Assembly: GCF_013402875.1 (NCBI RefSeq)
Contig: NZ_CP058579.1
Span: 1,612,001 to 1,676,000, forward strand
Source: Halorarum salinum
GTDB lineage: Archaea > Halobacteriota > Halobacteria > Halobacteriales > Haloferacaceae
Length of the DNA: 64,000 bases
Direction of reading: 5' to 3'
Shown: positions 1-64,000 of the stretch, one piece after another
Position numbering within the stretch: position 1 is the first letter of the stretch
Layout of the letters: every line of letters starts with the position of its first letter
Notes under the pieces: model-generated
The model's database searches: none
What the model was told of the DNA's origin: nothing
The model's input: only the letters and a program-made list of their open reading frames with translations
Translations under genes and position numbers: made by a program

Positions 1-309
1 CTGGCCGCCGTCGCGCTGTTCGTCGTGATGGCGGTCACCTTCCTCCAGGCGTCGTTCCCGCTCGAGGAGGCGGCTGGCTTCCCCGAAGGGGCCTCCATCA
101 CCGCCAGCATCGGCTACGCGATGTTCAACATCAGCGGGGGTCCCGTCCCGGCCGAGGGGTTCCTCGTGGCGTTCCTCGTCATCGCGATCGCGCTGGACAT
201 CGCCATCGACGGCGCCATCTTCCTCGCCAAGAGCGGCGAGGAGGGCGTCCTCGGGAAGGCGTTCACCGACGGCGGCTCCGACCGGGCCGGGAAGGGGGGG
301 AACGACTGA
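1..309 (+). CDS. nuoJ2: NADH dehydrogenase-like complex I subunit J2 (C-terminal part, cut by window edge)
   Basis: The reading frame is open from base 1, so the start lies outside the window; 102 codons plus stop are visible. It encodes a hydrophobic membrane subunit with a helix around AVALFVVMAVTFLQ and a second helix rich in Ile/Ala near VAFLVIAIALDIA, ending in a polar tail. In haloarchaea the NuoJ subunit of the proton-pumping NADH-quinone oxidoreductase-like complex is commonly split into J1 and J2, and the length and position directly before nuoK fit J2. The stop codon overlaps the nuoK start (TGATG), which indicates translational coupling. Assignment rests mainly on operon position; the sequence itself is weakly diagnostic. 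Confidence 0.85.
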   Translation: MAAVALFVVMAVTFLQASFPLEEAAGFPEGASITASIGYAMFNISGGPVPAEGFLVAFLVIAIALDIAIDGAIFLAKSGEEGVLGKAFTDGGSDRAGKGGND

Positions 310-611
310 TGGTCCCCCCGCAGTACTACCTGGTGCTCGCGGCCGCCGTGTTCTGTATCGGCGTGTTCGGCCTGCTCACTCGCCGGAACGCGCTGCTGTT
401 CCTCATGTCAGTGGAACTCATGCTCAACGCCGCGAACATCAACCTCGTCGCGTTCTCCCAGTTCTGGGGGAACGTCACGGGCCAGACGTTCGTGCTGTTC
501 ACGATGGCGCTCGCCGCGGCGGAGGTCGCGGTCGGGCTCGGTATCATCCTGGTGCTGTACCGGAACTTCGCGGGCGTCGACGTCACCGACGCGACGACGA
601 TGAGGTGGTAA
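309..611 (+). CDS. nuoK: NADH-quinone oxidoreductase subunit K
   Basis: This 100-aa protein has three predicted membrane helices, the standard NuoK length and topology. It carries the family signature around LMSVELMLNAANINLVAFS, including the conserved membrane Glu residues (MSVELML and AAEVAVG) that belong to the proton-translocation path in complex I. The ATG overlaps the TGA of the upstream subunit. It belongs to the membrane arm of the complex and is followed one base later by nuoL, so the genes are clearly co-transcribed. Confidence 0.96.
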   Translation: MVPPQYYLVLAAAVFCIGVFGLLTRRNALLFLMSVELMLNAANINLVAFSQFWGNVTGQTFVLFTMALAAAEVAVGLGIILVLYRNFAGVDVTDATTMRW

Positions 612-612
612 G

Positions 613-2661
613 ATGGCGGGTGCATTCGACTACGCGCCGGCGATCGTCCTGCTCCCGTTCCTGTCGTTCCTGCTCTCGCTCGGGGGCTCGCTCCACGGCG
701 AGGGGAAGGGGGTCCTCCCCAAGGGCGGCGCGCTCGGGGGGATCGCGGCGACCGCCGGTTCGCTGCTGCTCTCGATCTGGGTGGCACTGACCGTCGCGGG
801 CGGGAACGTTCACGACGAGACGATCTACACGTGGGCCGCCGCGGGCGACCTCGAACTCACGTTCGGGCTGCTGCTCGACCCGCTCTCGGCGCTGATGCTC
901 GTCATCGTCTCGCTGATCGCGCTGCTGGTCCACGTGTTCTCGCTCGGCTACATGAACGACGAGGGCGAGACGGGCCTCCCGCGCTACTACGCCGGACTCG
1001 GCCTGTTCACCGCCTCCATGCTCGGGTTCGTCGTCGCCGACAACCTGCTCATGGCGTTCATGTTCTTCGAGCTCGTCGGGCTCTGCTCGTTCCTGCTCAT
1101 CGGCTTCCACTTCCGGGAGCCCGGCCCGCCGTCGGCCGCGAAGAAGGCGTTCCTCGTCACCCGCTTCGGGGACTACTTCTTCCTCGTCGGCGTGGTGGCC
1201 GTCTTCGCCACCTTCGGCACGGCGCAGTTCGCGGGCGAGGGGTCGTTCCCCGCGCTCGCGGCCGCTGCGCTCGACGGGAACGCCTCGGTGACCACGTACC
1301 TCGGGCTCGCCCCCGAGGCGTGGTTCACGGTCGTCGGCCTGCTGATCCTCGGCGGGGTCGTCGGCAAGTCCGCGCAGTTCCCGCTCCACACCTGGCTCCC
1401 CGACGCGATGGAGGGCCCGACTCCGGTCTCGGCGCTCATCCACGCGGCGACGATGGTCGCGGCGGGGGTCTACCTCGTCGCCCGGATGTACGGCTTCTAC
1501 GCCGTCTCCCCGACCGCGCTCGGCGTCATCGCGCTGGTCGGCGGGTTCACCGCGCTGTTCGCGGGCACGATGGGGCTCGTGAAGCGCGAACTGAAGCAGG
1601 TGCTCGCGTACTCCACCATCTCACAGTACGGCTACATGATGCTCGCGCTGGGCGCGGGCGGCTACGTCGCGGCGACGTTCCACCTCATGACCCACGCGTT
1701 CTTCAAGGCGCTGCTGTTCCTCGGCGCCGGGTCGGTCATCATCGCGATGCACCACAACGAGAACATGTGGGACATGGGCGGGCTGAAGGGGAAGATGCCC
1801 GTCACCTACTACACGTTCCTCGCCGGGTCGCTCGCGCTCGCGGGCATCTTCCCGTTCGCGGGGTTCTGGTCGAAGGACGAGGTGCTCTACGAGGCGCTCG
1901 CGCACGGCCTCGGCGGGACGCCGCTGCTGTTGCTCGGCTACGCGATGGGGCTGCTCGCAGTGCCCGTCACGGCGTTCTACACGTTCCGGATGGTGGCGCT
2001 CACCTTCCACGGCGACGCACGGACCGACCAGGCCGCCTCGCCCGAACCGGTCGGCTGGAACGTGAAGGCGCCCCTCGTCGTGCTCGGCGTGCTCGCGGCC
2101 ACCGCCGGCTTCGTCAACATGGTGCCGGTCCAGACGCTCACGGGCGCACACATCGACTTCCTGCACTCGTGGCTCGACGGGGGCTTCGAGGGGCTGACCG
2201 CCCACCACTACGGGGACGTGACCGGCCAGTTCGCCGGCTACTCCACGGGCACGCTGGCGGGGAGCGAACTCGCCACGGTGCTTGCCGGCGCCGGCCTCTC
2301 GCTCGCGCTGGCGCTGCTCGGCGCGGGGCTCGCGTACTCGCTGTACGCGGTTCCGGAGCCCGAGGAGCACACCGCGAGGCTCGGCTCCCTGCAGGACGTG
2401 CTGTACAACAACTACTACCAGGACGAGTACCAGGTGTTCATCGCGACGCGGATCGTCGCGCCGCTGTCCCGCGCCGCGGACGCGTTCGACCAGGGCGTGA
2501 TCGACGGCACGGTCAACGCCGTCTCCTCCGTGAGCCTGTTCTCGAGTTCGCGGATCCGCCGCGTCCAGACCGGCGTCGTGAGTAACTACGCGGCGCTGCT
2601 CACGCTCGGCCTGACGGTGCTTCTCATCGCCTTCGGGGTCTACGGAGGCTGGTTACTGTGA
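613..2661 (+). CDS. nuoL: NADH-quinone oxidoreductase subunit L
   Basis: This 682-aa multi-pass membrane protein is an antiporter-like subunit of complex I. The N-terminal Oxidored_q1_N region includes the stretch near LDPLSALMLVIVSLIALLVH. The core proton-translocating module shows FPLHTWLPDAMEGPTPVSALIH and the lysine/histidine-containing helix TMGLVKRELKQVLAYSTISQ. A long C-terminal extension (about residues 500-682) matches the lateral helix and extra helix specific to NuoL rather than NuoM or NuoN. The start is ATG at 613, one base after the nuoK stop. It overlaps the nuoM GTG start by four bases. Confidence 0.97.
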   Translation: MAGAFDYAPAIVLLPFLSFLLSLGGSLHGEGKGVLPKGGALGGIAATAGSLLLSIWVALTVAGGNVHDETIYTWAAAGDLELTFGLLLDPLSALMLVIVSLIALLVHVFSLGYMNDEGETGLPRYYAGLGLFTASMLGFVVADNLLMAFMFFELVGLCSFLLIGFHFREPGPPSAAKKAFLVTRFGDYFFLVGVVAVFATFGTAQFAGEGSFPALAAAALDGNASVTTYLGLAPEAWFTVVGLLILGGVVGKSAQFPLHTWLPDAMEGPTPVSALIHAATMVAAGVYLVARMYGFYAVSPTALGVIALVGGFTALFAGTMGLVKRELKQVLAYSTISQYGYMMLALGAGGYVAATFHLMTHAFFKALLFLGAGSVIIAMHHNENMWDMGGLKGKMPVTYYTFLAGSLALAGIFPFAGFWSKDEVLYEALAHGLGGTPLLLLGYAMGLLAVPVTAFYTFRMVALTFHGDARTDQAASPEPVGWNVKAPLVVLGVLAATAGFVNMVPVQTLTGAHIDFLHSWLDGGFEGLTAHHYGDVTGQFAGYSTGTLAGSELATVLAGAGLSLALALLGAGLAYSLYAVPEPEEHTARLGSLQDVLYNNYYQDEYQVFIATRIVAPLSRAADAFDQGVIDGTVNAVSSVSLFSSSRIRRVQTGVVSNYAALLTLGLTVLLIAFGVYGGWLL

Positions 2662-4178
2662 TACTCGAGACGCTCATCGGAGTGACGTTCGTCGCCGCAC
2701 TGGCAACCTTCCTCACGCCGGACGAGCACGCGGAACGGGTCGCGTTCGTGCTCAGCCTGCTTCCGGTCGTCGGGAGCCTCTACGCGTGGTACGCGTTCGA
2801 CGGGACCGGAAACGCCCTCCTCGACGGCGGGAGCCTCGCGTTCGCGACCCAGATCGACTGGCTCACCGTGGGCGGCTACACGCTCCAGTGGTTCGTCGGC
2901 CTCGACGGCATCAGCCTCCCGCTGGTCGTGCTCTCGACGGTGCTCACCTCGCTGGCGATCCTGTCGGCGTGGACGCCCATCGACGTGCGACAGAGCCAGT
3001 TCTACGGGCTCATGCTGTTCATGGAGGCGAACCTCATCGGCGTGTTCACCGCGCTCGACTTCTTCGTCTGGTTCGTGTTCTGGGAGGCCGTGCTCGTCCC
3101 GATGTACTTCCTCATCGGGGTCTGGGGCGGCCCGCGCCGCAAGTACGCGGCGATCAAGTTCTTCGTCTACACGAACGTCGCCTCGCTGGCGATGTTCATC
3201 GGCTTCATGGCGCTCGTGTTCAACCTGCCCGTCGACAGCTTCGGGCTGCCGGCGATCGCCGGCGCGCTGCGGGCCGGCGAACTCGGCGGCTTCCTCGGCC
3301 TGACGCCCGGGACGCTCGCGGCGGTCGCGTTCGCCGCGATGTTCTTCGGCTTCGCCGTGAAGGTCCCGGTCGCCCCGTTCCACACGTGGCTGCCGGACGC
3401 CCACGTCGAGGCGCCCACGCCGGCCTCGGTGATGCTGGCTGGCGTCCTCCTGAAGATGGGGACCTACGCCCTGCTGCGGTTCAACTTCACCATGATGCCC
3501 GACGTCGCCGCCCAGTTCGCGGTGCCCATCGCGATCCTCGCGGTCGTGTCGGTCATCTACGGCGCGATGCTCGCGCTGGCCCAGCAGGACCTCAAGCGCA
3601 TCGTCGCCTACTCGTCGGTCTCCTCGATGGGCTACGTCATCCTGGGACTCGTCGCCTACACCGAACTCGGCGTCGGCGGCGCCACCTTCCAGATGGTCGC
3701 CCACGGGCTCATCTCCGGGCTGATGTTCATGGCGGTCGGCGTCATCTACAACGTCACCCACACGCGCATGCTCGGCGACATGGCCGGCATGGCGGACCGG
3801 ATGCCCGTCACCGCGGGCATCTTCGTCGCCGGCGCGTTCGGCTACATGGGTCTCCCGCTCATGGCCGGCTTCGCCGCGGAGTTCTTCATCTTCCAGGGCT
3901 CGTTCACGTCGACGGTCCTCCCGGCGGCGCCGCTGTTCACCGCGACGGCGATGTTCGGCATCGTCATCGTCGCGGGCTACCTGCTCTGGGCGATGCAGCG
4001 CACCCTGTTCGGCGAGTTCAGCCTCGAGACCGACTACGAGGTGACGCGCGCGCAGTTCCACGACACGGCGCCGCTCGCGGCGCTCCTGCTGTTCACCATC
4101 GCGCTCGGGGTCGCCCCCGAGACGTTCTTCGACATGATCACCGACGCCGTCGTCCCGATGCTCGGAGGTGGTGCGTAG
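2658..4178 (+). CDS. nuoM: NADH-quinone oxidoreductase subunit M
   Basis: This 506-aa antiporter-like membrane subunit begins at a GTG that overlaps the nuoL stop (GTGA), a typical translational-coupling arrangement. It contains the characteristic conserved Glu helix (FVWFVFWEAVLVPMYFLIG), the discontinuous-helix motif PFHTWLPDAHVEAPTPASV and the lysine helix QQDLKRIVAYSSVSSMGY. These residues form the proton channel in bacterial NuoM. About fourteen hydrophobic segments are visible. The stop codon TAG directly abuts the ATG of nuoN. Confidence 0.97.
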   Translation: MILETLIGVTFVAALATFLTPDEHAERVAFVLSLLPVVGSLYAWYAFDGTGNALLDGGSLAFATQIDWLTVGGYTLQWFVGLDGISLPLVVLSTVLTSLAILSAWTPIDVRQSQFYGLMLFMEANLIGVFTALDFFVWFVFWEAVLVPMYFLIGVWGGPRRKYAAIKFFVYTNVASLAMFIGFMALVFNLPVDSFGLPAIAGALRAGELGGFLGLTPGTLAAVAFAAMFFGFAVKVPVAPFHTWLPDAHVEAPTPASVMLAGVLLKMGTYALLRFNFTMMPDVAAQFAVPIAILAVVSVIYGAMLALAQQDLKRIVAYSSVSSMGYVILGLVAYTELGVGGATFQMVAHGLISGLMFMAVGVIYNVTHTRMLGDMAGMADRMPVTAGIFVAGAFGYMGLPLMAGFAAEFFIFQGSFTSTVLPAAPLFTATAMFGIVIVAGYLLWAMQRTLFGEFSLETDYEVTRAQFHDTAPLAALLLFTIALGVAPETFFDMITDAVVPMLGGGA

Positions 4179-5678
4179 ATGTCCGTGATGGAGGGTCTGG
4201 TCGCGCTCTCGCCGGCGCTGGCGCTCGCGGTCACGGGCCTGCTGGTGCTGCTCGTCAACACCGTCTACCCGAACGACACGAAGGCGACGCTGCTCGCGGT
4301 GCTCTCGGCGGGCGGCGCGCTCGCCTCCCTCGCGGCGGCGGGCGCCCTGCTGACGGGTGCGGGTGCGGTCCTGAGCGGTCCGGACGACAGCGTCGCGCTG
4401 TACGCCGACGCGGTCGTCGTCGACGGCATGTCACTGTTCTTCGCGGCCGTGTTCGCCTCCGTGACGGCGCTGGTCGTCGTCGCGAGCTTCGACTACCTCG
4501 CCGAGAACCCGCACCGCGCGGAGTTCTACAGCCTCACGCTGTTCGCCGCGACCGGCATGGCGCTGATGGCCTCGGCGAACTCGCTCGCGGTCGCGTTCAT
4601 CGCGCTCGAACTGGCCTCGCTGCCGTCGTACACGCTCGTCGCGTTCCTCAAGTCGAACCGCGGGAGCGTCGAGGCGGGGCTGAAGTACTTCCTCGTCGGC
4701 GCGCTCTCCTCGGCGGTGTTCGTCTTCGGGATCTCGCTCGTCTACGCGGCGACCGGGAGCCTCCTGCTCCCCGAGGTCGCGTCCGGCCTGGCCGAGGCGG
4801 GCGACGGGCTCGCGGGCGTCGCGGGCATCGGCATCCTGATGATCGCCGGCGGGGTCGCGTTCAAGACCGCCTCCGTCCCGTTCCACTTCTGGGCGCCGGA
4901 GGCGTACGAGGGCGCGCCCGCGCCCGTCAGCGCGTTCCTCTCGTCGGCCTCGAAGGCCGCCGGCTTCGCGCTGGCGTTCCGCGTGTTCGTCGTCGGCTTC
5001 CCGCTCGCCGACGTGAGCGCCTCGGTCGACTGGGTGCTGCTGTTCCAGGTGCTCGCGGTCGCCACGATGACGCTCGGCAACTTCGCGGCCGCGACCCAGG
5101 AGAACGTCAAGCGCATGCTGGCGTACTCCTCCATCGGCCACGCGGGCTACGCGCTCATCGGCCTCGCCGCGTGGACCCAGGCCGCCGGCGGTTCGGTGCT
5201 CGGCGCGTCGATGGCCCACCTGCTGGTGTACGGCTTCATGAACACCGGCGCGTTCCTGTTCGTCGCGCTCGCCGAACACTGGGAGATCGGCCGGACGTTC
5301 GAGGACTACGCGGGACTCGGCGCCCGCGCGCCGATGGCCAGCGTGGCCATGTCCGTGTTCATGTTCTCGCTCGCGGGGCTGCCGCCGTTCGGCGGCTTCT
5401 TCTCGAAGTACTTCCTGTTCGCGGCGGCCGTGGGCGCGGGCTACTGGTGGCTCGCGGCCGTCGGCGCGATCAACAGCGCGCTGTCGCTGTTCTACTACAG
5501 CCGCGTCGTGAAGGCGCTCTGGTTCGACGAGGCGACGACGGAGTTCGACCTCGGCGAGACGCCGACGGCGCTGTACGCCGCGGTCGTGTTCGCCGCGGTC
5601 GCGACGCTGCTGCTGCTGCCCGGCTTCGGCCCGGTCATCGAGACGGCCGAGGCGGCCGCGGCGGCGCTCGTTCCCTAG
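4179..5678 (+). CDS. nuoN: NADH-quinone oxidoreductase subunit N
   Basis: This 499-aa membrane subunit has the third antiporter-like fold of the complex I arm. Key signatures are the early conserved Glu helix (VAFIALELASLPSYTLVAF), the VPFHFWAPEAYEGAPAPVS motif and the lysine helix TQENVKRMLAYSSIGHAGY. The ATG immediately follows the nuoM stop, so it is the last gene of the visible operon. After its stop the sequence becomes non-coding, with short T runs (GGGTTTCTCG, GGGTTTTCG) that could serve as an archaeal terminator. Confidence 0.97.
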   Translation: MSVMEGLVALSPALALAVTGLLVLLVNTVYPNDTKATLLAVLSAGGALASLAAAGALLTGAGAVLSGPDDSVALYADAVVVDGMSLFFAAVFASVTALVVVASFDYLAENPHRAEFYSLTLFAATGMALMASANSLAVAFIALELASLPSYTLVAFLKSNRGSVEAGLKYFLVGALSSAVFVFGISLVYAATGSLLLPEVASGLAEAGDGLAGVAGIGILMIAGGVAFKTASVPFHFWAPEAYEGAPAPVSAFLSSASKAAGFALAFRVFVVGFPLADVSASVDWVLLFQVLAVATMTLGNFAAATQENVKRMLAYSSIGHAGYALIGLAAWTQAAGGSVLGASMAHLLVYGFMNTGAFLFVALAEHWEIGRTFEDYAGLGARAPMASVAMSVFMFSLAGLPPFGGFFSKYFLFAAAVGAGYWWLAAVGAINSALSLFYYSRVVKALWFDEATTEFDLGETPTALYAAVVFAAVATLLLLPGFGPVIETAEAAAAALVP

Positions 5679-6196
5679 CCGTCGGGGTTTCTCGTTCGAC
5701 GGTTCCGCGGGTTTTCGTTCGGCAGTTCTCGATCGATGAGCGTCGCGGCTGCCGTGGTGGTCTCGAACGTTCCCGCGGCTCTCGGTTTCGGGGCTAGTCC
5801 GTTGGTCGTGCCGTAGCTCCCGAAAGCCCCAGCGGTTCTCGACTCGGGGCCTCGCTGCGCTCCTTAGTCGCTCACTCCGTTCGCTCCTTGCGGTGCTAGC
5901 TTCGTCCGCCTTCGCCGAGAACCGCGGCCCCTTTCAGTCCCACCCGGACCGCCCCTCGTCCTCCCTTACCTCGGAGCACGCTCCTCGGAACTCACCCTCG
6001 CTCGCAGGCTCGCTCGCGTGACCAGCCTCCTGCGCTCCTCGCCTCGGTCGCTCACTACGCTCGCTCCCTCGGCTCCGGGTGCTCGTCCCTCGCGCGCGTG
6101 TGCTCGCGCCACAGGGGCGCTCGCGTCGCACGCGCCGGCCGGTTCGTCGTCCAGTCGTCGCGACCCGGGGAGGCCGACGCGAACCCCACACCCGCC
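5679..6196. other. Non-coding interval after nuoN
   Basis: No convincing gene is seen in this 518-bp stretch between nuoN and the convergent beta-helix gene. It holds a hairpin-bounded repeat (5819-5945). From about 5946 to 6130 there is low-complexity sequence made of variants of CTCGCTCGC and CGCTCCCTCG, a composition common in haloarchaeal intergenic DNA. Open frames here lack coding character (Arg/Ser/Pro-rich). Confidence 0.7.
5819..5945 (+). repeat. Hairpin-bounded intergenic repeat, copy A
   Basis: The element starts with CCCGAAAGCCCC and ends with GCGGCCCCTTTCAGTCCCACCC-type sequence. Just inside the ends a perfect 10-bp inverted repeat, GCGGTTCTCG (5832-5841) and CGAGAACCGC (5916-5925), brackets about 74 bp of CTCGCTGCGCTCC-type sequence that closes with CGTCCGCCTTC. 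A second full copy lies at 53037-53210 and a copy lacking the middle at 54578-54612. Confidence 0.75.
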
Positions 6197-7279
6197 TCAG
6201 CCCGTGAGCGAGTTGTTCGCGACCCGGTTCCCCGAGGACCGGACGACGGACACGCCGCGGGCGTTGTCCGAGCCGACGTTGCCCGCGACCACGTTGTCGT
6301 CGCTCGAGATAAGGAGCACGGCGGTGTCGCTGCTCGATCGGATCACGTTGTCCGTGACCCGGTTTTCGTCGCTGGAGCGGAGTCTGACCCCGACCGCGTT
6401 CCCGTCGGCGACGTTGCCCGAGACGACGTTCCCGCTCGACAGGTCCGCGAGGAAGATCCCGTAGAACCGGTTCGACACCGCGTTGTCGACGACCCGGTTC
6501 CCGTCGGCGGCCGAGAGCCAGACGCCGGCCATCCGGTTCCCGGTCGCGTCGGTTCCGGTCACCACGTTCTCGTGGGCGCCGATCAGGACGACGCCGAACT
6601 CGTTGCCCGTCGCGGTGGTGTTCGAGAGCGTGTTGTTCCGGGCGCCCCCCTCGACGAGGTGGACGCCGAACAGCCCGTTGCCGGTCGCCGTGTTGTTCGC
6701 GAGCGTGTTGTTCGCGCTCGATTCCAGCAGCGAGATGCCCCTGAGTCGGTTGTCGCGGGCGACGTTGTCGGCGACCCGGACCTCGCGCGCGTTCAGGAGC
6801 GAGAGCCCCACCCGGTTGTCCGCCGTGACGGTGCCGGCGACCGACCCGTTCGCGACGCCGACGTACCTGATCCCGTCGTCCCAGCCGGTGACGGTCACGT
6901 TCCGGACGGTCACGTTCGAGAGGGTCCCGCCCCCGTCCGCCCGGACGACGACGCCGGCGGTGCCGAACGTCCCGACCCCGTCGACCCGGTGGCCGCCCCC
7001 GACGAGGACGACGTCGTCCGACCGGATCCGGATGCAGGTGGACGCCTCGCCGTCGACGAGGTCCGCGGTCAGCACGTACCTGCCGGGGTCGGCGATCACC
7101 GTACACGAGTCGACGGCCGTGGCGCCGCCGTCGCCCGCAGCCGAGTCCCCGCCCAGCGACGGGGCGGCGGGGGCGGCGGGCGACCCGTCGACGAGCAGCC
7201 AGGTCCCGCCGGCGAGGACGCTCGCGAGCAGCAGCGCCAGCGCGAGCGCGCCCGGGCGGGGGCCGTCACCGTCGCGCAT
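6197..7279 (-). CDS. NosD-like right-handed parallel beta-helix protein, secreted or membrane-anchored
   Basis: The protein is about 360 aa with an N-terminal hydrophobic segment (ALALALLLASVLAGGTWLL), then a long array of short repeats of the form GNxVxxNxAxxN typical of NosD/pectate-lyase-like beta-helices (e.g. NNTLANNTATGNGLFGV). Such domains bind carbohydrates or metals on the outer cell surface; no copper-transport genes are adjacent, so the ligand is unknown. I chose ATG at 7279 rather than the upstream TTG at 7306 because a TATA-like GATAAAACTTT sits about 30 nt upstream, consistent with leaderless transcription. The gene converges on nuoN. Confidence 0.82.
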   Translation of the reverse strand: MRDGDGPRPGALALALLLASVLAGGTWLLVDGSPAAPAAPSLGGDSAAGDGGATAVDSCTVIADPGRYVLTADLVDGEASTCIRIRSDDVVLVGGGHRVDGVGTFGTAGVVVRADGGGTLSNVTVRNVTVTGWDDGIRYVGVANGSVAGTVTADNRVGLSLLNAREVRVADNVARDNRLRGISLLESSANNTLANNTATGNGLFGVHLVEGGARNNTLSNTTATGNEFGVVLIGAHENVVTGTDATGNRMAGVWLSAADGNRVVDNAVSNRFYGIFLADLSSGNVVSGNVADGNAVGVRLRSSDENRVTDNVIRSSSDTAVLLISSDDNVVAGNVGSDNARGVSVVRSSGNRVANNSLTG

Positions 7280-7359
7280 CGGTCGGAATCGGTCCGGGAC
7301 GGCCAAAGTTTTATCGCGGGTCCGGCCCCCGGACGCGCGGTTGGGTTACCTCGGGCGGC

Positions 7360-9054
7360 CTACTCCCCGAACTTCTCGACCTCGCGCTCGCGGAGTTCGA
7401 TGCGCCGGGTCTTGCCCGACGAGGTCTTGGGCAACTCGTCCACGAACTCGACCCGCCGCGGGTACTTGTACGGCGCCGTCTCCTCCTTCATGTACTCCTG
7501 GAGCTCGCCGGTGAGATCCTCCGAGCCCGAGTACCCGTCCGCGAGGACGACGTACGCCTTCACGACGTTCCCGCGCTCGTCGTGCGGGGAGGCCACGGCG
7601 GCGGCCTCCGCGACCGCCTCGTGGCTCACCAGCGCGTCCTCCACCTCGAACGGGCCGATGCGGTAGCCCGCCGAGAGGATGATGTCGTCCGCGCGGCCCT
7701 CGAAGAAGAAGTAGCCGTCCTCGTCGAGGCTCGCGAGGTCGCCCGTCCGGTAGTAGTCGCCCGAGAACGTCCTCTCGTCCAGGTTTGGCTTCTCGAAGTA
7801 GCCGTCGAAGATGCCCGGGTTGCCCACCGGGACGGCGATCTCGCCGATCTCGTCCGTCCCGACCTCCTCCTCCTCCTGGGTGTCGATGACGGTCGTGCCC
7901 AGCCCGGGCGTCGGCTTGCCCATCGAGCCCTCCTTCACGTCGATGCCGGGGTAGTTCGACACGAGCGCGACCGTCTCGGTCTGCCCGTAGCCGTCCCGGG
8001 GCGTGATCCCGTAGGCGTCCTGGAGCGCCTCGATCGGCTCGCGGTTCAGCGGCTCGCCCGCCGAGAGCGCCTCCGTCAGGTCGAGGTCGTACGCCGAGAG
8101 GTCCGTCTGGGTGAACATCCGGTACTGGGTCGGCACCGCACACAGGCGGGTGACCCCCTCCGCCTCCATCACGGAGAGGAACTCGTCGGCGTCGAACTCG
8201 CCCTCGTACAGGAGCTGTGAGGCTCCGGTCGTCAGGCCGACGCCGACGGGCGACCAGAACCACTTCGCCCAGCCGGTCCCCGTGGTCGCCCACAGCAGTT
8301 CCTCGTCGAGGTCGACCGGGTCGCTCCCGTCGTCGCCCGAGGCGGCACCGCTCGCCGCCGAGGTGTCGTCGCCCGGCGCCGTCGTCCCCTCGGCGGTGAT
8401 CCCCCACCAGTACGGGCCGTTCACCAGTTCGAACGCGCGCATCCAGCGGTGCCGGTGGAGCACGGGCTTGGGCTGGCCGGTCGTCCCGGAGGTGTAGTTG
8501 ATGCTCATCGGCTCTTGCGCGCCGATGGCGGGGCCGTCGTGTTCGTCCGGCTGGCCGTCGAGCAGGTCCCCGAACGACTCCCAGCCGTCGACGTCGCCGT
8601 CGAGCGCGATCAGCGTCGAGAGGGGGGTGTCCTCGACCACCGGCTCGACCATGTCGGCCAGGTCCGCGTGGGCAACCATCGTCGTCGCCTCGCAGTCGTT
8701 CGCGCGGAACGCGAGGTCCTTCGGCTTCAGCATCGCCGAGCAGGGGACCAGCAGCGCGCCACGCTTCAGCGCGCCCAGCTGGATGGCGAAGGCGTCCGGG
8801 TGCCGGGGGACGAGATGCATCACGCGGTCGCCCTCGCCGACGCCCAGTTCGGCGAGCGCGTTCGCGAACCGGTTCGTGTCGCGGGCCAGGTCGGCGTACG
8901 TTCGCTCCGCGCGCGTCCCCCCGTCGTCGAGGAACGTCACCGCGACCCGGTCGCCGTGGGCCGCCGCGTGGCCCTCGACGACCGCCGGCAGGTTGTAGTC
9001 GTCCGGGACGTCCCACTCGAACTCCGCAACCGCGTCCTCGTATGACACCGCCAT
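7360..9054 (-). CDS. AMP-binding acyl-CoA synthetase (acetyl/medium-chain type)
   Basis: This 564-aa ligase activates a carboxylic acid as acyl-AMP and transfers it to CoA. Motifs in order: P-loop-like INYTSGTTGQPKP (about residue 182), the GYGQTE motif (A5), YYRTGD (A7) with the catalytic Asp, and a C-terminal KTSSGKTRRIELR containing the conserved catalytic Lys. The length and the order of motifs fit the acyl-CoA synthetase medium-chain/acetyl group; the acid used cannot be read from sequence. A TATA-like GATTAACCC about 28 nt upstream suggests a leaderless start at ATG 9054. It is divergent from the K+ channel gene. Confidence 0.93.
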   Translation of the reverse strand: MAVSYEDAVAEFEWDVPDDYNLPAVVEGHAAAHGDRVAVTFLDDGGTRAERTYADLARDTNRFANALAELGVGEGDRVMHLVPRHPDAFAIQLGALKRGALLVPCSAMLKPKDLAFRANDCEATTMVAHADLADMVEPVVEDTPLSTLIALDGDVDGWESFGDLLDGQPDEHDGPAIGAQEPMSINYTSGTTGQPKPVLHRHRWMRAFELVNGPYWWGITAEGTTAPGDDTSAASGAASGDDGSDPVDLDEELLWATTGTGWAKWFWSPVGVGLTTGASQLLYEGEFDADEFLSVMEAEGVTRLCAVPTQYRMFTQTDLSAYDLDLTEALSAGEPLNREPIEALQDAYGITPRDGYGQTETVALVSNYPGIDVKEGSMGKPTPGLGTTVIDTQEEEEVGTDEIGEIAVPVGNPGIFDGYFEKPNLDERTFSGDYYRTGDLASLDEDGYFFFEGRADDIILSAGYRIGPFEVEDALVSHEAVAEAAAVASPHDERGNVVKAYVVLADGYSGSEDLTGELQEYMKEETAPYKYPRRVEFVDELPKTSSGKTRRIELREREVEKFGE

Positions 9055-9240
9055 ACGCGAGGGTGGAAACTATGTGGGTTAATCGTTTGGGTCGTGACCG
9101 GGGGTCAGCGAGCGATTCGCCCCCCTCCGACCCCACCGGGGCGACCGGCGAGCCGCCGACCAAGGCGACGAACGGCAGCGACACGTACGCGTCCGACGAC
9201 GGCCCGGACAGTTAACAACCCACCCGCGGACGAATCGTCA

Positions 9241-10866
9241 ATGAACACGTGGCGCCGCCGGACGGCAGTCTACCTCGCGGCCATCGCGGCGATCATCCTC
9301 GCGTACGCGATCGCCTACCACGAGGCCATGCGTGTCTTCGAGGGCGAGCAGCAGACGTTCCTGCACTCGCTCCAGATCGTGGTGGAGACGTTCACCACGA
9401 CCGGGTTCGGCTCCGACTCGCCGTGGGAGTCGGACGCGATGAACCTCCTCGTGATCGTGATGGACGTCACCGGCGTCCTGCTCATCTTCACGGCGCTCCC
9501 GGTGTTCGTGTTCCCCCTGTTCGAGGAGATGCTCTCGACCACGCCACCCACGGCCGTCGAGGACCTCTCCGGCCACGTCGTCGTCTGTGCACACACCTCC
9601 CGGGGGCGCGTGCTCCGGAACGAACTCGTCGCGTTCGACGTGCCGTACGTGTTCGTCGTCGGGGACGAGGACGAGGCGATCGACCTCCACGAGGGCGGCG
9701 AGCCGGTCGTCCACGGCGACCCGGAGGACGTCGACACCCTCCGGGCCGCCAACGCCGAGCGGGCGACCGCGCTGGTCGCGGACGCCGACGACGAGACGAA
9801 CGCGAGCGTCGTGCTCTCGGCCCGCGAGGTGTCCGAGACGCTCCGCGTGGTGAGCCTCGTCGAGGACGAGGACGTCGCCGACTACCACCGGTACGCCGGC
9901 GCGGACGAGGTCGTCTCGCCCCGGCGGGCGCTCGGGCAGAGCCTCGGCGCGAAGGCGACCCAGACGGTGTCCGACGAACTGGGCGAGGCGGTCGAACTCG
10001 GCGAGCACTTCGAGGTGGCCGAACTGCTGGTCCACCGCGACAGCCCGCTCGCCGGGCGGACCGTCGCCGACGCGGGCGTCGGCGAGCGGACCGGCGCGAA
10101 CATCATCGGCGCCTGGGTGAGCGGCGAGTTCGAGTCGCCGCCGGACCCCGACCGCGTGCTCGACGAGCACACCGTCGTCCTCGCCGCCGGCAGCGAGGAA
10201 CAGCTCGAGGCGCTGAAACGGCTCACCCTCTCGGAGACGCGGAGGCACCGGCGCGGCCCGGTGATCGTCGCCGGCTACGGCGTCGTCGGGCGGGCGGCCG
10301 CCACCGAACTCGCCGCGACCGAGGAGGTGGTCGTGGTCGACCGGGAGGACAAGCACGGCGTCGACGTGGTCGGCGACGTGACCGACCGGGCCACCCTGGA
10401 GGAGGCCGGGATCGACGAGGCCCGGTCGGTGCTCATCGCGCTCGGGTCGGACACGACGACCGTGTTCACCGCGCTCGCGGTGAAACAGGTCGCTCCGGAG
10501 GTGGAGATCATCGCCCGGGCGAACGACCCCGAGAGCGTCCCGAAGCTGTACCGCGCCGGCGCCGGCTACGTGCTCGCGCTCTCGACCGTCTCCGGACGGA
10601 TGCTGGCGTCGTACCTGCTCGAGGAGGACGTGCTCCGCCCGGAGTCCCAGATCGAACTCGTCCGGATGAGCGCCCCCCACCTCCGCGGCCGGTCGCTCGG
10701 CGGGGCCGACGTGCGCGCCCGGACCGGATGTACGGTCGTCGCCATCGAACGCGACGGCGCCGTGATCGGCGACGTCGGGCCGGACACGGTCGTCCGAAAG
10801 GGGGACACGCTCGTCGTCGCCGGCACCGACGAGTCGGTCGCCCGGTTCAGCGAGCGACTCGCCTGA
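9241..10866 (+). CDS. Potassium channel subunit: two-helix pore plus two RCK (TrkA-N/TrkA-C) units
   Basis: The protein is 541 aa from ATG 9241. The N-terminus has two membrane helices (YLAAIAAIILAYAIAY and LLVIVMDVTGVLLIFTA) flanking a pore loop with a selectivity-filter-like TTTGFGSD. Two Rossmann NAD-binding domains follow, near VVVCAHTSRGRVL (residue about 110) and VIVAGYGVVGRAAA (about 340), each paired with a TrkA-C-like ligand domain; the last reads VVRKGDTLVVAGTD. This is the Kch/PchB-type layout of RCK-gated K+ channels. The longer upstream frame is Arg/Pro-rich and unlikely to be translated; AGTTAACAAC about 30 nt upstream is a plausible promoter. It overlaps the convergent downstream gene by 20 bp. 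Confidence 0.9.
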   Translation: MNTWRRRTAVYLAAIAAIILAYAIAYHEAMRVFEGEQQTFLHSLQIVVETFTTTGFGSDSPWESDAMNLLVIVMDVTGVLLIFTALPVFVFPLFEEMLSTTPPTAVEDLSGHVVVCAHTSRGRVLRNELVAFDVPYVFVVGDEDEAIDLHEGGEPVVHGDPEDVDTLRAANAERATALVADADDETNASVVLSAREVSETLRVVSLVEDEDVADYHRYAGADEVVSPRRALGQSLGAKATQTVSDELGEAVELGEHFEVAELLVHRDSPLAGRTVADAGVGERTGANIIGAWVSGEFESPPDPDRVLDEHTVVLAAGSEEQLEALKRLTLSETRRHRRGPVIVAGYGVVGRAAATELAATEEVVVVDREDKHGVDVVGDVTDRATLEEAGIDEARSVLIALGSDTTTVFTALAVKQVAPEVEIIARANDPESVPKLYRAGAGYVLALSTVSGRMLASYLLEEDVLRPESQIELVRMSAPHLRGRSLGGADVRARTGCTVVAIERDGAVIGDVGPDTVVRKGDTLVVAGTDESVARFSERLA

Positions 10867-11440
10867 CCCCCGCGGGCCCGAGCGGCGCGACGGGCGAACC
10901 CGCGACCACCCAGGCGACGAACAGCAGCGCCCCGGCCAGTTCCGGGAGCGCCAGCCCGGGGCCCGGTCGGATTCGGGCGATCCACGCGGCCCAGACGAGG
11001 AGGTGGAGTCCGGCGGCGACCAGCGCCGCCCGCCCCCCGGTCGTCGTCAGCCGGCCGAGGCCGTCGACCGCCATCGTCGCCGTCGCGAGCAGGTAGAACG
11101 CGAGCGCGGCGGGGAAGTGAAGCGGGCCGCCGGCCGGAAACGCCCCGACGCCCGCCATCGCGACCACCGAGAGCGCGAACGTCGCCGCCGGGATGCGCCC
11201 CGCCCCCTCCCCGGCCCGCCACAGCGCCCACGCGTACGGGAGCGCGAACGCGCCCCCGAGGAGGAGGCCCCCGTTGAAGGGGGGCGCCGTCCCCGGGGCG
11301 ACGCCGAGGTCCGAGAGCGCGTCCGCCCGCCAGGAGAACCACGGCGCGACGAGCGCCGCCGCGAGGATGGCGAGGACCGTGCCGACGGCCGCGGCAGCGC
11401 CGACGACCGCGGCGGGCCGCGAACGCGATCGGGTTGCCAT
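10847..11440 (-). CDS. DUF998-like integral membrane protein
   Basis: The 197-aa protein has about six membrane helices and the DUF998 pattern: a first helix ending in PWFSWRADALSDLGV, followed by NGGLLLGGAFALPYAWALW. Members of this family are uncharacterised. ATG 11440 is preferred because further upstream the frame becomes Arg-rich and repetitive. The 3' end overlaps the convergent K+ channel gene by 20 bp. Confidence 0.82.
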   Translation of the reverse strand: MATRSRSRPAAVVGAAAAVGTVLAILAAALVAPWFSWRADALSDLGVAPGTAPPFNGGLLLGGAFALPYAWALWRAGEGAGRIPAATFALSVVAMAGVGAFPAGGPLHFPAALAFYLLATATMAVDGLGRLTTTGGRAALVAAGLHLLVWAAWIARIRPGPGLALPELAGALLFVAWVVAGSPVAPLGPAGVRRVAR

Positions 11441-11496
11441 CGAGGGCCGTCTCTCGGCGGGGGGTGATAGTCGTTCGTGAACCGCCGACGGCGAGT

Positions 11497-11580
11497 CGAG
11501 TTCCGTTCCGGGTCCCCGGCGAGCCGAGTCCCGTTTCGGGCCCCGGCGGGCCAGTCCCGTTCCGGATCCCCGGCGGAGCC
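11497..11580. repeat. Imperfect three-unit tandem repeat (about 28 bp each)
   Basis: Three adjacent units share GAGTYCCGTTYCGG followed by CCCCGGCG, with a few substitutions between them. They lie between the divergent DUF998-like gene and the aldo/keto reductase, upstream of both starts. No function is evident. Confidence 0.6.
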
Positions 11581-11662
11581 GGTCGCTCGCGGTCGGCGCC
11601 GGAATCGGCCGCCGGACTTCCGGCTCCCGCACCCTTTTGCCAGTTCCGGGCACAGAGCGACC

Positions 11663-12457
11663 ATGACGCTCACCCTCCCGTCGATCGGGCTCGGCACCTC
11701 CGGCATGGACGACTCCGAGGAGTGCACCGCGGCCGTGGCCGAGGCCCTCGAGACGGGCTACCGCCACGTCGACACCGCCCGGATGTACGGCAACGAGGCC
11801 GCCGTGGGGGAGGGACTCGCCCGCGCCGACGTCCCGCGGGAGGAGGTGACGCTCGCGACGAAGGTCCACCCCGACGACCTCGCCTACGACGACGCGAAGC
11901 GCACGGCACGGGAGTCGCTCGACCGCCTCGGCGTCGACTCGGTCGACATGCTGTACGTCCACTGGCCGACGTCGGCGTACGACCCGGAGGGGACGCTGCG
12001 CGCGATGGACGAACTCCGCGACGAGGGGGTCTGCGAGCACGTCTGCCTCTCGAACTTCACGCCGGACCTGCTCGCGGAGGCCCGGGAGCGACTCGACGCG
12101 CCAGTCGCGGCCCACCAGGTCGAGTGTCACCCCCGGCTCCGACAGGAGGAACTCCGGGCGGACGCCCGCGAGCACGGCTACCCGCTCGTCTGCTACTCGC
12201 CGCTCGGACAGGGGGAACTGCTGGACGATCCGACCCTCTCGGAGATCGCGGGAAAGCACAGCTCCCCGACCGCGGCGGTCTGTCTCGCGTGGGCGTTCCA
12301 GCAGGACGCGCTCGTCCCGATCCCGAAGGGGACGGGCGAGCACGTGCGGGCCAACTACGGGGCGCTCAATCTCACGCTCGACGCCGAGGACCTCGACCGG
12401 ATCGCGGGGCTCGAGGAACGCCGGTTCGTGGACCCCGACTCGGCCCCCTGGAACTGA
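11663..12457 (+). CDS. Aldo/keto reductase
   Basis: The 264-aa protein is an NADPH-dependent (beta/alpha)8 reductase. Catalytic-tetrad positions are visible: Asp and Tyr in HVDTARMYGNE, Lys in LATKVHPDD and His in LYVHWPTSAYD. The C-terminal cofactor-binding signature IPKGTGEHVRANYGAL is present. ATG 11663 starts right at the family N-terminus (TLPSIGLGTSGM). The substrate is unknown. A second, different AKR lies at 28706-29683. Confidence 0.93.
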   Translation: MTLTLPSIGLGTSGMDDSEECTAAVAEALETGYRHVDTARMYGNEAAVGEGLARADVPREEVTLATKVHPDDLAYDDAKRTARESLDRLGVDSVDMLYVHWPTSAYDPEGTLRAMDELRDEGVCEHVCLSNFTPDLLAEARERLDAPVAAHQVECHPRLRQEELRADAREHGYPLVCYSPLGQGELLDDPTLSEIAGKHSSPTAAVCLAWAFQQDALVPIPKGTGEHVRANYGALNLTLDAEDLDRIAGLEERRFVDPDSAPWN

Positions 12458-12537
12458 CGGCGCGGGGCCGACGAGGCGGGTGAGCGCCACGGTGACCCGA
12501 GCACGGCCCGCGGGAGAACGTAGCGCGGTCGCGGCGG

Positions 12538-12681
12538 TCAGCGGAGCGAGGGTCGCCGGCCGAGGAGGCGGTTCAGGAGGAGCAGGCCGAGGTAGCCGAT
12601 CAGCCCAACCGTGAACACCAGCACGGGCAGGATGAACGGCCCGAACGTCTCCACGAGCGCGTCGACCGGACCCAGTCCCAT
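12538..12681 (-). CDS. Small single-helix membrane protein (47 aa)
   Basis: A 47-codon frame starts at ATG 12681 and encodes a protein with a single long hydrophobic helix (ILPVLVFTVGLIGYLGLLLL) followed by a basic tail RLLGRRPSLR. It lies 25 bp downstream of the mechanosensitive channel gene in the same direction, so it is probably co-transcribed. Length, topology and clean composition support it being real; its function is unknown. It might be a small accessory subunit of the channel, but nothing in the sequence proves this. Confidence 0.6.
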   Translation of the reverse strand: MGLGPVDALVETFGPFILPVLVFTVGLIGYLGLLLLNRLLGRRPSLR

Positions 12682-12706
12682 GGCCCGGGCGTCGCGCGCG
12701 AACGGT

Positions 12707-13825
12707 TTACCGCTTCGGGTCGGCGTCGGCCGGCACGGTGCCTGCCGCCCCGAGCGGAGTGCCGCCCGCCGTCGCGCCCGCGCCGTCTCTGACGGTGACG
12801 TCCCGCCGGGGGAACGGGATCTCGATGCCCGCCTCCCGGAGCCCGTCGTGGATGCCGCGGTTCAGCCGGTGGGTCGCCTTCGCGTTCCGGGTCGGCGACG
12901 CGACCCAGCAGAGCAGTTCGTACTCCAGCGCCGAGTCGCCGAACGAGCGGAAGCGCATCCGCGGACGCGGCGAGTCGAGCACGAGCGACTCGGCCTCGGC
13001 GACGCCGATCACCAGCGCCTCGAACTCGTCGAGGTCGGTCCCGTAGGCGACGCCGATCGGCACCCGTATCCGGCGTCGACGGCCCGGCGCGGACTGGTTG
13101 ATGACCCGCGACGCGTTGAGCACGGAGTTTGGCACCGTGACCAGCACCTCGTCGCGGGTCCGGAGCGTGGTCGACCGGACGCCGACCTTGACGACGGTGC
13201 CCGCGTCGCCCGAGTCGAGTTCCACGTAGTCGCCGACGCGGTAGGTGTCGTCGAAGTAGAGCGCGATGCCGCCGAAGAAGTTGGCCACCGTGTCCTTCGC
13301 GGCGAAGCCGACCGCGATGCCGGCGATGCCCGCGCCGGCAAGCAGCGGCGACACGTCGATCCGCCAGATCGAGAGGACGAGCGCCAGCGCGCCGACGAGC
13401 ACCGCGAGCGTCCAGACGTTCGAGACGACGGGCGCGAAGTCGTAGCGCGCGCCCGACCCCTGGAGGTGGTCGACCGTCCGGTTCACCGCGTCGTTGAGCG
13501 CCCACGCCCACAGGAGGACGACGACGGTGAGCGCCGGCCGGCCGAAGAACGACTCCAGCGTCGCCGGCGCCACGGGCACCGCCGCGACGACCGCGGGGAG
13601 TCGCGTGAGCGCGTACACGCCGACGAGCGCGAAGGTGAGCACGAACGGGACGCGCACCGCCTCGAGGACCCCTTCGTCCAGTTCCGTCTCCGTCCGGGCG
13701 ACCGCCCGGCGGGCGAGCGCGACGGCGCCGACCTCCGCGAGGACGGCCGCGCCGAGGGAGGCGGCGAGCACGGCGACCGCGGCCTGCCACGGGGGGAGCG
13801 AGTTCACCGTCGTGCCGACGTCCAT
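12707..13825 (-). CDS. Small-conductance mechanosensitive channel (MscS family)
   Basis: The 372-aa protein has an N-terminal part with several hydrophobic segments, then the MscS pore helix and beta-domain signature GIAGIAVGFAAKDTVANFFG followed by YRVGDYVEL (about residues 170-205). The cytoplasmic vestibule region follows, including VTVPNSVLNASRVINQS and a C-terminal alpha/beta region. Channels of this family open under membrane tension to release solutes on osmotic down-shock, a relevant task for a halophile. ATG 13825 gives a normal N-terminus; the small membrane protein at 12538 follows on the same strand. Confidence 0.94.
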   Translation of the reverse strand: MDVGTTVNSLPPWQAAVAVLAASLGAAVLAEVGAVALARRAVARTETELDEGVLEAVRVPFVLTFALVGVYALTRLPAVVAAVPVAPATLESFFGRPALTVVVLLWAWALNDAVNRTVDHLQGSGARYDFAPVVSNVWTLAVLVGALALVLSIWRIDVSPLLAGAGIAGIAVGFAAKDTVANFFGGIALYFDDTYRVGDYVELDSGDAGTVVKVGVRSTTLRTRDEVLVTVPNSVLNASRVINQSAPGRRRRIRVPIGVAYGTDLDEFEALVIGVAEAESLVLDSPRPRMRFRSFGDSALEYELLCWVASPTRNAKATHRLNRGIHDGLREAGIEIPFPRRDVTVRDGAGATAGGTPLGAAGTVPADADPKR

Positions 13826-13911
13826 GCCGCCCGGAACCCGGGGGACGGGATAACCCTTCCCGTCCGTCCCGTCTGTTCAGGTTTATCCCCGATAGCGCCC
13901 AATCCCGTGCC

Positions 13912-14406
13912 GTGTATCGAACGGGCCACCTCGGCGTGGCGATGGCGCTGTTCGCGCCGGTCGCCCACTGGCTGGTGACCGCGGGCTATCCGGGCCTCGC
14001 CGTCCTGACGGGCGCGGCGGCGCTGGCGCTCGCGGTCGTGCCCGACCTCGACCTGTCGGTGCCGGGGCTCTCCCACCGCGGGGTCACCCACTCGCTCGCC
14101 TTCGCGCTGGCCGCGGGCGCCTGCTGTGGGGCGCTCGCGGCCCGGGGCCTGCCGGCGCTCGGCGTCGCCGTCCCCCCCGCGGTGTCCGCCTTCGCCTTCG
14201 GCTTCCTGCTCGGGTTCGGGTCGATACTCGGTCACCTCGCGGCCGACGTCATCACCCCGATGGGGGTGCCGTTCCTCTGGCCGGCGTCCCGTCGGTGGTC
14301 GCTGGGCGTGACGCCGTCGCGGGACCCGGTCTGGAACGGGGGCCTGTTCGCGCTCGGGACGGCCTCGCTTGGGCTGTCGATGGGACTCGCGCTCGGAGCG
14401 GTCTGA
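13912..14406 (+). CDS. YdjM/DUF457-like membrane-bound predicted metal-dependent hydrolase
   Basis: The 164-aa membrane protein begins at GTG 13912 with YRTGHLGVAM, the first conserved His of the family, and contains PDLDLSVPGLSHRGVTHSL, the typical Asp/His metal-ligand motif. HLAADVITPMGVPFLWP supplies another conserved His/Asp pair. Four or more hydrophobic segments follow the usual DUF457 pattern. The biochemical activity of this family is not established. A TATA-like GTTTATCCCC lies about 30 nt upstream, so the GTG is probably at the transcript start. Confidence 0.85.
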   Translation: MYRTGHLGVAMALFAPVAHWLVTAGYPGLAVLTGAAALALAVVPDLDLSVPGLSHRGVTHSLAFALAAGACCGALAARGLPALGVAVPPAVSAFAFGFLLGFGSILGHLAADVITPMGVPFLWPASRRWSLGVTPSRDPVWNGGLFALGTASLGLSMGLALGAV

Positions 14407-14443
14407 CCGGGGTGGGCGCCGACCCGCAGCGAACGCGTGGCGC

Positions 14444-15076
14444 TCACCGACTCCCGTACTCGAACCCGAGCGCGCGCGAGACGTGGACCACACGCCGGAC
14501 CAGCCACCCGCCGCCCCCGACCGCGAGCAGGCCGAGGACGGTCAGCGCGATGGCGTCCGGGTGCGCCCGGTCGAGCGCGCAGGCCAGCGTCTCGGTCGCG
14601 CAGGCGCCGAACAGTTCCCGCCGGATCGCGCCGAGGTACACCAGCGCGGCCCCCATGCCGGCCGACGCGACGCCGGCGAGCGCCCGGCGTCCGACCTCGG
14701 CGGCCGTCGGCGGGTCGGCCGTGATCGCCTCCACGTCCGCCCGCCGGGGCCCGGCGGCCCGCGAGCACAGCGCGGACCCCAGCAGGAGCAGCGCGGCCGG
14801 CGCGAGCAGGAAGCCGATGGACGTCGTCCCGACGACGGCGAGCGTCGCCTCGAGGAGGGCGGCCAGCGGGACGAGCGCGGTTCGGCCCGTCCACGCGCCG
14901 ACGGCGCCCGCGAGCGGGAGGAGGAGGGCGCCGACGAGCACCCACCAGGCGTAGAAGACGTCGGCGAGCGGGTCGGGGAGCAGGAGGACGACCCCCGCGA
15001 CGGCGCCGGCCACGACCGAGAGGGCGGCCAGCAGGCGGCCGACCCGTCGGAACGACGCGGACTGATTCGGAGGCAT
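14444..15076 (-). CDS. Uncharacterised membrane protein
   Basis: The 210-aa frame from ATG 15076 contains about five to six hydrophobic helices (e.g. LLAALSVVAGAVAGVVLLLP, LVPLAALLEATLAVVGTTS, LTVLGLLAVGGGGWLVRRVV). There are two cysteines in LFGACATETLACALDRAHPD that could form an extracytoplasmic disulfide. I do not recognise a family. The upstream extension of the same frame is Arg/Pro-rich and rejected. It converges on the YdjM-like gene with a 37-bp gap. Confidence 0.7.
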   Translation of the reverse strand: MPPNQSASFRRVGRLLAALSVVAGAVAGVVLLLPDPLADVFYAWWVLVGALLLPLAGAVGAWTGRTALVPLAALLEATLAVVGTTSIGFLLAPAALLLLGSALCSRAAGPRRADVEAITADPPTAAEVGRRALAGVASAGMGAALVYLGAIRRELFGACATETLACALDRAHPDAIALTVLGLLAVGGGGWLVRRVVHVSRALGFEYGSR

Positions 15077-15261
15077 ACGTCCACTTGGCCGGCAGCCGAC
15101 AAGTACTCTCGGCGGAGCTCGCCGTGCGTCCGGGTTCGGGCGGTACGGTCCCGTTTCCTCCCCGAAGGAGCGAGTAGGCCGACGTTTCTCCCCGCCGGCG
15201 CCGTCCGGGCCGACGGTCCGGAGCCGACGCTTTAAGCCACGGCTCGCCGAACCCACCGCCC

Positions 15262-15858
15262 ATGAGCGACCAGGCCGACGTCGAGCCCGCCCTGAACGAC
15301 GACGCCCAGCGACGGTTCCCGGTCCCCGACTACGAGGACGTCCCCGAGGACCTCCGGGAGCGCATCGCCGAGGAGACGGAGCGGGCCGGCTTCACGCCGA
15401 ACGTCTTCGCCGCGCTGGCGTACAAGCCGAGCCACTTCCGCGCGTTCGTCGACTACCACGACGCGCTCGTCGACGACACCGCCCTCGACCGCGAGGAGGT
15501 GGAGATGATCATCGTCGCCGTCTCCGGGCGGAACCACTGCCTCTACTGCAACGTCGCCCACGGCGCGCTCGTGCGCATCTACGCGAAGGATCCGCAACTG
15601 GCCGACCAGCTCGTCTCGAACCACCGGACCGCGGACGTGAGCGACCGTCGGATGGCGATGCTGGAGGTGGCGGTGAAGCTGACCGAGGAGCCGGACGCCG
15701 TGACGGAGGCCGACCTCGACATGCTCGTGGAGGCGGGTTTCAGCGAGGAGGAGGTGTGGGACGTCGGCGCGATCGCCGCCTTCTTCAACCTCAGCAACCG
15801 GATGGCGACGTTCGCCGACTGGCGCCCGAACGGGGAGTTCTACACGCTCGGCCGGTAG
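15262..15858 (+). CDS. AhpD-like / carboxymuconolactone decarboxylase-fold peroxidase-related protein
   Basis: The 198-aa protein has the all-helical AhpD fold with the active-site motif NHCLYCNVAHGAL, a CxxC pair followed by the conserved His, as in alkylhydroperoxidase-like proteins. The N-terminal region (FTPNVFAALAYKPSHFRAFVDY) matches the peroxidase-related subfamily. It is expected to be a soluble thiol-redox enzyme, probably acting in oxidative defence. A TATA-like CTTTAAGCC sits about 30 nt before ATG 15262, consistent with a leaderless message. Confidence 0.9.
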   Translation: MSDQADVEPALNDDAQRRFPVPDYEDVPEDLRERIAEETERAGFTPNVFAALAYKPSHFRAFVDYHDALVDDTALDREEVEMIIVAVSGRNHCLYCNVAHGALVRIYAKDPQLADQLVSNHRTADVSDRRMAMLEVAVKLTEEPDAVTEADLDMLVEAGFSEEEVWDVGAIAAFFNLSNRMATFADWRPNGEFYTLGR

Positions 15859-15928
15859 CGGTCGCTCGGGAACGGAAACTGGAGTACGGGGGACTCGGGA
15901 AACGGACGAGGCGGTGTGAGACGCCCGT

Positions 15929-16126
15929 TCAGGCCGCGTCGGCCTCGTACGGCTCCGGGACCGCGGCGATGAGGTCGAGCGGGTCCGCGTCGCCCTCGAC
16001 GGTCACGGTGTCGGTCCCCTCGTCGGCGCGCACGTCCTCGACGCCCGCCACGTCCGAGAGCGCCGTCTCGACGCTCTCCTCGCAGCCGCCGCAGGTCATG
16101 CCGGTCACGTGGAGTTCGGTTGGCAT
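15929..16126 (-). CDS. copZ: Copper chaperone, heavy-metal-associated (HMA) domain protein
   Basis: The 65-aa protein is one ferredoxin-fold HMA domain with the metal motif GMTCGGCEESVE, in which two Cys bind Cu(I). It is divergent from the CopA-type ATPase at 16308, which carries two similar domains, so it most likely delivers copper to that pump. ATG 16126 is chosen because the family begins with PTELHVTGM; the longer frame adds an unrelated basic tail. The shared 181-bp intergenic region contains a short palindrome. Confidence 0.92.
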   Translation of the reverse strand: MPTELHVTGMTCGGCEESVETALSDVAGVEDVRADEGTDTVTVEGDADPLDLIAAVPEPYEADAA

Positions 16127-16192
16127 GGGGGAGGCTACGGACGCCGTCCCAAAGCGGGTTTCGGTTCGCCGCCCGCCGGCGACGCCCGGGAG

Positions 16193-16205
16193 TTTGGTTT
16201 CCAAA
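16193..16205. promoter_or_regulatory. Palindrome in the copZ-copA divergent intergenic region
   Basis: TTTGG-TTT-CCAAA is a perfect 5-bp inverted repeat with a 3-bp spacer. It lies between the two divergent copper genes, followed by GTTAGGTACCAAAGTTTA, which repeats a half-site-like ACCAAA. It is a candidate operator for a copper-responsive regulator; no regulator gene is adjacent. Confidence 0.4.
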
Positions 16206-16307
16206 TTACTCGGGCGGATAGAGGGTTAGGTACCAAAGTTTACTCCCCGTTCATCCGAACTACGAAAGTGGAAAGCCGCTTGAAGGTGGAGCCCCTACGA
16301 ACGCGTA

Positions 16308-18959
16308 ATGAGCGAGCGAACCCGCGTCACCGTCGGGATAACCGGCATGACCTGCGCGAACTGCTCGGCGACCATCGAGGACGCGCTGGCGGATCTCGAG
16401 GGCGTCTCGGCGGACGTGAACTACGCGACCGACGAGGCGACCGTCGAGTACGACCCGGAGCGTACCTCGCTCTCGTCCGTGTTCGGGGCGATCGAGGACG
16501 CCGGCTACGAGCCGATCGCGGAGACGGTTTCGGTCGGTATCACGGGGATGACCTGCGCCAACTGCTCTGGGACCATCGAGGACGCCGTGGGAGCGCTCCC
16601 CGGCGTCTTCGACGTGGACGCGAACTACGCGACCGACGAGGCCACCGTGAGCTACGTGCCGTCGGCGACGACGCGCGCGGAGATCTACGACGCCGTCGAG
16701 GCGGCGGGCTACGAGCCCATCCGCGGCGACGACGGGGAGGGCGGCGAGGCCTCCGAATCCGATCGCCGCGAGGCGGCCCGGGAGGGCGAGATCCGGCGAC
16801 AGCTCAGGCTGACCCTGTTCGGCGCCGCGCTGACCGCGCCGCTCCTGCTGTTCATGGCCGACAACCTGCTGCTCGGGGGGAGCCTGCTTCCGGACGAGGT
16901 GGCGGGCTACTCCGTCGGCTGGGCCGAGTTCCTGCTCGCGACGCCGGTCCAGATCGTGCTCGGCAAGCCGTTCTACGAGAACTCCTACAAGGCGCTCGTG
17001 AAGAACGGGCGCGCGAACATGGACGTGCTCATCGCGCTGGGCTCGACGACGGCGTACGTCTACTCCGTCGTCGCGCTGATCGGCGTGCTCCCGGAGGCCG
17101 GCCTCTACTTCGACACGGCCGCGCTCATCCTCGTGTTCATCACGCTCGGCAACTACCTCGAGGCCCGATCGAAGGGCCGGGCGAGCGAGGCGCTCCGCTC
17201 GCTGCTGGAGATGGAGGCCGAGACGGCGACGGTCGTCCGGGAGGACGACGGGGCGTCGGAGACGCCCCGGGCGGACGGCGAAGCAGTCGACGCCCGCGAG
17301 GAGGAGGTCCCACTGGAGGACGTCCAGGTCGGCGACCGACTGAAGGTCCGCCCCGGCGAGAAGATCCCGACGGACGGCGTCGTCCGGGAGGGCGAGTCGG
17401 CGGTCGACGAGTCGATGGTCACCGGCGAGTCGATGCCCGTCTCGAAGGAACCGGGCGACGAGGTCGTCGGATCGACCGTGAACGAGAACGGCGTGCTGAT
17501 CGTCGAGGCGACGAAGGTCGGCGAGGAGACGGCGATCCAGCAGATCGTCCAGCGCGTGAAGGAGGCGCAGTCGCGCCAGCCCGAGATCCAGAACGTCGCG
17601 GACCGCATCTCGGCGTACTTCGTCCCCGCGGTCGTCGCGAACGCCCTGCTGTGGGGCGCCGTCTGGTATCTCGCGCCCGAGGCGCTCGCCGGGTTCGTGA
17701 GCGGCCTCCCGCTGTGGGGGCTCGCGGCGAGCGGCCCGGCCGCGGTCGGCGCCTCGGAGTTCGCCGTGCTCGTGTTCGCCGCCGCGGTGCTCATCGCCTG
17801 CCCCTGCGCGCTGGGGCTCGCGACGCCCGCGGCGACGATGGTCGGGACCGGCATCGGCGCCCGGAACGGCGTGCTGTTCGAGGGCGGCGACGTCCTGGAG
17901 CACGTGAAGGACGTGGACGCGGTCGTCTTCGACAAGACGGGGACGCTCACGGAGGGCGAGATGACGCTCACCGACGCCCGCGTCGTGACGCCCGCGGCCG
18001 ACGGGGCCGTGCCGGAGGACGCGGGGACAGCCGACGCCGAGGCCGGCGCGGGACGCCCGAGGGACGTGACCGAGTCGTTCCTCCTCGAGGTCGCGGCGAC
18101 CGCCGAGAGCGGGAGCGAGCACCCCATCGGCGAGGCGGTCGTCGCCGGCGCCGGCGAGCGCGGCGTCGAATCCGGCGAGCTCGACGTGCTCCAGAACGTC
18201 TCCGGCCGGGGCATCCGCGCGCGGACCGAGCACGGCACCGTCGTCGTCGGCAAGCCGGACCTGCTCGCCGACGAGGGCGCGGACCCCGAGCCGGCGCGGG
18301 ACGCGATGGCCGAACTGGAGGAGGAGGGCAAGACCGCCGTCCTCGTCGCGCTCGACGGGGAACTGCTCGGCGTGCTCGCGGTCGCCGACGAGGTGAAGCC
18401 GACCGCGGCGGAGGCGGTCGCGTCGCTCCGGGAGCGCGGCGTGACGGTCCACATGATCACGGGCGACAACGAGCGGACCGCCCGCGCGGTCGCCCGGGAG
18501 GTCGGCATCGACGGCGCGAACGTCCGGGCGGGCGTCCTCCCGGAGGACAAGGCCGACGCGGTCGAGTCGATCCAGGCCGACGGCTCGAGGGCGATGATGG
18601 TCGGCGACGGCGTCAACGACGCGCCGGCGCTCGCGTCCGCCTTCGTCGGCGTCGCCATCGGCTCGGGCACCGACGTCGCCATCGAGGCCGCCGACGTGAC
18701 CCTGATGCGCTCGGACCCGCGGGACGTGGTGAAGGCGATCAACGTCTCGGAGGGGACGCTCGCGAAGATCGAGCAGAACCTGTTCTGGGCGCTCGGCTAC
18801 AACACCGCGATGATCCCGCTGGCCTCGCTGGGGCTGCTCCAGCCGGTGCTGGCGGCCGGCGCGATGGCGTTCTCGTCGGTGTCGGTGCTCGCGAACAGCA
18901 TGCTGTTCCGGAAGTACGAGCCCGACGACCGCTACCGCCTCCTCGGCCGGTTCCGGTAG
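16308..18959 (+). CDS. copA: P1B-type copper-transporting ATPase
   Basis: The 883-aa pump has two N-terminal HMA domains (GMTCANCS near residues 10 and 82) and eight membrane helices. The transmembrane Cu-binding motif ACPCALG lies near residue 497, the phosphorylation site DKTGT near 542, the nucleotide-site SEHPIGEA, and the hinge motif [10 protein letters not shown] near 765. The TGES actuator loop is visible ([11 protein letters not shown]). The CPC motif places it with Cu(I) exporters. The divergent copZ-like chaperone strengthens the copper assignment. Most likely it exports excess copper using ATP. ATG 16308 begins just before the first HMA domain. Confidence 0.95.
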
Positions 18960-19067
18960 CCTCCCGCGGTACGGCGGCGGTCGCCCGGGCGCGGACGCCG
19001 CTCCGGCGGGGCGGCGGTGCCGACGTTCTTTGGTGGTCGGCGTCGACGTGCTACTCGGGTGAACCAG

Positions 19068-19547
19068 ATGTCAGAGACCGACACGTCCCGCGCACGGCTC
19101 GTCGGCATCAATCACGTCGCGCTCGAGGTCGCCGACCTCGAGGAGGCGCTCGACTTCTACGGCGCGCTCTTCGAGTTCGACCTCCGCGGACGGATCGGGT
19201 CGGCCGCGTTCCTCGACGTGGGAGACCAGTTCCTCGCGCTCGTGGAGGCGGACCAGTCAGCCGGCGGGGAGGCGGCGGAGGCGACGGACGACCACCGCCA
19301 CTTCGGACTCGTCGTCGACGACGCGGCCGCGGTGGAGGGGGCGCTCGCCGAACGCGGCGTCGAGCCGCTGGGGACGACGGGGCTCGACTTCCACGACCCG
19401 TGGGGCAACCGGATCCAGATCGTCGAGTACGGCGAGATCCAGTTCACGAAGGCGGAGCACGTCCTCCGGGGGATGGGCCTCCCGGGCCTCGGGAAGTCCG
19501 AGTCCGCGCTGACGGAGCTCCGCGGGAAGGGGATGGGCCCCGAGTAG
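19068..19547 (+). CDS. VOC (glyoxalase/bleomycin-resistance) superfamily protein
   Basis: The 159-aa protein has paired beta-alpha-beta-beta-beta modules. The first begins with VGINHVALEVADLEEALDFYG, carrying the usual His metal ligand, and the second has HRHFGLVVDDAAAVEGAL and ends with FHDPWGNRIQIVEYGEIQF, carrying the conserved DPxGN and Glu. Members bind divalent metal and act on varied small molecules. The substrate is unknown. ATG 19068 is the start that matches the family N-terminus. Confidence 0.88.
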   Translation: MSETDTSRARLVGINHVALEVADLEEALDFYGALFEFDLRGRIGSAAFLDVGDQFLALVEADQSAGGEAAEATDDHRHFGLVVDDAAAVEGALAERGVEPLGTTGLDFHDPWGNRIQIVEYGEIQFTKAEHVLRGMGLPGLGKSESALTELRGKGMGPE

Positions 19548-19559
19548 CCCCCGGCGGGG

Positions 19560-19928
19560 TCATCGCGTGAGCACGACGAAACAGATCGCCGCCGTGGTGA
19601 CGTGCATGAGCATCAGGACGGCGATGCCGGCGGTCGTCGCCCCGGGGTCGCCGGGGAGCCACGCCACGTCGGGGACGAACGACAGGAGCAGCGCGACCAC
19701 CACGACGACGGCGAAGGTGCGCCGCGGTCGGTCGCTCACCCGGCGGACGAGCGCGTACGCGAGCGTCGCGCCGGCCGCGCCGGCCGCCGTGAGGAGGAAC
19801 ACCGGTTGGTAGTTCAGCGGCTCGAACGGCCGGACCGCGCCGGTCGCGGTGACGGCCCACACGACCAGGCCGTTGACGGCCAGCGAGAGGACGACGGCGA
19901 GCGCGCCGCGGACTGGCAGTGAGCGCAT
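19560..19928 (-). CDS. Four-helix membrane protein, DUF6069-like
   Basis: The 122-aa protein has four membrane helices with the DUF6069-like features FEPLNYQPVFLLTAAGAAGATLAYAL in the middle and a final helix IAVLMLMHVTTAAICFVVL containing the conserved MHxxxA motif. No biochemical role is known for this family. It stands alone, converging on the VOC gene. The family name is from memory of the pattern; the membrane topology is directly visible. Confidence 0.75.
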   Translation of the reverse strand: MRSLPVRGALAVVLSLAVNGLVVWAVTATGAVRPFEPLNYQPVFLLTAAGAAGATLAYALVRRVSDRPRRTFAVVVVVALLLSFVPDVAWLPGDPGATTAGIAVLMLMHVTTAAICFVVLTR

Positions 19929-20087
19929 CTCCGGGTGGAGTATGCGCGGCGTCGGAGTTGTAGTTTGGCGTGGGTCGGACGGTCGGATCGTACGACCGAC
20001 GGTACCCAGTAGTGGACTGCCGCCGGAGCCGAAGGGGTGGACGATCGCCGGTCGGAACGGTCGCCGGTGGAAACGGTCGTCGGTCGG

Positions 20088-20938
20088 TCAGTTCGTGTCC
20101 CGGACGAACCCGAGCACCTCGTCGACGAACCGGTCCGACGCGGTGTGCACCGCCATGTGGCCCTCTCCCTCGAAGGTGACGACCCGGCCGTCGGGGAGCG
20201 CTTCCGTCGCGTCCCCGAAGAACGGCGGGCTCTCGCCGCCGGACAGCAACGGGGTCGGCACGGTCACGTCCGCGAACCGGGCGGGTTCGAACCGGTACTC
20301 GGCGATCGCCCGCAACTCGCGGGGGAGCGTACGGGCCGCGTCGACCATCTTCCCCCAGATCGGTGCCGAACGAAGCGCGTCGATCTCGTCGTCCGGGAGG
20401 CCGACGACGTCACGCTGAAACGATACGAACGCCCGCTCGCTCTCGCCGCGGTCGACGAGGGTCCGCATCTCGGCCACCTCCTCGGCGACGTCGAGTTCGT
20501 TTCCGCCGACCTGTATCGGCGGTTCGTACGGGACGAGCGCGCGGAGATCGTCGGTCCGAAGGGCGGCCTCTAGCGCGTACAGGGCGCCGCCGGAGTGGCC
20601 GAGCAGCGTCGCCGGTTCGCCGATCGCCCCGACGACCGCCGCGACGTCCTCGGCCTCCCGCTCGAGTTCGTACCCGGCGGAGTCGCCGCTCTCGCCGCGA
20701 CCGCGACGCTCGACGGCGTAGACCCGTGGTGGTCCGCGAGCGCGGGCCGAACCCCGCCCTCCTCCCAGAAGTCGCGAACGTCTCCGTTGCCGTAGACGAG
20801 CACGAGCGGCGGCCCGCTTCCCGTCCGTTCGAACGCGATCTCGGTCCCGTCGGCTGACGTGGCGGTTCCAGTCTCCCTCCTTCGGTCCGGCGGTGTCGCT
20901 TCGACCGTGACCATCCCGAGTACGGGACGAGAGCGCAT
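20088..20938 (-). pseudogene. Alpha/beta hydrolase disrupted by a single-base frameshift
   Basis: Reading from ATG 20938 (or 20914) gives a normal hydrolase N-terminus (SADGTEIAFERTGSGPPLVLVYG) up to ALADHHG, then nonsense. Shifting by one base at about 20723-20729 restores VYAVERRGRGES, then the nucleophile elbow LLGHSGGALYALEAAL, and continues without a stop to the C-terminal His motif FEGEGHMAVHTA and the end at 20088. The joined protein of about 280 aa has all parts of the family. A missing C/G within CCACCGGG-type sequence explains the shift. It is either a genuine recent pseudogene or a sequencing indel. Confidence 0.85.
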
Positions 20939-21091
20939 AGCTTCGCCCCGTGAAAGAGCGGCACAGGTAGATCGTGCGACTCGCCGTGCTGCGGGCGGTC
21001 GGCGGACGAGACGCGCCCCACGTCGTCGTTACCCGAAACTTCCCGTCGGCCGCCGTTCCGACGGGACCGTCGGATCGGGTCGGGTGACGGC

Positions 21092-22093
21092 TCAGAACAG
21101 GCCGACCAGGAACCCGACGCCCATCGCGCAGAGCACGACCGCCGAAACCGTCGGGAAGTGCTCGGCGTACCGCTCCATCCGGTCCTCGAACCGCTCGTAG
21201 CCCGCGACGAGCGCGAGCGTCAGGGCGGTGATGACGGCCACGACCGTCAGCGCGTACGCGAGCATCAGCCCCAGACAGTGGTCCGAGCCGGCACAGATGG
21301 CGATGATCTCGAACTCCTCCTCGTGGGCGAACCCGAGCACGAACGCGGAGACGGCGATGCCGTACAGCCCGTCCTCCGCCGAGGGGGAGCCGTGGTCGTG
21401 CGCGTGGCCGCCGTCCCCGCCGACGAGCGGAAGCGCCGCCGCGAGGCGGGCGAGGACCCCGCCGTCGTGGGCGTCGTGGTCGTGTGCGATCCCGTGCTCG
21501 TGGGAGCGACCATCCTCATCGTGGGAATGCCCGTAGGTACCTCCGTGTGAGTTATCGTGCGAGTGCCCGCGGGAACCGCCGTGTGCGTGCCCGTCGGGGG
21601 TCGCGAACGCCACGTCCTCGTGCAACCGACCGGCAGTGGAGCCGTCCCCCTCGTGGTGGTGTGCGTGATCGGTCCCGTGCGAGTGCGGTCGCCCGTGGTC
21701 GTCGCCGTGCGAGTGTGAGTCGCCGTTTCCCTCCTCGTGGGAATGTGAGTGCCCGCCGCCCCGGTACTCCCGGATCCCGAGCAGGATCAGGAGGACGCCG
21801 GCGACGACGCCGATGGGCGACCCGACCGGGACGCCGGCGACGGTGAGCGGTTCGGTCAGCCCGTCGAGGTCGAGTTGCGCCTTCAGCAGGAAGAACGCGC
21901 CGACGACCGCGAGACTGGAGAGCAGGTGTCCGACCCCGATGACGAGGCCGGCGACCAGGCCGGCGAGCCAGGCGTTCGCCCGGTCGAAGGCGTAGGCGGC
22001 GGCGATGGGCCAGCCGTGGCCCGGTTCGGCGCCGTGGACCGCGCCGAGCGCGAGCGCCCCGAGCAGCAGGCCGGGGGCGACGTCGTGGAGCAT
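21092..22093 (-). CDS. Nickel/cobalt transporter of the NicO/RcnA type with a histidine-rich loop
   Basis: The 333-aa membrane protein begins with ALALGAVHGAEPGHGWPIAAAYAF, corresponding to the HxxEPGH motif of RcnA/NicO metal transporters, and continues with about six helices. Residues about 110-240 form a hydrophilic loop extremely rich in His, Gly and Asp (HSHSHEEG, HAHHHEGD and similar), likely to bind metal. The C-terminal half contains FVLGFAHEEEFEIIAICAG, a second conserved acidic/His motif. It is divergent from nikR, which fits nickel; whether it imports or exports cannot be decided from sequence. Confidence 0.87.
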   Translation of the reverse strand: MLHDVAPGLLLGALALGAVHGAEPGHGWPIAAAYAFDRANAWLAGLVAGLVIGVGHLLSSLAVVGAFFLLKAQLDLDGLTEPLTVAGVPVGSPIGVVAGVLLILLGIREYRGGGHSHSHEEGNGDSHSHGDDHGRPHSHGTDHAHHHEGDGSTAGRLHEDVAFATPDGHAHGGSRGHSHDNSHGGTYGHSHDEDGRSHEHGIAHDHDAHDGGVLARLAAALPLVGGDGGHAHDHGSPSAEDGLYGIAVSAFVLGFAHEEEFEIIAICAGSDHCLGLMLAYALTVVAVITALTLALVAGYERFEDRMERYAEHFPTVSAVVLCAMGVGFLVGLF

Positions 22094-22127
22094 GCCCCTC
22101 CCTCCGCGGCGTCCCCGGAAAACGCCT

Positions 22128-22157
22128 GTTATGACCGCGTCGCGGGGGGCGTAATAC
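22128..22157. promoter_or_regulatory. Candidate NikR operator
   Basis: GTTATGAC (22128-22135) and GTAATAC (22151-22157) form an imperfect inverted repeat separated by 15 bp, in the 101-bp region between the divergent nickel transporter and nikR. Bacterial NikR binds the palindrome GTATGA-N16-TCATAC; the left half and the spacing are similar. This is an inference from position and resemblance. Confidence 0.45.
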
Positions 22158-22194
22158 CGAAACGCCGAACCGGCCGGGGGACCGAAGGGAACAC

Positions 22195-22593
22195 ATGCGG
22201 ACCAGCCTGAACGTCCCCGACGGGGCGCTCGCGGAGTTCGACGCGGTGGCGGAGGCCGAGGGGTTCGAGTCGCGCTCGCGTGCGGTCAGGGAGGCGATGG
22301 CCGAGTACGTCGAGCGGCACAGCCGGCTGGAGGAGGCGACCGGCGAGGTCGCCGCCGTCATCGCGTTCGACTACGTCCACGACGAGGTCATCCGGGAGCT
22401 CCACGACGTCCAGCACGAGTACGGGGACGTCATCACCACGACCTCCCACGTCCACCAGGAGGGGTGGTGCCTCGAGACCGTGTTCTGCCGGGGGGACGTG
22501 GGACGCGTCCGGGAACTCGTGTACCGCCTGCGCGACTTCGACGCCGTGCGTCGCGTCCGCGTCCTCTCGCTCGTCGACGGGGACGACCGGTGA
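22195..22593 (+). CDS. nikR: Nickel-responsive transcriptional regulator NikR
   Basis: The 132-aa protein has an N-terminal ribbon-helix-helix DNA-binding part (MRTSLNVPDGALAEFDAV, then SRSRAVREAM) followed by an ACT-like metal domain. The high-affinity nickel ligands of NikR are recognisable: His in DVQHEYGD, two His in TTSHVHQEG and Cys in GWCLETVF. NikR forms a tetramer that binds DNA when Ni is loaded. The divergent NicO-type transporter is its probable target. Length and spacing of the ligands match the family closely. Confidence 0.93.
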   Translation: MRTSLNVPDGALAEFDAVAEAEGFESRSRAVREAMAEYVERHSRLEEATGEVAAVIAFDYVHDEVIRELHDVQHEYGDVITTTSHVHQEGWCLETVFCRGDVGRVRELVYRLRDFDAVRRVRVLSLVDGDDR

Positions 22594-22681
22594 CCCCGCG
22601 GGCCGCGCCACGACAACGGCGGCGGGACCCCGGCCCGGGAGCCGCCATCACCCCTTTGGGCGGCCGGCCCCGACGTCCTCC

Positions 22682-23392
22682 ATGGTCACGACGAGCGTCC
22701 GGTCGGTCCACCGCGTGACCCCGAACGTCAAACAGTTCCGCCTCCGCGCGCCCGGCCACACCTTCGAGTACGAACCCGGACAGCACACGACCGTCCGGTT
22801 CGAGCGGGACGGCGAGGAGGTCGAGCGGCCGTACACCCCGACGAGCCGCCCCGGAACCGACGAGGTGACGCTGGCCATCAAGCGGTACGACGACGGCACG
22901 GCGTCGGTCTGGATGCACGAGCGGTCGGAGGGCGACGAGGTGGAACTGGGCGACCTGCACGGCGACCTCCACCTCCGGAACCCCGACCGCGACGTCGCCT
23001 TCCTCGCCGCCGGGACCGGCATCACGCCGACGATGGCGATGCTGAAGGACTACGTCGACCGCGGGGAGGGCGACGCCCGCTTCTACTTCGGCGAGACCGA
23101 CCGGGAGCACCTCATCTACCGGGAGACGCTCGATCAGTTCGACGCCGACTATGGGAACGTGGACGTGACCTACGTGCTCTCCCGCGAGGACTGGGACGGC
23201 CCGACGGGGCACGTGCAGGAGCACGTCGTCGGGGACCTCGGCGACGACCTGGACCCCGAGGGGACGGACTTCTACGTCTGCGGCGTTCCGGAGATGGTGG
23301 TCGAGACGACCGAGGACCTCGCGGACGCCGGCGTCCCGGATGACGACGTCTACACGGAGGGCTGGGAGGGCGACGAGGTCGCGGAGGAGTGA
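22682..23392 (+). CDS. FAD/NAD(P)-dependent ferredoxin-reductase-like flavoprotein
   Basis: The 236-aa protein has a FAD-binding beta-barrel with VERPYTPTSRPG (RxYT/S motif that holds FAD), then a NAD(P) domain with FLAAGTGITPTMAML and the C-terminal signature DFYVCGVPEMV. This is the minimal ferredoxin-NADP reductase module without fused ferredoxin or globin domain. The electron partner is unknown. It starts at ATG 22682, 88 bp downstream of nikR; co-transcription is possible but not shown. Confidence 0.9.
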   Translation: MVTTSVRSVHRVTPNVKQFRLRAPGHTFEYEPGQHTTVRFERDGEEVERPYTPTSRPGTDEVTLAIKRYDDGTASVWMHERSEGDEVELGDLHGDLHLRNPDRDVAFLAAGTGITPTMAMLKDYVDRGEGDARFYFGETDREHLIYRETLDQFDADYGNVDVTYVLSREDWDGPTGHVQEHVVGDLGDDLDPEGTDFYVCGVPEMVVETTEDLADAGVPDDDVYTEGWEGDEVAEE

Positions 23393-23437
23393 GCGGAACC
23401 CCCGCCGGGCGAACCGTCCGCCCGACCGCCGACCGGG

Positions 23438-23605
23438 TTACGGCCGGTCGTCGCGGTCCCGCCGCGCCGCCCGTTCGGCGGACGCGCGGTCCGTGACGTT
23501 CTCGGCGTCCCGCTTCCGCTCGTCGCGGACCAGCGCGTACAGCACGAGCGGCGCGCCGACCGCGAACGCCAGGAACGGCAGGAGAAACACGCCCTCCGCG
23601 GCCAT
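23438..23605 (-). CDS. Small single-helix membrane protein (55 aa)
   Basis: The ATG at 23605 directly follows the TAG of the zinc-ribbon gene on the same strand, so the two are almost certainly an operon. The 55-aa product has one hydrophobic helix (VFLLPFLAFAVGAPLVLYAL) and a strongly charged cytoplasmic tail (RDERKRDAENVTDRAS). Composition and coupling support a real gene. No family or function recognised. Confidence 0.68.
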   Translation of the reverse strand: MAAEGVFLLPFLAFAVGAPLVLYALVRDERKRDAENVTDRASAERAARRDRDDRP

Positions 23606-23827
23606 CTACCCGAAGAACACGTCCACGATGTCGCTCCCGGCGGAGCCGGTGTCGCGGTACAGCTCCGAGTAGCCGCAGTTCGTGCAGGAGACGACCCTGA
23701 ATTTGTTCGTCTGAATGTCGAACATCTTCGACAGCCCGCCGCCCGTGGTGGACATCTTCCCGACCTCGGCGTCCGTGTGTCCACACTTCGGGCAGCCGTC
23801 GTCGTGAGTGGAGGGCTCCGTCGCCAT
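23606..23827 (-). CDS. Zinc-ribbon nucleic-acid-binding-type protein
   Basis: The 73-aa protein has two CxxC knuckles, GCPKCGHTD and SCTNCGYSELYR, separated by about 35 residues, and matches the predicted nucleic-acid-binding zinc-ribbon family (COG3478-like). The Cys spacing is consistent with one structural zinc ion. The gene is followed without gap by a small membrane protein gene. A TATA-like AAACTTATCCC lies about 25-30 nt upstream on the minus strand. Confidence 0.85.
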   Translation of the reverse strand: MATEPSTHDDGCPKCGHTDAEVGKMSTTGGGLSKMFDIQTNKFRVVSCTNCGYSELYRDTGSAGSDIVDVFFG

Positions 23828-23988
23828 CGGTCGTGGGTTTCCGTGCTGTGGGATAAGTTTTGGGCGTTCAACGGTCGCGGTGGGCCGGCCGGAAGAACAC
23901 GGCGAGGCGGGTCGACCGGGGTACGGCGGGTGGATGGGCCGGCCCGGTACGGTAGGGTTTTCCCGCAGGGCCCCGACCTGCGTTCGTG

Positions 23989-25452
23989 ATGCGTCGGCTG
24001 GTCCTCGGCTGCGGGGCGGTCGGACACGACGTCGTCGCGTCGCTCTCGACCCGCCCCGGCGAGCTCCACGTCGTGACCGACGACAGCGGGCGAGCGACGG
24101 CGCTCCGCGAGGAGAACGTGAGCGCCGTCGAGGCCGACCCGACCGACCCCTCGACGTACCCGGACCGGACGGACATGGTCGTCGTCGCCGGCGAGCGCGC
24201 CGCCCCGAACCGCGCCGCGACGAGGAACGCCCGGGAACGGTTCCCCGGGGCGTTCGTCCTCGCGTACGCCGGCGACGACGCCAACGAGGCGGATCTGGAG
24301 GCGCTCTCGGGGGTCGCGGACCGCGTCGTCGACCCCGTCGGCGTGACAGCCGAACGCGTGCTCGACGCGGTCCGTGACGAACCGGCCGAGCGGATGTGGA
24401 AGCTGCTCCGCGCGCTCCGCGGCGTGGAGGGGACGCTCGCGGTCGTCGCCCACGACAACCCGGACCCGGACGCGATCGCGTCGGCGGTCGCGCTGGTCAG
24501 GCTCGCGGAGTTCGTCGGGACCGACGCCGAGGCGTGCTACTACGGCGACATCTCCCACCAGGAGAACCGCGCGCTCGTCAACCTCCTCGAACTGGAGATG
24601 CGGAACCTCGACCCCGAGACGGACCCGCGGGACGAGTACGACGCGTTCGCGCTCGTGGACCACTCCCGCCCCGGCGTGAACGACGGCCTCCCCGAGGACG
24701 TCCGCCCGACGATCGTGATCGACCACCACCCGCCGCGGCTCCCGGTGGAGGCGGAGTTCATCGACGTCCGTTCGGACGTGGGCGCCACGTCGACGCTGCT
24801 CGCCGAGTACCTCGAACGGTTCGGGCTCGACCCCGGCGAGCGGGTCGCCACCGCGTTGCTGTACGGGATCCGCATCGACACGAAGGACTTCACCCGCGAG
24901 ACGTCGGACGCGGACTTCGACGCGGCGACGTTCCTCCTCCCCCACGCGGACTCGGCCTCGCTCGCGCGCGTCGAGTCCCCGAGCAAGAGTTCGGAGGTGC
25001 TCGACACGATCGGCCGCGCCATCCGGAACCGCAGGAGGCGCGGCGAGACGGTCGCCTCCTTCGTGGGGGAGCTCTCGGACCGGGACGCGCTCGCGCAGGC
25101 GGCCGAGCAGCTCCTCGAAATGGAGGGGGTGACGACGACGCTCGTCTACGGCTTCTCCGAGGGGACGGTGTACGTCTCCGGCCGGGCCCGCGGGGCCGAC
25201 GTCGACCTCGGCGAGACGCTTCGGGACGCGCTCGGCCAGATCGGGAGCGCGGGGGGACACGCCGACATGGCCGGCGCACAGGTCCCGCTCGGCATCCTCG
25301 GGGCGGTCGAGGAGGGCGAGTCGGAGTCGGTGGCCGAGATCGTCGAGGAGTTCATCGCCGGCCGGTTCTTCGAGACGCTCGCGGACGCCCCCTCGGCGCC
25401 GACACACGAACCGGACCGCGAGGTCCCGTTCCCCGACGAGGACGACGACTGA
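23989..25452 (+). CDS. DHH-family phosphoesterase with N-terminal RCK/TrkA-N domain
   Basis: The 487-aa protein joins three parts. Residues 1-125 form a Rossmann NAD-binding RCK_N-like domain (LVLGCGAVGHDVV). A DHH domain carries NPDPDAIASAVAL, ALVDHSRPG and the name motif VIDHHPPR, which bind two Mn ions. A C-terminal DHHA1 domain has the substrate motif GGHADMAGAQV. DHH/DHHA1 enzymes hydrolyse phosphodiester bonds in small nucleotides (oligoribonucleotides, pApA, c-di-AMP) or act as RecJ-like nucleases. The fused NAD-binding domain suggests allosteric control. Its exact substrate cannot be read from the sequence. ATG 23989 follows a possible GTG at 23986. Confidence 0.9.
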   Translation: MRRLVLGCGAVGHDVVASLSTRPGELHVVTDDSGRATALREENVSAVEADPTDPSTYPDRTDMVVVAGERAAPNRAATRNARERFPGAFVLAYAGDDANEADLEALSGVADRVVDPVGVTAERVLDAVRDEPAERMWKLLRALRGVEGTLAVVAHDNPDPDAIASAVALVRLAEFVGTDAEACYYGDISHQENRALVNLLELEMRNLDPETDPRDEYDAFALVDHSRPGVNDGLPEDVRPTIVIDHHPPRLPVEAEFIDVRSDVGATSTLLAEYLERFGLDPGERVATALLYGIRIDTKDFTRETSDADFDAATFLLPHADSASLARVESPSKSSEVLDTIGRAIRNRRRRGETVASFVGELSDRDALAQAAEQLLEMEGVTTTLVYGFSEGTVYVSGRARGADVDLGETLRDALGQIGSAGGHADMAGAQVPLGILGAVEEGESESVAEIVEEFIAGRFFETLADAPSAPTHEPDREVPFPDEDDD

Positions 25453-25629
25453 GCGTCGGTCGTGACCCGCCGGGGGCGACCTCCGCGAACCCCAACCGTT
25501 GATATCCCTGGGGCGCAATCTCCGGACGAAAGCCGGCGGCCCCGGATCCGACCCCCTCGACCATCCGATGAACGTACTACCTCCGGAACGGACGACGGCT
25601 CCCGTGCCTGCGCCGACCTGCCGAACAGC

Positions 25630-26451
25630 ATGACGCTCTCGAACGGCAGCGACGACCTCTCGCTCGACATGCGCCGCGCCAAGGTCAAGGAGTACATGAC
25701 CCGCGACGTGGCGACGGTGTCTCCCGACGAGACGGTCGGGGAGGTCTCGAAACTCGTCGTCGAGAGCGACGGCCACAACGGCTTCCCGGTCACGGACGGC
25801 CGGACGGTCGTCGGCTTCGTCAGCGCGCGGGACCTGCTGCGCGCGGACCCCGACGCCCCGCTTTTCACCGTGATGACCGACGACATCATCGTCGCCCACC
25901 CCGACATGAACGTCACCGACGCCGCGCGGGTGATCCTCCGGTCGGGCATCCAGAAGCTCCCGGTCGTCGACGACGCGGGCAACCTCGTGGGCATCATCTC
26001 GAACACGGACGTGGTGCGGAGCCAGATCGAGCGCGCGACCCCCGAGAAGGTCGGGAAGCTGATGCGGACGCTGGAGGAGATCCACGACGTGACGCTGACC
26101 GAGGAACGGCGGACGGTGGCGCTCGCGGACCTCGTCCCGACGCAGGCGCGGGTGTACGCCGACGAACTGGAGGGGCGCCACTACGAGCTGAAACGCGGAC
26201 TGGCCGAGCCCCTCGTCGTCATCGACAACGGCGGGACCCTCGTCCTCGCCGACGGTCACCACCGGGTGATGGCCGCCGCCCGCGCCGACGTCGACGAGAT
26301 GGACGCGTACGTCATCGTCCTCGGGGAGCCGGTCGACCTGGGTATGCAGAAGACGGCGCGCAAGGAGGGGCTGGAGTCGATCGACGACATCGAAGTGGTC
26401 GACTACGCCCGCCACCCGCTGGTGGAGACGACGAAACGGTTCCAGAACTGA
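25630..26451 (+). CDS. CBS-pair protein fused to a ParB/sulfiredoxin-like domain
   Basis: The 273-aa protein has two CBS motifs (about residues 15-135: VKEYMTRDVATVSPDETVG and FTVMTDDIIVAHPDMNV), the usual adenosyl-nucleotide-sensing Bateman module. The C-terminal half contains LVLADGHHRVMAA, the DGHHR phosphate-binding motif of ParB/Srx-type NTPase or CTPase domains. This suggests nucleotide-gated activity, but the reaction is unknown. It follows the RCK-DHH gene in the same direction, 177 bp away. ATG 25630 was chosen because the upstream frame is Arg/Pro-rich. Confidence 0.88.
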   Translation: MTLSNGSDDLSLDMRRAKVKEYMTRDVATVSPDETVGEVSKLVVESDGHNGFPVTDGRTVVGFVSARDLLRADPDAPLFTVMTDDIIVAHPDMNVTDAARVILRSGIQKLPVVDDAGNLVGIISNTDVVRSQIERATPEKVGKLMRTLEEIHDVTLTEERRTVALADLVPTQARVYADELEGRHYELKRGLAEPLVVIDNGGTLVLADGHHRVMAAARADVDEMDAYVIVLGEPVDLGMQKTARKEGLESIDDIEVVDYARHPLVETTKRFQN

Positions 26452-26491
26452 ACCAGTCCGGAACCGGGTTCGTGCGGCCGGCTCGACGCGT

Positions 26492-26719
26492 TCACTCGAC
26501 GTCGAACTCGTCCATCCACTCCGCCGCGAGCAATTCGGCTGCCTCGCGGTCCTCACACGCCTCCCGCCGGTAGGACGGTCCCTCCGGCGCCTGTTCCAGG
26601 ACGTCGAGTCGGACGACGCTGCCGCCGTCGGACCGCTCACGAACCCTGACGGTGGCGAGGCCGTCCGCGCGCTCGTGCTCGTCGTACGGACCGTCGGTTT
26701 CGACGGGTTGCCAGCTCAC
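26492..26719 (-). CDS. Small acidic haloarchaeal protein
   Basis: The 75-aa protein from GTG 26719 reads as a small alpha/beta domain (GLATVRVRERSDGGSVVRLDVLEQAPEGPSY, then EAAELLAAEWMDEF). The pattern resembles short conserved haloarchaeal proteins of unknown function (DUF7543-like, from memory). The GTG start gives the compact domain; the longer frame adds a Cys/Arg-rich leader without coding character. Confidence 0.65.
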   Translation of the reverse strand: MSWQPVETDGPYDEHERADGLATVRVRERSDGGSVVRLDVLEQAPEGPSYRREACEDREAAELLAAEWMDEFDVE

Positions 26720-26864
26720 GCAAGGGTCCTCGTGGCCCGCTACTGTCAATCGGCCGGTTCGGCGTCGCGGCTGCCGGCCGAGCGGGTCGGTCCGGACGCC
26801 GTCGCACACCCGGCGACGGCTCCGTACCGACGTGGCGGAGGCGGGCGCGTCGCCGGCGCGCCCG

Positions 26865-27032
26865 TCAGTGACTCACCGGCGACCGGCTCGTCGCTCCCCG
26901 TCCCGCGAACCGTCCGTTGCGACCACAGCCAGGACACACTGCGTACCCGAGGTCGTCGTACTCCACTCTCGTCGTCGCCTCCCGCGCGCCGCAGGCGGCA
27001 CACACGAACTGGGACACCCAAACGAACCCCAT
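26865..27032 (-). CDS. Small zinc-ribbon protein
   Basis: The product is about 55 aa from ATG 27032, with two zinc knuckles, FVCAACGARE and YAVCPGCGRNG, 18 residues apart. An alternative ATG at 27074 adds 14 residues, but a TATA-like TTACTATCC at about 27054-27062 on the minus strand lies only 25 nt upstream of 27032, favouring the shorter form. The C-terminus is Arg/Ser-rich. Probably a structural zinc-binding protein of unknown role. Confidence 0.6.
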   Translation of the reverse strand: MGFVWVSQFVCAACGAREATTRVEYDDLGYAVCPGCGRNGRFAGRGATSRSPVSH

Positions 27033-27084
27033 GCGACTCGAACCGGTACCTACCGGGATAGTAATGAGTTCCATACCATCCGGG

Positions 27085-27103
27085 AACGAACGTTAAACGA
27101 ACG
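27085..27103. promoter_or_regulatory. Direct repeat AACGAACG x2 with 11-bp period
   Basis: AACGAACG occurs at 27085-27092 and 27096-27103, one helical turn apart, followed by GGTAACGGGTAAC. The region is AT-richer than its surroundings and lies upstream of the small zinc-ribbon gene. It may be a regulator site; no regulator is identified. Confidence 0.35.
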
Positions 27104-27187
27104 GTAACGGGTAACTATCTCGTTCTAGATGGTAAGTATCGCGGAGGGATGGTCGGGACCGCGAAGGGGTGGTTGGTACTGCGTTGG

Positions 27188-28540
27188 TTACTCCTCGAGC
27201 GCGGCAACGGGGTCGACGACGCCGGCGCCGTAGTAGGCCCCGTCGTACCCGTCCGGCACGGAGGCCGTCCGCTTCAGGACGGACTCGATCCGGTTCGCGT
27301 CGAAGTCCGGGTTGACCGACTTCACGAGCGCGGCGGCGCCGGCGACCTGCGGGGCGGCCATCGAGGTTCCGGCGGCCCATCCGTGGTCGTAGCTCGCGCC
27401 GAGATACTCGACCGGCTCCTCCTCCCCGTCGCCGTCGACGTCCTCGTAACGGAACTCGGGCTCCGCGACCGTGCTCACCACGAGATCGAGGTACCACGGG
27501 ACGCCGGTGCCGATGGCGGTGGAATCGGCGTCGCCGCCGGGTGCGGCGACGGTGACGGCGTTCGTCCCGTAGTTCGTGTAGTACGCCGGGCTCTCGGGTG
27601 GCTCCGCCGCGTCGCCGGCGTCCCACCCGAACCCGACCAGACCCGTCGCCGAGACGCTGCACGCCTGTGCGCCCTCGTTCGGGAGGCTGATGAAGCTCCC
27701 GTCGTGCTGGAGGTCGGCGGCGTCGTTCCCCGCCGAGACGCAGAGCAGCGTCCCTTCCCCGTTGACGTACGTCATCGCGCGGTTGAGCACCTTCCCGTAG
27801 AAGGCGCCCTGGGCCCGCCGGGCGACCGGATAGGCGCCGATCGAGAGGTTCGCCGCGTCCGCGCCGATGGACGCGCTGTACACCATCGCGGCGATGATGT
27901 CCGCGAACGAGGCGAGCACGCCGGGGGAGAACACCCGGCAGTCCACGAGCTCCGTCGCGGGCGCGGTTCCGACGACGCCGAACCCGTCGTCGCTCGCGCC
28001 GATGATCCCGCCGACGTGGGTGCCGTGGTAGCCGCCGGCGGGTATCCCCGCGCCGAAGCCGTCGCCGGTGAAGTTCCGCGATAGGTCCTCGTTCACGTCG
28101 AGGTCCGGGTGGCCGGCCGCGACGCCGCTGTCGATGACGGCGACCCGCGTCCCCTCCCCCCGCGTCGTCTCGTGCGCCGACGGAACGTCCAGGAACTGCT
28201 TGTCCCACTGGAGCGGATAGAGTTCGTCGTCCGCGCCGGTCTCCCCGGCAGTCGGCGCCGCGTCGTTCACTTCCGGTTCCGCGAGCGACACCTCCACGTC
28301 CGGCGCGTACGCTTCCACCGAGGGGGAGGCGTCGACCGGCGACTCGCTCGCCCCCACGACCGCGTACGCCAGTCCGGGGAGCTCGTGAACCACCGGCAGG
28401 TCGCTCGGGACCTCCGTCCCGCTCGTCCGCACGATGAACCGGTCGGTTCGCTCGGCCGCGACGACCGTGCTTCCCGCGAACAGGCCGCCGAGGGCTGCGC
28501 CGCTACACTTCAGGAACGTTCGCCGCGACTGGTGTGACAC
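27188..28540 (-). CDS. Secreted subtilisin-like serine protease (S8 family, halolysin-type) with Tat signal
   Basis: The 450-aa precursor begins with a twin-arginine signal (SRRTFLKCSGAALGGLFAG), an inhibitor-like propeptide follows, and the catalytic domain carries Asp in VAVIDSGVA (about residue 137), His in GYHGTHVGG (about 175) and Ser in GTSMAAPQVAG (about 394). It therefore should be folded in the cytoplasm, exported by Tat and active extracellularly. The frame ends soon after the catalytic domain (GVVDPVAALEE), so it lacks the C-terminal extension found on classic halolysins. A TATA-like CATTTATTACCC lies about 27 nt upstream of ATG 28540. Confidence 0.94.
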   Translation of the reverse strand: MSHQSRRTFLKCSGAALGGLFAGSTVVAAERTDRFIVRTSGTEVPSDLPVVHELPGLAYAVVGASESPVDASPSVEAYAPDVEVSLAEPEVNDAAPTAGETGADDELYPLQWDKQFLDVPSAHETTRGEGTRVAVIDSGVAAGHPDLDVNEDLSRNFTGDGFGAGIPAGGYHGTHVGGIIGASDDGFGVVGTAPATELVDCRVFSPGVLASFADIIAAMVYSASIGADAANLSIGAYPVARRAQGAFYGKVLNRAMTYVNGEGTLLCVSAGNDAADLQHDGSFISLPNEGAQACSVSATGLVGFGWDAGDAAEPPESPAYYTNYGTNAVTVAAPGGDADSTAIGTGVPWYLDLVVSTVAEPEFRYEDVDGDGEEEPVEYLGASYDHGWAAGTSMAAPQVAGAAALVKSVNPDFDANRIESVLKRTASVPDGYDGAYYGAGVVDPVAALEE

Positions 28541-28705
28541 GACGTGACGACCACGCCTTCGGGTAATAAATGTGGCGGGGAGGGAATTAATTAATGGATA
28601 ATGGTACGGTTACAATCTAGCAGTGTTCGACCAGGACGACGGACCGGCCGCCACGGGTCCGCGCAGGTGCGACGGGTCCACAGCGCCGCGGTGACCGGGG
28701 CGACC

Positions 28706-29683
28706 TCACTCGTGGCCAGACACGCGGACGGGTTCGTACGGCTCCTCCAGGTAGGAGACGTCGCTCGCGGAGAGCTTCACGTCGAGCGCCTCGACGGCGT
28801 CCTCCAGGTGCTCGACGCTGGTGGTGCCGACGATGGGCGCGTCGACAACGTCCTTCGAGAACAGCCACGCGAGGCCGATCTGGGCCATCTTCACGCCCTT
28901 CTCGGCGGCGAGTTCCCCGACGCGCTCGTTCACCTCGCGGCCGCCGCCCTCCAGGTACGGGTGCCGCCGCGCGTGCGAGTCCGACTCCCCGCGGGTCGTC
29001 GACTCCGCCTCCTCGTGCGGGCGCGCGAGGTAGCCCCGGGCGAGCGGCGACCACGGGACGACGCCGACGTTCTCCGTCTCACAGAGGGGGAGCATCTCCC
29101 GCTCCTCCTCCCGGTAGAGGAGGTTGTAGTGGTTCTGCATCGTCGCGAAGCGGTCCAGCCCCAGGCGGTCGCTCGCGTGGAGCGCCTCGGCGAACTGGCG
29201 GGCCCACATCGAACTCGCGCCGATATACCGCACCTCGTTCCGCCGAACGGCATCGTCGAGTGCCCGGAGGGTTACATCGATCGGGGTATCGTCGTCCCAG
29301 CGGTGGGTCTGGTAGAGGTCGACCGTCTCCATCCCGAGGCGGTCGAGCGAGTTGTCGAGTTCCTGTTCGATGGCCTTCCGCGAGAGCCCGCCCGAGTTCG
29401 GGTCGTCCTCGCGCATCGGGTGGTAGCCCTTCGTGGCGACGACGGTCCAGTCGCGGTCGTACCCGTCGAGCGCGTCCCCGAGCACGCGCTCGGACTCGCC
29501 CGCCGAGTACATGTTCGCCGTGTCGAAGAAGTTGACCCCGAGGTCGATCGCCCGCTCGACGAGTTCGATTCCCTCCTCCTCGTCGAGCACCCAGTCGCGC
29601 CAGTTCGAGTCGCCGAAGCTCATGCAGCCGAGACAGATCCGGCTGACCTTCATCCCGGTGTCGCCGAGGGTGGTGTACTCCAT
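28706..29683 (-). CDS. Aldo/keto reductase (voltage-gated K+ beta-subunit / YghZ-like class)
   Basis: The 325-aa protein starts MEYTTLGDTGMKVSRICLG, typical of this AKR class. The tetrad is visible: Asp and Tyr in FFDTANMYSAGESE, Lys in VATKGYHP and His in LYQTHRWDDDTP. The C-terminal cofactor motif IVGTTSVEHLEDAVEAL is present. It differs from the AKR at 11663 by length and motif style. Natural substrate unknown. The upstream extension of the frame is Arg-rich and was not used. Confidence 0.93.
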   Translation of the reverse strand: MEYTTLGDTGMKVSRICLGCMSFGDSNWRDWVLDEEEGIELVERAIDLGVNFFDTANMYSAGESERVLGDALDGYDRDWTVVATKGYHPMREDDPNSGGLSRKAIEQELDNSLDRLGMETVDLYQTHRWDDDTPIDVTLRALDDAVRRNEVRYIGASSMWARQFAEALHASDRLGLDRFATMQNHYNLLYREEEREMLPLCETENVGVVPWSPLARGYLARPHEEAESTTRGESDSHARRHPYLEGGGREVNERVGELAAEKGVKMAQIGLAWLFSKDVVDAPIVGTTSVEHLEDAVEALDVKLSASDVSYLEEPYEPVRVSGHE

Positions 29684-29892
29684 GCGGGAGGGGTCGTCGC
29701 GTGGCCTCAAAAAGGCGGGAGTCCGTCGTCTCCGAGCGGTCGCGTTCGAGGTGGTCGTGAGCGCTGGTCGCCGATGTGGCCGGGGCTCGCTCGTTTCTAC
29801 CGTCCGGAACGCCCCGGAAGCCGTCACGTCCGGTTCCCACGACCACCGACACCCGCGACAACCCTTAGACACGCGAGCCCCGACACTCGTCC

Positions 29893-30114
29893 ATGCGCGA
29901 GGTAACCCACGAGGCGACCGGGCCAGTGAGGCTCGACGAGTCCGACGTCGACCCCGAGTACGGCGACGTCGCCGTCTGCATGTGCGGCTTGAGCGACGAG
30001 CGGCCGTTCTGTGACGGCTCACACCGCGTCACCGAGGACGAGGAGGAGGGCGTGCGCTACCGGTACGAGGACGGCGACAGGAAGGAGATCGAGGAGATCC
30101 GCGTCCGGGACTAG
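29893..30114 (+). CDS. CDGSH iron-sulfur domain protein
   Basis: The 73-aa protein contains the full CDGSH signature CMCGLSDERPFCDGSH, whose three Cys and one His ligate a 2Fe-2S cluster. The N-terminal segment is acidic. Such proteins act in redox or iron-sulfur transfer, though the role in haloarchaea is not defined. ATG 29893 gives the standard length. It overlaps the convergent coxC-like gene by four bases. Confidence 0.92.
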   Translation: MREVTHEATGPVRLDESDVDPEYGDVAVCMCGLSDERPFCDGSHRVTEDEEEGVRYRYEDGDRKEIEEIRVRD

Positions 30115-30974
30115 GCGACGGCGCCGCCGACCTCGGCGCCGACGTACAGCACGACGACGAGGAGCACCCAGACGGCGTCGACGAAGTGCCAGTACATCGA
30201 GACGGTCGTCACGGAGACGTGCCGTTCCGCCGAGTACTGACCCATCAGCGCGCGGGCGAACACGATGGCGAGCAACACAGCGCCCATCGAGACGTGCAGG
30301 CCGTGCAGGCCCGTCAGCCCGTAGAAGGCCGAGCCGAAGATGCCGGTGGTCAGCGTGAAGTTCTCGTGGACGATGAACTCGTAGTACTCGTACGCCTGCC
30401 CGCCGATGAAGACGATCCCGAGCAGGAGCGTGAGCGCGAGGAGGCCGAGGAACCGGCCGCGCTTGCCCTCGCGGATGGCATCGTGCGCGAAGTGGAGCGT
30501 CACCGACGAGAGCAGCAGGATGCTCGTGTTGGCGATGATGAGCGACCCGAGCAGGTGCGGCGGACTCACGTCGGCCCACCCGGCCCCGCTCCGGATGAAG
30601 AAGAAGTACACGAAGCCGGCGCTGAACGTGGCGATCTCCGTGCCGAGGAACGCGACCATCCCCCACCGGAGCTTCGAGGCGCTGTGCTCGTCGGCGCCCC
30701 GTTCCCAGAAGTGGACGACGAACGCGTGGTAGAGCCAGCCGTACAGCCCGACGAGGAACAGCCCGACGCTTCCGACGAACGCCGCCGGCCCGGCGATCGA
30801 CGGGACGATGCCGGCGTTCCCCATCAGGAACAGTGCGGCGCCGACGTAGATGCCGGCCCCCCCGACGGCGGTGACGAACGGCCACCAGGACGCCTCCCCG
30901 AAGCCGCGCGGCCAGTCCTCGACCGCCGGGAGGTGGTGCCCGTCGTCGTGGGCGTCTTCCGTTTCCGTAGCCAT
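30111..30974 (-). CDS. coxC: Haem-copper oxidase subunit III
   Basis: The 287-aa membrane protein has seven predicted helices and the subunit III motifs: GMVAFLGTEIATFSAGFVYFF (helix with the conserved Glu), LLLSSVTLHFAHDAI, the loop AYEYYEFI, and GLHGLHVSMGAVLLA plus YWHFVDAVWV near the C-terminus. It would stabilise the catalytic subunits of a cytochrome c-type or menaquinol oxidase, but no subunit I or II gene is present nearby. ATG 30974 begins MATETEDAHDDG; the longer frame is basic and rejected. It is flanked by small zinc and iron-sulfur protein genes. Confidence 0.93.
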   Translation of the reverse strand: MATETEDAHDDGHHLPAVEDWPRGFGEASWWPFVTAVGGAGIYVGAALFLMGNAGIVPSIAGPAAFVGSVGLFLVGLYGWLYHAFVVHFWERGADEHSASKLRWGMVAFLGTEIATFSAGFVYFFFIRSGAGWADVSPPHLLGSLIIANTSILLLSSVTLHFAHDAIREGKRGRFLGLLALTLLLGIVFIGGQAYEYYEFIVHENFTLTTGIFGSAFYGLTGLHGLHVSMGAVLLAIVFARALMGQYSAERHVSVTTVSMYWHFVDAVWVLLVVVLYVGAEVGGAVA

Positions 30975-31095
30975 GGACGGTGGTTCCCCGCCGGGCACCA
31001 AAAATCCCTCCATCCGCGTCCGATTCGCCCGCGTCCAGCGTCGACTCACGCGACGGCCGACAGGACTACGTTGGTCCGCACGAACCCGCCGATGT

Positions 31096-31251
31096 ATGCC
31101 GGAGTGCTCGAACTGCGAGTCGTTCGTCACCGAGCGGTACGTCCGGGTGTTCGCCCCGGAGGGGATGTCGGAGGTCCGGGTCTGCCCGTCGTGTGAGGAC
31201 CTTATCCGGGACGGCGCCGGCGTCCGGGAGGCGCGCTCGAAACGGGCGTAG
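31096..31251 (+). CDS. Small zinc-finger protein (51 aa, DUF7563-like)
   Basis: A 51-aa frame starts at ATG 31096 with PECSNCESFVTERYVRVF and ends with VCPSCEDLIRDG; the two CxxC pairs are 23 residues apart and would bind one zinc. The sequence is similar to short haloarchaeal zinc proteins I associate with DUF7563. It is divergent from the coxC-like gene. It may bind nucleic acid or protein; function not known. Confidence 0.78.
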   Translation: MPECSNCESFVTERYVRVFAPEGMSEVRVCPSCEDLIRDGAGVREARSKRA

Positions 31252-31399
31252 ACGGACGGCGCAGGCTAGTTCACGTCGGCGGATCGACGGGGGACTGACC
31301 TGGACGATGCAGCCTCGACCTGGACGATGCGGCGCCGACCGCGGTGGACCCGCCCGGTCGGCACGAACCCTTTTGTCCGATCACGACCCACCTTCGGAC

Positions 31400-31828
31400 G
31401 TGGCGCTCCACGACACGTACGTCGCCGCGCTCCGGCACGACCTCGTCGACCTGCCGGAGGGGACCCGGCTGGTCGGAGTCGTCCGCCGGCAGACCCGGTG
31501 GTTCGCCGGCGCCGTCGACGAGAACCGGCCCGAACTCGGCCCGCCCGAGGGCCTGCTTGACGACGTGAAGCGGGCCGAGGAGGACCTGAAGATCGCGGGC
31601 TTCTGCGAGGAGGAGGCCCACAACGCCGCGTGGGATCGGGCCGACTTCGCCGACCGCTACCGCGACCACCTCGCCGACTCCGCGGAGGCGACCGCGGCCG
31701 TCGACGGCCTCCGGAACGCGCTCGAGGACGGCGAGGACGTCGCGCTCGTCTGTTACGAGAACACGGGAAAGAAGCGGTGTCACCGCACGCTCCTCCGCGA
31801 GGAACTGGAGCGATCGGACCGGCCGTAG
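31400..31828 (+). CDS. DUF488 family protein
   Basis: The 142-aa protein begins at GTG 31400 and ends with the DUF488 hallmark VALVCYENTGKKRCHRTLL, which contains the conserved Cys and CHR motif. The N-terminal region (RLVGVVRRQTRWFAG) matches the family strand. DUF488 proteins are uncharacterised; the conserved Cys/His/Arg suggest a catalytic site. A TATA-like CCCTTTTGTCC lies about 28 nt upstream. Confidence 0.82.
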   Translation: MALHDTYVAALRHDLVDLPEGTRLVGVVRRQTRWFAGAVDENRPELGPPEGLLDDVKRAEEDLKIAGFCEEEAHNAAWDRADFADRYRDHLADSAEATAAVDGLRNALEDGEDVALVCYENTGKKRCHRTLLREELERSDRP

Positions 31829-31877
31829 GGACGGCGATTCCGGAAGCTACTCCCCGCCCCCGTTCGTAGCGCCGCCG

Positions 31878-33269
31878 ATGACCGACCGCGCCCCCCCGCG
31901 CCCCCGGCCGGTTCTCGTCGCCCTCTCGCTCCTCGCGCTGGCCGCCCTCGCGCTCCCGGGACGGGTGCTCGCGCACGCCGGCGGCGTCCGGGGCGCCGGC
32001 GCCGGCGACCTCGCGGTCCCGACGTGGCTGTTCCTCGCGACCGGCGGGGGCGTCATCGGTGCCTCGTTCCTGCTCGCGTCCTTCGTGACCGACCGCGCGT
32101 ACGTCCGGAGACTCGACGCCTGGGGGGACCTGCTCGGGGACTCCGGCCGGACGGCGACGCTCGCGGGTCGACTGCTCGGGCTCGCGGGGCTCGCGTTCGT
32201 GCTCGTCGCGGGCGCGTTCGGGCCCGACGTGGGGAACCGGAACGCCGCCGTCCTCCTCGTCTGGGTCGCCTGGTGGGGCGCCTACGTCGCGACCGCGTAC
32301 CTCCTCGGGAACACCTGGCCGGCCGTGAACCCGTTCCGGACCGTCGCGCTCGCGCTCCCCTCGCTCGACCGCGAGTACCCGGACTCGTGGGGCCGCTGGC
32401 CCGCCGTCGTCGGCCTGCTCGCGCTCGTCTTCCTGGAGGTCGTCACGCCGCTCGCGGACGACCCCCGGCTCCTGACGCTCGTCGTCGTCGGCTACGGCCT
32501 GCTCTCGCTCGCCGGCAGCGTCGCCTTCGGCGCGGACGACTGGTTCGGTAACGCGGACCCCGTCTCCAGGCTGCTCGCCGCGTACGGCCGGGTCGCGCCG
32601 ATCCACCGGACCGGCCGGGGCCTCCGACTCCGGCTCCCCGGGATGGGACTCACCGACGCGGGCTGGCTTCGGGCCCGAAGCGACGTGGCGTTCGTCGTCG
32701 CCGTGCTGTTCGTCACGACGTTCGACGGCTTCGTCGGCACCGCGGCCTGGGCGGAGGTGGCACGGACGCTGTTCCTCGCCGGTCTGCACCCGCTGCTGGT
32801 GTACGCGGTGGGGATGGTCGTGGGCTACGCGCTGTTCCTGGCGGCCTACGCCGTCGCCGTTCGGGCCGCTCGCCGGTACGGGGAGACGTTCGTCTCCGCG
32901 ACGGCGCTCGGCCGGCGGTTCGCCCCCTCGCTTTTGGCCATCGCGGCGGGCTACCACCTCGCGCACAACCTGGGCTCCGTGCTCGCGCTCGCACCCACGC
33001 TGGCGGTCGTGCTCGCCGCGCCGCTGTCGCCGCCGCCGTCGCCGCCGCAGTTGCTCGTTCCGGGGTGGATCGGCGGAGTCGGCATCGCCGCGGTGCTCGG
33101 GGGCCACCTGCTCGCGGTGTGGGTCGCCCACGCGACGGCGTACGACCTGTTCCCCGACAGGCTCCAGGCGATACGGAGCCAGTACGGCGTCACCGCCGCG
33201 ATGGTCGTCTACACGATGGTGAGCCTCTGGATACTCACGCGCCCCGGAGGTGCGCCCCCGCTCGTATGA
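31878..33269 (+). CDS. Polytopic membrane protein (homologues sometimes annotated fenitrothion hydrolase)
   Basis: The 463-aa protein has a signal-like N-terminus (LVALSLLALAALALPGRVLAHAGG) and about ten membrane helices. Conserved-looking features are WVAWWGAYVATAYLLGNTW with following NPF, HLAHNLGSVLA and HATAYDLFPDRLQAIRSQYG near the end. These resemble a haloarchaeal family often labelled fenitrothion hydrolase, but that label has little mechanistic support. The His-rich transmembrane segments could bind metal or haem. The stop overlaps the next start (ATGA), so the two products are probably made together. Confidence 0.75.
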   Translation: MTDRAPPRPRPVLVALSLLALAALALPGRVLAHAGGVRGAGAGDLAVPTWLFLATGGGVIGASFLLASFVTDRAYVRRLDAWGDLLGDSGRTATLAGRLLGLAGLAFVLVAGAFGPDVGNRNAAVLLVWVAWWGAYVATAYLLGNTWPAVNPFRTVALALPSLDREYPDSWGRWPAVVGLLALVFLEVVTPLADDPRLLTLVVVGYGLLSLAGSVAFGADDWFGNADPVSRLLAAYGRVAPIHRTGRGLRLRLPGMGLTDAGWLRARSDVAFVVAVLFVTTFDGFVGTAAWAEVARTLFLAGLHPLLVYAVGMVVGYALFLAAYAVAVRAARRYGETFVSATALGRRFAPSLLAIAAGYHLAHNLGSVLALAPTLAVVLAAPLSPPPSPPQLLVPGWIGGVGIAAVLGGHLLAVWVAHATAYDLFPDRLQAIRSQYGVTAAMVVYTMVSLWILTRPGGAPPLV

Positions 33270-33583
33270 CCGCCGACACCCGCTCGGACGCGGTTCGGGA
33301 GGACGATGCGGGATCGGACGCGCCACCCGGCCTCGACCTCGACGTCCCGGAGGGCGCGACCGTCCACGAGTGTCCGCGCTGTGGCGCGCCGTTCGCCCGC
33401 GAGCGCCACCGCGACCTCCACCTCGGACTCGCGCACGCGGAGCTGACCGCCGAGGAGCGCGACCGGTACGTCGCGGCGAGCGAGGACGAACGGGCCGACC
33501 TCCGGAGTTTCCAGATCAGGGCGCTCGGCGCCATCGTGCTGCTCTACTTCGGCTTCCTGTTCACCTACGCGGTCGCCGCATGA
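33266..33583 (+). CDS. C2H2-type zinc-finger protein with C-terminal membrane anchor
   Basis: The 105-aa protein has a classical C-x2-C-x12-H-x4-H finger (HECPRCGAPFARERHRDL, then HLGLAH) at residues about 36-58 and a C-terminal hydrophobic helix (ALGAIVLLYFGFLFTYAVAA). The N-terminal 30 residues are acidic and disordered. The ATG overlaps the stop of the polytopic membrane protein, suggesting a functional link. A tail-anchored finger is unusual for a DNA-binding protein; it could instead mediate protein contact at the membrane. Confidence 0.85.
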   Translation: MTADTRSDAVREDDAGSDAPPGLDLDVPEGATVHECPRCGAPFARERHRDLHLGLAHAELTAEERDRYVAASEDERADLRSFQIRALGAIVLLYFGFLFTYAVAA

Positions 33584-33726
33584 CCGTCGTCGTCCGTCGT
33601 CCGGAACGTCGGGCTGCGAATTGATGTAGTTCGAAGTACAGGAATTCCGGGTAACAGGTCACTCGCGCAAGACGTCCGTCACACCGAACGAAACGTATTT
33701 GCATCGCACGCGGGGACGTACCGGCA

Positions 33727-35994
33727 ATGGACAGCGAGACAGTCGACGCGGTGACCGGATGGAGATCCGAGCCGTATTCGGGGGGGTACGGCGGCCTCCA
33801 CGAACTCGCCGAGCGCGAGTTCACCGGGGCGGTCACCGACGGAACGGCGTGGCTCTTCGCCCTGAACGGGCGCGTCGTCGGCGTGACCGGGGGGACCATC
33901 GAGTCCTTCGAGGACGCCGACGGCACGGCGTACGCCGCTCCCGACCCCTCGCTTCCGCTCCTCTTCGCCATGCGCGAGGCGGGCGGGGAGACGAAAGCGA
34001 AGTACTACACGAACGACACCCCGCTCTCGGAGGCGGACGCGAAGCTCTCGGCGGGCAACTTCACCGGCTACGTCGAGCTCTCGGAGAACGTGCTCTCGGG
34101 CGACTACTACGTGGTCTACCACGGCGGCAACCGGCTGGCGTGCGCGTTCGTCGGCAACAGCCGGGAGACGCTCACCGGCGACGAGGCGTTCGAGCGCGCC
34201 GACGACGAGGTCGGCATCTACGAGGTCAGGACCGTCGACGTCGACGTCGTCGACGTTCCGAACCCGCCTGAACCGGACCCGGAACCGGACCCGGAACCGG
34301 ACCGGTCAGGGACGGGAAGCGACGCAGCCGCCGGCGCGTCCGGGGCCGGGGCCGGGACGGCGACGCCGACGGAGGAACCGGACGCCGACGGGGCCCGCGA
34401 GACGCCCGACGCCGCGGCCGACCCAGCGCCCGGGGACGACGACGAGCCGTCGCGGACGCCGGACGAGCCCGCCGCGACGGACGGGCCGACGGCGACGGGC
34501 GGTTCGGCCGAGGACCCCGCGACGAACGGCGACTCGCCCGACGCCGTCGACGCGGGCGACGGCGAGGGGGCGGACCCCGGCCGCTCCCCGCCGGTCGGCT
34601 CCACCGCCGCGGAGAAGGCCGAGGAGCACGAACGTCGACGGAGCGAGCCGGACGGGAGCCCGCCCGACCCCCGGGAGGAGTCCAGGGCCGCGAAGCGGCG
34701 ACGCGACGGCGAGCCGACCGACGCCGTCGCCGCCTCGGAGTCGGACCCCTTCTCCGCGGAGGAGCAGTGGCGCGAGACGCGCGCCATCCCCTCGCTCGAC
34801 CCCGACGAGACCGGACGGGCGGAGCGACCGGAGGCGTCCGGGCGCCGACCCACGAACGGACGGGAGAGCGTGGCCTCCGGCGCCGGCAGTTCCGGAACCC
34901 GGGACCGCGCCGACTCGCCCGGTGAGCCCGGGGAGTCCGAATCCGCCGGGTCGTCGGAGCCGGCCGAGGGGGGACCGACCCGGTCGCGGTCCGGGTCGTC
35001 GACCGGGACCGACGCCCGTGACGAGGCCGAGGAGGCCGCGGAACGGAGTCGGGACGGCCGGCGTGCCGAGGACGCTCCGGACGCGGACGACCGCGGGGCC
35101 GTCGCCGAGGAGTTATCGACCGCCCGCGAGGAACTGGCGGCGGCGCGCTCGGAGGTCGACCGCCTGCGCGAGGAGAACGACCGGCTCGAGGGACGGATCG
35201 AGACCCTGCGGACCGACCTGGCGGACGCGCGCGCGAAGCTCTCGGAGACCGGCGGCGACGCGACGGAGGGGCGAACCGTGCCCCCCTCGCGGGCGCTCGC
35301 GGGGACGAACCTCTTCGTCCGGTACGAATCCAAGGGGGAGGCGACCCTGGAGAAGGCCCACGCCGGCGGGACGTCCGGCGACGAGGTGAACGAGAACCTC
35401 CGGCTCGAGGTCCACACGGAGTTCGAGGACGGCGACGCGGTCGTCGGCGGGCGGCCGTACCGCGAGTGGCTCGCCGACACCATCGAGTACGGCTTCGTCG
35501 AGTGGGTCGTCCGCGACCTGCTGTACGAGATCCAGGCAACCGGCAACGAGTCGGCGATGCGCGGGCTGTTCGACGCCATCCCGAAGGTGGACCGGGCGGA
35601 ACTCGACGCCGTCGTCGACCTCGTCGACGAGCAGGGGAAGAAGGCCGAGGAGCGGCGGTTCGACGTGGTGTTGCGCGACAGGATGGGCGACCCGCTCGTC
35701 GTCGCCAACGTCACGGACTCGCGGGACGCGACCACCGAGTCGATGCTCGACGACCTCGTCGAGGGCGCGAGCGGCGTCGCCGACCAGTACGACGACCTCG
35801 CGTCGGCGTTCCACGTCACCGCCTCCTTCTTCGAACCCGGCGCGCTGGAGTCGGTCGCCGACGCGACGGGCGGCGGCCTGCTCAGTCGGAGCAAGCAGAA
35901 GAGCTTCGTGAAGCTCTCACGGAAGCGCGGGTTCCACCTGTGTCTCGTGGAGTCGCGCGACGGGGAGTTCCACGTGACCGTCCCGGAACTGTAG
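33727..35994 (+). CDS. Large acidic two-domain protein with disordered coiled-coil linker (DUF7527-like)
   Basis: The 755-aa protein has three parts. Residues 1-175 form a globular domain with two similar segments, FTGAVTDGTAWLFALNGRVVGV and FTGYVELSENVLSGDYYVVY, resembling a repeated small beta domain. Residues 176-455 are a low-complexity linker (EPDPEPDPEPD, Asp/Pro/Ser/Arg-rich). A coiled coil follows (about 457-515: AREELAAARSEVDRLREEN). Residues about 525-755 form a second globular domain with RRFDVVLRDRMGDPLVVANV. I associate the C-terminus with DUF7527; function unknown. TATA-like GTATTTGC lies about 30 nt upstream of ATG 33727. Confidence 0.85.
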   Translation: MDSETVDAVTGWRSEPYSGGYGGLHELAEREFTGAVTDGTAWLFALNGRVVGVTGGTIESFEDADGTAYAAPDPSLPLLFAMREAGGETKAKYYTNDTPLSEADAKLSAGNFTGYVELSENVLSGDYYVVYHGGNRLACAFVGNSRETLTGDEAFERADDEVGIYEVRTVDVDVVDVPNPPEPDPEPDPEPDRSGTGSDAAAGASGAGAGTATPTEEPDADGARETPDAAADPAPGDDDEPSRTPDEPAATDGPTATGGSAEDPATNGDSPDAVDAGDGEGADPGRSPPVGSTAAEKAEEHERRRSEPDGSPPDPREESRAAKRRRDGEPTDAVAASESDPFSAEEQWRETRAIPSLDPDETGRAERPEASGRRPTNGRESVASGAGSSGTRDRADSPGEPGESESAGSSEPAEGGPTRSRSGSSTGTDARDEAEEAAERSRDGRRAEDAPDADDRGAVAEELSTAREELAAARSEVDRLREENDRLEGRIETLRTDLADARAKLSETGGDATEGRTVPPSRALAGTNLFVRYESKGEATLEKAHAGGTSGDEVNENLRLEVHTEFEDGDAVVGGRPYREWLADTIEYGFVEWVVRDLLYEIQATGNESAMRGLFDAIPKVDRAELDAVVDLVDEQGKKAEERRFDVVLRDRMGDPLVVANVTDSRDATTESMLDDLVEGASGVADQYDDLASAFHVTASFFEPGALESVADATGGGLLSRSKQKSFVKLSRKRGFHLCLVESRDGEFHVTVPEL

Positions 35995-36032
35995 CGACGG
36001 GCTCGACGGACATCGAACCGGACTCGACCGAA

Positions 36033-36338
36033 TCAGTTGCCGACTTCGGGCGCGCTCTCGATGCGCATGCCGCCGATCTTGTCGATGATGTCGTCCAGTT
36101 TCTCGTCCAGTTCCTCCACGAACTCGGTGGTCCGCTCGGTCGTGATCGCACCCTGGCTCGACGGCTCGATGAGGTTCTCCTCCTCGAGCACGCGCAGGGA
36201 GTACCGGACCTTGTGGTGGGGGTAGCCGGTCTCGTTCGACATCTTTACGATCCCGATGGGTTCGTTCTCGATGACCATCCGGAGGACTTGGAGGTGCCGC
36301 TCCAGCATGTCCACCTCCTTCTCAAGTCGATCTATCAT
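36033..36338 (-). CDS. Winged-helix transcriptional regulator
   Basis: The 101-aa protein starts with an amphipathic helix (IDRLEKEVDMLERHLQVLRMV), then a winged-helix core IGIVKMSNETGYPHHKVRYSLRVLEEENLIEPS, and ends with a second helix (TEFVEELDEKLDDIIDKIGGM) likely used for dimerisation. It is typical of small haloarchaeal regulators. A TATA-like CTTTTAAAACCC lies about 30-35 nt upstream on the minus strand. It converges on the DUF7527-like gene and is divergent from purA. Targets unknown. Confidence 0.85.
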   Translation of the reverse strand: MIDRLEKEVDMLERHLQVLRMVIENEPIGIVKMSNETGYPHHKVRYSLRVLEEENLIEPSSQGAITTERTTEFVEELDEKLDDIIDKIGGMRIESAPEVGN

Positions 36339-36605
36339 GCCACATGTTAACTTGTGCGTCCGGGTTTTAAAAGTTACCCTCCGTCCCGGCGGGGACGCCG
36401 GAACGGACCGAAACCGGTCGGCGAACGGGTAGCACCCGGTCGTTGGGGGTGGGACAGGTTAACAGTTCCGTTCGCCCGGCCCCCGTTCCGATGCACGTCC
36501 GACCACAACTCGAACTGACCGCTTCGACTCATGGGCACGAACGTGGATGTTCGAGCGGGTCGGACCGTAATCGGTTTACCGGGTCGCGCGGAAGGGAGCG
36601 ACGGT

Positions 36606-37928
36606 ATGACCGTAACCATCGTCGGCTCCCAGCTCGGGGACGAGGGGAAGGGGGCGCTCGTCGATCTCTGGGGCGGGGAGGCCGACGTCGTCGTCCGGTA
36701 TCAGGGCGGCGACAACGCCGGCCACACCGTCGTGGAGGGCGGCGAGGAGTACGCGCTCTCGCTCGTTCCCTCGGGCGCCGTCCGCGACAAGGTCGGCGTG
36801 CTCGGCAACGGCTGTGTCGTCAACCCTCGAACGCTGTTCGAGGAACTCGAGGCGCTCCGCGAGCGGGGACTCGACCCCGACGTCCGCGTCGCCCGCCGCG
36901 CGCACGTCATCCTCCCGTACCACCGGCGCCTCGACGGGATCGAGGAGGAGGCGAAGGCCGACTCGGACGTGAAGGTCGGCACGACCGGCCGCGGCATCGG
37001 CCCGACCTACGAGGACAAGGCCGGTCGCCGGGGGATCCGCGTCGGCGACCTGCTCGACCCCGACGTGCTCCGCGAGCGACTGGAGTACGCCGTCCCGCAG
37101 AAGCGCGCGCTGATCGAGGACGTGTACGGCCTCGAGGCGGGCGAGGAGTGCGACGTCGACGCGCTCCACGGGGAGTTCGCGGCGTTCGGCGAGCGCCTCC
37201 GCGAGAACGACATGCCCGTCGACGCCGGGGAGTTCCTCCACGAGCAGTGGGCCGCCGGGCGGAACGTCATGTTCGAGGGCGCCCAGGGGACGCTCATCGA
37301 CGTCGACCACGGCAACTACCCGTACGTCACCTCCTCGAATCCGACCGCCGGTGCCGCCGCGGTCGGCTCCGGGGTCGGTCCGACCGTCGTCGGCCGGGGG
37401 GAGGTCGTGGGCGTCGTGAAGGCGTACCTCTCGCGGGTCGGCGAGGGGCCGCTCCCGACCGAGCTCGACGGCGAGGACGAGGAACTGGCCGACTTCATCC
37501 GCGAGAAGGGCGGGGAGTTCGGCACCGTCACCGGCCGCCCGCGCCGCATCGGCTGGCTCGACGTGCCGATGCTCCGGCACGCCTCCCGGGTGAGCGGGTT
37601 CACCGGCGTCGCCGTCAACCACGTGGACGTGCTCGCCGGCCTGGACGAGCTGAAGGTCGGACACGCGTACGAACTCGACGGCGAGCGGCTGGAGACGATG
37701 CCCGCGACGACCCAGGAGTGGGCCCGCTGTGAGCCCGTGCTCCGCGAGTTCGAGCCGTGGCCCGGGGTCGACTGGGACGCCGTGGCCGAGGAGGGGTACG
37801 CGGCGGTCCCGGACGGCGCCCGGGAGTACCTCGAGTACGTCGAGGAGCAGGTCGACGCGCCCGTCTACGCGGTCGGCGTCGGCCCCGACCGGGACGCGAC
37901 GGTCGTCCGCGCGAACCCCTGGGAGTAG
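36606..37928 (+). CDS. purA: Adenylosuccinate synthetase
   Basis: The 440-aa enzyme joins IMP and aspartate with GTP in AMP synthesis. Motifs are the N-terminal GDEGKG GTP-loop (about residue 12), GGDNAGHTVV containing the catalytic His, TTGRGIGPTYEDKAGRRGIRV (IMP site), FEGAQGTLIDVDHGNYPYVTSSNP, and GRPRRIGWLD. ATG 36606 places GDEGKG correctly; the longer frame adds an unrelated N-terminus. GTTTACC 30 nt upstream supports leaderless transcription from this start. Confidence 0.97.
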   Translation: MTVTIVGSQLGDEGKGALVDLWGGEADVVVRYQGGDNAGHTVVEGGEEYALSLVPSGAVRDKVGVLGNGCVVNPRTLFEELEALRERGLDPDVRVARRAHVILPYHRRLDGIEEEAKADSDVKVGTTGRGIGPTYEDKAGRRGIRVGDLLDPDVLRERLEYAVPQKRALIEDVYGLEAGEECDVDALHGEFAAFGERLRENDMPVDAGEFLHEQWAAGRNVMFEGAQGTLIDVDHGNYPYVTSSNPTAGAAAVGSGVGPTVVGRGEVVGVVKAYLSRVGEGPLPTELDGEDEELADFIREKGGEFGTVTGRPRRIGWLDVPMLRHASRVSGFTGVAVNHVDVLAGLDELKVGHAYELDGERLETMPATTQEWARCEPVLREFEPWPGVDWDAVAEEGYAAVPDGAREYLEYVEEQVDAPVYAVGVGPDRDATVVRANPWE

Positions 37929-38361
37929 GTCCGCTATTCGACCGGTTTCGTGGCGGGCGACCGCTTCGGCCACGCTGGTCGTCCCGACTGACCTCCTGCG
38001 ACGGGAAGCGACCGGACCGGACGCCGATCGGCCGCACTCCCGACGGCACGAGCCTCGGGATGGCGTTCGGGGCGGACGACTCGGCGGCTCCGACCGCGTT
38101 GGTGGGTCTTGTTCGAACGCGATCCGGGGGAACGGTCGCTACGAGGTCCTGCGCGGCTACCACGGGTGCGCGAACCACGCGAACCGCCGACTGCAACCGC
38201 CGAAACGTGGTAGCTCGCCAAGGACTTCCGTCGAAAACCAGCTACTCCGAACGACGTGCGATCACACGGCGTGCGACACGGCGCGTTTAGACCGATGATA
38301 AGCGGTCCGTTTCACTGAAAGGGTCATGGGGGTATAACAGACCGCGCCGACACCTTCGTCC
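37929..38361. other. Non-coding interval between purA and the lipoprotein gene
   Basis: No gene is supported in these 433 bp; open frames are Arg/Ser-rich on both strands and have no start context. The last part carries a plausible promoter for the lipoprotein gene (GGTATAAC at about 38331-38338). Nothing else is recognised. Confidence 0.6.
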
Positions 38362-39135
38362 ATGGACGGAGAGACGAATCGCGCCAGGCGGAGAGCACTC
38401 CAAACGATCGGCAGCGTCGCCGTCGCCGGTCTCGCCGGCTGTAGTTCGCCGGGGTCGTCGACCCCCACACGGGAGCCGACCGACACCCCGACGGCCGCGT
38501 CGACGCCGACGGAGGCGTCGACCGAGACCGCCACGCACGAACACACTGACGCCGCGCACACCCCCGAACACACGGACGCAGGGCCGCCCGACTCCGTCGA
38601 GTTCGCCCAGAATCCGGAGGAGATCCACCCGACGCTGGTCGAGGAGACGTCGGTCCCCTCGGACGAGGTCCTGCTCGGGTACCGCCTCGAGGACTCGTCG
38701 CTTCCGTTCACGACCGAGGTGTATCACGCGCCGGAGGACGCCGAGGTTCACGCCACGAAGACCTACGACACCCAGGATCTCAGCCAGGTGGACCTGCTCC
38801 CCGAGTCACCACGGGCGCTCGACACCGTCGACACCGACCAGGAGGACGTCCACTACGGGACGACGACCGTCGGTGAACCACTGAAAGTCACCCTCGTCGC
38901 GCGTCACGACGGCGAGACGTTCGACTGGAGCGCCTGGGATCGCACCGGCTATCCCCACGACGGCCACGACGAGGAGGATCCCGCGCTGGAGGTCGACTGC
39001 TACTGCGGCGGCATGATCTACACCGCCCCCAGCGGTGGCACGTGGGCGCGGGTGATCCAGGTGACCCCCACCGAACGCGTCGACCCCGGCACGACCATCG
39101 CGGTCAACTGGACCTCGAGCAGGGTCTCGACCTGA
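38362..39135 (+). CDS. Putative secreted lipoprotein
   Basis: The 257-aa precursor has RRRALQTIGSVAVAGLAGC: a twin-Arg-like start, hydrophobic core and a lipobox (LAGC) with Cys at about residue 27. A Thr/Pro/Glu-rich linker (TPTREPTDTPTAAS) and a His-containing stretch (HEHTDAAHTPEH) follow, then a globular domain ending with DCYCGGMIYTAPSGGTW. It would be lipid-anchored on the outer face of the membrane. I recognise no family for the globular part. TATA-like GGTATAAC lies about 30 nt upstream of ATG 38362. Confidence 0.8.
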   Translation: MDGETNRARRRALQTIGSVAVAGLAGCSSPGSSTPTREPTDTPTAASTPTEASTETATHEHTDAAHTPEHTDAGPPDSVEFAQNPEEIHPTLVEETSVPSDEVLLGYRLEDSSLPFTTEVYHAPEDAEVHATKTYDTQDLSQVDLLPESPRALDTVDTDQEDVHYGTTTVGEPLKVTLVARHDGETFDWSAWDRTGYPHDGHDEEDPALEVDCYCGGMIYTAPSGGTWARVIQVTPTERVDPGTTIAVNWTSSRVST

Positions 39136-39434
39136 CGAACCGGGCTCACGCCCGGTCCATCCCTTCGGACCACGCTACCGGCCCGACCCGCGCTCGGCAC
39201 GAACGGCCCCGCCCGGCGAACTCGAACATCGCATGGGAACCAGCGCGGAGAGTACCCTCGAAGACGTGTTCTGGGAATCTCGACCCACTGCGCATGCGAC
39301 GCTGGGAGCTGCTTAGTGGACGGGGGTCACGTCCGAAACTGGCTTCGAGTCCGCAGCCCCGTAAGCGGGCGGCCTTTCGGATCACTCCTGATCGCGCTGG
39401 CAGACCCGGCGGCGACGACTACCCGCACGGAGCA
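39136..39434. other. Interval without recognised gene
   Basis: About 300 bp between the lipoprotein stop and the small zinc protein stop. The only open frame, on the minus strand at 39146-39385, encodes Arg/Ser-rich sequence with no family features and is not accepted. No repeat or RNA gene recognised. Confidence 0.5.
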
Positions 39435-39590
39435 TCACCCCCGTCGGTGGACGTTTACGAAATGAACGCACTGGTCGTCCCGCCGGTCCCGCTGATGGGC
39501 CTCGACCTCGGCGAACACCTCGGCGAATTCGGCGGCCACCGCCGTCCGAAACGAACAGTCGGTACAGTCGAGTTCGTAGAACGGCGCCAC
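39435..39590 (-). CDS. Small zinc-binding-type protein (51 aa, GTG start)
   Basis: A 51-codon frame starts at GTG 39590 and reads APFYELDCTDCSFRTAVAAE, then FAEVFAEVEAHQRDRRDD, ending HFVNVHRRG. It contains a CxxC pair and a downstream EAHQR...HFV arrangement that could supply His ligands for zinc, like short zinc-finger proteins in haloarchaea. The gene follows the HalOD1 gene by 18 bp on the same strand, so the two probably form an operon. It is short and starts with GTG, so it is easily missed. Confidence 0.75.
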   Translation of the reverse strand: MAPFYELDCTDCSFRTAVAAEFAEVFAEVEAHQRDRRDDQCVHFVNVHRRG

Positions 39591-39608
39591 GGCTCCCCGT
39601 CGTACTGA

Positions 39609-39866
39609 TTACCGGTCCGCGGAGACGTCGACCGAGCCGTCGGCCGAGACGCTCACGTCGTACCCGTAGTAGGTGAACTCGATCCGAAGCGGCGATCGGT
39701 CGCTTCCCGCATCGGCAGTCCGAACGAGGTCGTTCAGCGCCTCCGGATCGACCGCCTCGAAAAGCGGGACGTCGAGGTTCGTCGAGTCGGTGTCCTCGCG
39801 GGCCGCAACTGCTTCGATCACTGCGTTACTGGGCGAAACATCTCGAACGGCTGGTTTGACACTCAT
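39609..39866 (-). CDS. HalOD1 output-domain protein
   Basis: The 85-aa protein is a single HalOD1 domain: SPSNAVIEAVAAREDTDSTN at the start, VPLFEAVDPEALNDLV in the middle and IEFTYYGYDVSVSADGSVDV at the end. HalOD1 is an output module specific to haloarchaea, found alone or fused to receiver domains; its biochemical role is unresolved. The adjacent 51-aa zinc protein is likely co-expressed. Confidence 0.92.
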   Translation of the reverse strand: MSVKPAVRDVSPSNAVIEAVAAREDTDSTNLDVPLFEAVDPEALNDLVRTADAGSDRSPLRIEFTYYGYDVSVSADGSVDVSADR

Positions 39867-40036
39867 TCTGCGTGCACCGGATCGAGGCTACGTTGGACAA
39901 AAACGCTGTTGGAACACCTCCTTTCGGATCCATCGCAAGAAAGCGCCAACGTACTCGATTCTGGCATACACGTCGAACCGAGTGCAACGAACCCGTTTCG
40001 CACTGGTTCCGAAGCGGCCCTTCTCGCTCTCGGTGC

Positions 40037-40513
40037 TTACACGTCCGGAGGTGGGACGTCGAAGTAGTCCGAGGCCTTGGTGTACTCGTCCCGCATGAGA
40101 ATCTCGTCGGTGACCGTGTAGCCCATCCCGTCGAGTTGCTGGGCGATGCGGGTGATGTCGTCGTTCGAGGATCCGATGACCCTGATGTGGACGTTCTCCC
40201 GGCCGGTCATGAGCTCCCGGACGTCGAGGACGCCCTCGAGGTCGAGCGTCTCGGTGATCAGGGCTTCGCGGTCGGTGATCGAGACCGTACAGATGAACAG
40301 CACGTGCAACGGGAAGCCCACCCGCTCGTGATCGAGTTCGGGACGATACCCCTCGATGACGTCGTGGTCCTCCAACCGAGCGATGCGCTTGCCGACGGTG
40401 CTGGCCGAGACGCCGACGCGTTCGCTGATCGCGGCGTTCGTGTTGTTACGTGCGTCCTTCTGTACCTCGTAGAGGATGGCTCGATCGATGTCGTCGAGGT
40501 CCGGGTCAGTCAT
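40037..40513 (-). CDS. Lrp/AsnC family transcriptional regulator
   Basis: The 158-aa protein has an N-terminal helix-turn-helix (LDDIDRAILYEVQKDARNNT, then VSASTVGKRIARLEDHDVIEGY) and a C-terminal ligand-binding RAM-type domain (HVLFICTVSITDREALITE, NVHIRVIGSSNDDITRIAQQL). This is the standard Lrp/AsnC size and order; members respond to amino acids or similar effectors. TATA-like ACCATAGG lies about 28 nt upstream of the ATG at 40513. The target genes cannot be identified from the window. Confidence 0.93.
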   Translation of the reverse strand: MTDPDLDDIDRAILYEVQKDARNNTNAAISERVGVSASTVGKRIARLEDHDVIEGYRPELDHERVGFPLHVLFICTVSITDREALITETLDLEGVLDVRELMTGRENVHIRVIGSSNDDITRIAQQLDGMGYTVTDEILMRDEYTKASDYFDVPPPDV

Positions 40514-40931
40514 CGGGGAGTCGTACGACCGGCTCGGAGAAACCTATGGTCATCGATCACCCGTACCGGTTGTATTTGTTATGTAGTTTAGAACCCCGGA
40601 CGGCTTTCGATTTAACCGTCCATATGTGGATCTGCTTAGCAATCCGCAACGCCCTATAAGTGCCCGGCGTGCGGGCGAGCGTCCCCCGTTCGATGAACGG
40701 AAGAGGGACGACTTCGACCGACCGGGACTGTGGCACGCATCCCCGTGGGAACGCCGAGTCCGAACTCCTGAACGATCCATAGCGTCCCCGTTCTCGACGG
40801 GGAGGCGGCACCACCGATCCCCGTTCGGGGGTTCCGACGGAGCCAGGTTTCCCGCTTCCCGGTCCCACGCACGCGTGTTCGCCCCCATCGAACCCGTAGG
40901 CTTTTGGCCGGTCCGGGCGCACGACCCGACA
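40514..40931. other. AT-rich to structured intergenic region upstream of the Trm112 gene
   Basis: This 418-bp gap contains no supported coding frame. Its first 150 bp are AT-rich and carry the Lrp promoter and an orphan TATA-like CTATAAG at 40654-40660. The remainder holds several short perfect hairpins, listed as a candidate RNA. The Trm112 gene has its own TATA-like GCTTTTGG about 32 nt before its start. Confidence 0.55.
40680..40860 (+). ncRNA. Candidate structured non-coding RNA
   Basis: Downstream of the CTATAAG box there is about 180 nt without coding potential but with hairpins CCGTTC-gat-GAACGG, CCCCGT-tctcg-ACGGGG (40786-40802) and CCCC-gttc-GGGG (40819-40830), plus a possible long-range GGACT/AGTCC pairing. 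Boundaries are estimated. It does not resemble SRP RNA or RNase P RNA. It could also be only a long 5' leader of the Trm112 gene. Confidence 0.25.
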
Positions 40932-41120
40932 ATGAAGGAGTCCCTGTTGGACATCATCTGCTGCCCGCTCGACAAGCACGACCTCGAACTCTCGGTCGAC
41001 GAGCGCGAGGACGACGAGGAGATCGTCTCGGGGACGCTCACCTGCACCGACTGCGGCGAGGCGTACCCCATCGAGGACGGCATCCCGAACCTCCTCCCGC
41101 CGGACATGCGGGAGGCGTAA
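40932..41120 (+). CDS. Trm112-like zinc-ribbon protein (methyltransferase activator family)
   Basis: The 62-aa protein matches the Trm112/YcaR family: start KESLLDIICCPLDKHDLEL with the first Cys pair, then TCTDCGEAYPIEDGIPNLLP at the C-terminus. Archaeal Trm112 binds and activates several class I methyltransferases that modify tRNA, rRNA and release factor. Here both Cys pairs are present (CC and CxxC). ATG 40932 gives the typical length. Confidence 0.9.
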   Translation: MKESLLDIICCPLDKHDLELSVDEREDDEEIVSGTLTCTDCGEAYPIEDGIPNLLPPDMREA

Positions 41121-41161
41121 CCACGCGAAGGTTTATTGTCCGGATGCCGCCATCCACGGAC

Positions 41162-41761
41162 GTGTCCTCGGAACCGCTCCGGGTCGTCCTCAACGGCGAC
41201 CGCCTGAACGCCGCGGACGCCCCCGCCACGTTCGCAGCCGACGGGCCGTTCACCGTCGTCCTCGACAACCGGGGGGCGGCCGTCCACGTCCACCTCCGGT
41301 TCCGCGACCGCCTCGCCGAACTCACGGCCGTCGGCGAGACGAACCACTACGTGGACGACGGGGAGACCCACCGGGTCAGGGTCGAGGCGGCGGACGTCCC
41401 CGAACCGGTCTCGGGCCGCCTCGACGTGATCACCGGCCACGGCACGGACGGGACCGGGGTTGACGTGACGCTCTCGCCCCGCGAGGGGCCGCGCGGCGTC
41501 GACGTCGACGAGTCGCTCTCGCGGCCGCGCGGGAGCGAGGCCGGGGACGGGACGACGGGGTACGGCGGATCGGACGCCGGCGAGCGGTCGATCGGTACCC
41601 TCGGGTTCGACTCGACGACGCTGCTCGTCGCCGCGTTCGCGGCCCTCGCGCTCGCGGTCGGCGTCGCCGCCGCGGCGACGCTGGGGAGCACCGTGGTCAC
41701 GCTCGGACTGGTCGCGGTCGTCCTGGCGGTCGCGGCCGCGACGTACGTGCTCCTGAACTGA
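41162..41761 (+). CDS. Haloarchaeal membrane-anchored protein, DUF7524-like
   Basis: The product is about 199 aa. Residues 1-95 form a beta-rich domain (RVVLNGDRLNAADAPATF, VHVHLRFRDRLAELTAVGETNHYV), a short acidic linker follows, and the C-terminus has two helices (TTLLVAAFAALALAVGVAAAATL and VTLGLVAVVLAVAAATYVLL). I choose GTG 41162 over ATG 41144 because GTTTATTG at about 41131 is a TATA-like box whose expected transcript start falls near 41160, and because the family begins SSEPLxV. Function unknown. Confidence 0.78.
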   Translation: MSSEPLRVVLNGDRLNAADAPATFAADGPFTVVLDNRGAAVHVHLRFRDRLAELTAVGETNHYVDDGETHRVRVEAADVPEPVSGRLDVITGHGTDGTGVDVTLSPREGPRGVDVDESLSRPRGSEAGDGTTGYGGSDAGERSIGTLGFDSTTLLVAAFAALALAVGVAAAATLGSTVVTLGLVAVVLAVAAATYVLLN

Positions 41762-41814
41762 GGCGGCCGAAAAACCGGGTTCGCTCCCGGTCGGGGCCCG
41801 GCGTCGGTTCCGCG

Positions 41815-42966
41815 TTACTCGTCGTCCCGTTCGGTCGGGATCCCGCAGAGGTCGCCCGACTCGTCCGTTCGCTTCGCCCGCAGGTAGCGCGTCCGGTAGC
41901 GGTTCGCGCCCTCCGCGACGTCTGCCTCGCGGATCCCGCCGACGCGACCCTCCGCGACCGCCTCGAGGACGGCCTCGATCTGCTCCTTCTCGCTCGGCGT
42001 GAGCGTGAACGTGTACTCGCGCTCCGCCTCCCGCTCCAGTTTCGTCCACGTGCGCGAGGCCGCGACGACGACCGAACACGGCTCGCGGCAGGGGAAGGGG
42101 CCGTCCCCGCCGTCGGCGGCCAGGTCGTCGCCCGCCTCGTACTCCCACTCGCGGCGCTTCAGGCACTGTGAGTCCACGCAGCACGCTTCGGCCACGTGCT
42201 CGACGGCCTCCCGCGGCAGTTCGTCCACGACGTCGTAGATGCCCGTTTGGCGCTCCGCGGTCTCGCGCCAGTGGCTGACGTCGAGGTCCCCCTCGCGCTC
42301 GCGGTACCAGTTCGCCACCGTCGCGGGGTAGAACGCCTCGACCGCCTCGAGGACGGCGCGGGGGCCGAGGTCGGGGAACGCCCACCCCGTCCGCAGCGAC
42401 GGCGCGGTCTTCAGCGGCCGGTACCGGCCGTCGCCGTCCAGTTTCGCGATCTCGCGCGCGTCGAGCGGGTCGTCGTGTGAATCGAGTTCCGCGACGTCCC
42501 GGCCCGCGTCGTCGACGTGGCGGAGGTCGTACCGGCGCGCGCCGTCCGCGCCGAGCGTCGCCTCGATCCGGAGCTGACCCCACTCGGTGACGAGCCCCTC
42601 GCGGAGCGCGTCGTACCGCTCCGGAACCGGACGGTCGTCCGCCGCCTCGGCGCGGCGGAGGAACGCACGGCGGGGGGAGCCGCGTCGCCCGACCTCGCGC
42701 TCCCAGAAGTACCAGTTGGTGACGTACGGCGAGCCCTCCGCGTGGGTTCGTAGCTCCGGCTCCGGGAGCCCCGCGGCGGTCACGTCGGGCGTCTCGAACC
42801 GGTAGCCGCCGTCGGCGTCACGGGAGACGGCCAGCCCCTCGAACGCGACGCCGTCGCTCCCGGTCGCGTCGGCCGCTCGCTCGGCGTCGTCGGCTCCCTC
42901 GGCCCCGCCGCTCCCCGACTCCGCGTCCACGGCGGTCACGAGCGCGTCGAACTGTGCGGCCCGCAT
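41815..42966 (-). CDS. DR2241-type iron-sulfur protein associated with CbiX
   Basis: The 383-aa protein lies immediately downstream of cbiX with no gap, a pairing common in haloarchaea. Its C-terminal third has clustered cysteines (AEACCVDSQCLKRREWEYE and PFPCREPCSVVVAASRTW) that fit the 4Fe-4S region of DR2241-type proteins. N-terminal parts include SPYVTNWYFWEREVG and WYREREGDLDVSHWRE. It probably assists the chelatase step of cobalamin/sirohaem synthesis, but its reaction is not established. The ATG at 42966 touches the CbiX stop. Confidence 0.88.
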   Translation of the reverse strand: MRAAQFDALVTAVDAESGSGGAEGADDAERAADATGSDGVAFEGLAVSRDADGGYRFETPDVTAAGLPEPELRTHAEGSPYVTNWYFWEREVGRRGSPRRAFLRRAEAADDRPVPERYDALREGLVTEWGQLRIEATLGADGARRYDLRHVDDAGRDVAELDSHDDPLDAREIAKLDGDGRYRPLKTAPSLRTGWAFPDLGPRAVLEAVEAFYPATVANWYREREGDLDVSHWRETAERQTGIYDVVDELPREAVEHVAEACCVDSQCLKRREWEYEAGDDLAADGGDGPFPCREPCSVVVAASRTWTKLEREAEREYTFTLTPSEKEQIEAVLEAVAEGRVGGIREADVAEGANRYRTRYLRAKRTDESGDLCGIPTERDDE

Positions 42967-43848
42967 TCAGTCGTCAGCCTCCGGGGCGGCGACCCGCGTC
43001 GTCTCGCGGACGTCCTCGACGGCGTCCCCCACGTCGGCGCCGGCGTCCGCGGCGCGCTCGAGCAGCACGTCGGCCAGCAGGGGTTCGGTCCCGACGGCGC
43101 CCGCGTACCAGACGCGGTGGCCCGCCACCTCGGCGGGCACGTCGTAGCCCGTCCGGTAGTCGTCGGTGAGCCCCACGTCCTCGGGGATGTCCTCCTGGGT
43201 GTGGAACCCGTCGGCGACGAACAGGGGGACGAGCACGACGTCCTCGCTCCCGAAGTGGTCGGGGAGGTCGTCCACCTCGGGCTCCTCGTCCATGTACAGC
43301 GCCTCGACCTCGTCGAAGCGGTCCATCGACCGGACGCGCCCGGCGTGGTACTCGATCGCCTTCGCGGAGTTCTCGTTCCGCTCGGTGCCGTGGCCGACGA
43401 CGGCGAAGCCGAACCCCTCCCCCACGTCGGGGTCGCCCGTCACGCTCTCGGCGCGCCGGACCAGCACGTCGGTCATCGACCCGTGGGTGCCGACCGGGCC
43501 GCAGTAGTGGACCGTCTGGCCGGTGTCCGTCGCGGCGTAGGTCGCCACGTCCGCCGAGAGGCCGTCCGACTCCCAGTCGGCCACGTCCCAGCCCTCCAGC
43601 CGGAGTTCACGGGGGATGACCTGCTCGGTGAAGTAGCCCTCGGAGATGAACATCGGGACGACGTACACCTCCTCGGCGTCCACCGTTCGGAGCACCTCCC
43701 GGAGGTTCGGCTCCTCCTTCCAGAAGCCGGTCCTGACCTCGTCGAACGCGCCGGTCGCGCGGACCGTGTCCGCGTGCTCGTGGGTCGGCGCGCTCGAGTC
43801 GGGGTTCAGGTGGGACCCGTGGGCGACGACGACCAGCGCCTGACTCAT
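42967..43848 (-). CDS. cbiX: Sirohydrochlorin cobaltochelatase (CbiX family, two-domain)
   Basis: The 293-aa protein begins ALVVVAHGSHLNPDSSAP, the CbiX N-terminal His motif, and has a second copy of the fold beginning GFAVVGHGTERNENSAKAIEY, each with metal-site His. VYVVPMFISEGYFTEQVIP and VVLVPLFVADGFHTQEDIP are the paired conserved segments. The enzyme inserts Co into sirohydrochlorin in the early-cobalt route to cobalamin. The two-domain length matches the long archaeal CbiX forms. The DR2241-type gene follows directly. Confidence 0.93.
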   Translation of the reverse strand: MSQALVVVAHGSHLNPDSSAPTHEHADTVRATGAFDEVRTGFWKEEPNLREVLRTVDAEEVYVVPMFISEGYFTEQVIPRELRLEGWDVADWESDGLSADVATYAATDTGQTVHYCGPVGTHGSMTDVLVRRAESVTGDPDVGEGFGFAVVGHGTERNENSAKAIEYHAGRVRSMDRFDEVEALYMDEEPEVDDLPDHFGSEDVVLVPLFVADGFHTQEDIPEDVGLTDDYRTGYDVPAEVAGHRVWYAGAVGTEPLLADVLLERAADAGADVGDAVEDVRETTRVAAPEADD

Positions 43849-43997
43849 GGGCGGGAGCAGGGGGGCGGCGGCCTTATCGCCTTCGACAGCCCCCGATCAC
43901 GCTCGACGGCTCCCGACCGCCTCGACTCGCGCCGACCCACACGGTCACCCCGCGGCGCTGCCGATGTAGGGATCGATCCGGTCCCCGGAAAACGAGC

Positions 43998-44032
43998 ACG
44001 GCGGCCGTCTCCGCGGCCGCCGTCGATCGACG
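43998..44032. repeat. GC-rich hairpin followed by a 12-bp palindrome
   Basis: ACGGCGGCCG and CGGCCGCCGT form a perfect 10-bp stem around a 6-nt loop (43998-44023), overlapping the palindrome CGTCGATCGACG (44021-44032). The site lies upstream of cbiX and downstream of the 90-aa membrane protein gene, so it may act as a transcript-end or regulatory structure. No T-run follows on the minus strand. Confidence 0.45.
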
Positions 44033-44098
44033 AGGAACGGGCGAGGGGGGAGGGCCGAACGGGGGACCGTTCCGACGGTGCGAACGCGGCCCGCCGCG

Positions 44099-44371
44099 TC
44101 ACACCTCCACGCAGACGGTCGTCCGGGGGACGCAGAGCCGACGGCGGCGACGCGAGTCGCGCCCGTCCCCGCGTCGTCGGAGCCCCGCGAGCAGGTAGCC
44201 GGCCGCGAGCAGCGCGGCCACGCCTGCGGCGACCGCAGGCGCCGTCGTCGCCAGCACGCCCGCCACCACGGCGAGTGCGACCCCGAGCGACGTTGCGAGC
44301 GACCCGTCGGTCCGCGGGCCCCGAAGCGATTCCAGCAGCGGATCGTTCGTGTCCGGTGGCTTCGGCCTCAT
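44099..44371 (-). CDS. Small two-helix membrane protein (90 aa)
   Basis: ATG 44371 opens a 90-aa protein with two hydrophobic helices (ATSLGVALAVVAGVLATTAP and VAAGVAALLAAGYLLAGL) and a C-terminal Arg-rich tail that includes two Cys. No family recognised. The upstream region carries two palindromes (44404-44443) overlapping the probable promoter, so the gene may be tightly regulated. Confidence 0.62.
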   Translation of the reverse strand: MRPKPPDTNDPLLESLRGPRTDGSLATSLGVALAVVAGVLATTAPAVAAGVAALLAAGYLLAGLRRRGDGRDSRRRRRLCVPRTTVCVEV

Positions 44372-44403
44372 GCAGGTGAACGGTGGCGCCCCGGCCCCAA
44401 AAG

Positions 44404-44443
44404 GGTAATCTGAATTACCTTTCTGTACGTCCCGGTACAGAAA
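44404..44443. promoter_or_regulatory. Two adjacent palindromes, candidate operator
   Basis: GGTAAT-CTGA-ATTACC (44404-44419) is followed directly by TTTCTGTAC-GTCCCG-GTACAGAAA (44420-44443), a perfect 9-bp inverted repeat. Both lie in the divergent region between the 90-aa membrane protein and the gene at 44560, close to the start of the former. The arrangement looks like a binding site for dimeric regulators. Confidence 0.5.
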
Positions 44444-44559
44444 CTCGCTTCAGTCGCCGGCCGCCTCGACCGGGGACCGGGTCCCCGCTCCGCTCGCGAA
44501 CCAGTCGCAGGTTCCCCGAAACCGCCGGTGTTATCGCGGACGACGCCGAGCGCGGAGGT

Positions 44560-45039
44560 ATGACAGTCGCGGAGGACGCCCGCGGGGCCGTCCGGGCCCG
44601 CCCGTACCTGTTCGACGCGCTGCGCGCCGGCGTGGTGAACTACGCCGCCGCCGCCGAGACGCTCGACCTCGACGCCGAGACGGACGCCGTGGCGACCGCG
44701 CTGCGCCGGTTCGCCGCGGACCTCGACCCGCCGTCCGTCGACGCCGACGCCCGGGTCAGCATGCGGAGCGGCCTCGGTCGCGCGGCGGTCGACGCGGACG
44801 GGGAGTCGGTGTTCTCGGTCGCGGGAACCCGGTTCGCCGCCGACGGCGGCGACCTGACGGCCGTCGTCGCCGCGGGCGACGTGGACGTCCGCGCGCTGGA
44901 GGCCGCCCTCGGCCGCCTCCGAACCGCGGGGGTCGACGTGGAGGGCGCCGGCGTGGCGGACGGCGAACTGGTGGTCGCGGTCGGGCGGCGCGACGGCGCG
45001 ACGGCGGTCCGGGCGGTCGAGGCGGCGCTTTCGTCGTAG
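44560..45039 (+). CDS. Haloarchaeal protein with predicted regulatory fold (DUF7523-like)
   Basis: The 159-aa protein begins with a helical segment GAVRARPYLFDALRAGVVNYAAAAETL, which resembles a helix-turn-helix found in a conserved haloarchaeal family, followed by VATALRRFAADL. A C-terminal ACT-like region follows (LTAVVAAGDVDVRALEAALGRL ...). Composition is acidic, and the protein is probably cytoplasmic. ATG 44560 follows GGAGG (44555-44558 area), a plausible ribosome-binding sequence. The family name is uncertain. Confidence 0.75.
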   Translation: MTVAEDARGAVRARPYLFDALRAGVVNYAAAAETLDLDAETDAVATALRRFAADLDPPSVDADARVSMRSGLGRAAVDADGESVFSVAGTRFAADGGDLTAVVAAGDVDVRALEAALGRLRTAGVDVEGAGVADGELVVAVGRRDGATAVRAVEAALSS

Positions 45040-45094
45040 CCGGACGCGGGTTCCCGGTCCGGATCGACCGACGACGGTCGATCGGTGCCGGAGA

Positions 45095-45544
45095 CTACCC
45101 GTCGAGGCGCTTCCCCATGCAGGTCGCCGACGCCGGACACAGGTCCGCGAACTCGGTCGTCGCCCGGACGCTCGACGGGACGTCCTCCCGGTCGACCTCC
45201 ACGTACCCGCGTCCCCGGAAGAACCCCGGCGCGGTCGTGGTCAACAGGTACAGCGTCTCCGCCCCGTTCCCCCGTGCGTAGTCTTCCAGCGCCTCGCACA
45301 GCGCCGCCCCGTAGCCGCGCCCGCGGCTCGACTCCTCGACGACGACCGACCGAAGGAGGCCGTTCGACCCGCGTATCTCGACGCCGCCCACGCCGACGCG
45401 CTCCCCGTCGGAACGGGCGAGGAAGAACCGCCCCGGCGACGTCCGTACGTCCCGATGCGGGAGGTCGTTGGCCTCCAGCGTGGCCTCGACGCGGTCGAGG
45501 TCGTCCGCGTCCGCCTCCCGAAGGACGATCGAGGGGTCGGTCAT
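45095..45544 (-). CDS. arsN2: GNAT acetyltransferase, ArsN2-like (arsenic resistance)
   Basis: The 149-aa protein has a GNAT fold with acetyl-CoA loop VVEESSRGRGYGAALCEAL and the C-terminal segment TTAPGFFRGRGYVEVDREDVP followed by VRATTEFADLCPASATCM. The last segment, with its Thr-Glu-Phe and paired Cys region, is characteristic of the ArsN2 subgroup found in arsenic operons. It lies 85 bp downstream of a small membrane protein gene and near arsM and arsR. Other ArsN proteins acetylate organoarsenicals; the substrate of ArsN2 is unsettled. Confidence 0.85.
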   Translation of the reverse strand: MTDPSIVLREADADDLDRVEATLEANDLPHRDVRTSPGRFFLARSDGERVGVGGVEIRGSNGLLRSVVVEESSRGRGYGAALCEALEDYARGNGAETLYLLTTTAPGFFRGRGYVEVDREDVPSSVRATTEFADLCPASATCMGKRLDG

Positions 45545-45628
45545 GCGATCCCGTCGGCCTCCGTCGGCGGCGATCCGTTCGGGTAACCGTGCCGAACGCG
45601 GCGTCGTTTCCCCGACTCGGATCGCCGG

Positions 45629-45919
45629 CTAGGCCGGGTCACGGGTGGGCTCCCAGGCGATCGTGACCCGAACGGTTCCGCCCAGGTCGAACGCGATTCC
45701 CCGGCACTCGCGGTAACAACGGGCCAGTCCGGGGGCGCGTCGAACGCCGACGAACAGGGCCGCGGCGGCCGCGAGGACCGCGACGGCGGCCAGCGGCCGG
45801 CTGACGGCCCAGAGCGACAGGGGAATCGCGGCCATCGCGGCGTAACTCACGAGGACGCTCCGCCACGTCGGTTGGTCGATCAACGGTCCGTCCCGCGGGA
45901 TGGATGGTGGTACGTGCAT
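45629..45919 (-). CDS. Small two-helix membrane protein in the arsenic cluster
   Basis: The 96-aa protein has two membrane helices (SVLVSYAAMAAIPLSLWAV and LAAVAVLAAAAALFVGV) and a cysteine-containing segment RCYRECRGIAFDLGG. It lies between arsM and the ArsN2-like gene, all on the same strand, with gaps of 128 and 84 bp. No family recognised. Its position suggests a link to arsenic handling; this is inference only. Confidence 0.68.
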   Translation of the reverse strand: MHVPPSIPRDGPLIDQPTWRSVLVSYAAMAAIPLSLWAVSRPLAAVAVLAAAAALFVGVRRAPGLARCYRECRGIAFDLGGTVRVTIAWEPTRDPA

Positions 45920-46047
45920 CTGTCAGTTGGTGGGTCGTAGGGTGTCGGTCGTGGTCGTGTCCGCCGAGTCGGCCGGCCCGATCGGACCGATCGATGCGTT
46001 CGGCCGCTCCCGCTTCCCGTCCGCGGTCGAACGGGTCGACTTCGGCA

Positions 46048-46896
46048 TCACGGGTGCGCCCCCGTCTTCGGCTTCTCCCCCTCGATGGTCGCCGCGACGA
46101 CGTAGTCGCTCAGGTCGCGCTCGTCGTCCCAGTCGCGGATGAACTCGTCGCTGTCGGACTTCGGCTCGACGGAGACGCCGACGAACCCGGCGTCCGAGAG
46201 CATCGTCTCGAGCGCGGGGACGGGCGACGCGCCGCCGACGCAGGCGGCCACCGACGCGGGGTCGGCCCGCAAACCCGACGGCAACTCGGCGGTCAACACG
46301 ACGTCCGAGACGGCGAGCCGTCCGCCGGGGCGCAGGACGCGGTACGCCTCCCGGAACACCTGCGGCTTGTCCGGCGAGAGGTTGACGACGCAGTTCGAGA
46401 GGATCACGTCCACGGACCGGTCCGCGACCGGGAGGTGTTCGATCTCGCCGAGGCGGAACTCGACGTTCGTCGCGTCGTTCGCCTCGGCGTTCTCGCGGCC
46501 CCGTTCGACCATCTCCGGCGTCATGTCGACGCCGACGACGCGGCCCTCCGGGCCGACCTCCCGCGCGGCGAGGAAGCAGTCGAAGCCGGCGCCCGACCCG
46601 AGGTCGAGCACGCCGTCCCCCTCCTCGAGGCTCGCGATGGCGGTCGGGTTCCCGCAGCCGAGCCCCAGGTTCGCACCCGGGTCGACGGCGTCGAGGTCGT
46701 CGTCCGAGTAGCCGAGTTCGCGCGCCCGTTCGGGCGACGGTTCCCCGTCGGCTCCGCCGTCGCCACAGCACCCGGACGATCCGCACGACGACGACTCCGT
46801 GGCGATGCGCCCGTACCGCTCCCGTACGGCGGCACGCTGGGTCGCGGGGTCGGGCCGGCCGTCGTCGGCGTCCGCGGTGGGGGCTTCGTCAGTCAT
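46048..46896 (-). CDS. arsM: Arsenite S-adenosylmethionine methyltransferase
   Basis: The 282-aa class I methyltransferase has the SAM-binding motif VLDLGSGAGFDCFLAAREVG (about residue 95). The conserved cysteines of ArsM are present: the N-terminal Cys cluster SSCGSSGCCGDGG, GFDCF, SNCVVNLSPDK and AACVGGASP. It adds methyl groups to As(III) to give methylated arsenicals. The ATG at 46896 overlaps arsR by 8 bp, so both are made from one message. Confidence 0.94.
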   Translation of the reverse strand: MTDEAPTADADDGRPDPATQRAAVRERYGRIATESSSCGSSGCCGDGGADGEPSPERARELGYSDDDLDAVDPGANLGLGCGNPTAIASLEEGDGVLDLGSGAGFDCFLAAREVGPEGRVVGVDMTPEMVERGRENAEANDATNVEFRLGEIEHLPVADRSVDVILSNCVVNLSPDKPQVFREAYRVLRPGGRLAVSDVVLTAELPSGLRADPASVAACVGGASPVPALETMLSDAGFVGVSVEPKSDSDEFIRDWDDERDLSDYVVAATIEGEKPKTGAHP

Positions 46897-47260
46897 CGTC
46901 GAGGGACCTCGTCTCGTCGAGCATGCGGAGCAGTCGGTCCGCGCGCGGCGTCGCGGTGTAGTACCGCCATCGCCCCTCCTTCCGCCGTTCGACCAGTCCG
47001 GCGCCGAACAGCCGCGAGAGCGCCTGGCTGACCGCTCCCTGGCTCACGCCGAGCGCCGGCTCCATGTCGCAGACGCACACCCCGTCGTCGCTCCCGGCGA
47101 TGAGCCGGAGCGCCTCGTACCGGGTGTCGTTGCCGAGCGTCGCGAGCGTCCGGACGTCGGCGGCCACCTCCTCGTCGGTCAGGGAGTGGCCGACGGAGCA
47201 ACAGTCGGCCGCCTCCCGGCGATTCGCGTCGATCGTCTCGGCGTCGGTCTCCGAACTCAT
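46889..47260 (-). CDS. arsR: ArsR/SmtB family metalloregulator
   Basis: The 123-aa winged-helix repressor carries the As(III)-binding motif DGVCVCDMEPALG at the DNA-binding helix, the classical ArsR CxC position, plus further Cys near the N-terminus (AADCCSVGH). The HTH reads VSQGAVSQALSRLFGAGLVERRKEGRWRYY. It overlaps arsM by 8 bp as an autoregulated operon. The repeats at 47271-47298 overlap its TATA box (ATTTATATT on the minus strand), which fits derepression by arsenite. Confidence 0.94.
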   Translation of the reverse strand: MSSETDAETIDANRREAADCCSVGHSLTDEEVAADVRTLATLGNDTRYEALRLIAGSDDGVCVCDMEPALGVSQGAVSQALSRLFGAGLVERRKEGRWRYYTATPRADRLLRMLDETRSLDDD

Positions 47261-47270
47261 TTTAGGACAT

Positions 47271-47298
47271 GCTAATATTAGACCGGGCTAATATAAAT
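47271..47298 (-). promoter_or_regulatory. arsR promoter with candidate ArsR operator
   Basis: GCTAATAT is repeated at 47271-47278 and 47287-47294, 16 bp apart; the first copy extends to the palindrome TAATATTA. Read on the minus strand the outer repeat forms the TATA box (ATTTATATT), and the inner one lies around the expected transcript start. The start codon follows at 47260. Confidence 0.6.
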
Positions 47299-47376
47299 CT
47301 GCCGGGGACCCGGCTCCGGGGTTCACCGGCCGGTCACGACCCCGGCGAAACCAGGGTGGTCGACGCTACGGGTGCC

Positions 47377-48009
47377 TCACCTCGCGTCCACCTCGCGGCC
47401 GTCCCCGGCGGGGACACCGATCAGCCATCCCGCCAGCAGGACGGTCGCGACCGCGCCGAGGCCGACGAACTGCATCGGGTCGAGGAGGGGGAAGTCGAAC
47501 TCGGGGCCGAGGAGGTGGAACGCGACCCCGGTCGCGACGGCGAGCGCGGCGAACCGGGCCGACCGTTCGCCCCGGTACGCGGGGTAGCCGACCCAGGCGA
47601 GGACGAGTCCGTAGGCGACGAACGGGAGTTCGAGCAGCCAGTAGACGAACGGGAAGCCGCCGGCCGCGTACGTGGTGAGCCGGTAGTGCCGGCCCTCGTA
47701 GACGACGGCGTACACGCCCTGCCCGGGCACCGCGTAGTCGCTGTAGAAGAACTCCTCGGGCCGGTCCCCGCTGCCGTAGACGACGTGGTGGCCGTCGGGG
47801 GACTCGACGGCGCGGCGGACGGCGCTTCGAGCGTCCGACGAGAGCGTCTCGTACCGGAGGACTGGCGTCTCCCCGTCCACCTCCGACCGCTCGACCGGTT
47901 CGACGGAGAACGACGCCTGCTCGCCCCAGTCGGCCATCGTGGCCGGGGATCCGACGAGCGAGAGCGCGACGAGGACGGCGAGGAGGGCGAGCACGTGCCG
48001 TAGGACCAT
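47377..48009 (-). CDS. Secretory/membrane protein of haloarchaeal type, DUF7979-like
   Basis: The 210-aa protein has an N-terminal signal or anchor helix (MVLRHVLALLAVLVALSLVG), an extracytoplasmic domain with HHVVYGSGDRPEEFFYSDYAVPG and YRLTTYAAGGFPFVYWLLELPF, and three more helices toward the C-terminus. The conserved-looking core resembles a haloarchaeal family I recall as DUF7979; function unknown. ATG 48009 opens directly with the signal helix; the longer frame adds an unrelated N-terminus. Confidence 0.75.
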   Translation of the reverse strand: MVLRHVLALLAVLVALSLVGSPATMADWGEQASFSVEPVERSEVDGETPVLRYETLSSDARSAVRRAVESPDGHHVVYGSGDRPEEFFYSDYAVPGQGVYAVVYEGRHYRLTTYAAGGFPFVYWLLELPFVAYGLVLAWVGYPAYRGERSARFAALAVATGVAFHLLGPEFDFPLLDPMQFVGLGAVATVLLAGWLIGVPAGDGREVDAR

Positions 48010-48148
48010 ACGGGGACCACCGACACGCGTGGCAAGTGCTTTCCGGGGAGCATCGACGTCGGCGTCGATTCCGGGGTGCGGGTTCGCCGTGGCGAGGGGT
48101 GCGGTCACGACCGCTTCCTTCCCCTCGTCCGGAGGGCTCGACCCGAAG

Positions 48149-48808
48149 CTACCGCCCGAACACGACGGAGACGAGTTTCGACTCCGCCTTCCGGAGGTGC
48201 TCCGCGGCGGTGCTTGGCGCGCAGTCGAGCGCCGCGGCGACCGCCTCGTGGCCGGCCTCGCGCGGGACCTCGTAGTAGCCCAGTTCGAGACCCGCTTCCA
48301 CGGCCTCGCGCTGGCGTACGCTGAGGTGCGTCTCGACGGTCGCGGCGGTCGCGTCCAGCCCGCCGACCGCCTCGACGGTCACGTCGACGGGCACGGGGAC
48401 GCGCTCCAGGGCAGCCTGTATCTCCGCGTCCGGGCCGAAGAGCGCGAGCGTCACCGTCCCGTCCTCGTGGTACCGGATCGGCGGGACGACGACCAGTCCG
48501 CCCTCCGTGATGGGGCCGAACAGGTCCCCCAGTTCCTCGGTCGTGGCGTCCCGCACGTAGACGTAGAACGACCCGCTCCCTGCCCGCACCACGTCGTAGT
48601 CGAGCACCTCCGGGATCCCCTCGACTGCCGCCTCGAAGGCGTCGGCGTCGCCGACGGCGTAGTGGAGGATGCCCAGCGCGTCGCCGGTGTAGTTCCACTG
48701 GAGGGCGGTCGCGCGCTCTAGGAACTCCGCGTTGGCCCACACGTCGTACATCGGGTGGATCTCGGCCTCGCGACCGCCCGCGGTGATGCGGACCCGGACG
48801 TGCTTCAT
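48149..48808 (-). CDS. HTH_10 (bacterio-opsin activator-like) transcriptional regulator
   Basis: The 219-aa protein has an N-terminal sensor-like region (residues 1-150) and a C-terminal HTH_10 domain LSVRQREAVEAGLELGYYEVPRE followed by AAALDCAPSTAAEHLRKAESKLV. HTH_10 proteins are numerous in haloarchaea, with Bat as the known example. No PAS or GAF signature is clear in the N-terminus, so the effector is unknown. ATG 48808 gives the full domain; genes it regulates cannot be predicted. Confidence 0.92.
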   Translation of the reverse strand: MKHVRVRITAGGREAEIHPMYDVWANAEFLERATALQWNYTGDALGILHYAVGDADAFEAAVEGIPEVLDYDVVRAGSGSFYVYVRDATTEELGDLFGPITEGGLVVVPPIRYHEDGTVTLALFGPDAEIQAALERVPVPVDVTVEAVGGLDATAATVETHLSVRQREAVEAGLELGYYEVPREAGHEAVAAALDCAPSTAAEHLRKAESKLVSVVFGR

Positions 48809-48893
48809 GCCGGGAGCCTTCCCGTCGCCCGGCTTAAACTCCCCGCGCGAATGCGGCAGTAGAGCTTCCCCTGCCGACGCCAAACGGGGTGGC

Positions 48894-49903
48894 GTGAAGG
48901 CCTTCATCTCCGGCGCGACGGGCGTGCTCGGGCGTCGACTCGTCGAGGGGCTCGCAGACGGCGGCCACGAGTCGTCGGACTGGCGAGGGACGAGGGGGGC
49001 GAGCGCATCGTCGAACGACGCGGCGGGACCCCGCGGCGAGGTGACGTCCTCGAACCGGGGACGCTGGACCGGGCGATGGACGACGACGTCGAGGTGCTGG
49101 TTCACGCCGCGACGGCCATCCCCGCCTCGACGAAGCCGAGCGACGAGGAGTGGGTGCGCAACGACAGGGTCCGTCTCGAGGGCGCGAGGAACCTGCTCGC
49201 CGCGGCCCCCACGGGTGTCCGACAGGTGCTGTTTCCGAGCGTCGTGTGGGTCGCCCGCCAGCCCGACGGCTCGCGGTTCGACGAGACGGCCGACCGGCAC
49301 CCCGACAGGGTCACGCGCTCGGCCGCCGACGTCGAGGACCTCCTCGAGGAGCGCGCCGCCGGGGACGGCTTCGACGCGGCGGTCCTCCGCTACGGGTTCC
49401 TCTACGCGCCGGACGCCCGGGACACGCGCGAGTGGGGCGACCGGTTGCTCGACCGCGACGTGCCCGTCGTCGGTGGCGGCCTGCTCGGCCGGCGGGACGC
49501 CGACCTCCCGTTCGTCCACGCCGACGACGCGGCGGCGGCGGCGGTCGCGGCCATCGAGACGGAGGCGAGCGGGGTCTTCCACGTCGTCGACGACGAACCG
49601 GCGACCGGGGCGGAGTTCTTCGGGACGTTCGCTGACCTGCTGGACGCCCCGGAGCCGCGTCGGGTTCCCGCATGGCTGGCCCGGCTCTTCGTCGGGAAGA
49701 CCAACGCCGAGGCACTCACCAGTCCGACCCCCACGACCAACGCGAAGGCGAAGCAGGATCTCGGCTGGGAGCCCGCGTATCCGACCTACCGAGACGGTCT
49801 GGCGGCGGTCGTCGGGAGCTGGAAGGCCGACGGGACGCTCGCCGAACTCCGGGACGTGTCGGAGTCGAGGACGGCCACCCCGGTCCACGAGGACGTGACG
49901 TAG
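48894..49903 (+). pseudogene. NAD-dependent epimerase/dehydratase, frameshifted
   Basis: From GTG 48894 the frame starts as an extended SDR (KAFISGATGVLGRRLVEGLADGGHE), then turns to nonsense at about 48970. Adding one base there restores the frame: VVGLARDEGGERIVERRGG, then MDDDVEVLVHAATAIP and the rest to 49903. The downstream part includes VLRYGFLYAP and FHVVDDEPATG. A lost G at GAGGTC to GAGTC explains it. It is either a recent pseudogene or a sequencing indel; the restored protein would be about 336 aa and otherwise intact. Confidence 0.85.
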
Positions 49904-50033
49904 CGCGGCCGCGACGTCGTGTGACGTGGATCCGACCGGGACGCCGCTCGACCTCCGCTCGACGTCGTCGTCGTCGACTCCGCGGGAACGAACGTCGACA
50001 CTTTAACCCGCAGGGTCGCATAGCGACGACCGA

Positions 50034-51572
<1,539 letters not shown>

Positions 51573-51619
51573 CCGTCCGGGAGGTGGGCCGGTTCCCGTC
51601 GGTCGACCGTCGCGTCCGC

Positions 51620-52516
51620 CTACGCTCCCGAGTCAGTCCCGTCCGAGGGCACCACCAGCACCGGCCGGTCGGAGAGCCGGAGCACCTTCTCGGCGACGCT
51701 CCCGAGGACGAACCGCTCGAAGCCACCGCGACCATGGGTGCCGATCACGATCACGTCCGCGTCGCGCTCCCTGGCGGCCGCGAGGATCCGCTCGTGGGGG
51801 CGACCCTCGCCGACGGTCGTCTCGACGGTCACGCCGGCCGCCTCGCCGTCCGCTTCGACCGTCGCGACCGCGTCCTCGGCCCCTTCGGTCAGCGCCTCAC
51901 GAACGTCCTGGAGGGCGCGTGTCCCCTGGCCGACCGGGTCGCTCCCGGCGGTCAGCGGGGCGGTGTCGACGACGCTCACCGCCTCGACGGTCGCGCCGAA
52001 CTCGCCGGCGAGCGCGAGCCCCACGCGCTCGGCCCGCGCCGCCGGTCCGCTGCCGTCGGTCGCGAGCAACACCCGGGACGGCTCGAACCGTGGCCCCTCC
52101 TCGTGGACGGTCAACACCGGAACGCGGACCGTGCGGACGGTCTTCTCCGTGACGCTCCCCATGAGCGCCCGGCCGACGCCGGTCCGCCCGTGGGTCCCCA
52201 TCACGACGACGTCGACGCCGTGGTCCGTGACGTACCCCGCGATGGCCTCGTGCGGGGCGCCCACGCTCACCGCCGTCTCGACCGGTACCCCCGCCTCCCG
52301 GGCGCGGTCGGCCGCCCCCTCGACGGTCTCCTCGGCCTCCGACCGGCGCGCTTCGACGTCCGTCACCTTCGAGAGCACGTACGGGTTCACGACCGAGAGG
52401 ACGTGCACCCTGGCGCCGACGTGGGAGGCGAGCGATAGCGCGGTCCCGAGCGCGGCGTCGGCCGTCTCGCTGCCGTCGGTCGGGACGAGGACGTCCGTGA
52501 ACTCGAGGGTCGACAT
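51620..52516 (-). CDS. Tandem universal stress protein (two UspA domains)
   Basis: The 298-aa protein has two UspA domains. Each ends with the nucleotide-binding motif G-x2-G-x9-GS: VMGTHGRTGVGRALMGSVTEK (domain 1) and VIGTHGRGGFERFVLGSVAEK (domain 2), and each starts with VLVPTDGS-like or VLLATDGSGPA sequence. Such proteins bind ATP or AMP and are induced under stress. ATG 52516 gives STLEFTDVLVPTDGS; the longer frame adds nine unrelated residues. Confidence 0.93.
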   Translation of the reverse strand: MSTLEFTDVLVPTDGSETADAALGTALSLASHVGARVHVLSVVNPYVLSKVTDVEARRSEAEETVEGAADRAREAGVPVETAVSVGAPHEAIAGYVTDHGVDVVVMGTHGRTGVGRALMGSVTEKTVRTVRVPVLTVHEEGPRFEPSRVLLATDGSGPAARAERVGLALAGEFGATVEAVSVVDTAPLTAGSDPVGQGTRALQDVREALTEGAEDAVATVEADGEAAGVTVETTVGEGRPHERILAAARERDADVIVIGTHGRGGFERFVLGSVAEKVLRLSDRPVLVVPSDGTDSGA

Positions 52517-52632
52517 GTATGGACCGTCGCCGCGCGAGGGCAAAACTCCGGTGGCGACCGGGAGGGCCCCCGAGGGCGACCGGGAGGGTCAGGAGGTCCG
52601 CGCGTCCGTCGGCCCGGGACGTCGAGCGATGC

Positions 52633-52917
52633 TCAGCTCGTGAACAGGTCGGTGTCGTCCGGGACGGCGAACAGGCCGAGTCGGACCCCGCAGTCGAGCC
52701 AGCCGTAGCCGTACGAGTAGGCGGCCAGCGCGTTCACCGGGTCGTCGGCCTCGCGGAAGTGCCGGCCGTCCTCGAGGTAGGAGACCGCCATCTCGCGGCA
52801 CTCGAGGGCGGCGTCGTGGAGGGGCGTCCCCTCGGGGACGACGATCTCGGCCTCGGCGAGCGCGTCCGCGAGCATCTCGCCGTATCGGGTCGTCTTCTCG
52901 TCGAGGTCGGCTGGCAT
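52633..52917 (-). CDS. DUF357 family protein
   Basis: The 94-aa protein is helical with the DUF357 core: KTTRYGEMLADALAEAEIV, AALECREMAVSYLEDGRHF and DPVNALAAYSYGYGWLDCGVRLGLF. The family is archaeal and uncharacterised; it is thought to form helical bundles. It lies 116 bp upstream of the tandem UspA gene on the same strand, so both run in the same direction. Confidence 0.9.
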   Translation of the reverse strand: MPADLDEKTTRYGEMLADALAEAEIVVPEGTPLHDAALECREMAVSYLEDGRHFREADDPVNALAAYSYGYGWLDCGVRLGLFAVPDDTDLFTS

Positions 52918-53406
52918 CGGCTCTCGGTTCCGTGATGGTTTCGGGAGGGTCGTGAGTGCTTCGGCTCCCGTTCGTGGATCACGGCGTCGCCGATCCTGGT
53001 GCTGGGTACTGCACCGCTCCAGTCGCCGTGACGGCCCCGGAAGCCCCCGCGGCTATCGAGTCGGGGGACCACGTCTGTGCTCCTCGTCGCTCGCTGCGCT
53101 CGCTCCTGTGGTGCCCTCAGACGCAGTCTGAGGACTAGCGAGACCTTCGGTCTCGCGTCGCTTTACGGGTCCGCCTTCCTCGATAGCCGCGGCCCCTTCC
53201 ATTCCCACCCTGTCGGCTGTTCGGCGGAGCGATGCGAGGGGGAGGCTAAGTCGTTCGTTACAACCGTGGCACCCGTTCGTGCGGCCGTGAGGTGCCGGAA
53301 CTGGTACACCTGGGGTGTCAACGTGGTCCGTCAACAGGTGTCGGGGGTGCGCCCCGCGCGTCGGACAGCACAACCTACAAACCGGCCAGGCGAGTACTCA
53401 CCTCCA
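52918..53406. other. Intergenic region holding repeat copy B
   Basis: This 489-bp stretch between the DUF357 gene and the thioredoxin reductase-like gene contains no accepted coding frame. Positions 53037-53210 are a structured repeat; 53211-53406 is unstructured apart from a small ACACC-tgg-GGTGT hairpin, with AAACC-type sequence before the next start. Confidence 0.7.
53037..53210 (+). repeat. Hairpin-bounded intergenic repeat, copy B
   Basis: Ends match copy A: CCGGAAGCCCC on the left and GCGGCCCCTTCCATTCCCACCC-type sequence on the right. The outer stem here is GCGGCTATCGA (53049-53059) with TCGATAGCCGC (53180-53190), 11 bp perfect but different in sequence from copy A. Inside are two more perfect hairpins: CCTCAGAC-gca-GTCTGAGG (53115-53133) and GCGAGACC-ttc-GGTCTCGC (53138-53156). 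Confidence 0.8.
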
Positions 53407-54465
53407 ATGAGTGACGCCGCCGACGCCGTCGAACACAGGAAGTTGATCGTCGCCGGAACGGGCTCCGCGGGGCTCACCGCGGCCATCTACGCCGCGCGGT
53501 CGAACGACGAGCCGCTCGTCTTCGAGGGCGACGAGCCGGGCGGACAGCTCACGCTCACCTCCGAGGTGGAGAACTTCCCGGGCTTCCCGGAGGGGATCAA
53601 CGGCGCGGAGTTCATCAACCGGACCAAGGAGCAGGCGAAGCGCTTCGGCGCCGAGGTGAAGAACGGCGTCGTGGCGTCGGTCGACGACTCCTCGCGCCCG
53701 TTCCGCGTCGAGTTGACGAACGGGGACGTCTACACCGCCGACGCGGTCATCGCCGCGTCGGGCGCCAGCGCCCGGACGCTCGGGATTCCGGGCGAGGACG
53801 AACTGATGGGCTACGGGCTCTCGACGTGTGCGACCTGCGACGGGGCGTTCTTCCGCGGCGAGGACATGCTCGTCGTCGGCGGCGGCGACGCGGCCTGCGA
53901 GGAGGCCGTCTTCCTCACGAAGTTCGCGGACACGGTGTACCTCGCGCACCGGCGCGACGAGTTCCGCGCGGAGGACTACTGGGTCGACCGCCTGATGGAG
54001 CACGTCGAGGAGGGCGACATCGAACTCATGCTCAACACCGAGGTCACGGATCTGCACGGGACGCGCGAGGACGGCGTCGAGTCGGTCACGCTCGTCCGGC
54101 ATCCGGAGGGCTACCCGACGGACCGCCTCGACGACCCCGAGACGGAGGAGTGGGAGTTCGAGGTCGGCGCGGCGTTCTACGCAATCGGGCACACGCCCAA
54201 CACCGACTACCTCCGGGACACGGGCGTCGAACTCGACGCGGAGGGGTACATCAAGACCCTCGGCGGCGCGGGCGGCGGCCAGACCCGGACGGACGTGGAG
54301 GGGATCTTCGGCGCCGGCGACGTGGTCGACTTCCACTACCAGCAGGCGGTCACCGCCGCCGGAATGGGCTGTGAGGCGGCGATCGACGCCGACGACTACC
54401 TCGACGAACTGGAGCGGACGGAGGCGGCGGGCGGCGAACCCGTAACCGCCGAAAGCGACGACTGA
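53407..54465 (+). CDS. Thioredoxin-disulfide reductase-like FAD/NAD(P) oxidoreductase
   Basis: The 352-aa flavoprotein has the N-terminal FAD motif IVAGTGSAGLTAAIYAAR, FPEGINGAEF, and the redox active site STCATCDGAFF (CATC). A second dinucleotide motif VVGGGDAACEEAVFLTKF follows, then the C-terminal FAD site GIFGAGDVVDFHYQQAVTAAGMG. It reduces thioredoxin or a related thiol protein using NAD(P)H. The first Gly-rich motif reads GTGSAG rather than the common GGGPAG, a mild departure. A Glu/Thr-rich C-terminal tail is present. ATG 53407 gives a normal start. Confidence 0.92.
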   Translation: MSDAADAVEHRKLIVAGTGSAGLTAAIYAARSNDEPLVFEGDEPGGQLTLTSEVENFPGFPEGINGAEFINRTKEQAKRFGAEVKNGVVASVDDSSRPFRVELTNGDVYTADAVIAASGASARTLGIPGEDELMGYGLSTCATCDGAFFRGEDMLVVGGGDAACEEAVFLTKFADTVYLAHRRDEFRAEDYWVDRLMEHVEEGDIELMLNTEVTDLHGTREDGVESVTLVRHPEGYPTDRLDDPETEEWEFEVGAAFYAIGHTPNTDYLRDTGVELDAEGYIKTLGGAGGGQTRTDVEGIFGAGDVVDFHYQQAVTAAGMGCEAAIDADDYLDELERTEAAGGEPVTAESDD

Positions 54466-54577
54466 CCGGCCGGCCGCTGATCGTTTTTCACCCGTCCACC
54501 GGCCGCGACGATGGCCGGCCCTCCGCCGTGCGTTCCCACCGGTCTTCCGATCGCGGTGGCCGGCACGACCGGCTACG

Positions 54578-54612
54578 GGTGGGACTGGAAGGGGCCGCGG
54601 GGGCTTCCGGGG
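54578..54612 (-). repeat. Hairpin-bounded intergenic repeat, minimal copy C
   Basis: On the minus strand this is the left arm CCGGAAGCCCCCGCGG joined directly to the right arm GCGGCCCCTTCCAGTCCCACCC, sharing the GCGG. The middle and the outer stem extension seen in copies A and B are missing, so it looks like an arm-only or empty form. Confidence 0.7.
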
Positions 54613-54703
54613 TGTTCCGGTCGGTCGGGAGGCCCCGGCGGAATCGACCGAAGCATCGCAGAATACCCACGGACCTTTAGGCCCGGCACGCCAGATACGA
54701 GCC

Positions 54704-54988
54704 ATGGTTGACACGGAAACCTACACAGTCGAAGGACCCGACGGCGACTCCGACGCCGTCGAACTGCCCGCCGGCCTCGTCGACATGCTGGCCGAGCAGG
54801 GCGAGGAGCCGAGCCACGTCGTCACCGACGTGATCCTCCAGGCGTTCGCCCAGCAGGCCCACGCCATCGCTCACCACTCCCAGGGGGAGACGCCCGACGA
54901 CGTCGAGGAGATCAACGAGAAGGCCGAGGAGCTGTTCGAGGAGCGCTTCGGGCAGAGCCTGCAGGACGCGATGGGTCACTCGCACTGA
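54704..54988 (+). CDS. Small acidic haloarchaeal protein (94 aa)
   Basis: The 94-aa protein has the segment LPAGLVDMLAEQGEEPSHVVTDVILQAFAQQAH followed by a Glu-rich helix DDVEEINEKAEELFEERFGQ and a His-ending tail. It resembles conserved short haloarchaeal proteins, but I recognise no function. TATA-like sequence CCTTTAGG lies about 28 nt upstream of ATG 54704, consistent with a leaderless start. Confidence 0.75.
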   Translation: MVDTETYTVEGPDGDSDAVELPAGLVDMLAEQGEEPSHVVTDVILQAFAQQAHAIAHHSQGETPDDVEEINEKAEELFEERFGQSLQDAMGHSH

Positions 54989-55012
54989 ACTGTTCGCACG
55001 GAGCCTCTACTG

Positions 55013-55255
55013 ACCGGGGGCCTCCTCGCTCGGGCCTCCGGCCCTCGCTCGTCGACCCCCGGCAAAACCCGTTCGTGCTGTGGGACCCCTCCGGAATCCC
55101 ACCGCTGACGGGAAATCGAAGATTTCCCGCAACGCTGGCGGGAACCGACGGTTTCCGGCCGCGAGACGAACTTTGCTCGCCAGTGCCGAAACTCCGCGAG
55201 GTCGGTCGCTTCGCTCCCTCCCTCGCGGTACTACCCCCGATTCTACGGCACTGCA
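55013..55255. other. Structured non-coding interval between convergent genes
   Basis: It contains CGGGGG...CCCCCG flanking GGGCCTCCGGCCC-type sequence, the perfect hairpin GGGAAATC-gaa-GATTTCCC (about 55110-55128), GGAACCG-ac-GGTTTCC and CTCGCTTCGCTCCCTC-like repeats. No gene is present. It may serve as a two-sided terminator or be a degenerate member of the same repeat class. Confidence 0.55.
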
Positions 55256-56053
55256 CTAAATCCACAGCAGCGGGACCGTCCCGAGCACGCCCGCGGCGAC
55301 GCCGGCCGCCAGTTCGCGCTTCCCGCCGCCGGGGAGGTCCGCGCCCGTCTCCAGCGCCTCCGGGACGAACTCCGTGAGCACGAGATACACCATCGCGCCG
55401 GCCGCGAAGCCGAACCCGACGGGGAGGAACGCCCGCGCGTACCTGACGAAGCCGAACGCGACGACCGCGCCGATCGGCTGCGGGAGGCTGGAGAACACCG
55501 CCCACCACACCATCCGCGGCGGCGAGACGCCCATGGCGCGCAGGGGGATGGACACCGCCACCCCCTCCGGGACGTTGTGGACGGAGATGGCGACGGTCAT
55601 GAACACCGCGAGCAGCGGGACGGAGAGCCCGAGCAGCGGGATCCCGCCGTCGAGGCCGAGTTCGGCGAAGGAGACGTCGACCGCGACGCCCTCGGGGAAC
55701 GAGTGGACCGTGAGGACGCCGAGGACGAGCACCAGCTTCCGGAAGTCGGCCTCCTCGTACTCCCTCGGGTCGACGTCGGCGTCCATCACCACCTCGTGGG
55801 CGACCGCGACCAGCACGGCCCCGGCGAGCGCGCCGGCCCCGACGCGGAGCGCCGTCCCCTCGGCCAGCCCCTCGAAGATGAGTCCGAACACCGAGGCCGC
55901 GACCATGATTCCCGAGGCGAGTCCCCACAGCGCGACGTTCCACCCGTCGGAGAGGTCGTCGACGACGAAGAACGGCAGGGCGCCGAGCCCCGTCGCGAGC
56001 GCCGTCAGCGACCCGGCGATGGCGACGACGACGAGGGCGTCCGGCGCGACCAT
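55256..56053 (-). CDS. ZIP family divalent metal transporter
   Basis: The 265-aa membrane protein has eight helices and both metal-site motifs of the ZIP family: LTVHSFPEGVAVDVSF and ISVHNVPEGVAVSIPL (HxxPEG twice). Conserved Glu occurs in LTEFVPEALETG. It moves Zn, Fe or related cations toward the cytoplasm. GTTTATCGG about 30 nt upstream of ATG 56053 supports leaderless transcription from this start rather than the longer frame. Substrate preference cannot be read. Confidence 0.92.
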   Translation of the reverse strand: MVAPDALVVVAIAGSLTALATGLGALPFFVVDDLSDGWNVALWGLASGIMVAASVFGLIFEGLAEGTALRVGAGALAGAVLVAVAHEVVMDADVDPREYEEADFRKLVLVLGVLTVHSFPEGVAVDVSFAELGLDGGIPLLGLSVPLLAVFMTVAISVHNVPEGVAVSIPLRAMGVSPPRMVWWAVFSSLPQPIGAVVAFGFVRYARAFLPVGFGFAAGAMVYLVLTEFVPEALETGADLPGGGKRELAAGVAAGVLGTVPLLWI

Positions 56054-56146
56054 ACTCCGCGTAAGCGGCCGCCCCCGATAAACAACTCGACGTTCTGACA
56101 ATTTTAGGCCGCCCCGAACCCTCCGGCGGTCGCGGGCGACGACCGT

Positions 56147-57313
56147 TCAGCAGCGCCAGCCGCGGTCGGTCCGGTTCAGCCGCTCGTGGCCGTCGTCGGT
56201 GACGACGACGAGGTCCTCGATGCGGACCCCGAACTCGCCGGGGAGGTAGACGCCCGGTTCGACGCTGAAGACCATCCCCGCCTCCAGTTCGCGGTCGCTC
56301 CCGGCGACGACGTACGGCTCCTCGTGGACGTCCAGCCCGACGCCGTGGCCCGTCCGGTGGATGAACTCCTCGCCGTAGCCCGCCTCCTCGATAACCGTGC
56401 GGGCGGCCGCGTCGACCTCGCCCGCGGTGACGCCCGGTTCGACGGCCTCGACGGCCGCCCGCTGCGCCTCGCGCACCACGTCGTGGACCGCCCGGAACTC
56501 CCCGCCCGGCCCGTTTTCGTCCGCGCCGAACGCCAGCGTCCGGGTCTGATCGGAGGGGTAGCCGTCGACGCGCGTTCCGAAGTCGAGCACGACCGGGTCG
56601 CCCGCCCGGATCGCCCGGTCGCCGTGCGCGTGGTGGGGCATCGCGCCGTTCGGCCCGGAGCCGACGATGGTCTCGAAGGAGACGCCCGTCCCGCCGGTGG
56701 CCGCCAGCCTGTCGGCGACGTACGCCGCCAGTTCCGACTCGGTGTCGCCCACCACGTCGGCGTCCCGCTCCCGCAGGTCCTCGACGACGGCGTCGGCCGC
56801 CTCTCCCGCCCGCCGCATCGCGTCGAGTTCCGCCTCGTCCTTGCGGACGCGGAGGTCCGCGAGCACCTCGGAGGCCAGCCCGAACGCGGCGCCCGGGAGC
56901 GCCGCGCGCAGGTCGAGGGAGAACCGGGCGTGCATCGTGTCGTCGACGAGGACGCGCCCGCCGTCGACCCCCAGATCCTCGAGGACCGACGCCAGGGCCG
57001 CCCGCGGGTCCGCGTCGTCCGCCCACGTCCGCACGTCCGGCACCCACGACTCCTCGCGCACCTGCTCGCCGTACAGTTCGGGGACGAGAAAGACCGGATC
57101 GGGGTCGCCGTCGGATTCGTCCGACCCGCCCGTCCCTCCCGCCGCGTCCCGCCCCGCGGCCGGGACGAACAGCAGCAGATGCCGCTCGCCTGGGTGCTCG
57201 TCGAACCCGGAGAGGTACCGGAGGTTCGTGCTCGGGAAGAGGACCAGGCAGTCGTCGCCGCGTTCGCGGAGGCGGGCCTGCGCCTCGCGCGTCCGGCGCT
57301 CGTGGGGGCTCAT
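56147..57313 (-). CDS. M24 family metallopeptidase (Xaa-Pro aminopeptidase-like)
   Basis: The 388-aa protein has an N-terminal creatinase-like domain and a C-terminal pita-bread domain with metal ligands: Asp in VLDFGTRVDGYPSDQTRTL, His in FIHRTGHGVGLDVHE, Glu in VFSVEPGVYLPG and Glu in VRIEDLVVV. The substrate-site His is in GAMPHHAHGD. It probably removes N-terminal residues before proline. ATG 57313 (MSPHERR) is preferred to the longer frame. It is followed by the ZIP gene 93 bp away. Confidence 0.92.
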   Translation of the reverse strand: MSPHERRTREAQARLRERGDDCLVLFPSTNLRYLSGFDEHPGERHLLLFVPAAGRDAAGGTGGSDESDGDPDPVFLVPELYGEQVREESWVPDVRTWADDADPRAALASVLEDLGVDGGRVLVDDTMHARFSLDLRAALPGAAFGLASEVLADLRVRKDEAELDAMRRAGEAADAVVEDLRERDADVVGDTESELAAYVADRLAATGGTGVSFETIVGSGPNGAMPHHAHGDRAIRAGDPVVLDFGTRVDGYPSDQTRTLAFGADENGPGGEFRAVHDVVREAQRAAVEAVEPGVTAGEVDAAARTVIEEAGYGEEFIHRTGHGVGLDVHEEPYVVAGSDRELEAGMVFSVEPGVYLPGEFGVRIEDLVVVTDDGHERLNRTDRGWRC

Positions 57314-57391
57314 GGGCGGTCGTTCCGCCCCGGCGGGCAAGAACGTGCGGGGTCCGGTCCGCCGCCGACCGCGGTCGCCCGCCGGTCCCGG

Positions 57392-58330
57392 TCACTCCCC
57401 GGCGAGCAACCCCTCGACGGCCTCCCGGTCGGGGAGCGCGGTCATCGCCCCCTCGGCCGTCGTCGACGCCGCGGCCACGGCGTTCGCGTACGCGAGGGCG
57501 TCCGCGAACGGGCGGCCCTCCGAGAGCGCCGTGACCGCGCCCGCCGTGAAGGCGTCGCCCGCGCCGGTGGTGTCGACCGCATCGACCGGGAAACCGCCGT
57601 GGTCCGCCTCCGCGCCGCCCCAGGGCGCGTCGTCCGTCGCGAAGCCGTACGCGCCCGCGGCGCCGCGCGTCAGGACGGCGGTGTGGGCGCCCGCCGCCAC
57701 GAGCGACCGCGCGAGTTCCGGCGGGTCGCCGGCGAAGCCGGCCGGCCGGACGTCCTCCCCGGAGGCGACGACGACGTCGACGAGGGGCAACACCCGCTCC
57801 AGGGTTGCCCCGTAGTCGAACCCGCGCCCGAGTCCGGGTCGGGCGTTCGGGTCGAACGAGACGGACGTCCCGTCGGGAACCCGCTCGAGGAGGTCGATCG
57901 TCGCCGAGCGGGCCGGTTCGAACGCCAGCAGGACGCCGCCGATATGGACCCAGTCGACCCCGGCGAGCGTCGCGTCGTCCACGCTTCCCGGCCGGAGGCC
58001 GACGCTCGCGGTGCCGTCGAGGTAGAGGGAGAACGAGCGGTCACCCCCGGCGTCGCGTCCGACGACGGCGAGGCCCGTCGGCGCGTCGGGGTCCCGTTCG
58101 ACCAGGTCAGCCGGCACCCCCTCGTCCGCGAGCGTCGCGGCGAGGAAGTCGCCGAAGCCGTCCTCCCCGAGGCGCGTCCGGAACAGCGGTGCGTCCCCCA
58201 GCCGAGAGAGGCCGACGGCGACGTTCGCGGGCGCGCCGCCGGCTCTGCGCGCGTACGCGTCGGCGCTTCCGGCGTCCCCCGTCTCGGCGGGGTGGAGGTC
58301 CACGATCGCCTCGCCCACGACGAGCCTCAC
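57392..58330 (-). CDS. PfkB-family carbohydrate kinase (fructokinase/ribokinase-like)
   Basis: The 312-aa kinase has the N-terminal sugar-site motif GGAPANVAVGLSRLG and the C-terminal PfkB signature VDTTGAGDAFTAGAVTAL with catalytic Asp. The middle part has SFDPNARPGLGRGFD. The start is GTG 58330 (VRLVVGEAIVDLHP); the longer frame is Pro/Arg-rich. It phosphorylates a sugar, probably fructose or a related sugar judged by the motif, but the exact substrate is open. Confidence 0.9.
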   Translation of the reverse strand: MRLVVGEAIVDLHPAETGDAGSADAYARRAGGAPANVAVGLSRLGDAPLFRTRLGEDGFGDFLAATLADEGVPADLVERDPDAPTGLAVVGRDAGGDRSFSLYLDGTASVGLRPGSVDDATLAGVDWVHIGGVLLAFEPARSATIDLLERVPDGTSVSFDPNARPGLGRGFDYGATLERVLPLVDVVVASGEDVRPAGFAGDPPELARSLVAAGAHTAVLTRGAAGAYGFATDDAPWGGAEADHGGFPVDAVDTTGAGDAFTAGAVTALSEGRPFADALAYANAVAAASTTAEGAMTALPDREAVEGLLAGE

Positions 58331-58502
58331 CGGGCCACCCCCGCGCGGCCCGTCTCCCTCCGGCGGGGACGCCGACCGGGTCGCGTCCGTCGCCGGGACC
58401 GCCGGATCCGCCGCGCGCCTCGACCGTTCATACCTCCCCTGAATCGGCCCCGTACTTCGACCCACCGGACGGCTCTTGTCGGCGGCGGCCGTACGGACGA
58501 CG

Positions 58503-58928
58503 ATGACCGGTACCGACCCCGAACGGTCCGACGGCTCCCCGTCGTCGCCGTCGCCGTCGTCGCGTCCGCCGTCCCCGCCGCCGGCCCTCGCCGACCACGT
58601 CCCGGCGGTCGCGGCCGAGTCGGACGTCGACGAGGCGTCGCTCCGCGCGCTCGCGGGACGGCTTCAGGACTCCGTCGCCGACTACCCGGGCGTGTCGGAC
58701 CTCGTGTTCGAGTACCGGCGGGCGTTCTCCCACGACCCCCTCGTCGCCCGGGCGGACGACGTCCACTTCCTGCTCGTCCCGCCGCGCGTCTGGCCGGAGT
58801 TCGGCGCCGCCCTCGACGCGAGCGACGCGGAACTCGCCGCGCTCGTGGCGGTCCACGGACGCGCGTTCGACGCGGGAACCGACGTCCGCGAGCGGGGCGA
58901 CTGGAAGCCGCTCGTGCTCGTCGGTTAG
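58503..58928 (+). CDS. Uncharacterised cytoplasmic haloarchaeal protein (141 aa)
   Basis: After a Pro/Ser-rich N-terminus (residues 1-35, probably disordered) the protein forms a compact helical domain: LADHVPAVAAESDVDEASLRAL, DLVFEYRRAFSHDPL and VHFLLVPPRVWPEFGAAL. No family recognised. ATG 58503 is used. Its stop overlaps the convergent histidine kinase gene by four bases. Confidence 0.7.
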   Translation: MTGTDPERSDGSPSSPSPSSRPPSPPPALADHVPAVAAESDVDEASLRALAGRLQDSVADYPGVSDLVFEYRRAFSHDPLVARADDVHFLLVPPRVWPEFGAALDASDAELAALVAVHGRAFDAGTDVRERGDWKPLVLVG

Positions 58929-61060
58929 TCGGTCCCCGCCGCGCCGGTTCCCCCCGGCCGTTCGACGTCCCGGCGTCCGCCGACCCCGGCCCACTCCGCC
59001 GGCGAAGTCGCCGGCGCGTCCTCGGCCTCGGCGGGGTCGGCCGCGCGGAGTCGGAGGACGACCGCCCCGCCGGCGTCGGTCGACGGGAACGCCAGTTCGC
59101 CGTCGACGCCGTCCAGCGCCCAGCGGACGAGCCAGAGGCCGAGCCCGCTCGCGTGTTCGAGCTGCGTCTCCCTCCCGGCCTCGACGGCGGACCGTTCGGC
59201 CGGGGGGATGCCGGGTCCGTCGTCCCGGACGCGGAGTTCGAGCGTGCCACACTCCGTCGTGGCGGAGATAGCGACCGTCGGCGAGGCGCCGTCGTTGTGG
59301 ACGATGCCGTTCTCGACGACGTTCCACAGCGCCGTCGCGAGCAGGCCGTCGGCGTAGGCCGCGACCCGCTCCTCGCAGTCGGTCGTCACCGTCGCCCGGG
59401 GGTAGCGCTCGCCCGCCAGGTCCGCCACCGCCTCGACGACCTCGCTGACGTACACCGGCCGGCCGCCGTGGTCCGCGTCGCGGAGCGTCCGGTCCACGCC
59501 GCGCACGCGCTCGCCGAGTTCGGCGAGTCGTTCGGCCGCGCGACGGATGGTGGTCCCCTTGCGTGCGACCGCCTCCCGGTCGGCGTCGGCGAGCGCGCGG
59601 GCGTACCCGAGAACGACGTTCAGTTCGTTCCGGAGGTCGTGTCTGAGCACGCGGGTGAGCACCTTCAGTCGCTGGTCGTAGCGGTCCCTGGTGGTCGTGT
59701 CCCGGAGCGAGACGAGGAAGCCGCCGACGCGCGGGTCCTCGAAGCCGTTCACGCCCACGCCCTCGAGGGTCCGCCACCCGCCGTCGGCGTGGCGACCGCG
59801 GAACGTCACGCGGACGCTCTCGCCCGGCGTGTCGAGCGCCTCGGCGAACGGCGCGGCGACGTCGCGCCGATCGTCCGGGTGGATGTGGTCGGTGATGGGC
59901 GTCCCCTCCATCCGCTCCGGATCGCGGCCGAGCACGCGCTCGACCGCCGGGCTGACGTACTCCAGCATCCCGTCCGCGTCGGCCACGACGACGACGTCGC
60001 GGCTGTGTTCGACGTAGGCCCGGTAGCAACGCTCGACGCGCCGGCGCTCGGTCACGTCCCGGAAGGACACGACGGTGCCGGCACCCGCGGTCGGGAGCGG
60101 CGTCCACCGCGGTTCGAGGAACCGCTCCTCGCCGTCCGCCGTCAGCCGGACGGTTGCGCGTTCGTCGTCCTCGGCCGGCCGCTCGACCGGGACTCCCTCG
60201 GGCAGCACCGCCCCCGCGCGTCGGCCCAGATCCCCGTCGGTCACCCCGAACAGTCGGCAGGCTGCCGGGTTCGCGTCCGTGATCGCCCCCCGGTCGTCGA
60301 GGACGACCACCGCGTCCCGGAGGCCGTCGAACACCGCGTCCCGGGCGACCGACCGGCGGCCGAACAGCCCGTACCTGCGGGTGGCGACGTACACGTAGAG
60401 CGCCGAGACGCCGAGCGAGATCGGCGTGTAGTCGACCGCGAACGGCCCCGGCACGTCGAGCAGCCAGAGGCCCCACGTCACGCCGGGGACGAGCGCGGCG
60501 GCGACGAGGAGCGCGGCGCGCCCGTGGGCGTCCCGGCCGCCGTCCAGCGCTTCGCGGCCGAGCGACGCCGCGCCCGCGACCACGACTGCAGCGGTGTAGG
60601 CCGCGTGGAGACGGAGGCCGACGCCCGGCGCCGGCACCGAGAGCAACGCCCCGTCGACGCTCACGACCGTCGTCCCCGCCACGTACCAGTCGCCCGCCGA
60701 GAGCGCCCCCACCGCCGCGACGGTCGGCTCGACGGCGAGCAGGGCGGCGGTCCGGCGGCCGAGCCGTCCCCCGGGGCGGCTCCGATGGTACGCCAGCGCG
60801 AACCAGCAGGTGACGAGCGGGGCGCCGACGGCGAGGCCGATGGTCGTCCACGTCTCCTGGGCCGCGAGCGTCGTCGCGCTCAGCGCGGAGCCGTGCGCGA
60901 ACGCCCACAGCCCGGCCGCGACCAGCGTCCCGGTCGCGAGCGTCCGGACGTGGCCGGGGCTCCCCCGGGTCGCCCGGTGGACCGCCGGGACGACGGCGAC
61001 ACAGAGCGCCGCGGAGAGGAACGACGCGCCCGCGAGGACCGCTATCGTGTCGACGGCCAT
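58925..61060 (-). CDS. Membrane histidine kinase: 7TM N-terminus, PAS domains, HisKA-type and HATPase
   Basis: The 711-aa sensor kinase begins with seven membrane helices (residues 1-225), resembling the HisKA_7TM input domain. Two PAS regions follow (VVLDDRGAITDANPAACRLFG and VVVADADGMLEYVSPAVERVLG), with a PAC-like motif. The phosphoacceptor region VLRHDLRNELNVVLGYARAL (H-box) lies near residue 480. The HATPase domain has the N-box WNVVENGIVHND, the G1 box RDDGPGIPPAE and GLGLWLVRWALDG. The stimulus is unknown, and no response regulator is adjacent. Confidence 0.93.
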   Translation of the reverse strand: MAVDTIAVLAGASFLSAALCVAVVPAVHRATRGSPGHVRTLATGTLVAAGLWAFAHGSALSATTLAAQETWTTIGLAVGAPLVTCWFALAYHRSRPGGRLGRRTAALLAVEPTVAAVGALSAGDWYVAGTTVVSVDGALLSVPAPGVGLRLHAAYTAAVVVAGAASLGREALDGGRDAHGRAALLVAAALVPGVTWGLWLLDVPGPFAVDYTPISLGVSALYVYVATRRYGLFGRRSVARDAVFDGLRDAVVVLDDRGAITDANPAACRLFGVTDGDLGRRAGAVLPEGVPVERPAEDDERATVRLTADGEERFLEPRWTPLPTAGAGTVVSFRDVTERRRVERCYRAYVEHSRDVVVVADADGMLEYVSPAVERVLGRDPERMEGTPITDHIHPDDRRDVAAPFAEALDTPGESVRVTFRGRHADGGWRTLEGVGVNGFEDPRVGGFLVSLRDTTTRDRYDQRLKVLTRVLRHDLRNELNVVLGYARALADADREAVARKGTTIRRAAERLAELGERVRGVDRTLRDADHGGRPVYVSEVVEAVADLAGERYPRATVTTDCEERVAAYADGLLATALWNVVENGIVHNDGASPTVAISATTECGTLELRVRDDGPGIPPAERSAVEAGRETQLEHASGLGLWLVRWALDGVDGELAFPSTDAGGAVVLRLRAADPAEAEDAPATSPAEWAGVGGRRDVERPGGTGAAGTD

Positions 61061-61209
61061 GCCAGTCTACGCCCACCGGCGGGGTCTCGGGAAAAAAGGG
61101 TGCCCTCCCGGGTATCGGAGCTGATAGCGGAGACCCCGGCGGGGTCGAGAACGGCCCGCCGGCCCGCCTTCGCCCGACTCCGGCCGCTCTGGGGGTTCGC
61201 GCCCGCGGC

Positions 61210-62352
61210 TCAGAGGCCGAGTTCGCGCCCGATGACGACGTGCTGGATCTCGCTCGTACCCTCGCCGATCTCCATCAGCTTCGCGTCGCGGTAGAAGCGC
61301 TGGGGCGCGAAGTCGGTGGTGTAGCCGTAGCCGCCGAGCGTCTGGACGGCGTCCTCGGCGACCTCGCGGGCGGCCTCGCTCGCGTCGAGTTTCGCGAGCG
61401 CGGACTCGCGGGTGATCGACTCGCCCTCGTCGTACAGCGTCGCCGCCCTGTGGGTGAGCAGGCGTGCGCGCTCGGTCTTGCGGTGCATGCCGACGATCTT
61501 GTCGCGGATGGCGTCGAACTTCGCGATCGGCTGGCCGAACTGCTCGCGCTCGCCGGCGTACTCCTTGGCGGCCTCGAAGGCGCCCTGCGCGAGTCCGACC
61601 GACAGCGCGGCGATCGAGACCCGGCCGCCGTCGAGCGTCTTCTTCGTCTGCGTCCACCCCTCGCCCTCCTCGCCGAGCAGGCGGTCCGCGGGGAGGCGCA
61701 CGTCGTCGAACTGGATCTCGCAGGTGGGCGAGCAGTTCAGGCCCATCTTGTCCCACACCGTCGTCACCTCGAAGCCGTCGTCGTTCCGCGGGTCGACGAT
61801 GAACGTCGAGATGCCGTCGTAGCCCGCGTCGGGGTCGGTGACGGCCTTCACGAGTACGGAGCCGGCGACGTTGGCGTTCGTGATGAACTGCTTGGTGCCG
61901 TTCAGCACCCACTCGTCGCCCTCCTTCCGTGCGGTGGTCTCCATGCTCGAGGCGTCGGAGCCGGAGCCGGGTTCGGTGAGCGCCCAGGAGCCGAGGTACT
62001 CGCCCTCCGCGAGCGGGCGGAGCCAGCGCTCCTTCTGCTCGTCGGTGCCGAACAGCTCGATCGGCTTGGAGGCGAGCGAGACGTGTGCGGCGTACGAGAG
62101 GCCGATGCCGCCCGAGACCCGGCCGAGCTCCTCGGTGACCAGGGCGTACATGAGCTGGTCGCCGCCGAGCCCGCCCCACTCCTCGTCGACGGGGACGCCG
62201 AGCATGTCGAGGTCGGCGAGCTGGTCGAACGGCTCCTCGGGGAAGCGGTGCTCGTCCTCGATCTCCTGGGCGAGGGGGGCGATCTCCTCCTCGCAGAACT
62301 CGCGGACCTGGTTCTTCACCATGGCGTGTTCCGCGGGCAGGTCGAAATTCAT
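61210..62352 (-). CDS. Acyl-CoA dehydrogenase
   Basis: The 380-aa flavoenzyme oxidises acyl-CoA at the alpha-beta carbons in fatty-acid or branched-chain acid breakdown. Motifs: SWALTEPGSGSDASSMET (FAD/acyl site, about residue 125), WVLNGTKQFITNA, and the C-terminal IGEGTSEIQHVVIGREL with the catalytic-base Glu. MNFDLPAEH at ATG 62352 is the expected N-terminus. Chain-length specificity cannot be deduced. An acyl-CoA ligase lies far away at 7360. Confidence 0.95.
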   Translation of the reverse strand: MNFDLPAEHAMVKNQVREFCEEEIAPLAQEIEDEHRFPEEPFDQLADLDMLGVPVDEEWGGLGGDQLMYALVTEELGRVSGGIGLSYAAHVSLASKPIELFGTDEQKERWLRPLAEGEYLGSWALTEPGSGSDASSMETTARKEGDEWVLNGTKQFITNANVAGSVLVKAVTDPDAGYDGISTFIVDPRNDDGFEVTTVWDKMGLNCSPTCEIQFDDVRLPADRLLGEEGEGWTQTKKTLDGGRVSIAALSVGLAQGAFEAAKEYAGEREQFGQPIAKFDAIRDKIVGMHRKTERARLLTHRAATLYDEGESITRESALAKLDASEAAREVAEDAVQTLGGYGYTTDFAPQRFYRDAKLMEIGEGTSEIQHVVIGRELGL

Positions 62353-62656
62353 GGGCAACAATTGCGAGCTACGGGTGATAAACTGTGTGGAGTCGGGTTC
62401 GTGGTGGGGCTTTCGGGGGCCACTCCGGGACGACCCAACTGATCCACGTGCTTAGCGCCGCGGGGGCTTTCTGGACCTGCCCCACGGTGTACGAGCCGGG
62501 ATTCACGGCGGTTTTCGTAGCCACGGAGAGGACGTATCGAAGCGAACTCGACGAGGACCGTCCCACACTCGATGCGATGACGAACCCGCGTCACGTCCAC
62601 CGATCGTCACGAATCCCGCGGACGTTTTATTGCCGTCCGGGGCGACTCACGGCACG
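62353..62656. other. Intergenic region between divergent genes
   Basis: This 304-bp stretch has no convincing gene. On the minus strand it carries an isolated copy of the repeat left-arm-like GAAAGCCCCCGCGG (about 62458-62473), without a matching right arm. TTTTATTG about 30 nt before ATG 62657 is a plausible promoter for the kinase gene. Confidence 0.55.
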
Positions 62657-63529
62657 ATGGAACTTCGCCGGTTCGTCCGGGGCAACGTCGAGTGGTCGCG
62701 GCTGGAGGCGATCGCCCGCGACCTCGCCGAGCGGTACGGCCCCGGCGAGGCCCGCGTCCGCTTCCTCGAGGCGGACAACTGGCTCTCGACGCCGTTCGTC
62801 CTCGAGGTCGGCGACGACGAGTACTTCGTGAAGGTCATCTCGAGGCAGAACTCGCTCGTCCACGCGCTGTTCACCACCGGCCGGAACCTCGGGGCGTTCA
62901 CCTCCGGGACGGAGGGGTTCTTCGAGCACTTCGGCACCCCCTACCAGATGGCCCAGCACGAACTCGAGGCGACCGAGCGGATGCGCGAGGTCGGGCTGAA
63001 CGCCCCCGAACCGGTCGAGGCGCTGGAGATGGACGGCCTCGGCGTGCTCGTGCTGGAGTACCTCCCCGCCTTCCGCCCGCTGGACGAACTCGACGTCGCG
63101 GACGCGCGGGACCTGGCGCCCGAACTGTTCCGGGCGCTCAACGTGATGCACGAGCACGGACTCGCCCACGGCGACCTCCGGGCCGAGAACGTCCTCGTCC
63201 TCGACGGCGAGATCTACCTCATCGACGCGACGAACGTCCGCGGGGCGGGTGAGGACGAGGAGGAGGGGCCGACCGCCTCGAAGCACGCGGGCGAGGACGC
63301 CCGCCGATACGACCTCGCGTGCGGGCTCGCTGCGCTGGAACCGCTGGTCGGCGCCCCGGCGGCCGTCGAGGCGGCGCTGTCGGCCTACCCGATGGCGGAC
63401 CTGCTGGACGCCCTGGAGTATCTCGACTTCGTCCGCGTGCGTCCGGACCACGACTTCGACGGCCCGGCGCTGAAGGGGGAGATCGAGAAGCGGGCCGACG
63501 CGGACGAGGGGCCTCCTGCCGCGCCGTAG
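62657..63529 (+). CDS. RIO-like serine/threonine protein kinase
   Basis: The 290-aa protein has a small-lobe segment EVGDDEYFVKVISRQNSL (a likely ATP-site Lys), a hinge region GVLVLEYLPAFRPLDEL and the catalytic loop HGDLRAENVLVLDGEIYLIDATNV, where HGD and the metal-binding Asp match the RIO/atypical kinase pattern rather than HRD. Such kinases are usually involved in ribosome maturation or regulation. It is shorter than the classic Rio1/Rio2 with an acidic C-terminal tail. TATA-like TTTTATTG precedes ATG 62657 by about 30 nt. Confidence 0.88.
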   Translation: MELRRFVRGNVEWSRLEAIARDLAERYGPGEARVRFLEADNWLSTPFVLEVGDDEYFVKVISRQNSLVHALFTTGRNLGAFTSGTEGFFEHFGTPYQMAQHELEATERMREVGLNAPEPVEALEMDGLGVLVLEYLPAFRPLDELDVADARDLAPELFRALNVMHEHGLAHGDLRAENVLVLDGEIYLIDATNVRGAGEDEEEGPTASKHAGEDARRYDLACGLAALEPLVGAPAAVEAALSAYPMADLLDALEYLDFVRVRPDHDFDGPALKGEIEKRADADEGPPAAP

Positions 63530-63633
63530 CCGAGCACGTCGTAGCCGGGCGCGTTGAAGCCGAGTACCTCGCCGTCCCCGGAATCCGGCGCACGCCCCGG
63601 TTTCGACTCCGGGGGCGTCGGTTCCGCCGACCG

Positions 63634-64000
63634 TCAGTCCATCTCGCGGACGTCGATGGTGACCGGTTCGTCGGCGTGCTCCCCCTCGTCCCCGGACTCG
63701 ACGCCGAGGAACTCCTCGATGGTCGCGACGTTCCACTTGTTCGCCTTCCAGTAAGCGTCGAACAGCACGCCCACGACCGGGACGGAGCCGCCGACCGCGT
63801 CCACCGTGACGTTCGCCAGCATCTTCACGATCGTCGTGAGCGGGACGCCGAGGTTCGCGGCCTCGGCGACGATGTACAGCGAGATGCCCGCCGCGACCGC
63901 GTCGCCGGCGCCCGGGACGGCGCCGAGAATCGGGTCGAGGCCGACCTTGAACGAGGTGCCGGGCACGCGCACCGCCTCGTCCATCAGACCCGCGACGGTT
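63634..64000 (-). CDS. DUF4112 family membrane protein (5' end cut by window edge)
   Basis: The frame is open to the end of the window (upstream residues read TVAGL before the Met at 63984), so the true start is outside. The visible 120 or so residues contain the DUF4112 core: MDEAVRVPGTSFKVGLDPILG, PGAGDAVAAGISLYIVAEA and VGGSVPVVGVLFDAYWKANKWN, then an acidic C-terminal tail. The family is widespread and uncharacterised; it is predicted to be membrane-associated. Confidence 0.9.
   Translation of the reverse strand, partial: TVAGLMDEAVRVPGTSFKVGLDPILGAVPGAGDAVAAGISLYIVAEAANLGVPLTTIVKMLANVTVDAVGGSVPVVGVLFDAYWKANKWNVATIEEFLGVESGDEGEHADEPVTIDVREMD

Follow-up and report, generated by a model that had tools for sequence, protein, structure and literature searches.

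A haloarchaeal RCK-DHH-DHHA1 protein as a candidate c-di-AMP phosphodiesterase, its complementary paralogue, and a neighboring CBS-ParB gene

Two adjacent genes of Halorarum salinum

The stretch of DNA analyzed here (the window) comprises 64,000 nucleotides of H. salinum contig NZ_CP058579.1, positions 1,612,001 to 1,676,000. The features that concern us, all on the forward strand, are listed below in window coordinates.

2649..5675 (+): nuoM (2649-4175) and nuoN (4182-5675) of a complex-I-like operon; tblastn, Pfam for NuoN, and gene order
23989..25452 (+): RCK_N-DHH-DHHA1 phosphoesterase (family A), candidate c-di-AMP/pApA phosphodiesterase; Pfam, PDB profile, fold, and co-distribution
23989..24336 (+): RCK_N (TrkA_N) domain, GxGxxG kept, acidic residue after beta-2 replaced by Thr30; TrkA_N score and column counts
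24442..25356 (+): DHH and DHHA1 domains with intact HDNPDPD, VDHS, DHH, GIRIDT, and GSAGGH; Pfam and alignment
25669..26451 (+): protein with a CBS pair and a divergent ParB-type domain (CBS-ParB)
26107..26406 (+), approximate limits: ParB-type domain with invariant PTQ, DEL.GR.YE, EP, and DGHHR, and HPL near its C-terminal end; alignment and profile

The first gene product has 487 residues (ATG 23989, stop 25452); this start is correct or off by one codon, with GTG 23986 directly ahead. In the open reading frame 23986-25452 (+), TrkA_N (residues 5 to 116), DHH (152 to 295), and DHHA1 (357 to 456; 46.1 bits) all exceed their Pfam cut-offs, which confirms the fusion of RCK_N to DHH-DHHA1 put forward in a preliminary description of this DNA. 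The residues H155, D159, D161, D224, D245-H246-H247, and D297 are present in all 77 aligned family A proteins, as is the GGH of DHHA1 (G422-G423-H424). The RCK_N part invites a more guarded description. GxGxxG occurs as GCGAVG in the window protein, and the corresponding columns hold G9 in 58 and G12 in 53 of the 77 proteins. The acidic RCK residue at the end of beta-2 binds the ribose of NAD; this position is Thr30 in the window protein, and Asp is found there in 6 of 77 family A proteins, in 17/17 members of the paralogous family B, and in 17/17 single copies from outside Halobacteria. The earlier label of an NAD-binding RCK domain therefore holds for the glycine motif of the window protein but not for its ribose position, and the signature is partly lost in 72 of 78 family A sequences.

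The second gene probably starts at ATG 25669, with ATG 25630 as a possible alternative. GTG 25462, which opens the longest reading frame (25462-26451), is an unlikely start and makes the protein too long, conservation with relatives beginning near ATG 25669; the 10-nt spacing between the genes that this frame implies is an artefact of that start, and the gap is about 216 nt (177 nt with ATG 25630). Each of the two proteins is present in all 116 Halobacteria genomes that we searched with both, and chance is thereby excluded as the origin of the pair of reading frames.

Two CBS stretches in the second protein score 98.6 bits with Pfam. ParBc_2 reaches 18.8 bits, below the cut-off of 23.6, and 28.8 bits in a relative (L136); a profile of 17 ParB-type domains matched ParB (PDB 4umk) at an E value of 7e-5 and, more weakly, the free serine kinase 5x0j at 0.08. 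PTQ, DEL.GR.YE, EP, and DGHHR are kept in 30/30 CBS-ParB proteins from Halobacteria and other classes. Judged by its sequence, the ParB-type domain is genuine but divergent, and the CBS pair and DGHHR-bearing ParB-type domain previously attributed to this gene are both present. A fold search with this protein returned proteins with CBS pairs among the best 50 matches and was uninformative on the ParB part. The canonical ParB CTPase clamp has a GERR P-motif, a helix-turn-helix (HTH), and a C-terminal dimer domain. CBS-ParB carries DGHHR in place of the GERR P-motif, and no HTH family was detected in it with Pfam. This set of clamp features follows in part a 2025 survey (PMC12704722).

Two halobacterial families and the diadenylate cyclase

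RCK-DHH matches number two to five per genome in 53/53 Halobacteria, but one each in those non-halobacterial genomes listed as having any. The window protein belongs to family A, whose members show 48 to 100% identity across Halobacteria; paralogue B, which the preliminary description overlooked, is the better conserved, being present in 116/116 Halobacteria at 59 to 100% identity to the copy in the window's own genome. From the copy numbers, the simplest reading, which we infer, is that A and B arose by duplication in Halobacteria. In a tree of 51 sequences, A (99/95), B (100/99), and the single copies (95/81) each form a monophyletic group; as drawn, B falls with the single copies and A stands apart, but the root is unplaced, with long branches as the sole outgroups, and the tree cannot say which two groups are sisters.

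All extracted sequences (78 of family A, 23 of family B, and 28 non-halobacterial single copies) were scored for an RCK signature (G7, G9, G12, and acidic residue 30) and for a DHH/DHHA1 set (H155, D159, D161, D224, D245, H246, H247, D/E 297, G422, G423, and H424). The two families have decayed in complementary ways. Family A has the DHH set intact in 78/78 sequences and the RCK signature in 6/78, the remaining 72 having lost it; family B has the RCK signature intact in 23/23 and the DHH set in 0/23; and both are intact in 27 of the 28 single copies, the exception carrying D224 to E. Two positions are usually damaged in family B: the first Gly of GGH and the last His of the DHH motif, a residue with a role in the DHH site, where Tyr or Phe mostly stands instead; DHH is kept in 2 of 17 B proteins. 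Glu replaces D297 in 17/17 B proteins and also in 6/17 single copies, and this change is not decisive. Pfam scores for TrkA_N, DHH, and DHHA1, in bits, are 43/46/46 for the window protein, 75/30/28 for paralogue B, and 87/59/52 for a single-copy relative (TrkA_N unrounded: 42.7, 74.9, and 87.3), in agreement with the residue scoring and independent of the choice of residues. On these sequence patterns, we propose that catalysis and sensing are split between A and B. The most interesting point of this study, in our opinion, is paralogue B and this division of function, and it lies beyond the coordinates of the pair itself.

The cyclase gene dacZ lies 10 to 12 kb from B in two genomes of the window's genus. 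Its proximity to B is not a general rule, since none of the 16 further B loci retrieved (about 7 to 9 kb on each side) contains a cyclase match.

Diadenylate cyclase (PF02457, E value of 1e-3) and RCK-DHH (profile A2, E value of 1e-60) were sought in 294 genomes of the phylum and were found in 263 and 264, respectively: 253 genomes have both, 10 the cyclase only, 11 RCK-DHH only, and 20 neither. Fisher's test, which ignores kinship throughout, gives a P value of 3e-16 over all 294 genomes, 4e-7 outside Halobacteria with family f25 left out, and 7e-7 within family f13. More telling than these values is the pattern of absence: neither gene occurs in any of the 10 f25 genomes (99% complete), and genus g57 comprises 2 genomes with both and 8 with neither. 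In these 18 of the 20 double-negative genomes, 2 to 5 other DHH proteins are retained in each, which makes the loss of RCK-DHH a specific one. Most discordant genomes are incomplete assemblies; the near-complete exceptions are G137 (99%), with RCK-DHH and without cyclase, and G121 (97%), with cyclase and without RCK-DHH. As few as two to four events may account for the joint losses. The protein that is co-absent outside Halobacteria is the single-copy relative, not family A, and all sampled Halobacteria have the cyclase, A, and B (the window's own genome has one cyclase), such that the co-distribution discriminates nothing inside the class. Since RCK-DHH follows the cyclase across the phylum, a role of family A in c-di-AMP turnover is likely on the pattern of gene presence, and the suggestion that the DHH gene is a candidate turnover enzyme gains support (253 genomes with both, 20 with neither, and 21 discordant, of 294).

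The CBS-ParB control on the same genomes (E value of 1e-60) behaves differently. Its P value against the cyclase is 1.0 within f13 and 0.25 outside Halobacteria without f25; the value of 1e-4 over all genomes is driven by f25 and Halobacteria. CBS-ParB is retained in 10/10 g57 genomes, including the 8 without cyclase and RCK-DHH, and is missing from many genomes with both. We therefore rejected CBS-ParB as a c-di-AMP partner.

Proposed roles of the hydrolase and its neighbor

A sequence profile built from 15 family A proteins matched, in the PDB, the c-di-AMP phosphodiesterase 9n0l best (E value of 1.9e-20), followed by GdpP (2.3e-16) and then Mn-pyrophosphatases. The AlphaFold model of the window protein (mean pLDDT, 84; pTM, 0.49) found GdpP with pApA (5xsp; E value of 4e-21), the TM1595 phosphodiesterase, the Deinococcus radiodurans RecJ-like protein, DhhP, and Rv2837c. 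By profile and by model, the closest solved structures are thus c-di-AMP/pApA phosphodiesterases, a match that places the catalytic core rather than defining the substrate.

The domains, motif states, distributions, and synteny described here are direct observations. Building on them, we consider it rather probable that 23989-25452 encodes a catalytic RCK-DHH-DHHA1 hydrolase that in Halobacteria degrades c-di-AMP, its linear product pApA, or both, with functions split between A and B and with CBS-ParB independent; the substrate, the sensor role of B, and any contact between A and B are the parts of this explanation that we infer. Hydrolysis by family A would be a two-metal reaction like that of other DHH-DHHA1 phosphodiesterases. 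A single archaeal RCK-DHH enzyme would have been the ancestor, duplicated in Halobacteria, after which family A may have retained catalysis as its nucleotide-binding RCK signature decayed and paralogue B may have retained the RCK signature as parts of its active site were lost. CBS-ParB would be an independent conserved protein at the locus in Halobacteria, perhaps co-expressed and probably outside c-di-AMP turnover.

A bolder form of this proposal, which we advance tentatively and hold to be possible but short of probable, is that an ancestral one-chain, nucleotide-gated c-di-AMP hydrolase gave rise to two obligate partners: A, a hydrolase whose RCK domain is blind, and B, a pseudo-hydrolase that senses. 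The two would assemble via RCK and DHH contacts, and NAD or another nucleotide bound to B would govern how fast A breaks down c-di-AMP, coupling the messenger to redox state. The position of the nuo operon upstream of A would fit such a redox link: NuoN lies directly upstream of 30 of 62 named family A loci, 18 of 22 fetched loci have a NuoN-type gene in the vicinity, and in the window nuoM and nuoN are 18 kb upstream of the pair.

Family A might instead be a general nanoRNase/pAp phosphatase of the NrnA type or an exonuclease for short DNA or RNA, linked to the cyclase through clearance of pApA. Bifunctionality is frequent among DHH-DHHA1 enzymes; the fold matches include NrnA, Rv2837c, and the D. 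radiodurans RecJ-like protein, and the sequence matches include Rv2837c/NrnA; and, in the available part of a hypochlorite proteome study, HVO_0990 and HVO_1690 of Haloferax volcanii are placed under DNA recombination/repair (PMC10294847). We nevertheless regard this alternative as fairly unlikely, because joint loss with the cyclase in complete genomes is unexpected of a housekeeping nanoRNase and because c-di-AMP phosphodiesterases lead the matches by both sequence profile and fold.

The gene neighborhood bears on a further alternative, in which RCK-DHH and CBS-ParB form one signaling module, CBS-ParB reading adenine nucleotide state and controlling the hydrolase. In 89 of 116 Halobacteria, drawn from seven families, RCK-DHH is the gene directly 5' of CBS-ParB and shares its strand, with 60 to 568 nt (median, 151 nt) between the aligned parts. 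Five more genomes have the two genes co-directional within 2.8 kb, and the other 22 have them on separate contigs (10), on opposite strands (9), or far apart (2) or have no listed best RCK-DHH match (G021). The genome collection supplied 80 named loci, of which 62 were assigned to family A at an identity of at least 46%; CBS-ParB is next to A in 54 of these 62, the exceptions including five Halorubrum loci (L184, L186, L193, L196, and L200). The 22 genomes without close co-directional genes include all 14 of genus g2, in which the two genes are separated. An apparent loss of the RCK domain in these Halorubrum-like genomes was discounted: in 5 of 6 fetched loci the RCK part persists, and the short match begins after a variable linker.

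Outside Halobacteria, adjacency was seen in 0 of 52 genomes with comparable coordinates, the nearest distance being 16 kb, and no RCK-DHH gene occurs in 18 non-halobacterial CBS-ParB loci with flanks of up to 5 kb. There, HisE (phosphoribosyl-ATP pyrophosphohydrolase, PF01503) stands directly 3' of CBS-ParB in 9/18 loci, with a 4-nt overlap in two cases among the loci listed; the partner of CBS-ParB thus changes between lineages. The preliminary description was correct as to the co-orientation of the two genes, and the conservation of their adjacency that it had proposed to check extends through most Halobacteria but not beyond the class. Its idea that CBS-ParB is a partner in the same signaling does not stand, given the retention in g57, the absence from many genomes with cyclase and RCK-DHH, and the lack of adjacency in the 52 genomes elsewhere. 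The conserved adjacency in Halobacteria, together with HisE being another adenine-nucleotide hydrolase, would suit a common module, but we judge it unlikely in view of that changing context, the separation in g2, the mismatched distributions, and the lack of overlap between the genes. CBS-ParB is probably a separate, deeply conserved protein, a nucleotide sensor with a job different from that of RCK-DHH.

Comparison with known systems

The N-terminal half of GdpP consists of membrane, PAS, and degenerate GGDEF domains, and the enzyme is membrane-bound. Another DHH protein, such as the L003 type with its hydrophobic N-terminal stretch, might on this ground be the true haloarchaeal c-di-AMP phosphodiesterase, leaving family A another role; its motifs look intact, but we think this quite improbable, since this type occurs in about 97 of 116 Halobacteria, while the remaining 19 or so either lack it or have a strongly diverged form, and none of them is without A or B. 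The window RCK-DHH protein has no GdpP-type N-terminal half, TrkA_N being the sole Pfam domain ahead of DHH. Family A shares with GdpP, TM1595, DhhP, and Rv2837c the DHH and DHHA1 catalytic core and the metal-binding motifs, and these proteins are its top fold and sequence matches. It differs from GdpP in having RCK_N where GdpP has membrane, PAS, and degenerate GGDEF domains, and its identity to the four is about 20% over the core.

Glu30 is the catalytic residue of the free serine kinase SerK. The ParB-type fold and DGHHR are common to SerK (TK0378) and CBS-ParB and the domain profile reaches SerK at an E value of 0.08, but a SerK/SbnI-type serine kinase under CBS control is very improbable, since the position of Glu30 (Glu in 5x0b and 1vk1, Ala or Gln in the structures 5x0e and 5x0j) is invariably Gln in the alignment of 30/30 CBS-ParB proteins, and SerK-type chemistry is accordingly unlikely. 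The fused CBS pair is a further difference from SerK. The closer parallel is with archaeal ParB-CTPase-fold proteins, among which CBS is the commonest fusion, chiefly in Methanobacteriota and Haloarchaea; the architecture is identical to that of the window protein, and no RCK-DHH or HisE gene context is described for these fusions in the available part of the 2025 survey (PMC12704722).

c-di-AMP is essential in H. volcanii, and its level has to be kept tight. Our literature search, conducted mostly at the level of titles and abstract openings, found no identified haloarchaeal c-di-AMP phosphodiesterase and no paper on a TrkA-DHH phosphoesterase with NAD in archaea. By its nuo-operon position, family A is probably HVO_0990 of H. 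volcanii, given the nuo tag numbers that we assume for that species. Family B is probably HVO_1690: in most of 17 loci, the gene adjoining B downstream encodes a PRC-barrel protein, and the product of HVO_1691 is a PRC protein (PMC8406309). In the portions of the H. volcanii papers available to us, c-di-AMP is reported to be present and dacZ to have resisted deletion (PMC6741144), and in 2021 the phosphodiesterases degrading c-di-AMP and pApA were stated to be unknown (PMC8646023; for c-di-AMP, also PMC8305020). HVO_0756, HVO_0990, and HVO_1690 are listed as predicted c-di-AMP phosphodiesterases in a table citing He et al. 2020 (PMC8305020), and the phosphodiesterase idea of the preliminary description was in that sense already in print. 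HVO_0990 and HVO_1690 rise together under hypochlorite (PMC10294847); if the tag assignments are right, this joint rise would fit joint action of A and B. The three H. volcanii proteins stand in PMC8305020 as predictions only. The present analysis adds two points, both new as far as the literature searched shows: RCK-DHH is lost together with the cyclase, and A and B have decayed in complementary ways. The first reduces several DHH candidates to a single family, and the second, with both copies considered together, marks A as the candidate for catalysis and B as a possible regulator.

DHH-DHHA1 proteins elsewhere in the H. salinum genome

The DHH-DHHA1 protein of locus L003, which has a hydrophobic stretch at its N-terminus and is without an RCK domain, represents a type with strong matches in about 97 of the 116 Halobacteria genomes searched, and we regard it as a second candidate for the phosphodiesterase. 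Paralogue B was universal in this class sample (116/116) and combines damaged DHH and DHHA1 motifs with an intact RCK domain; a diadenylate cyclase lies approximately 10 kb from it in both H. salinum and a congener (G026). A stand-alone DHH-DHHA1 gene (locus L001) is borne by contig C2, the small second contig (239 kb), and its product has RRET in place of the usual D-T motif.

C1:3015288-3016454 (L003:916-2082), - strand: DHH-DHHA1 protein
C1:2500510-2501949 (L139:3411-4850), - strand: paralogue B, RCK-DHH protein
C2:about 119760-120950: stand-alone DHH-DHHA1 gene (L001)

Genes surrounding the pair and CBS-ParB

In the window, the His-rich membrane protein, probably a nickel or cobalt transporter, is encoded on the strand opposite to that of the adjoining NikR-type regulator, and the DUF7543 gene lies immediately 3' of CBS-ParB in convergent orientation.

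21092-22093: His-rich membrane protein
22195-22593: NikR-type regulator (Pfam NikR_C)
26492-26809, - strand: DUF7543 gene

Outside Halobacteria, hisE (phosphoribosyl-ATP pyrophosphohydrolase) directly follows CBS-ParB in half of the loci (9/18), with a 4-nt overlap of the two genes in L131 and L138.

L121, L131, L136, L137 and L138, about 4690-6115: CBS-ParB, then hisE
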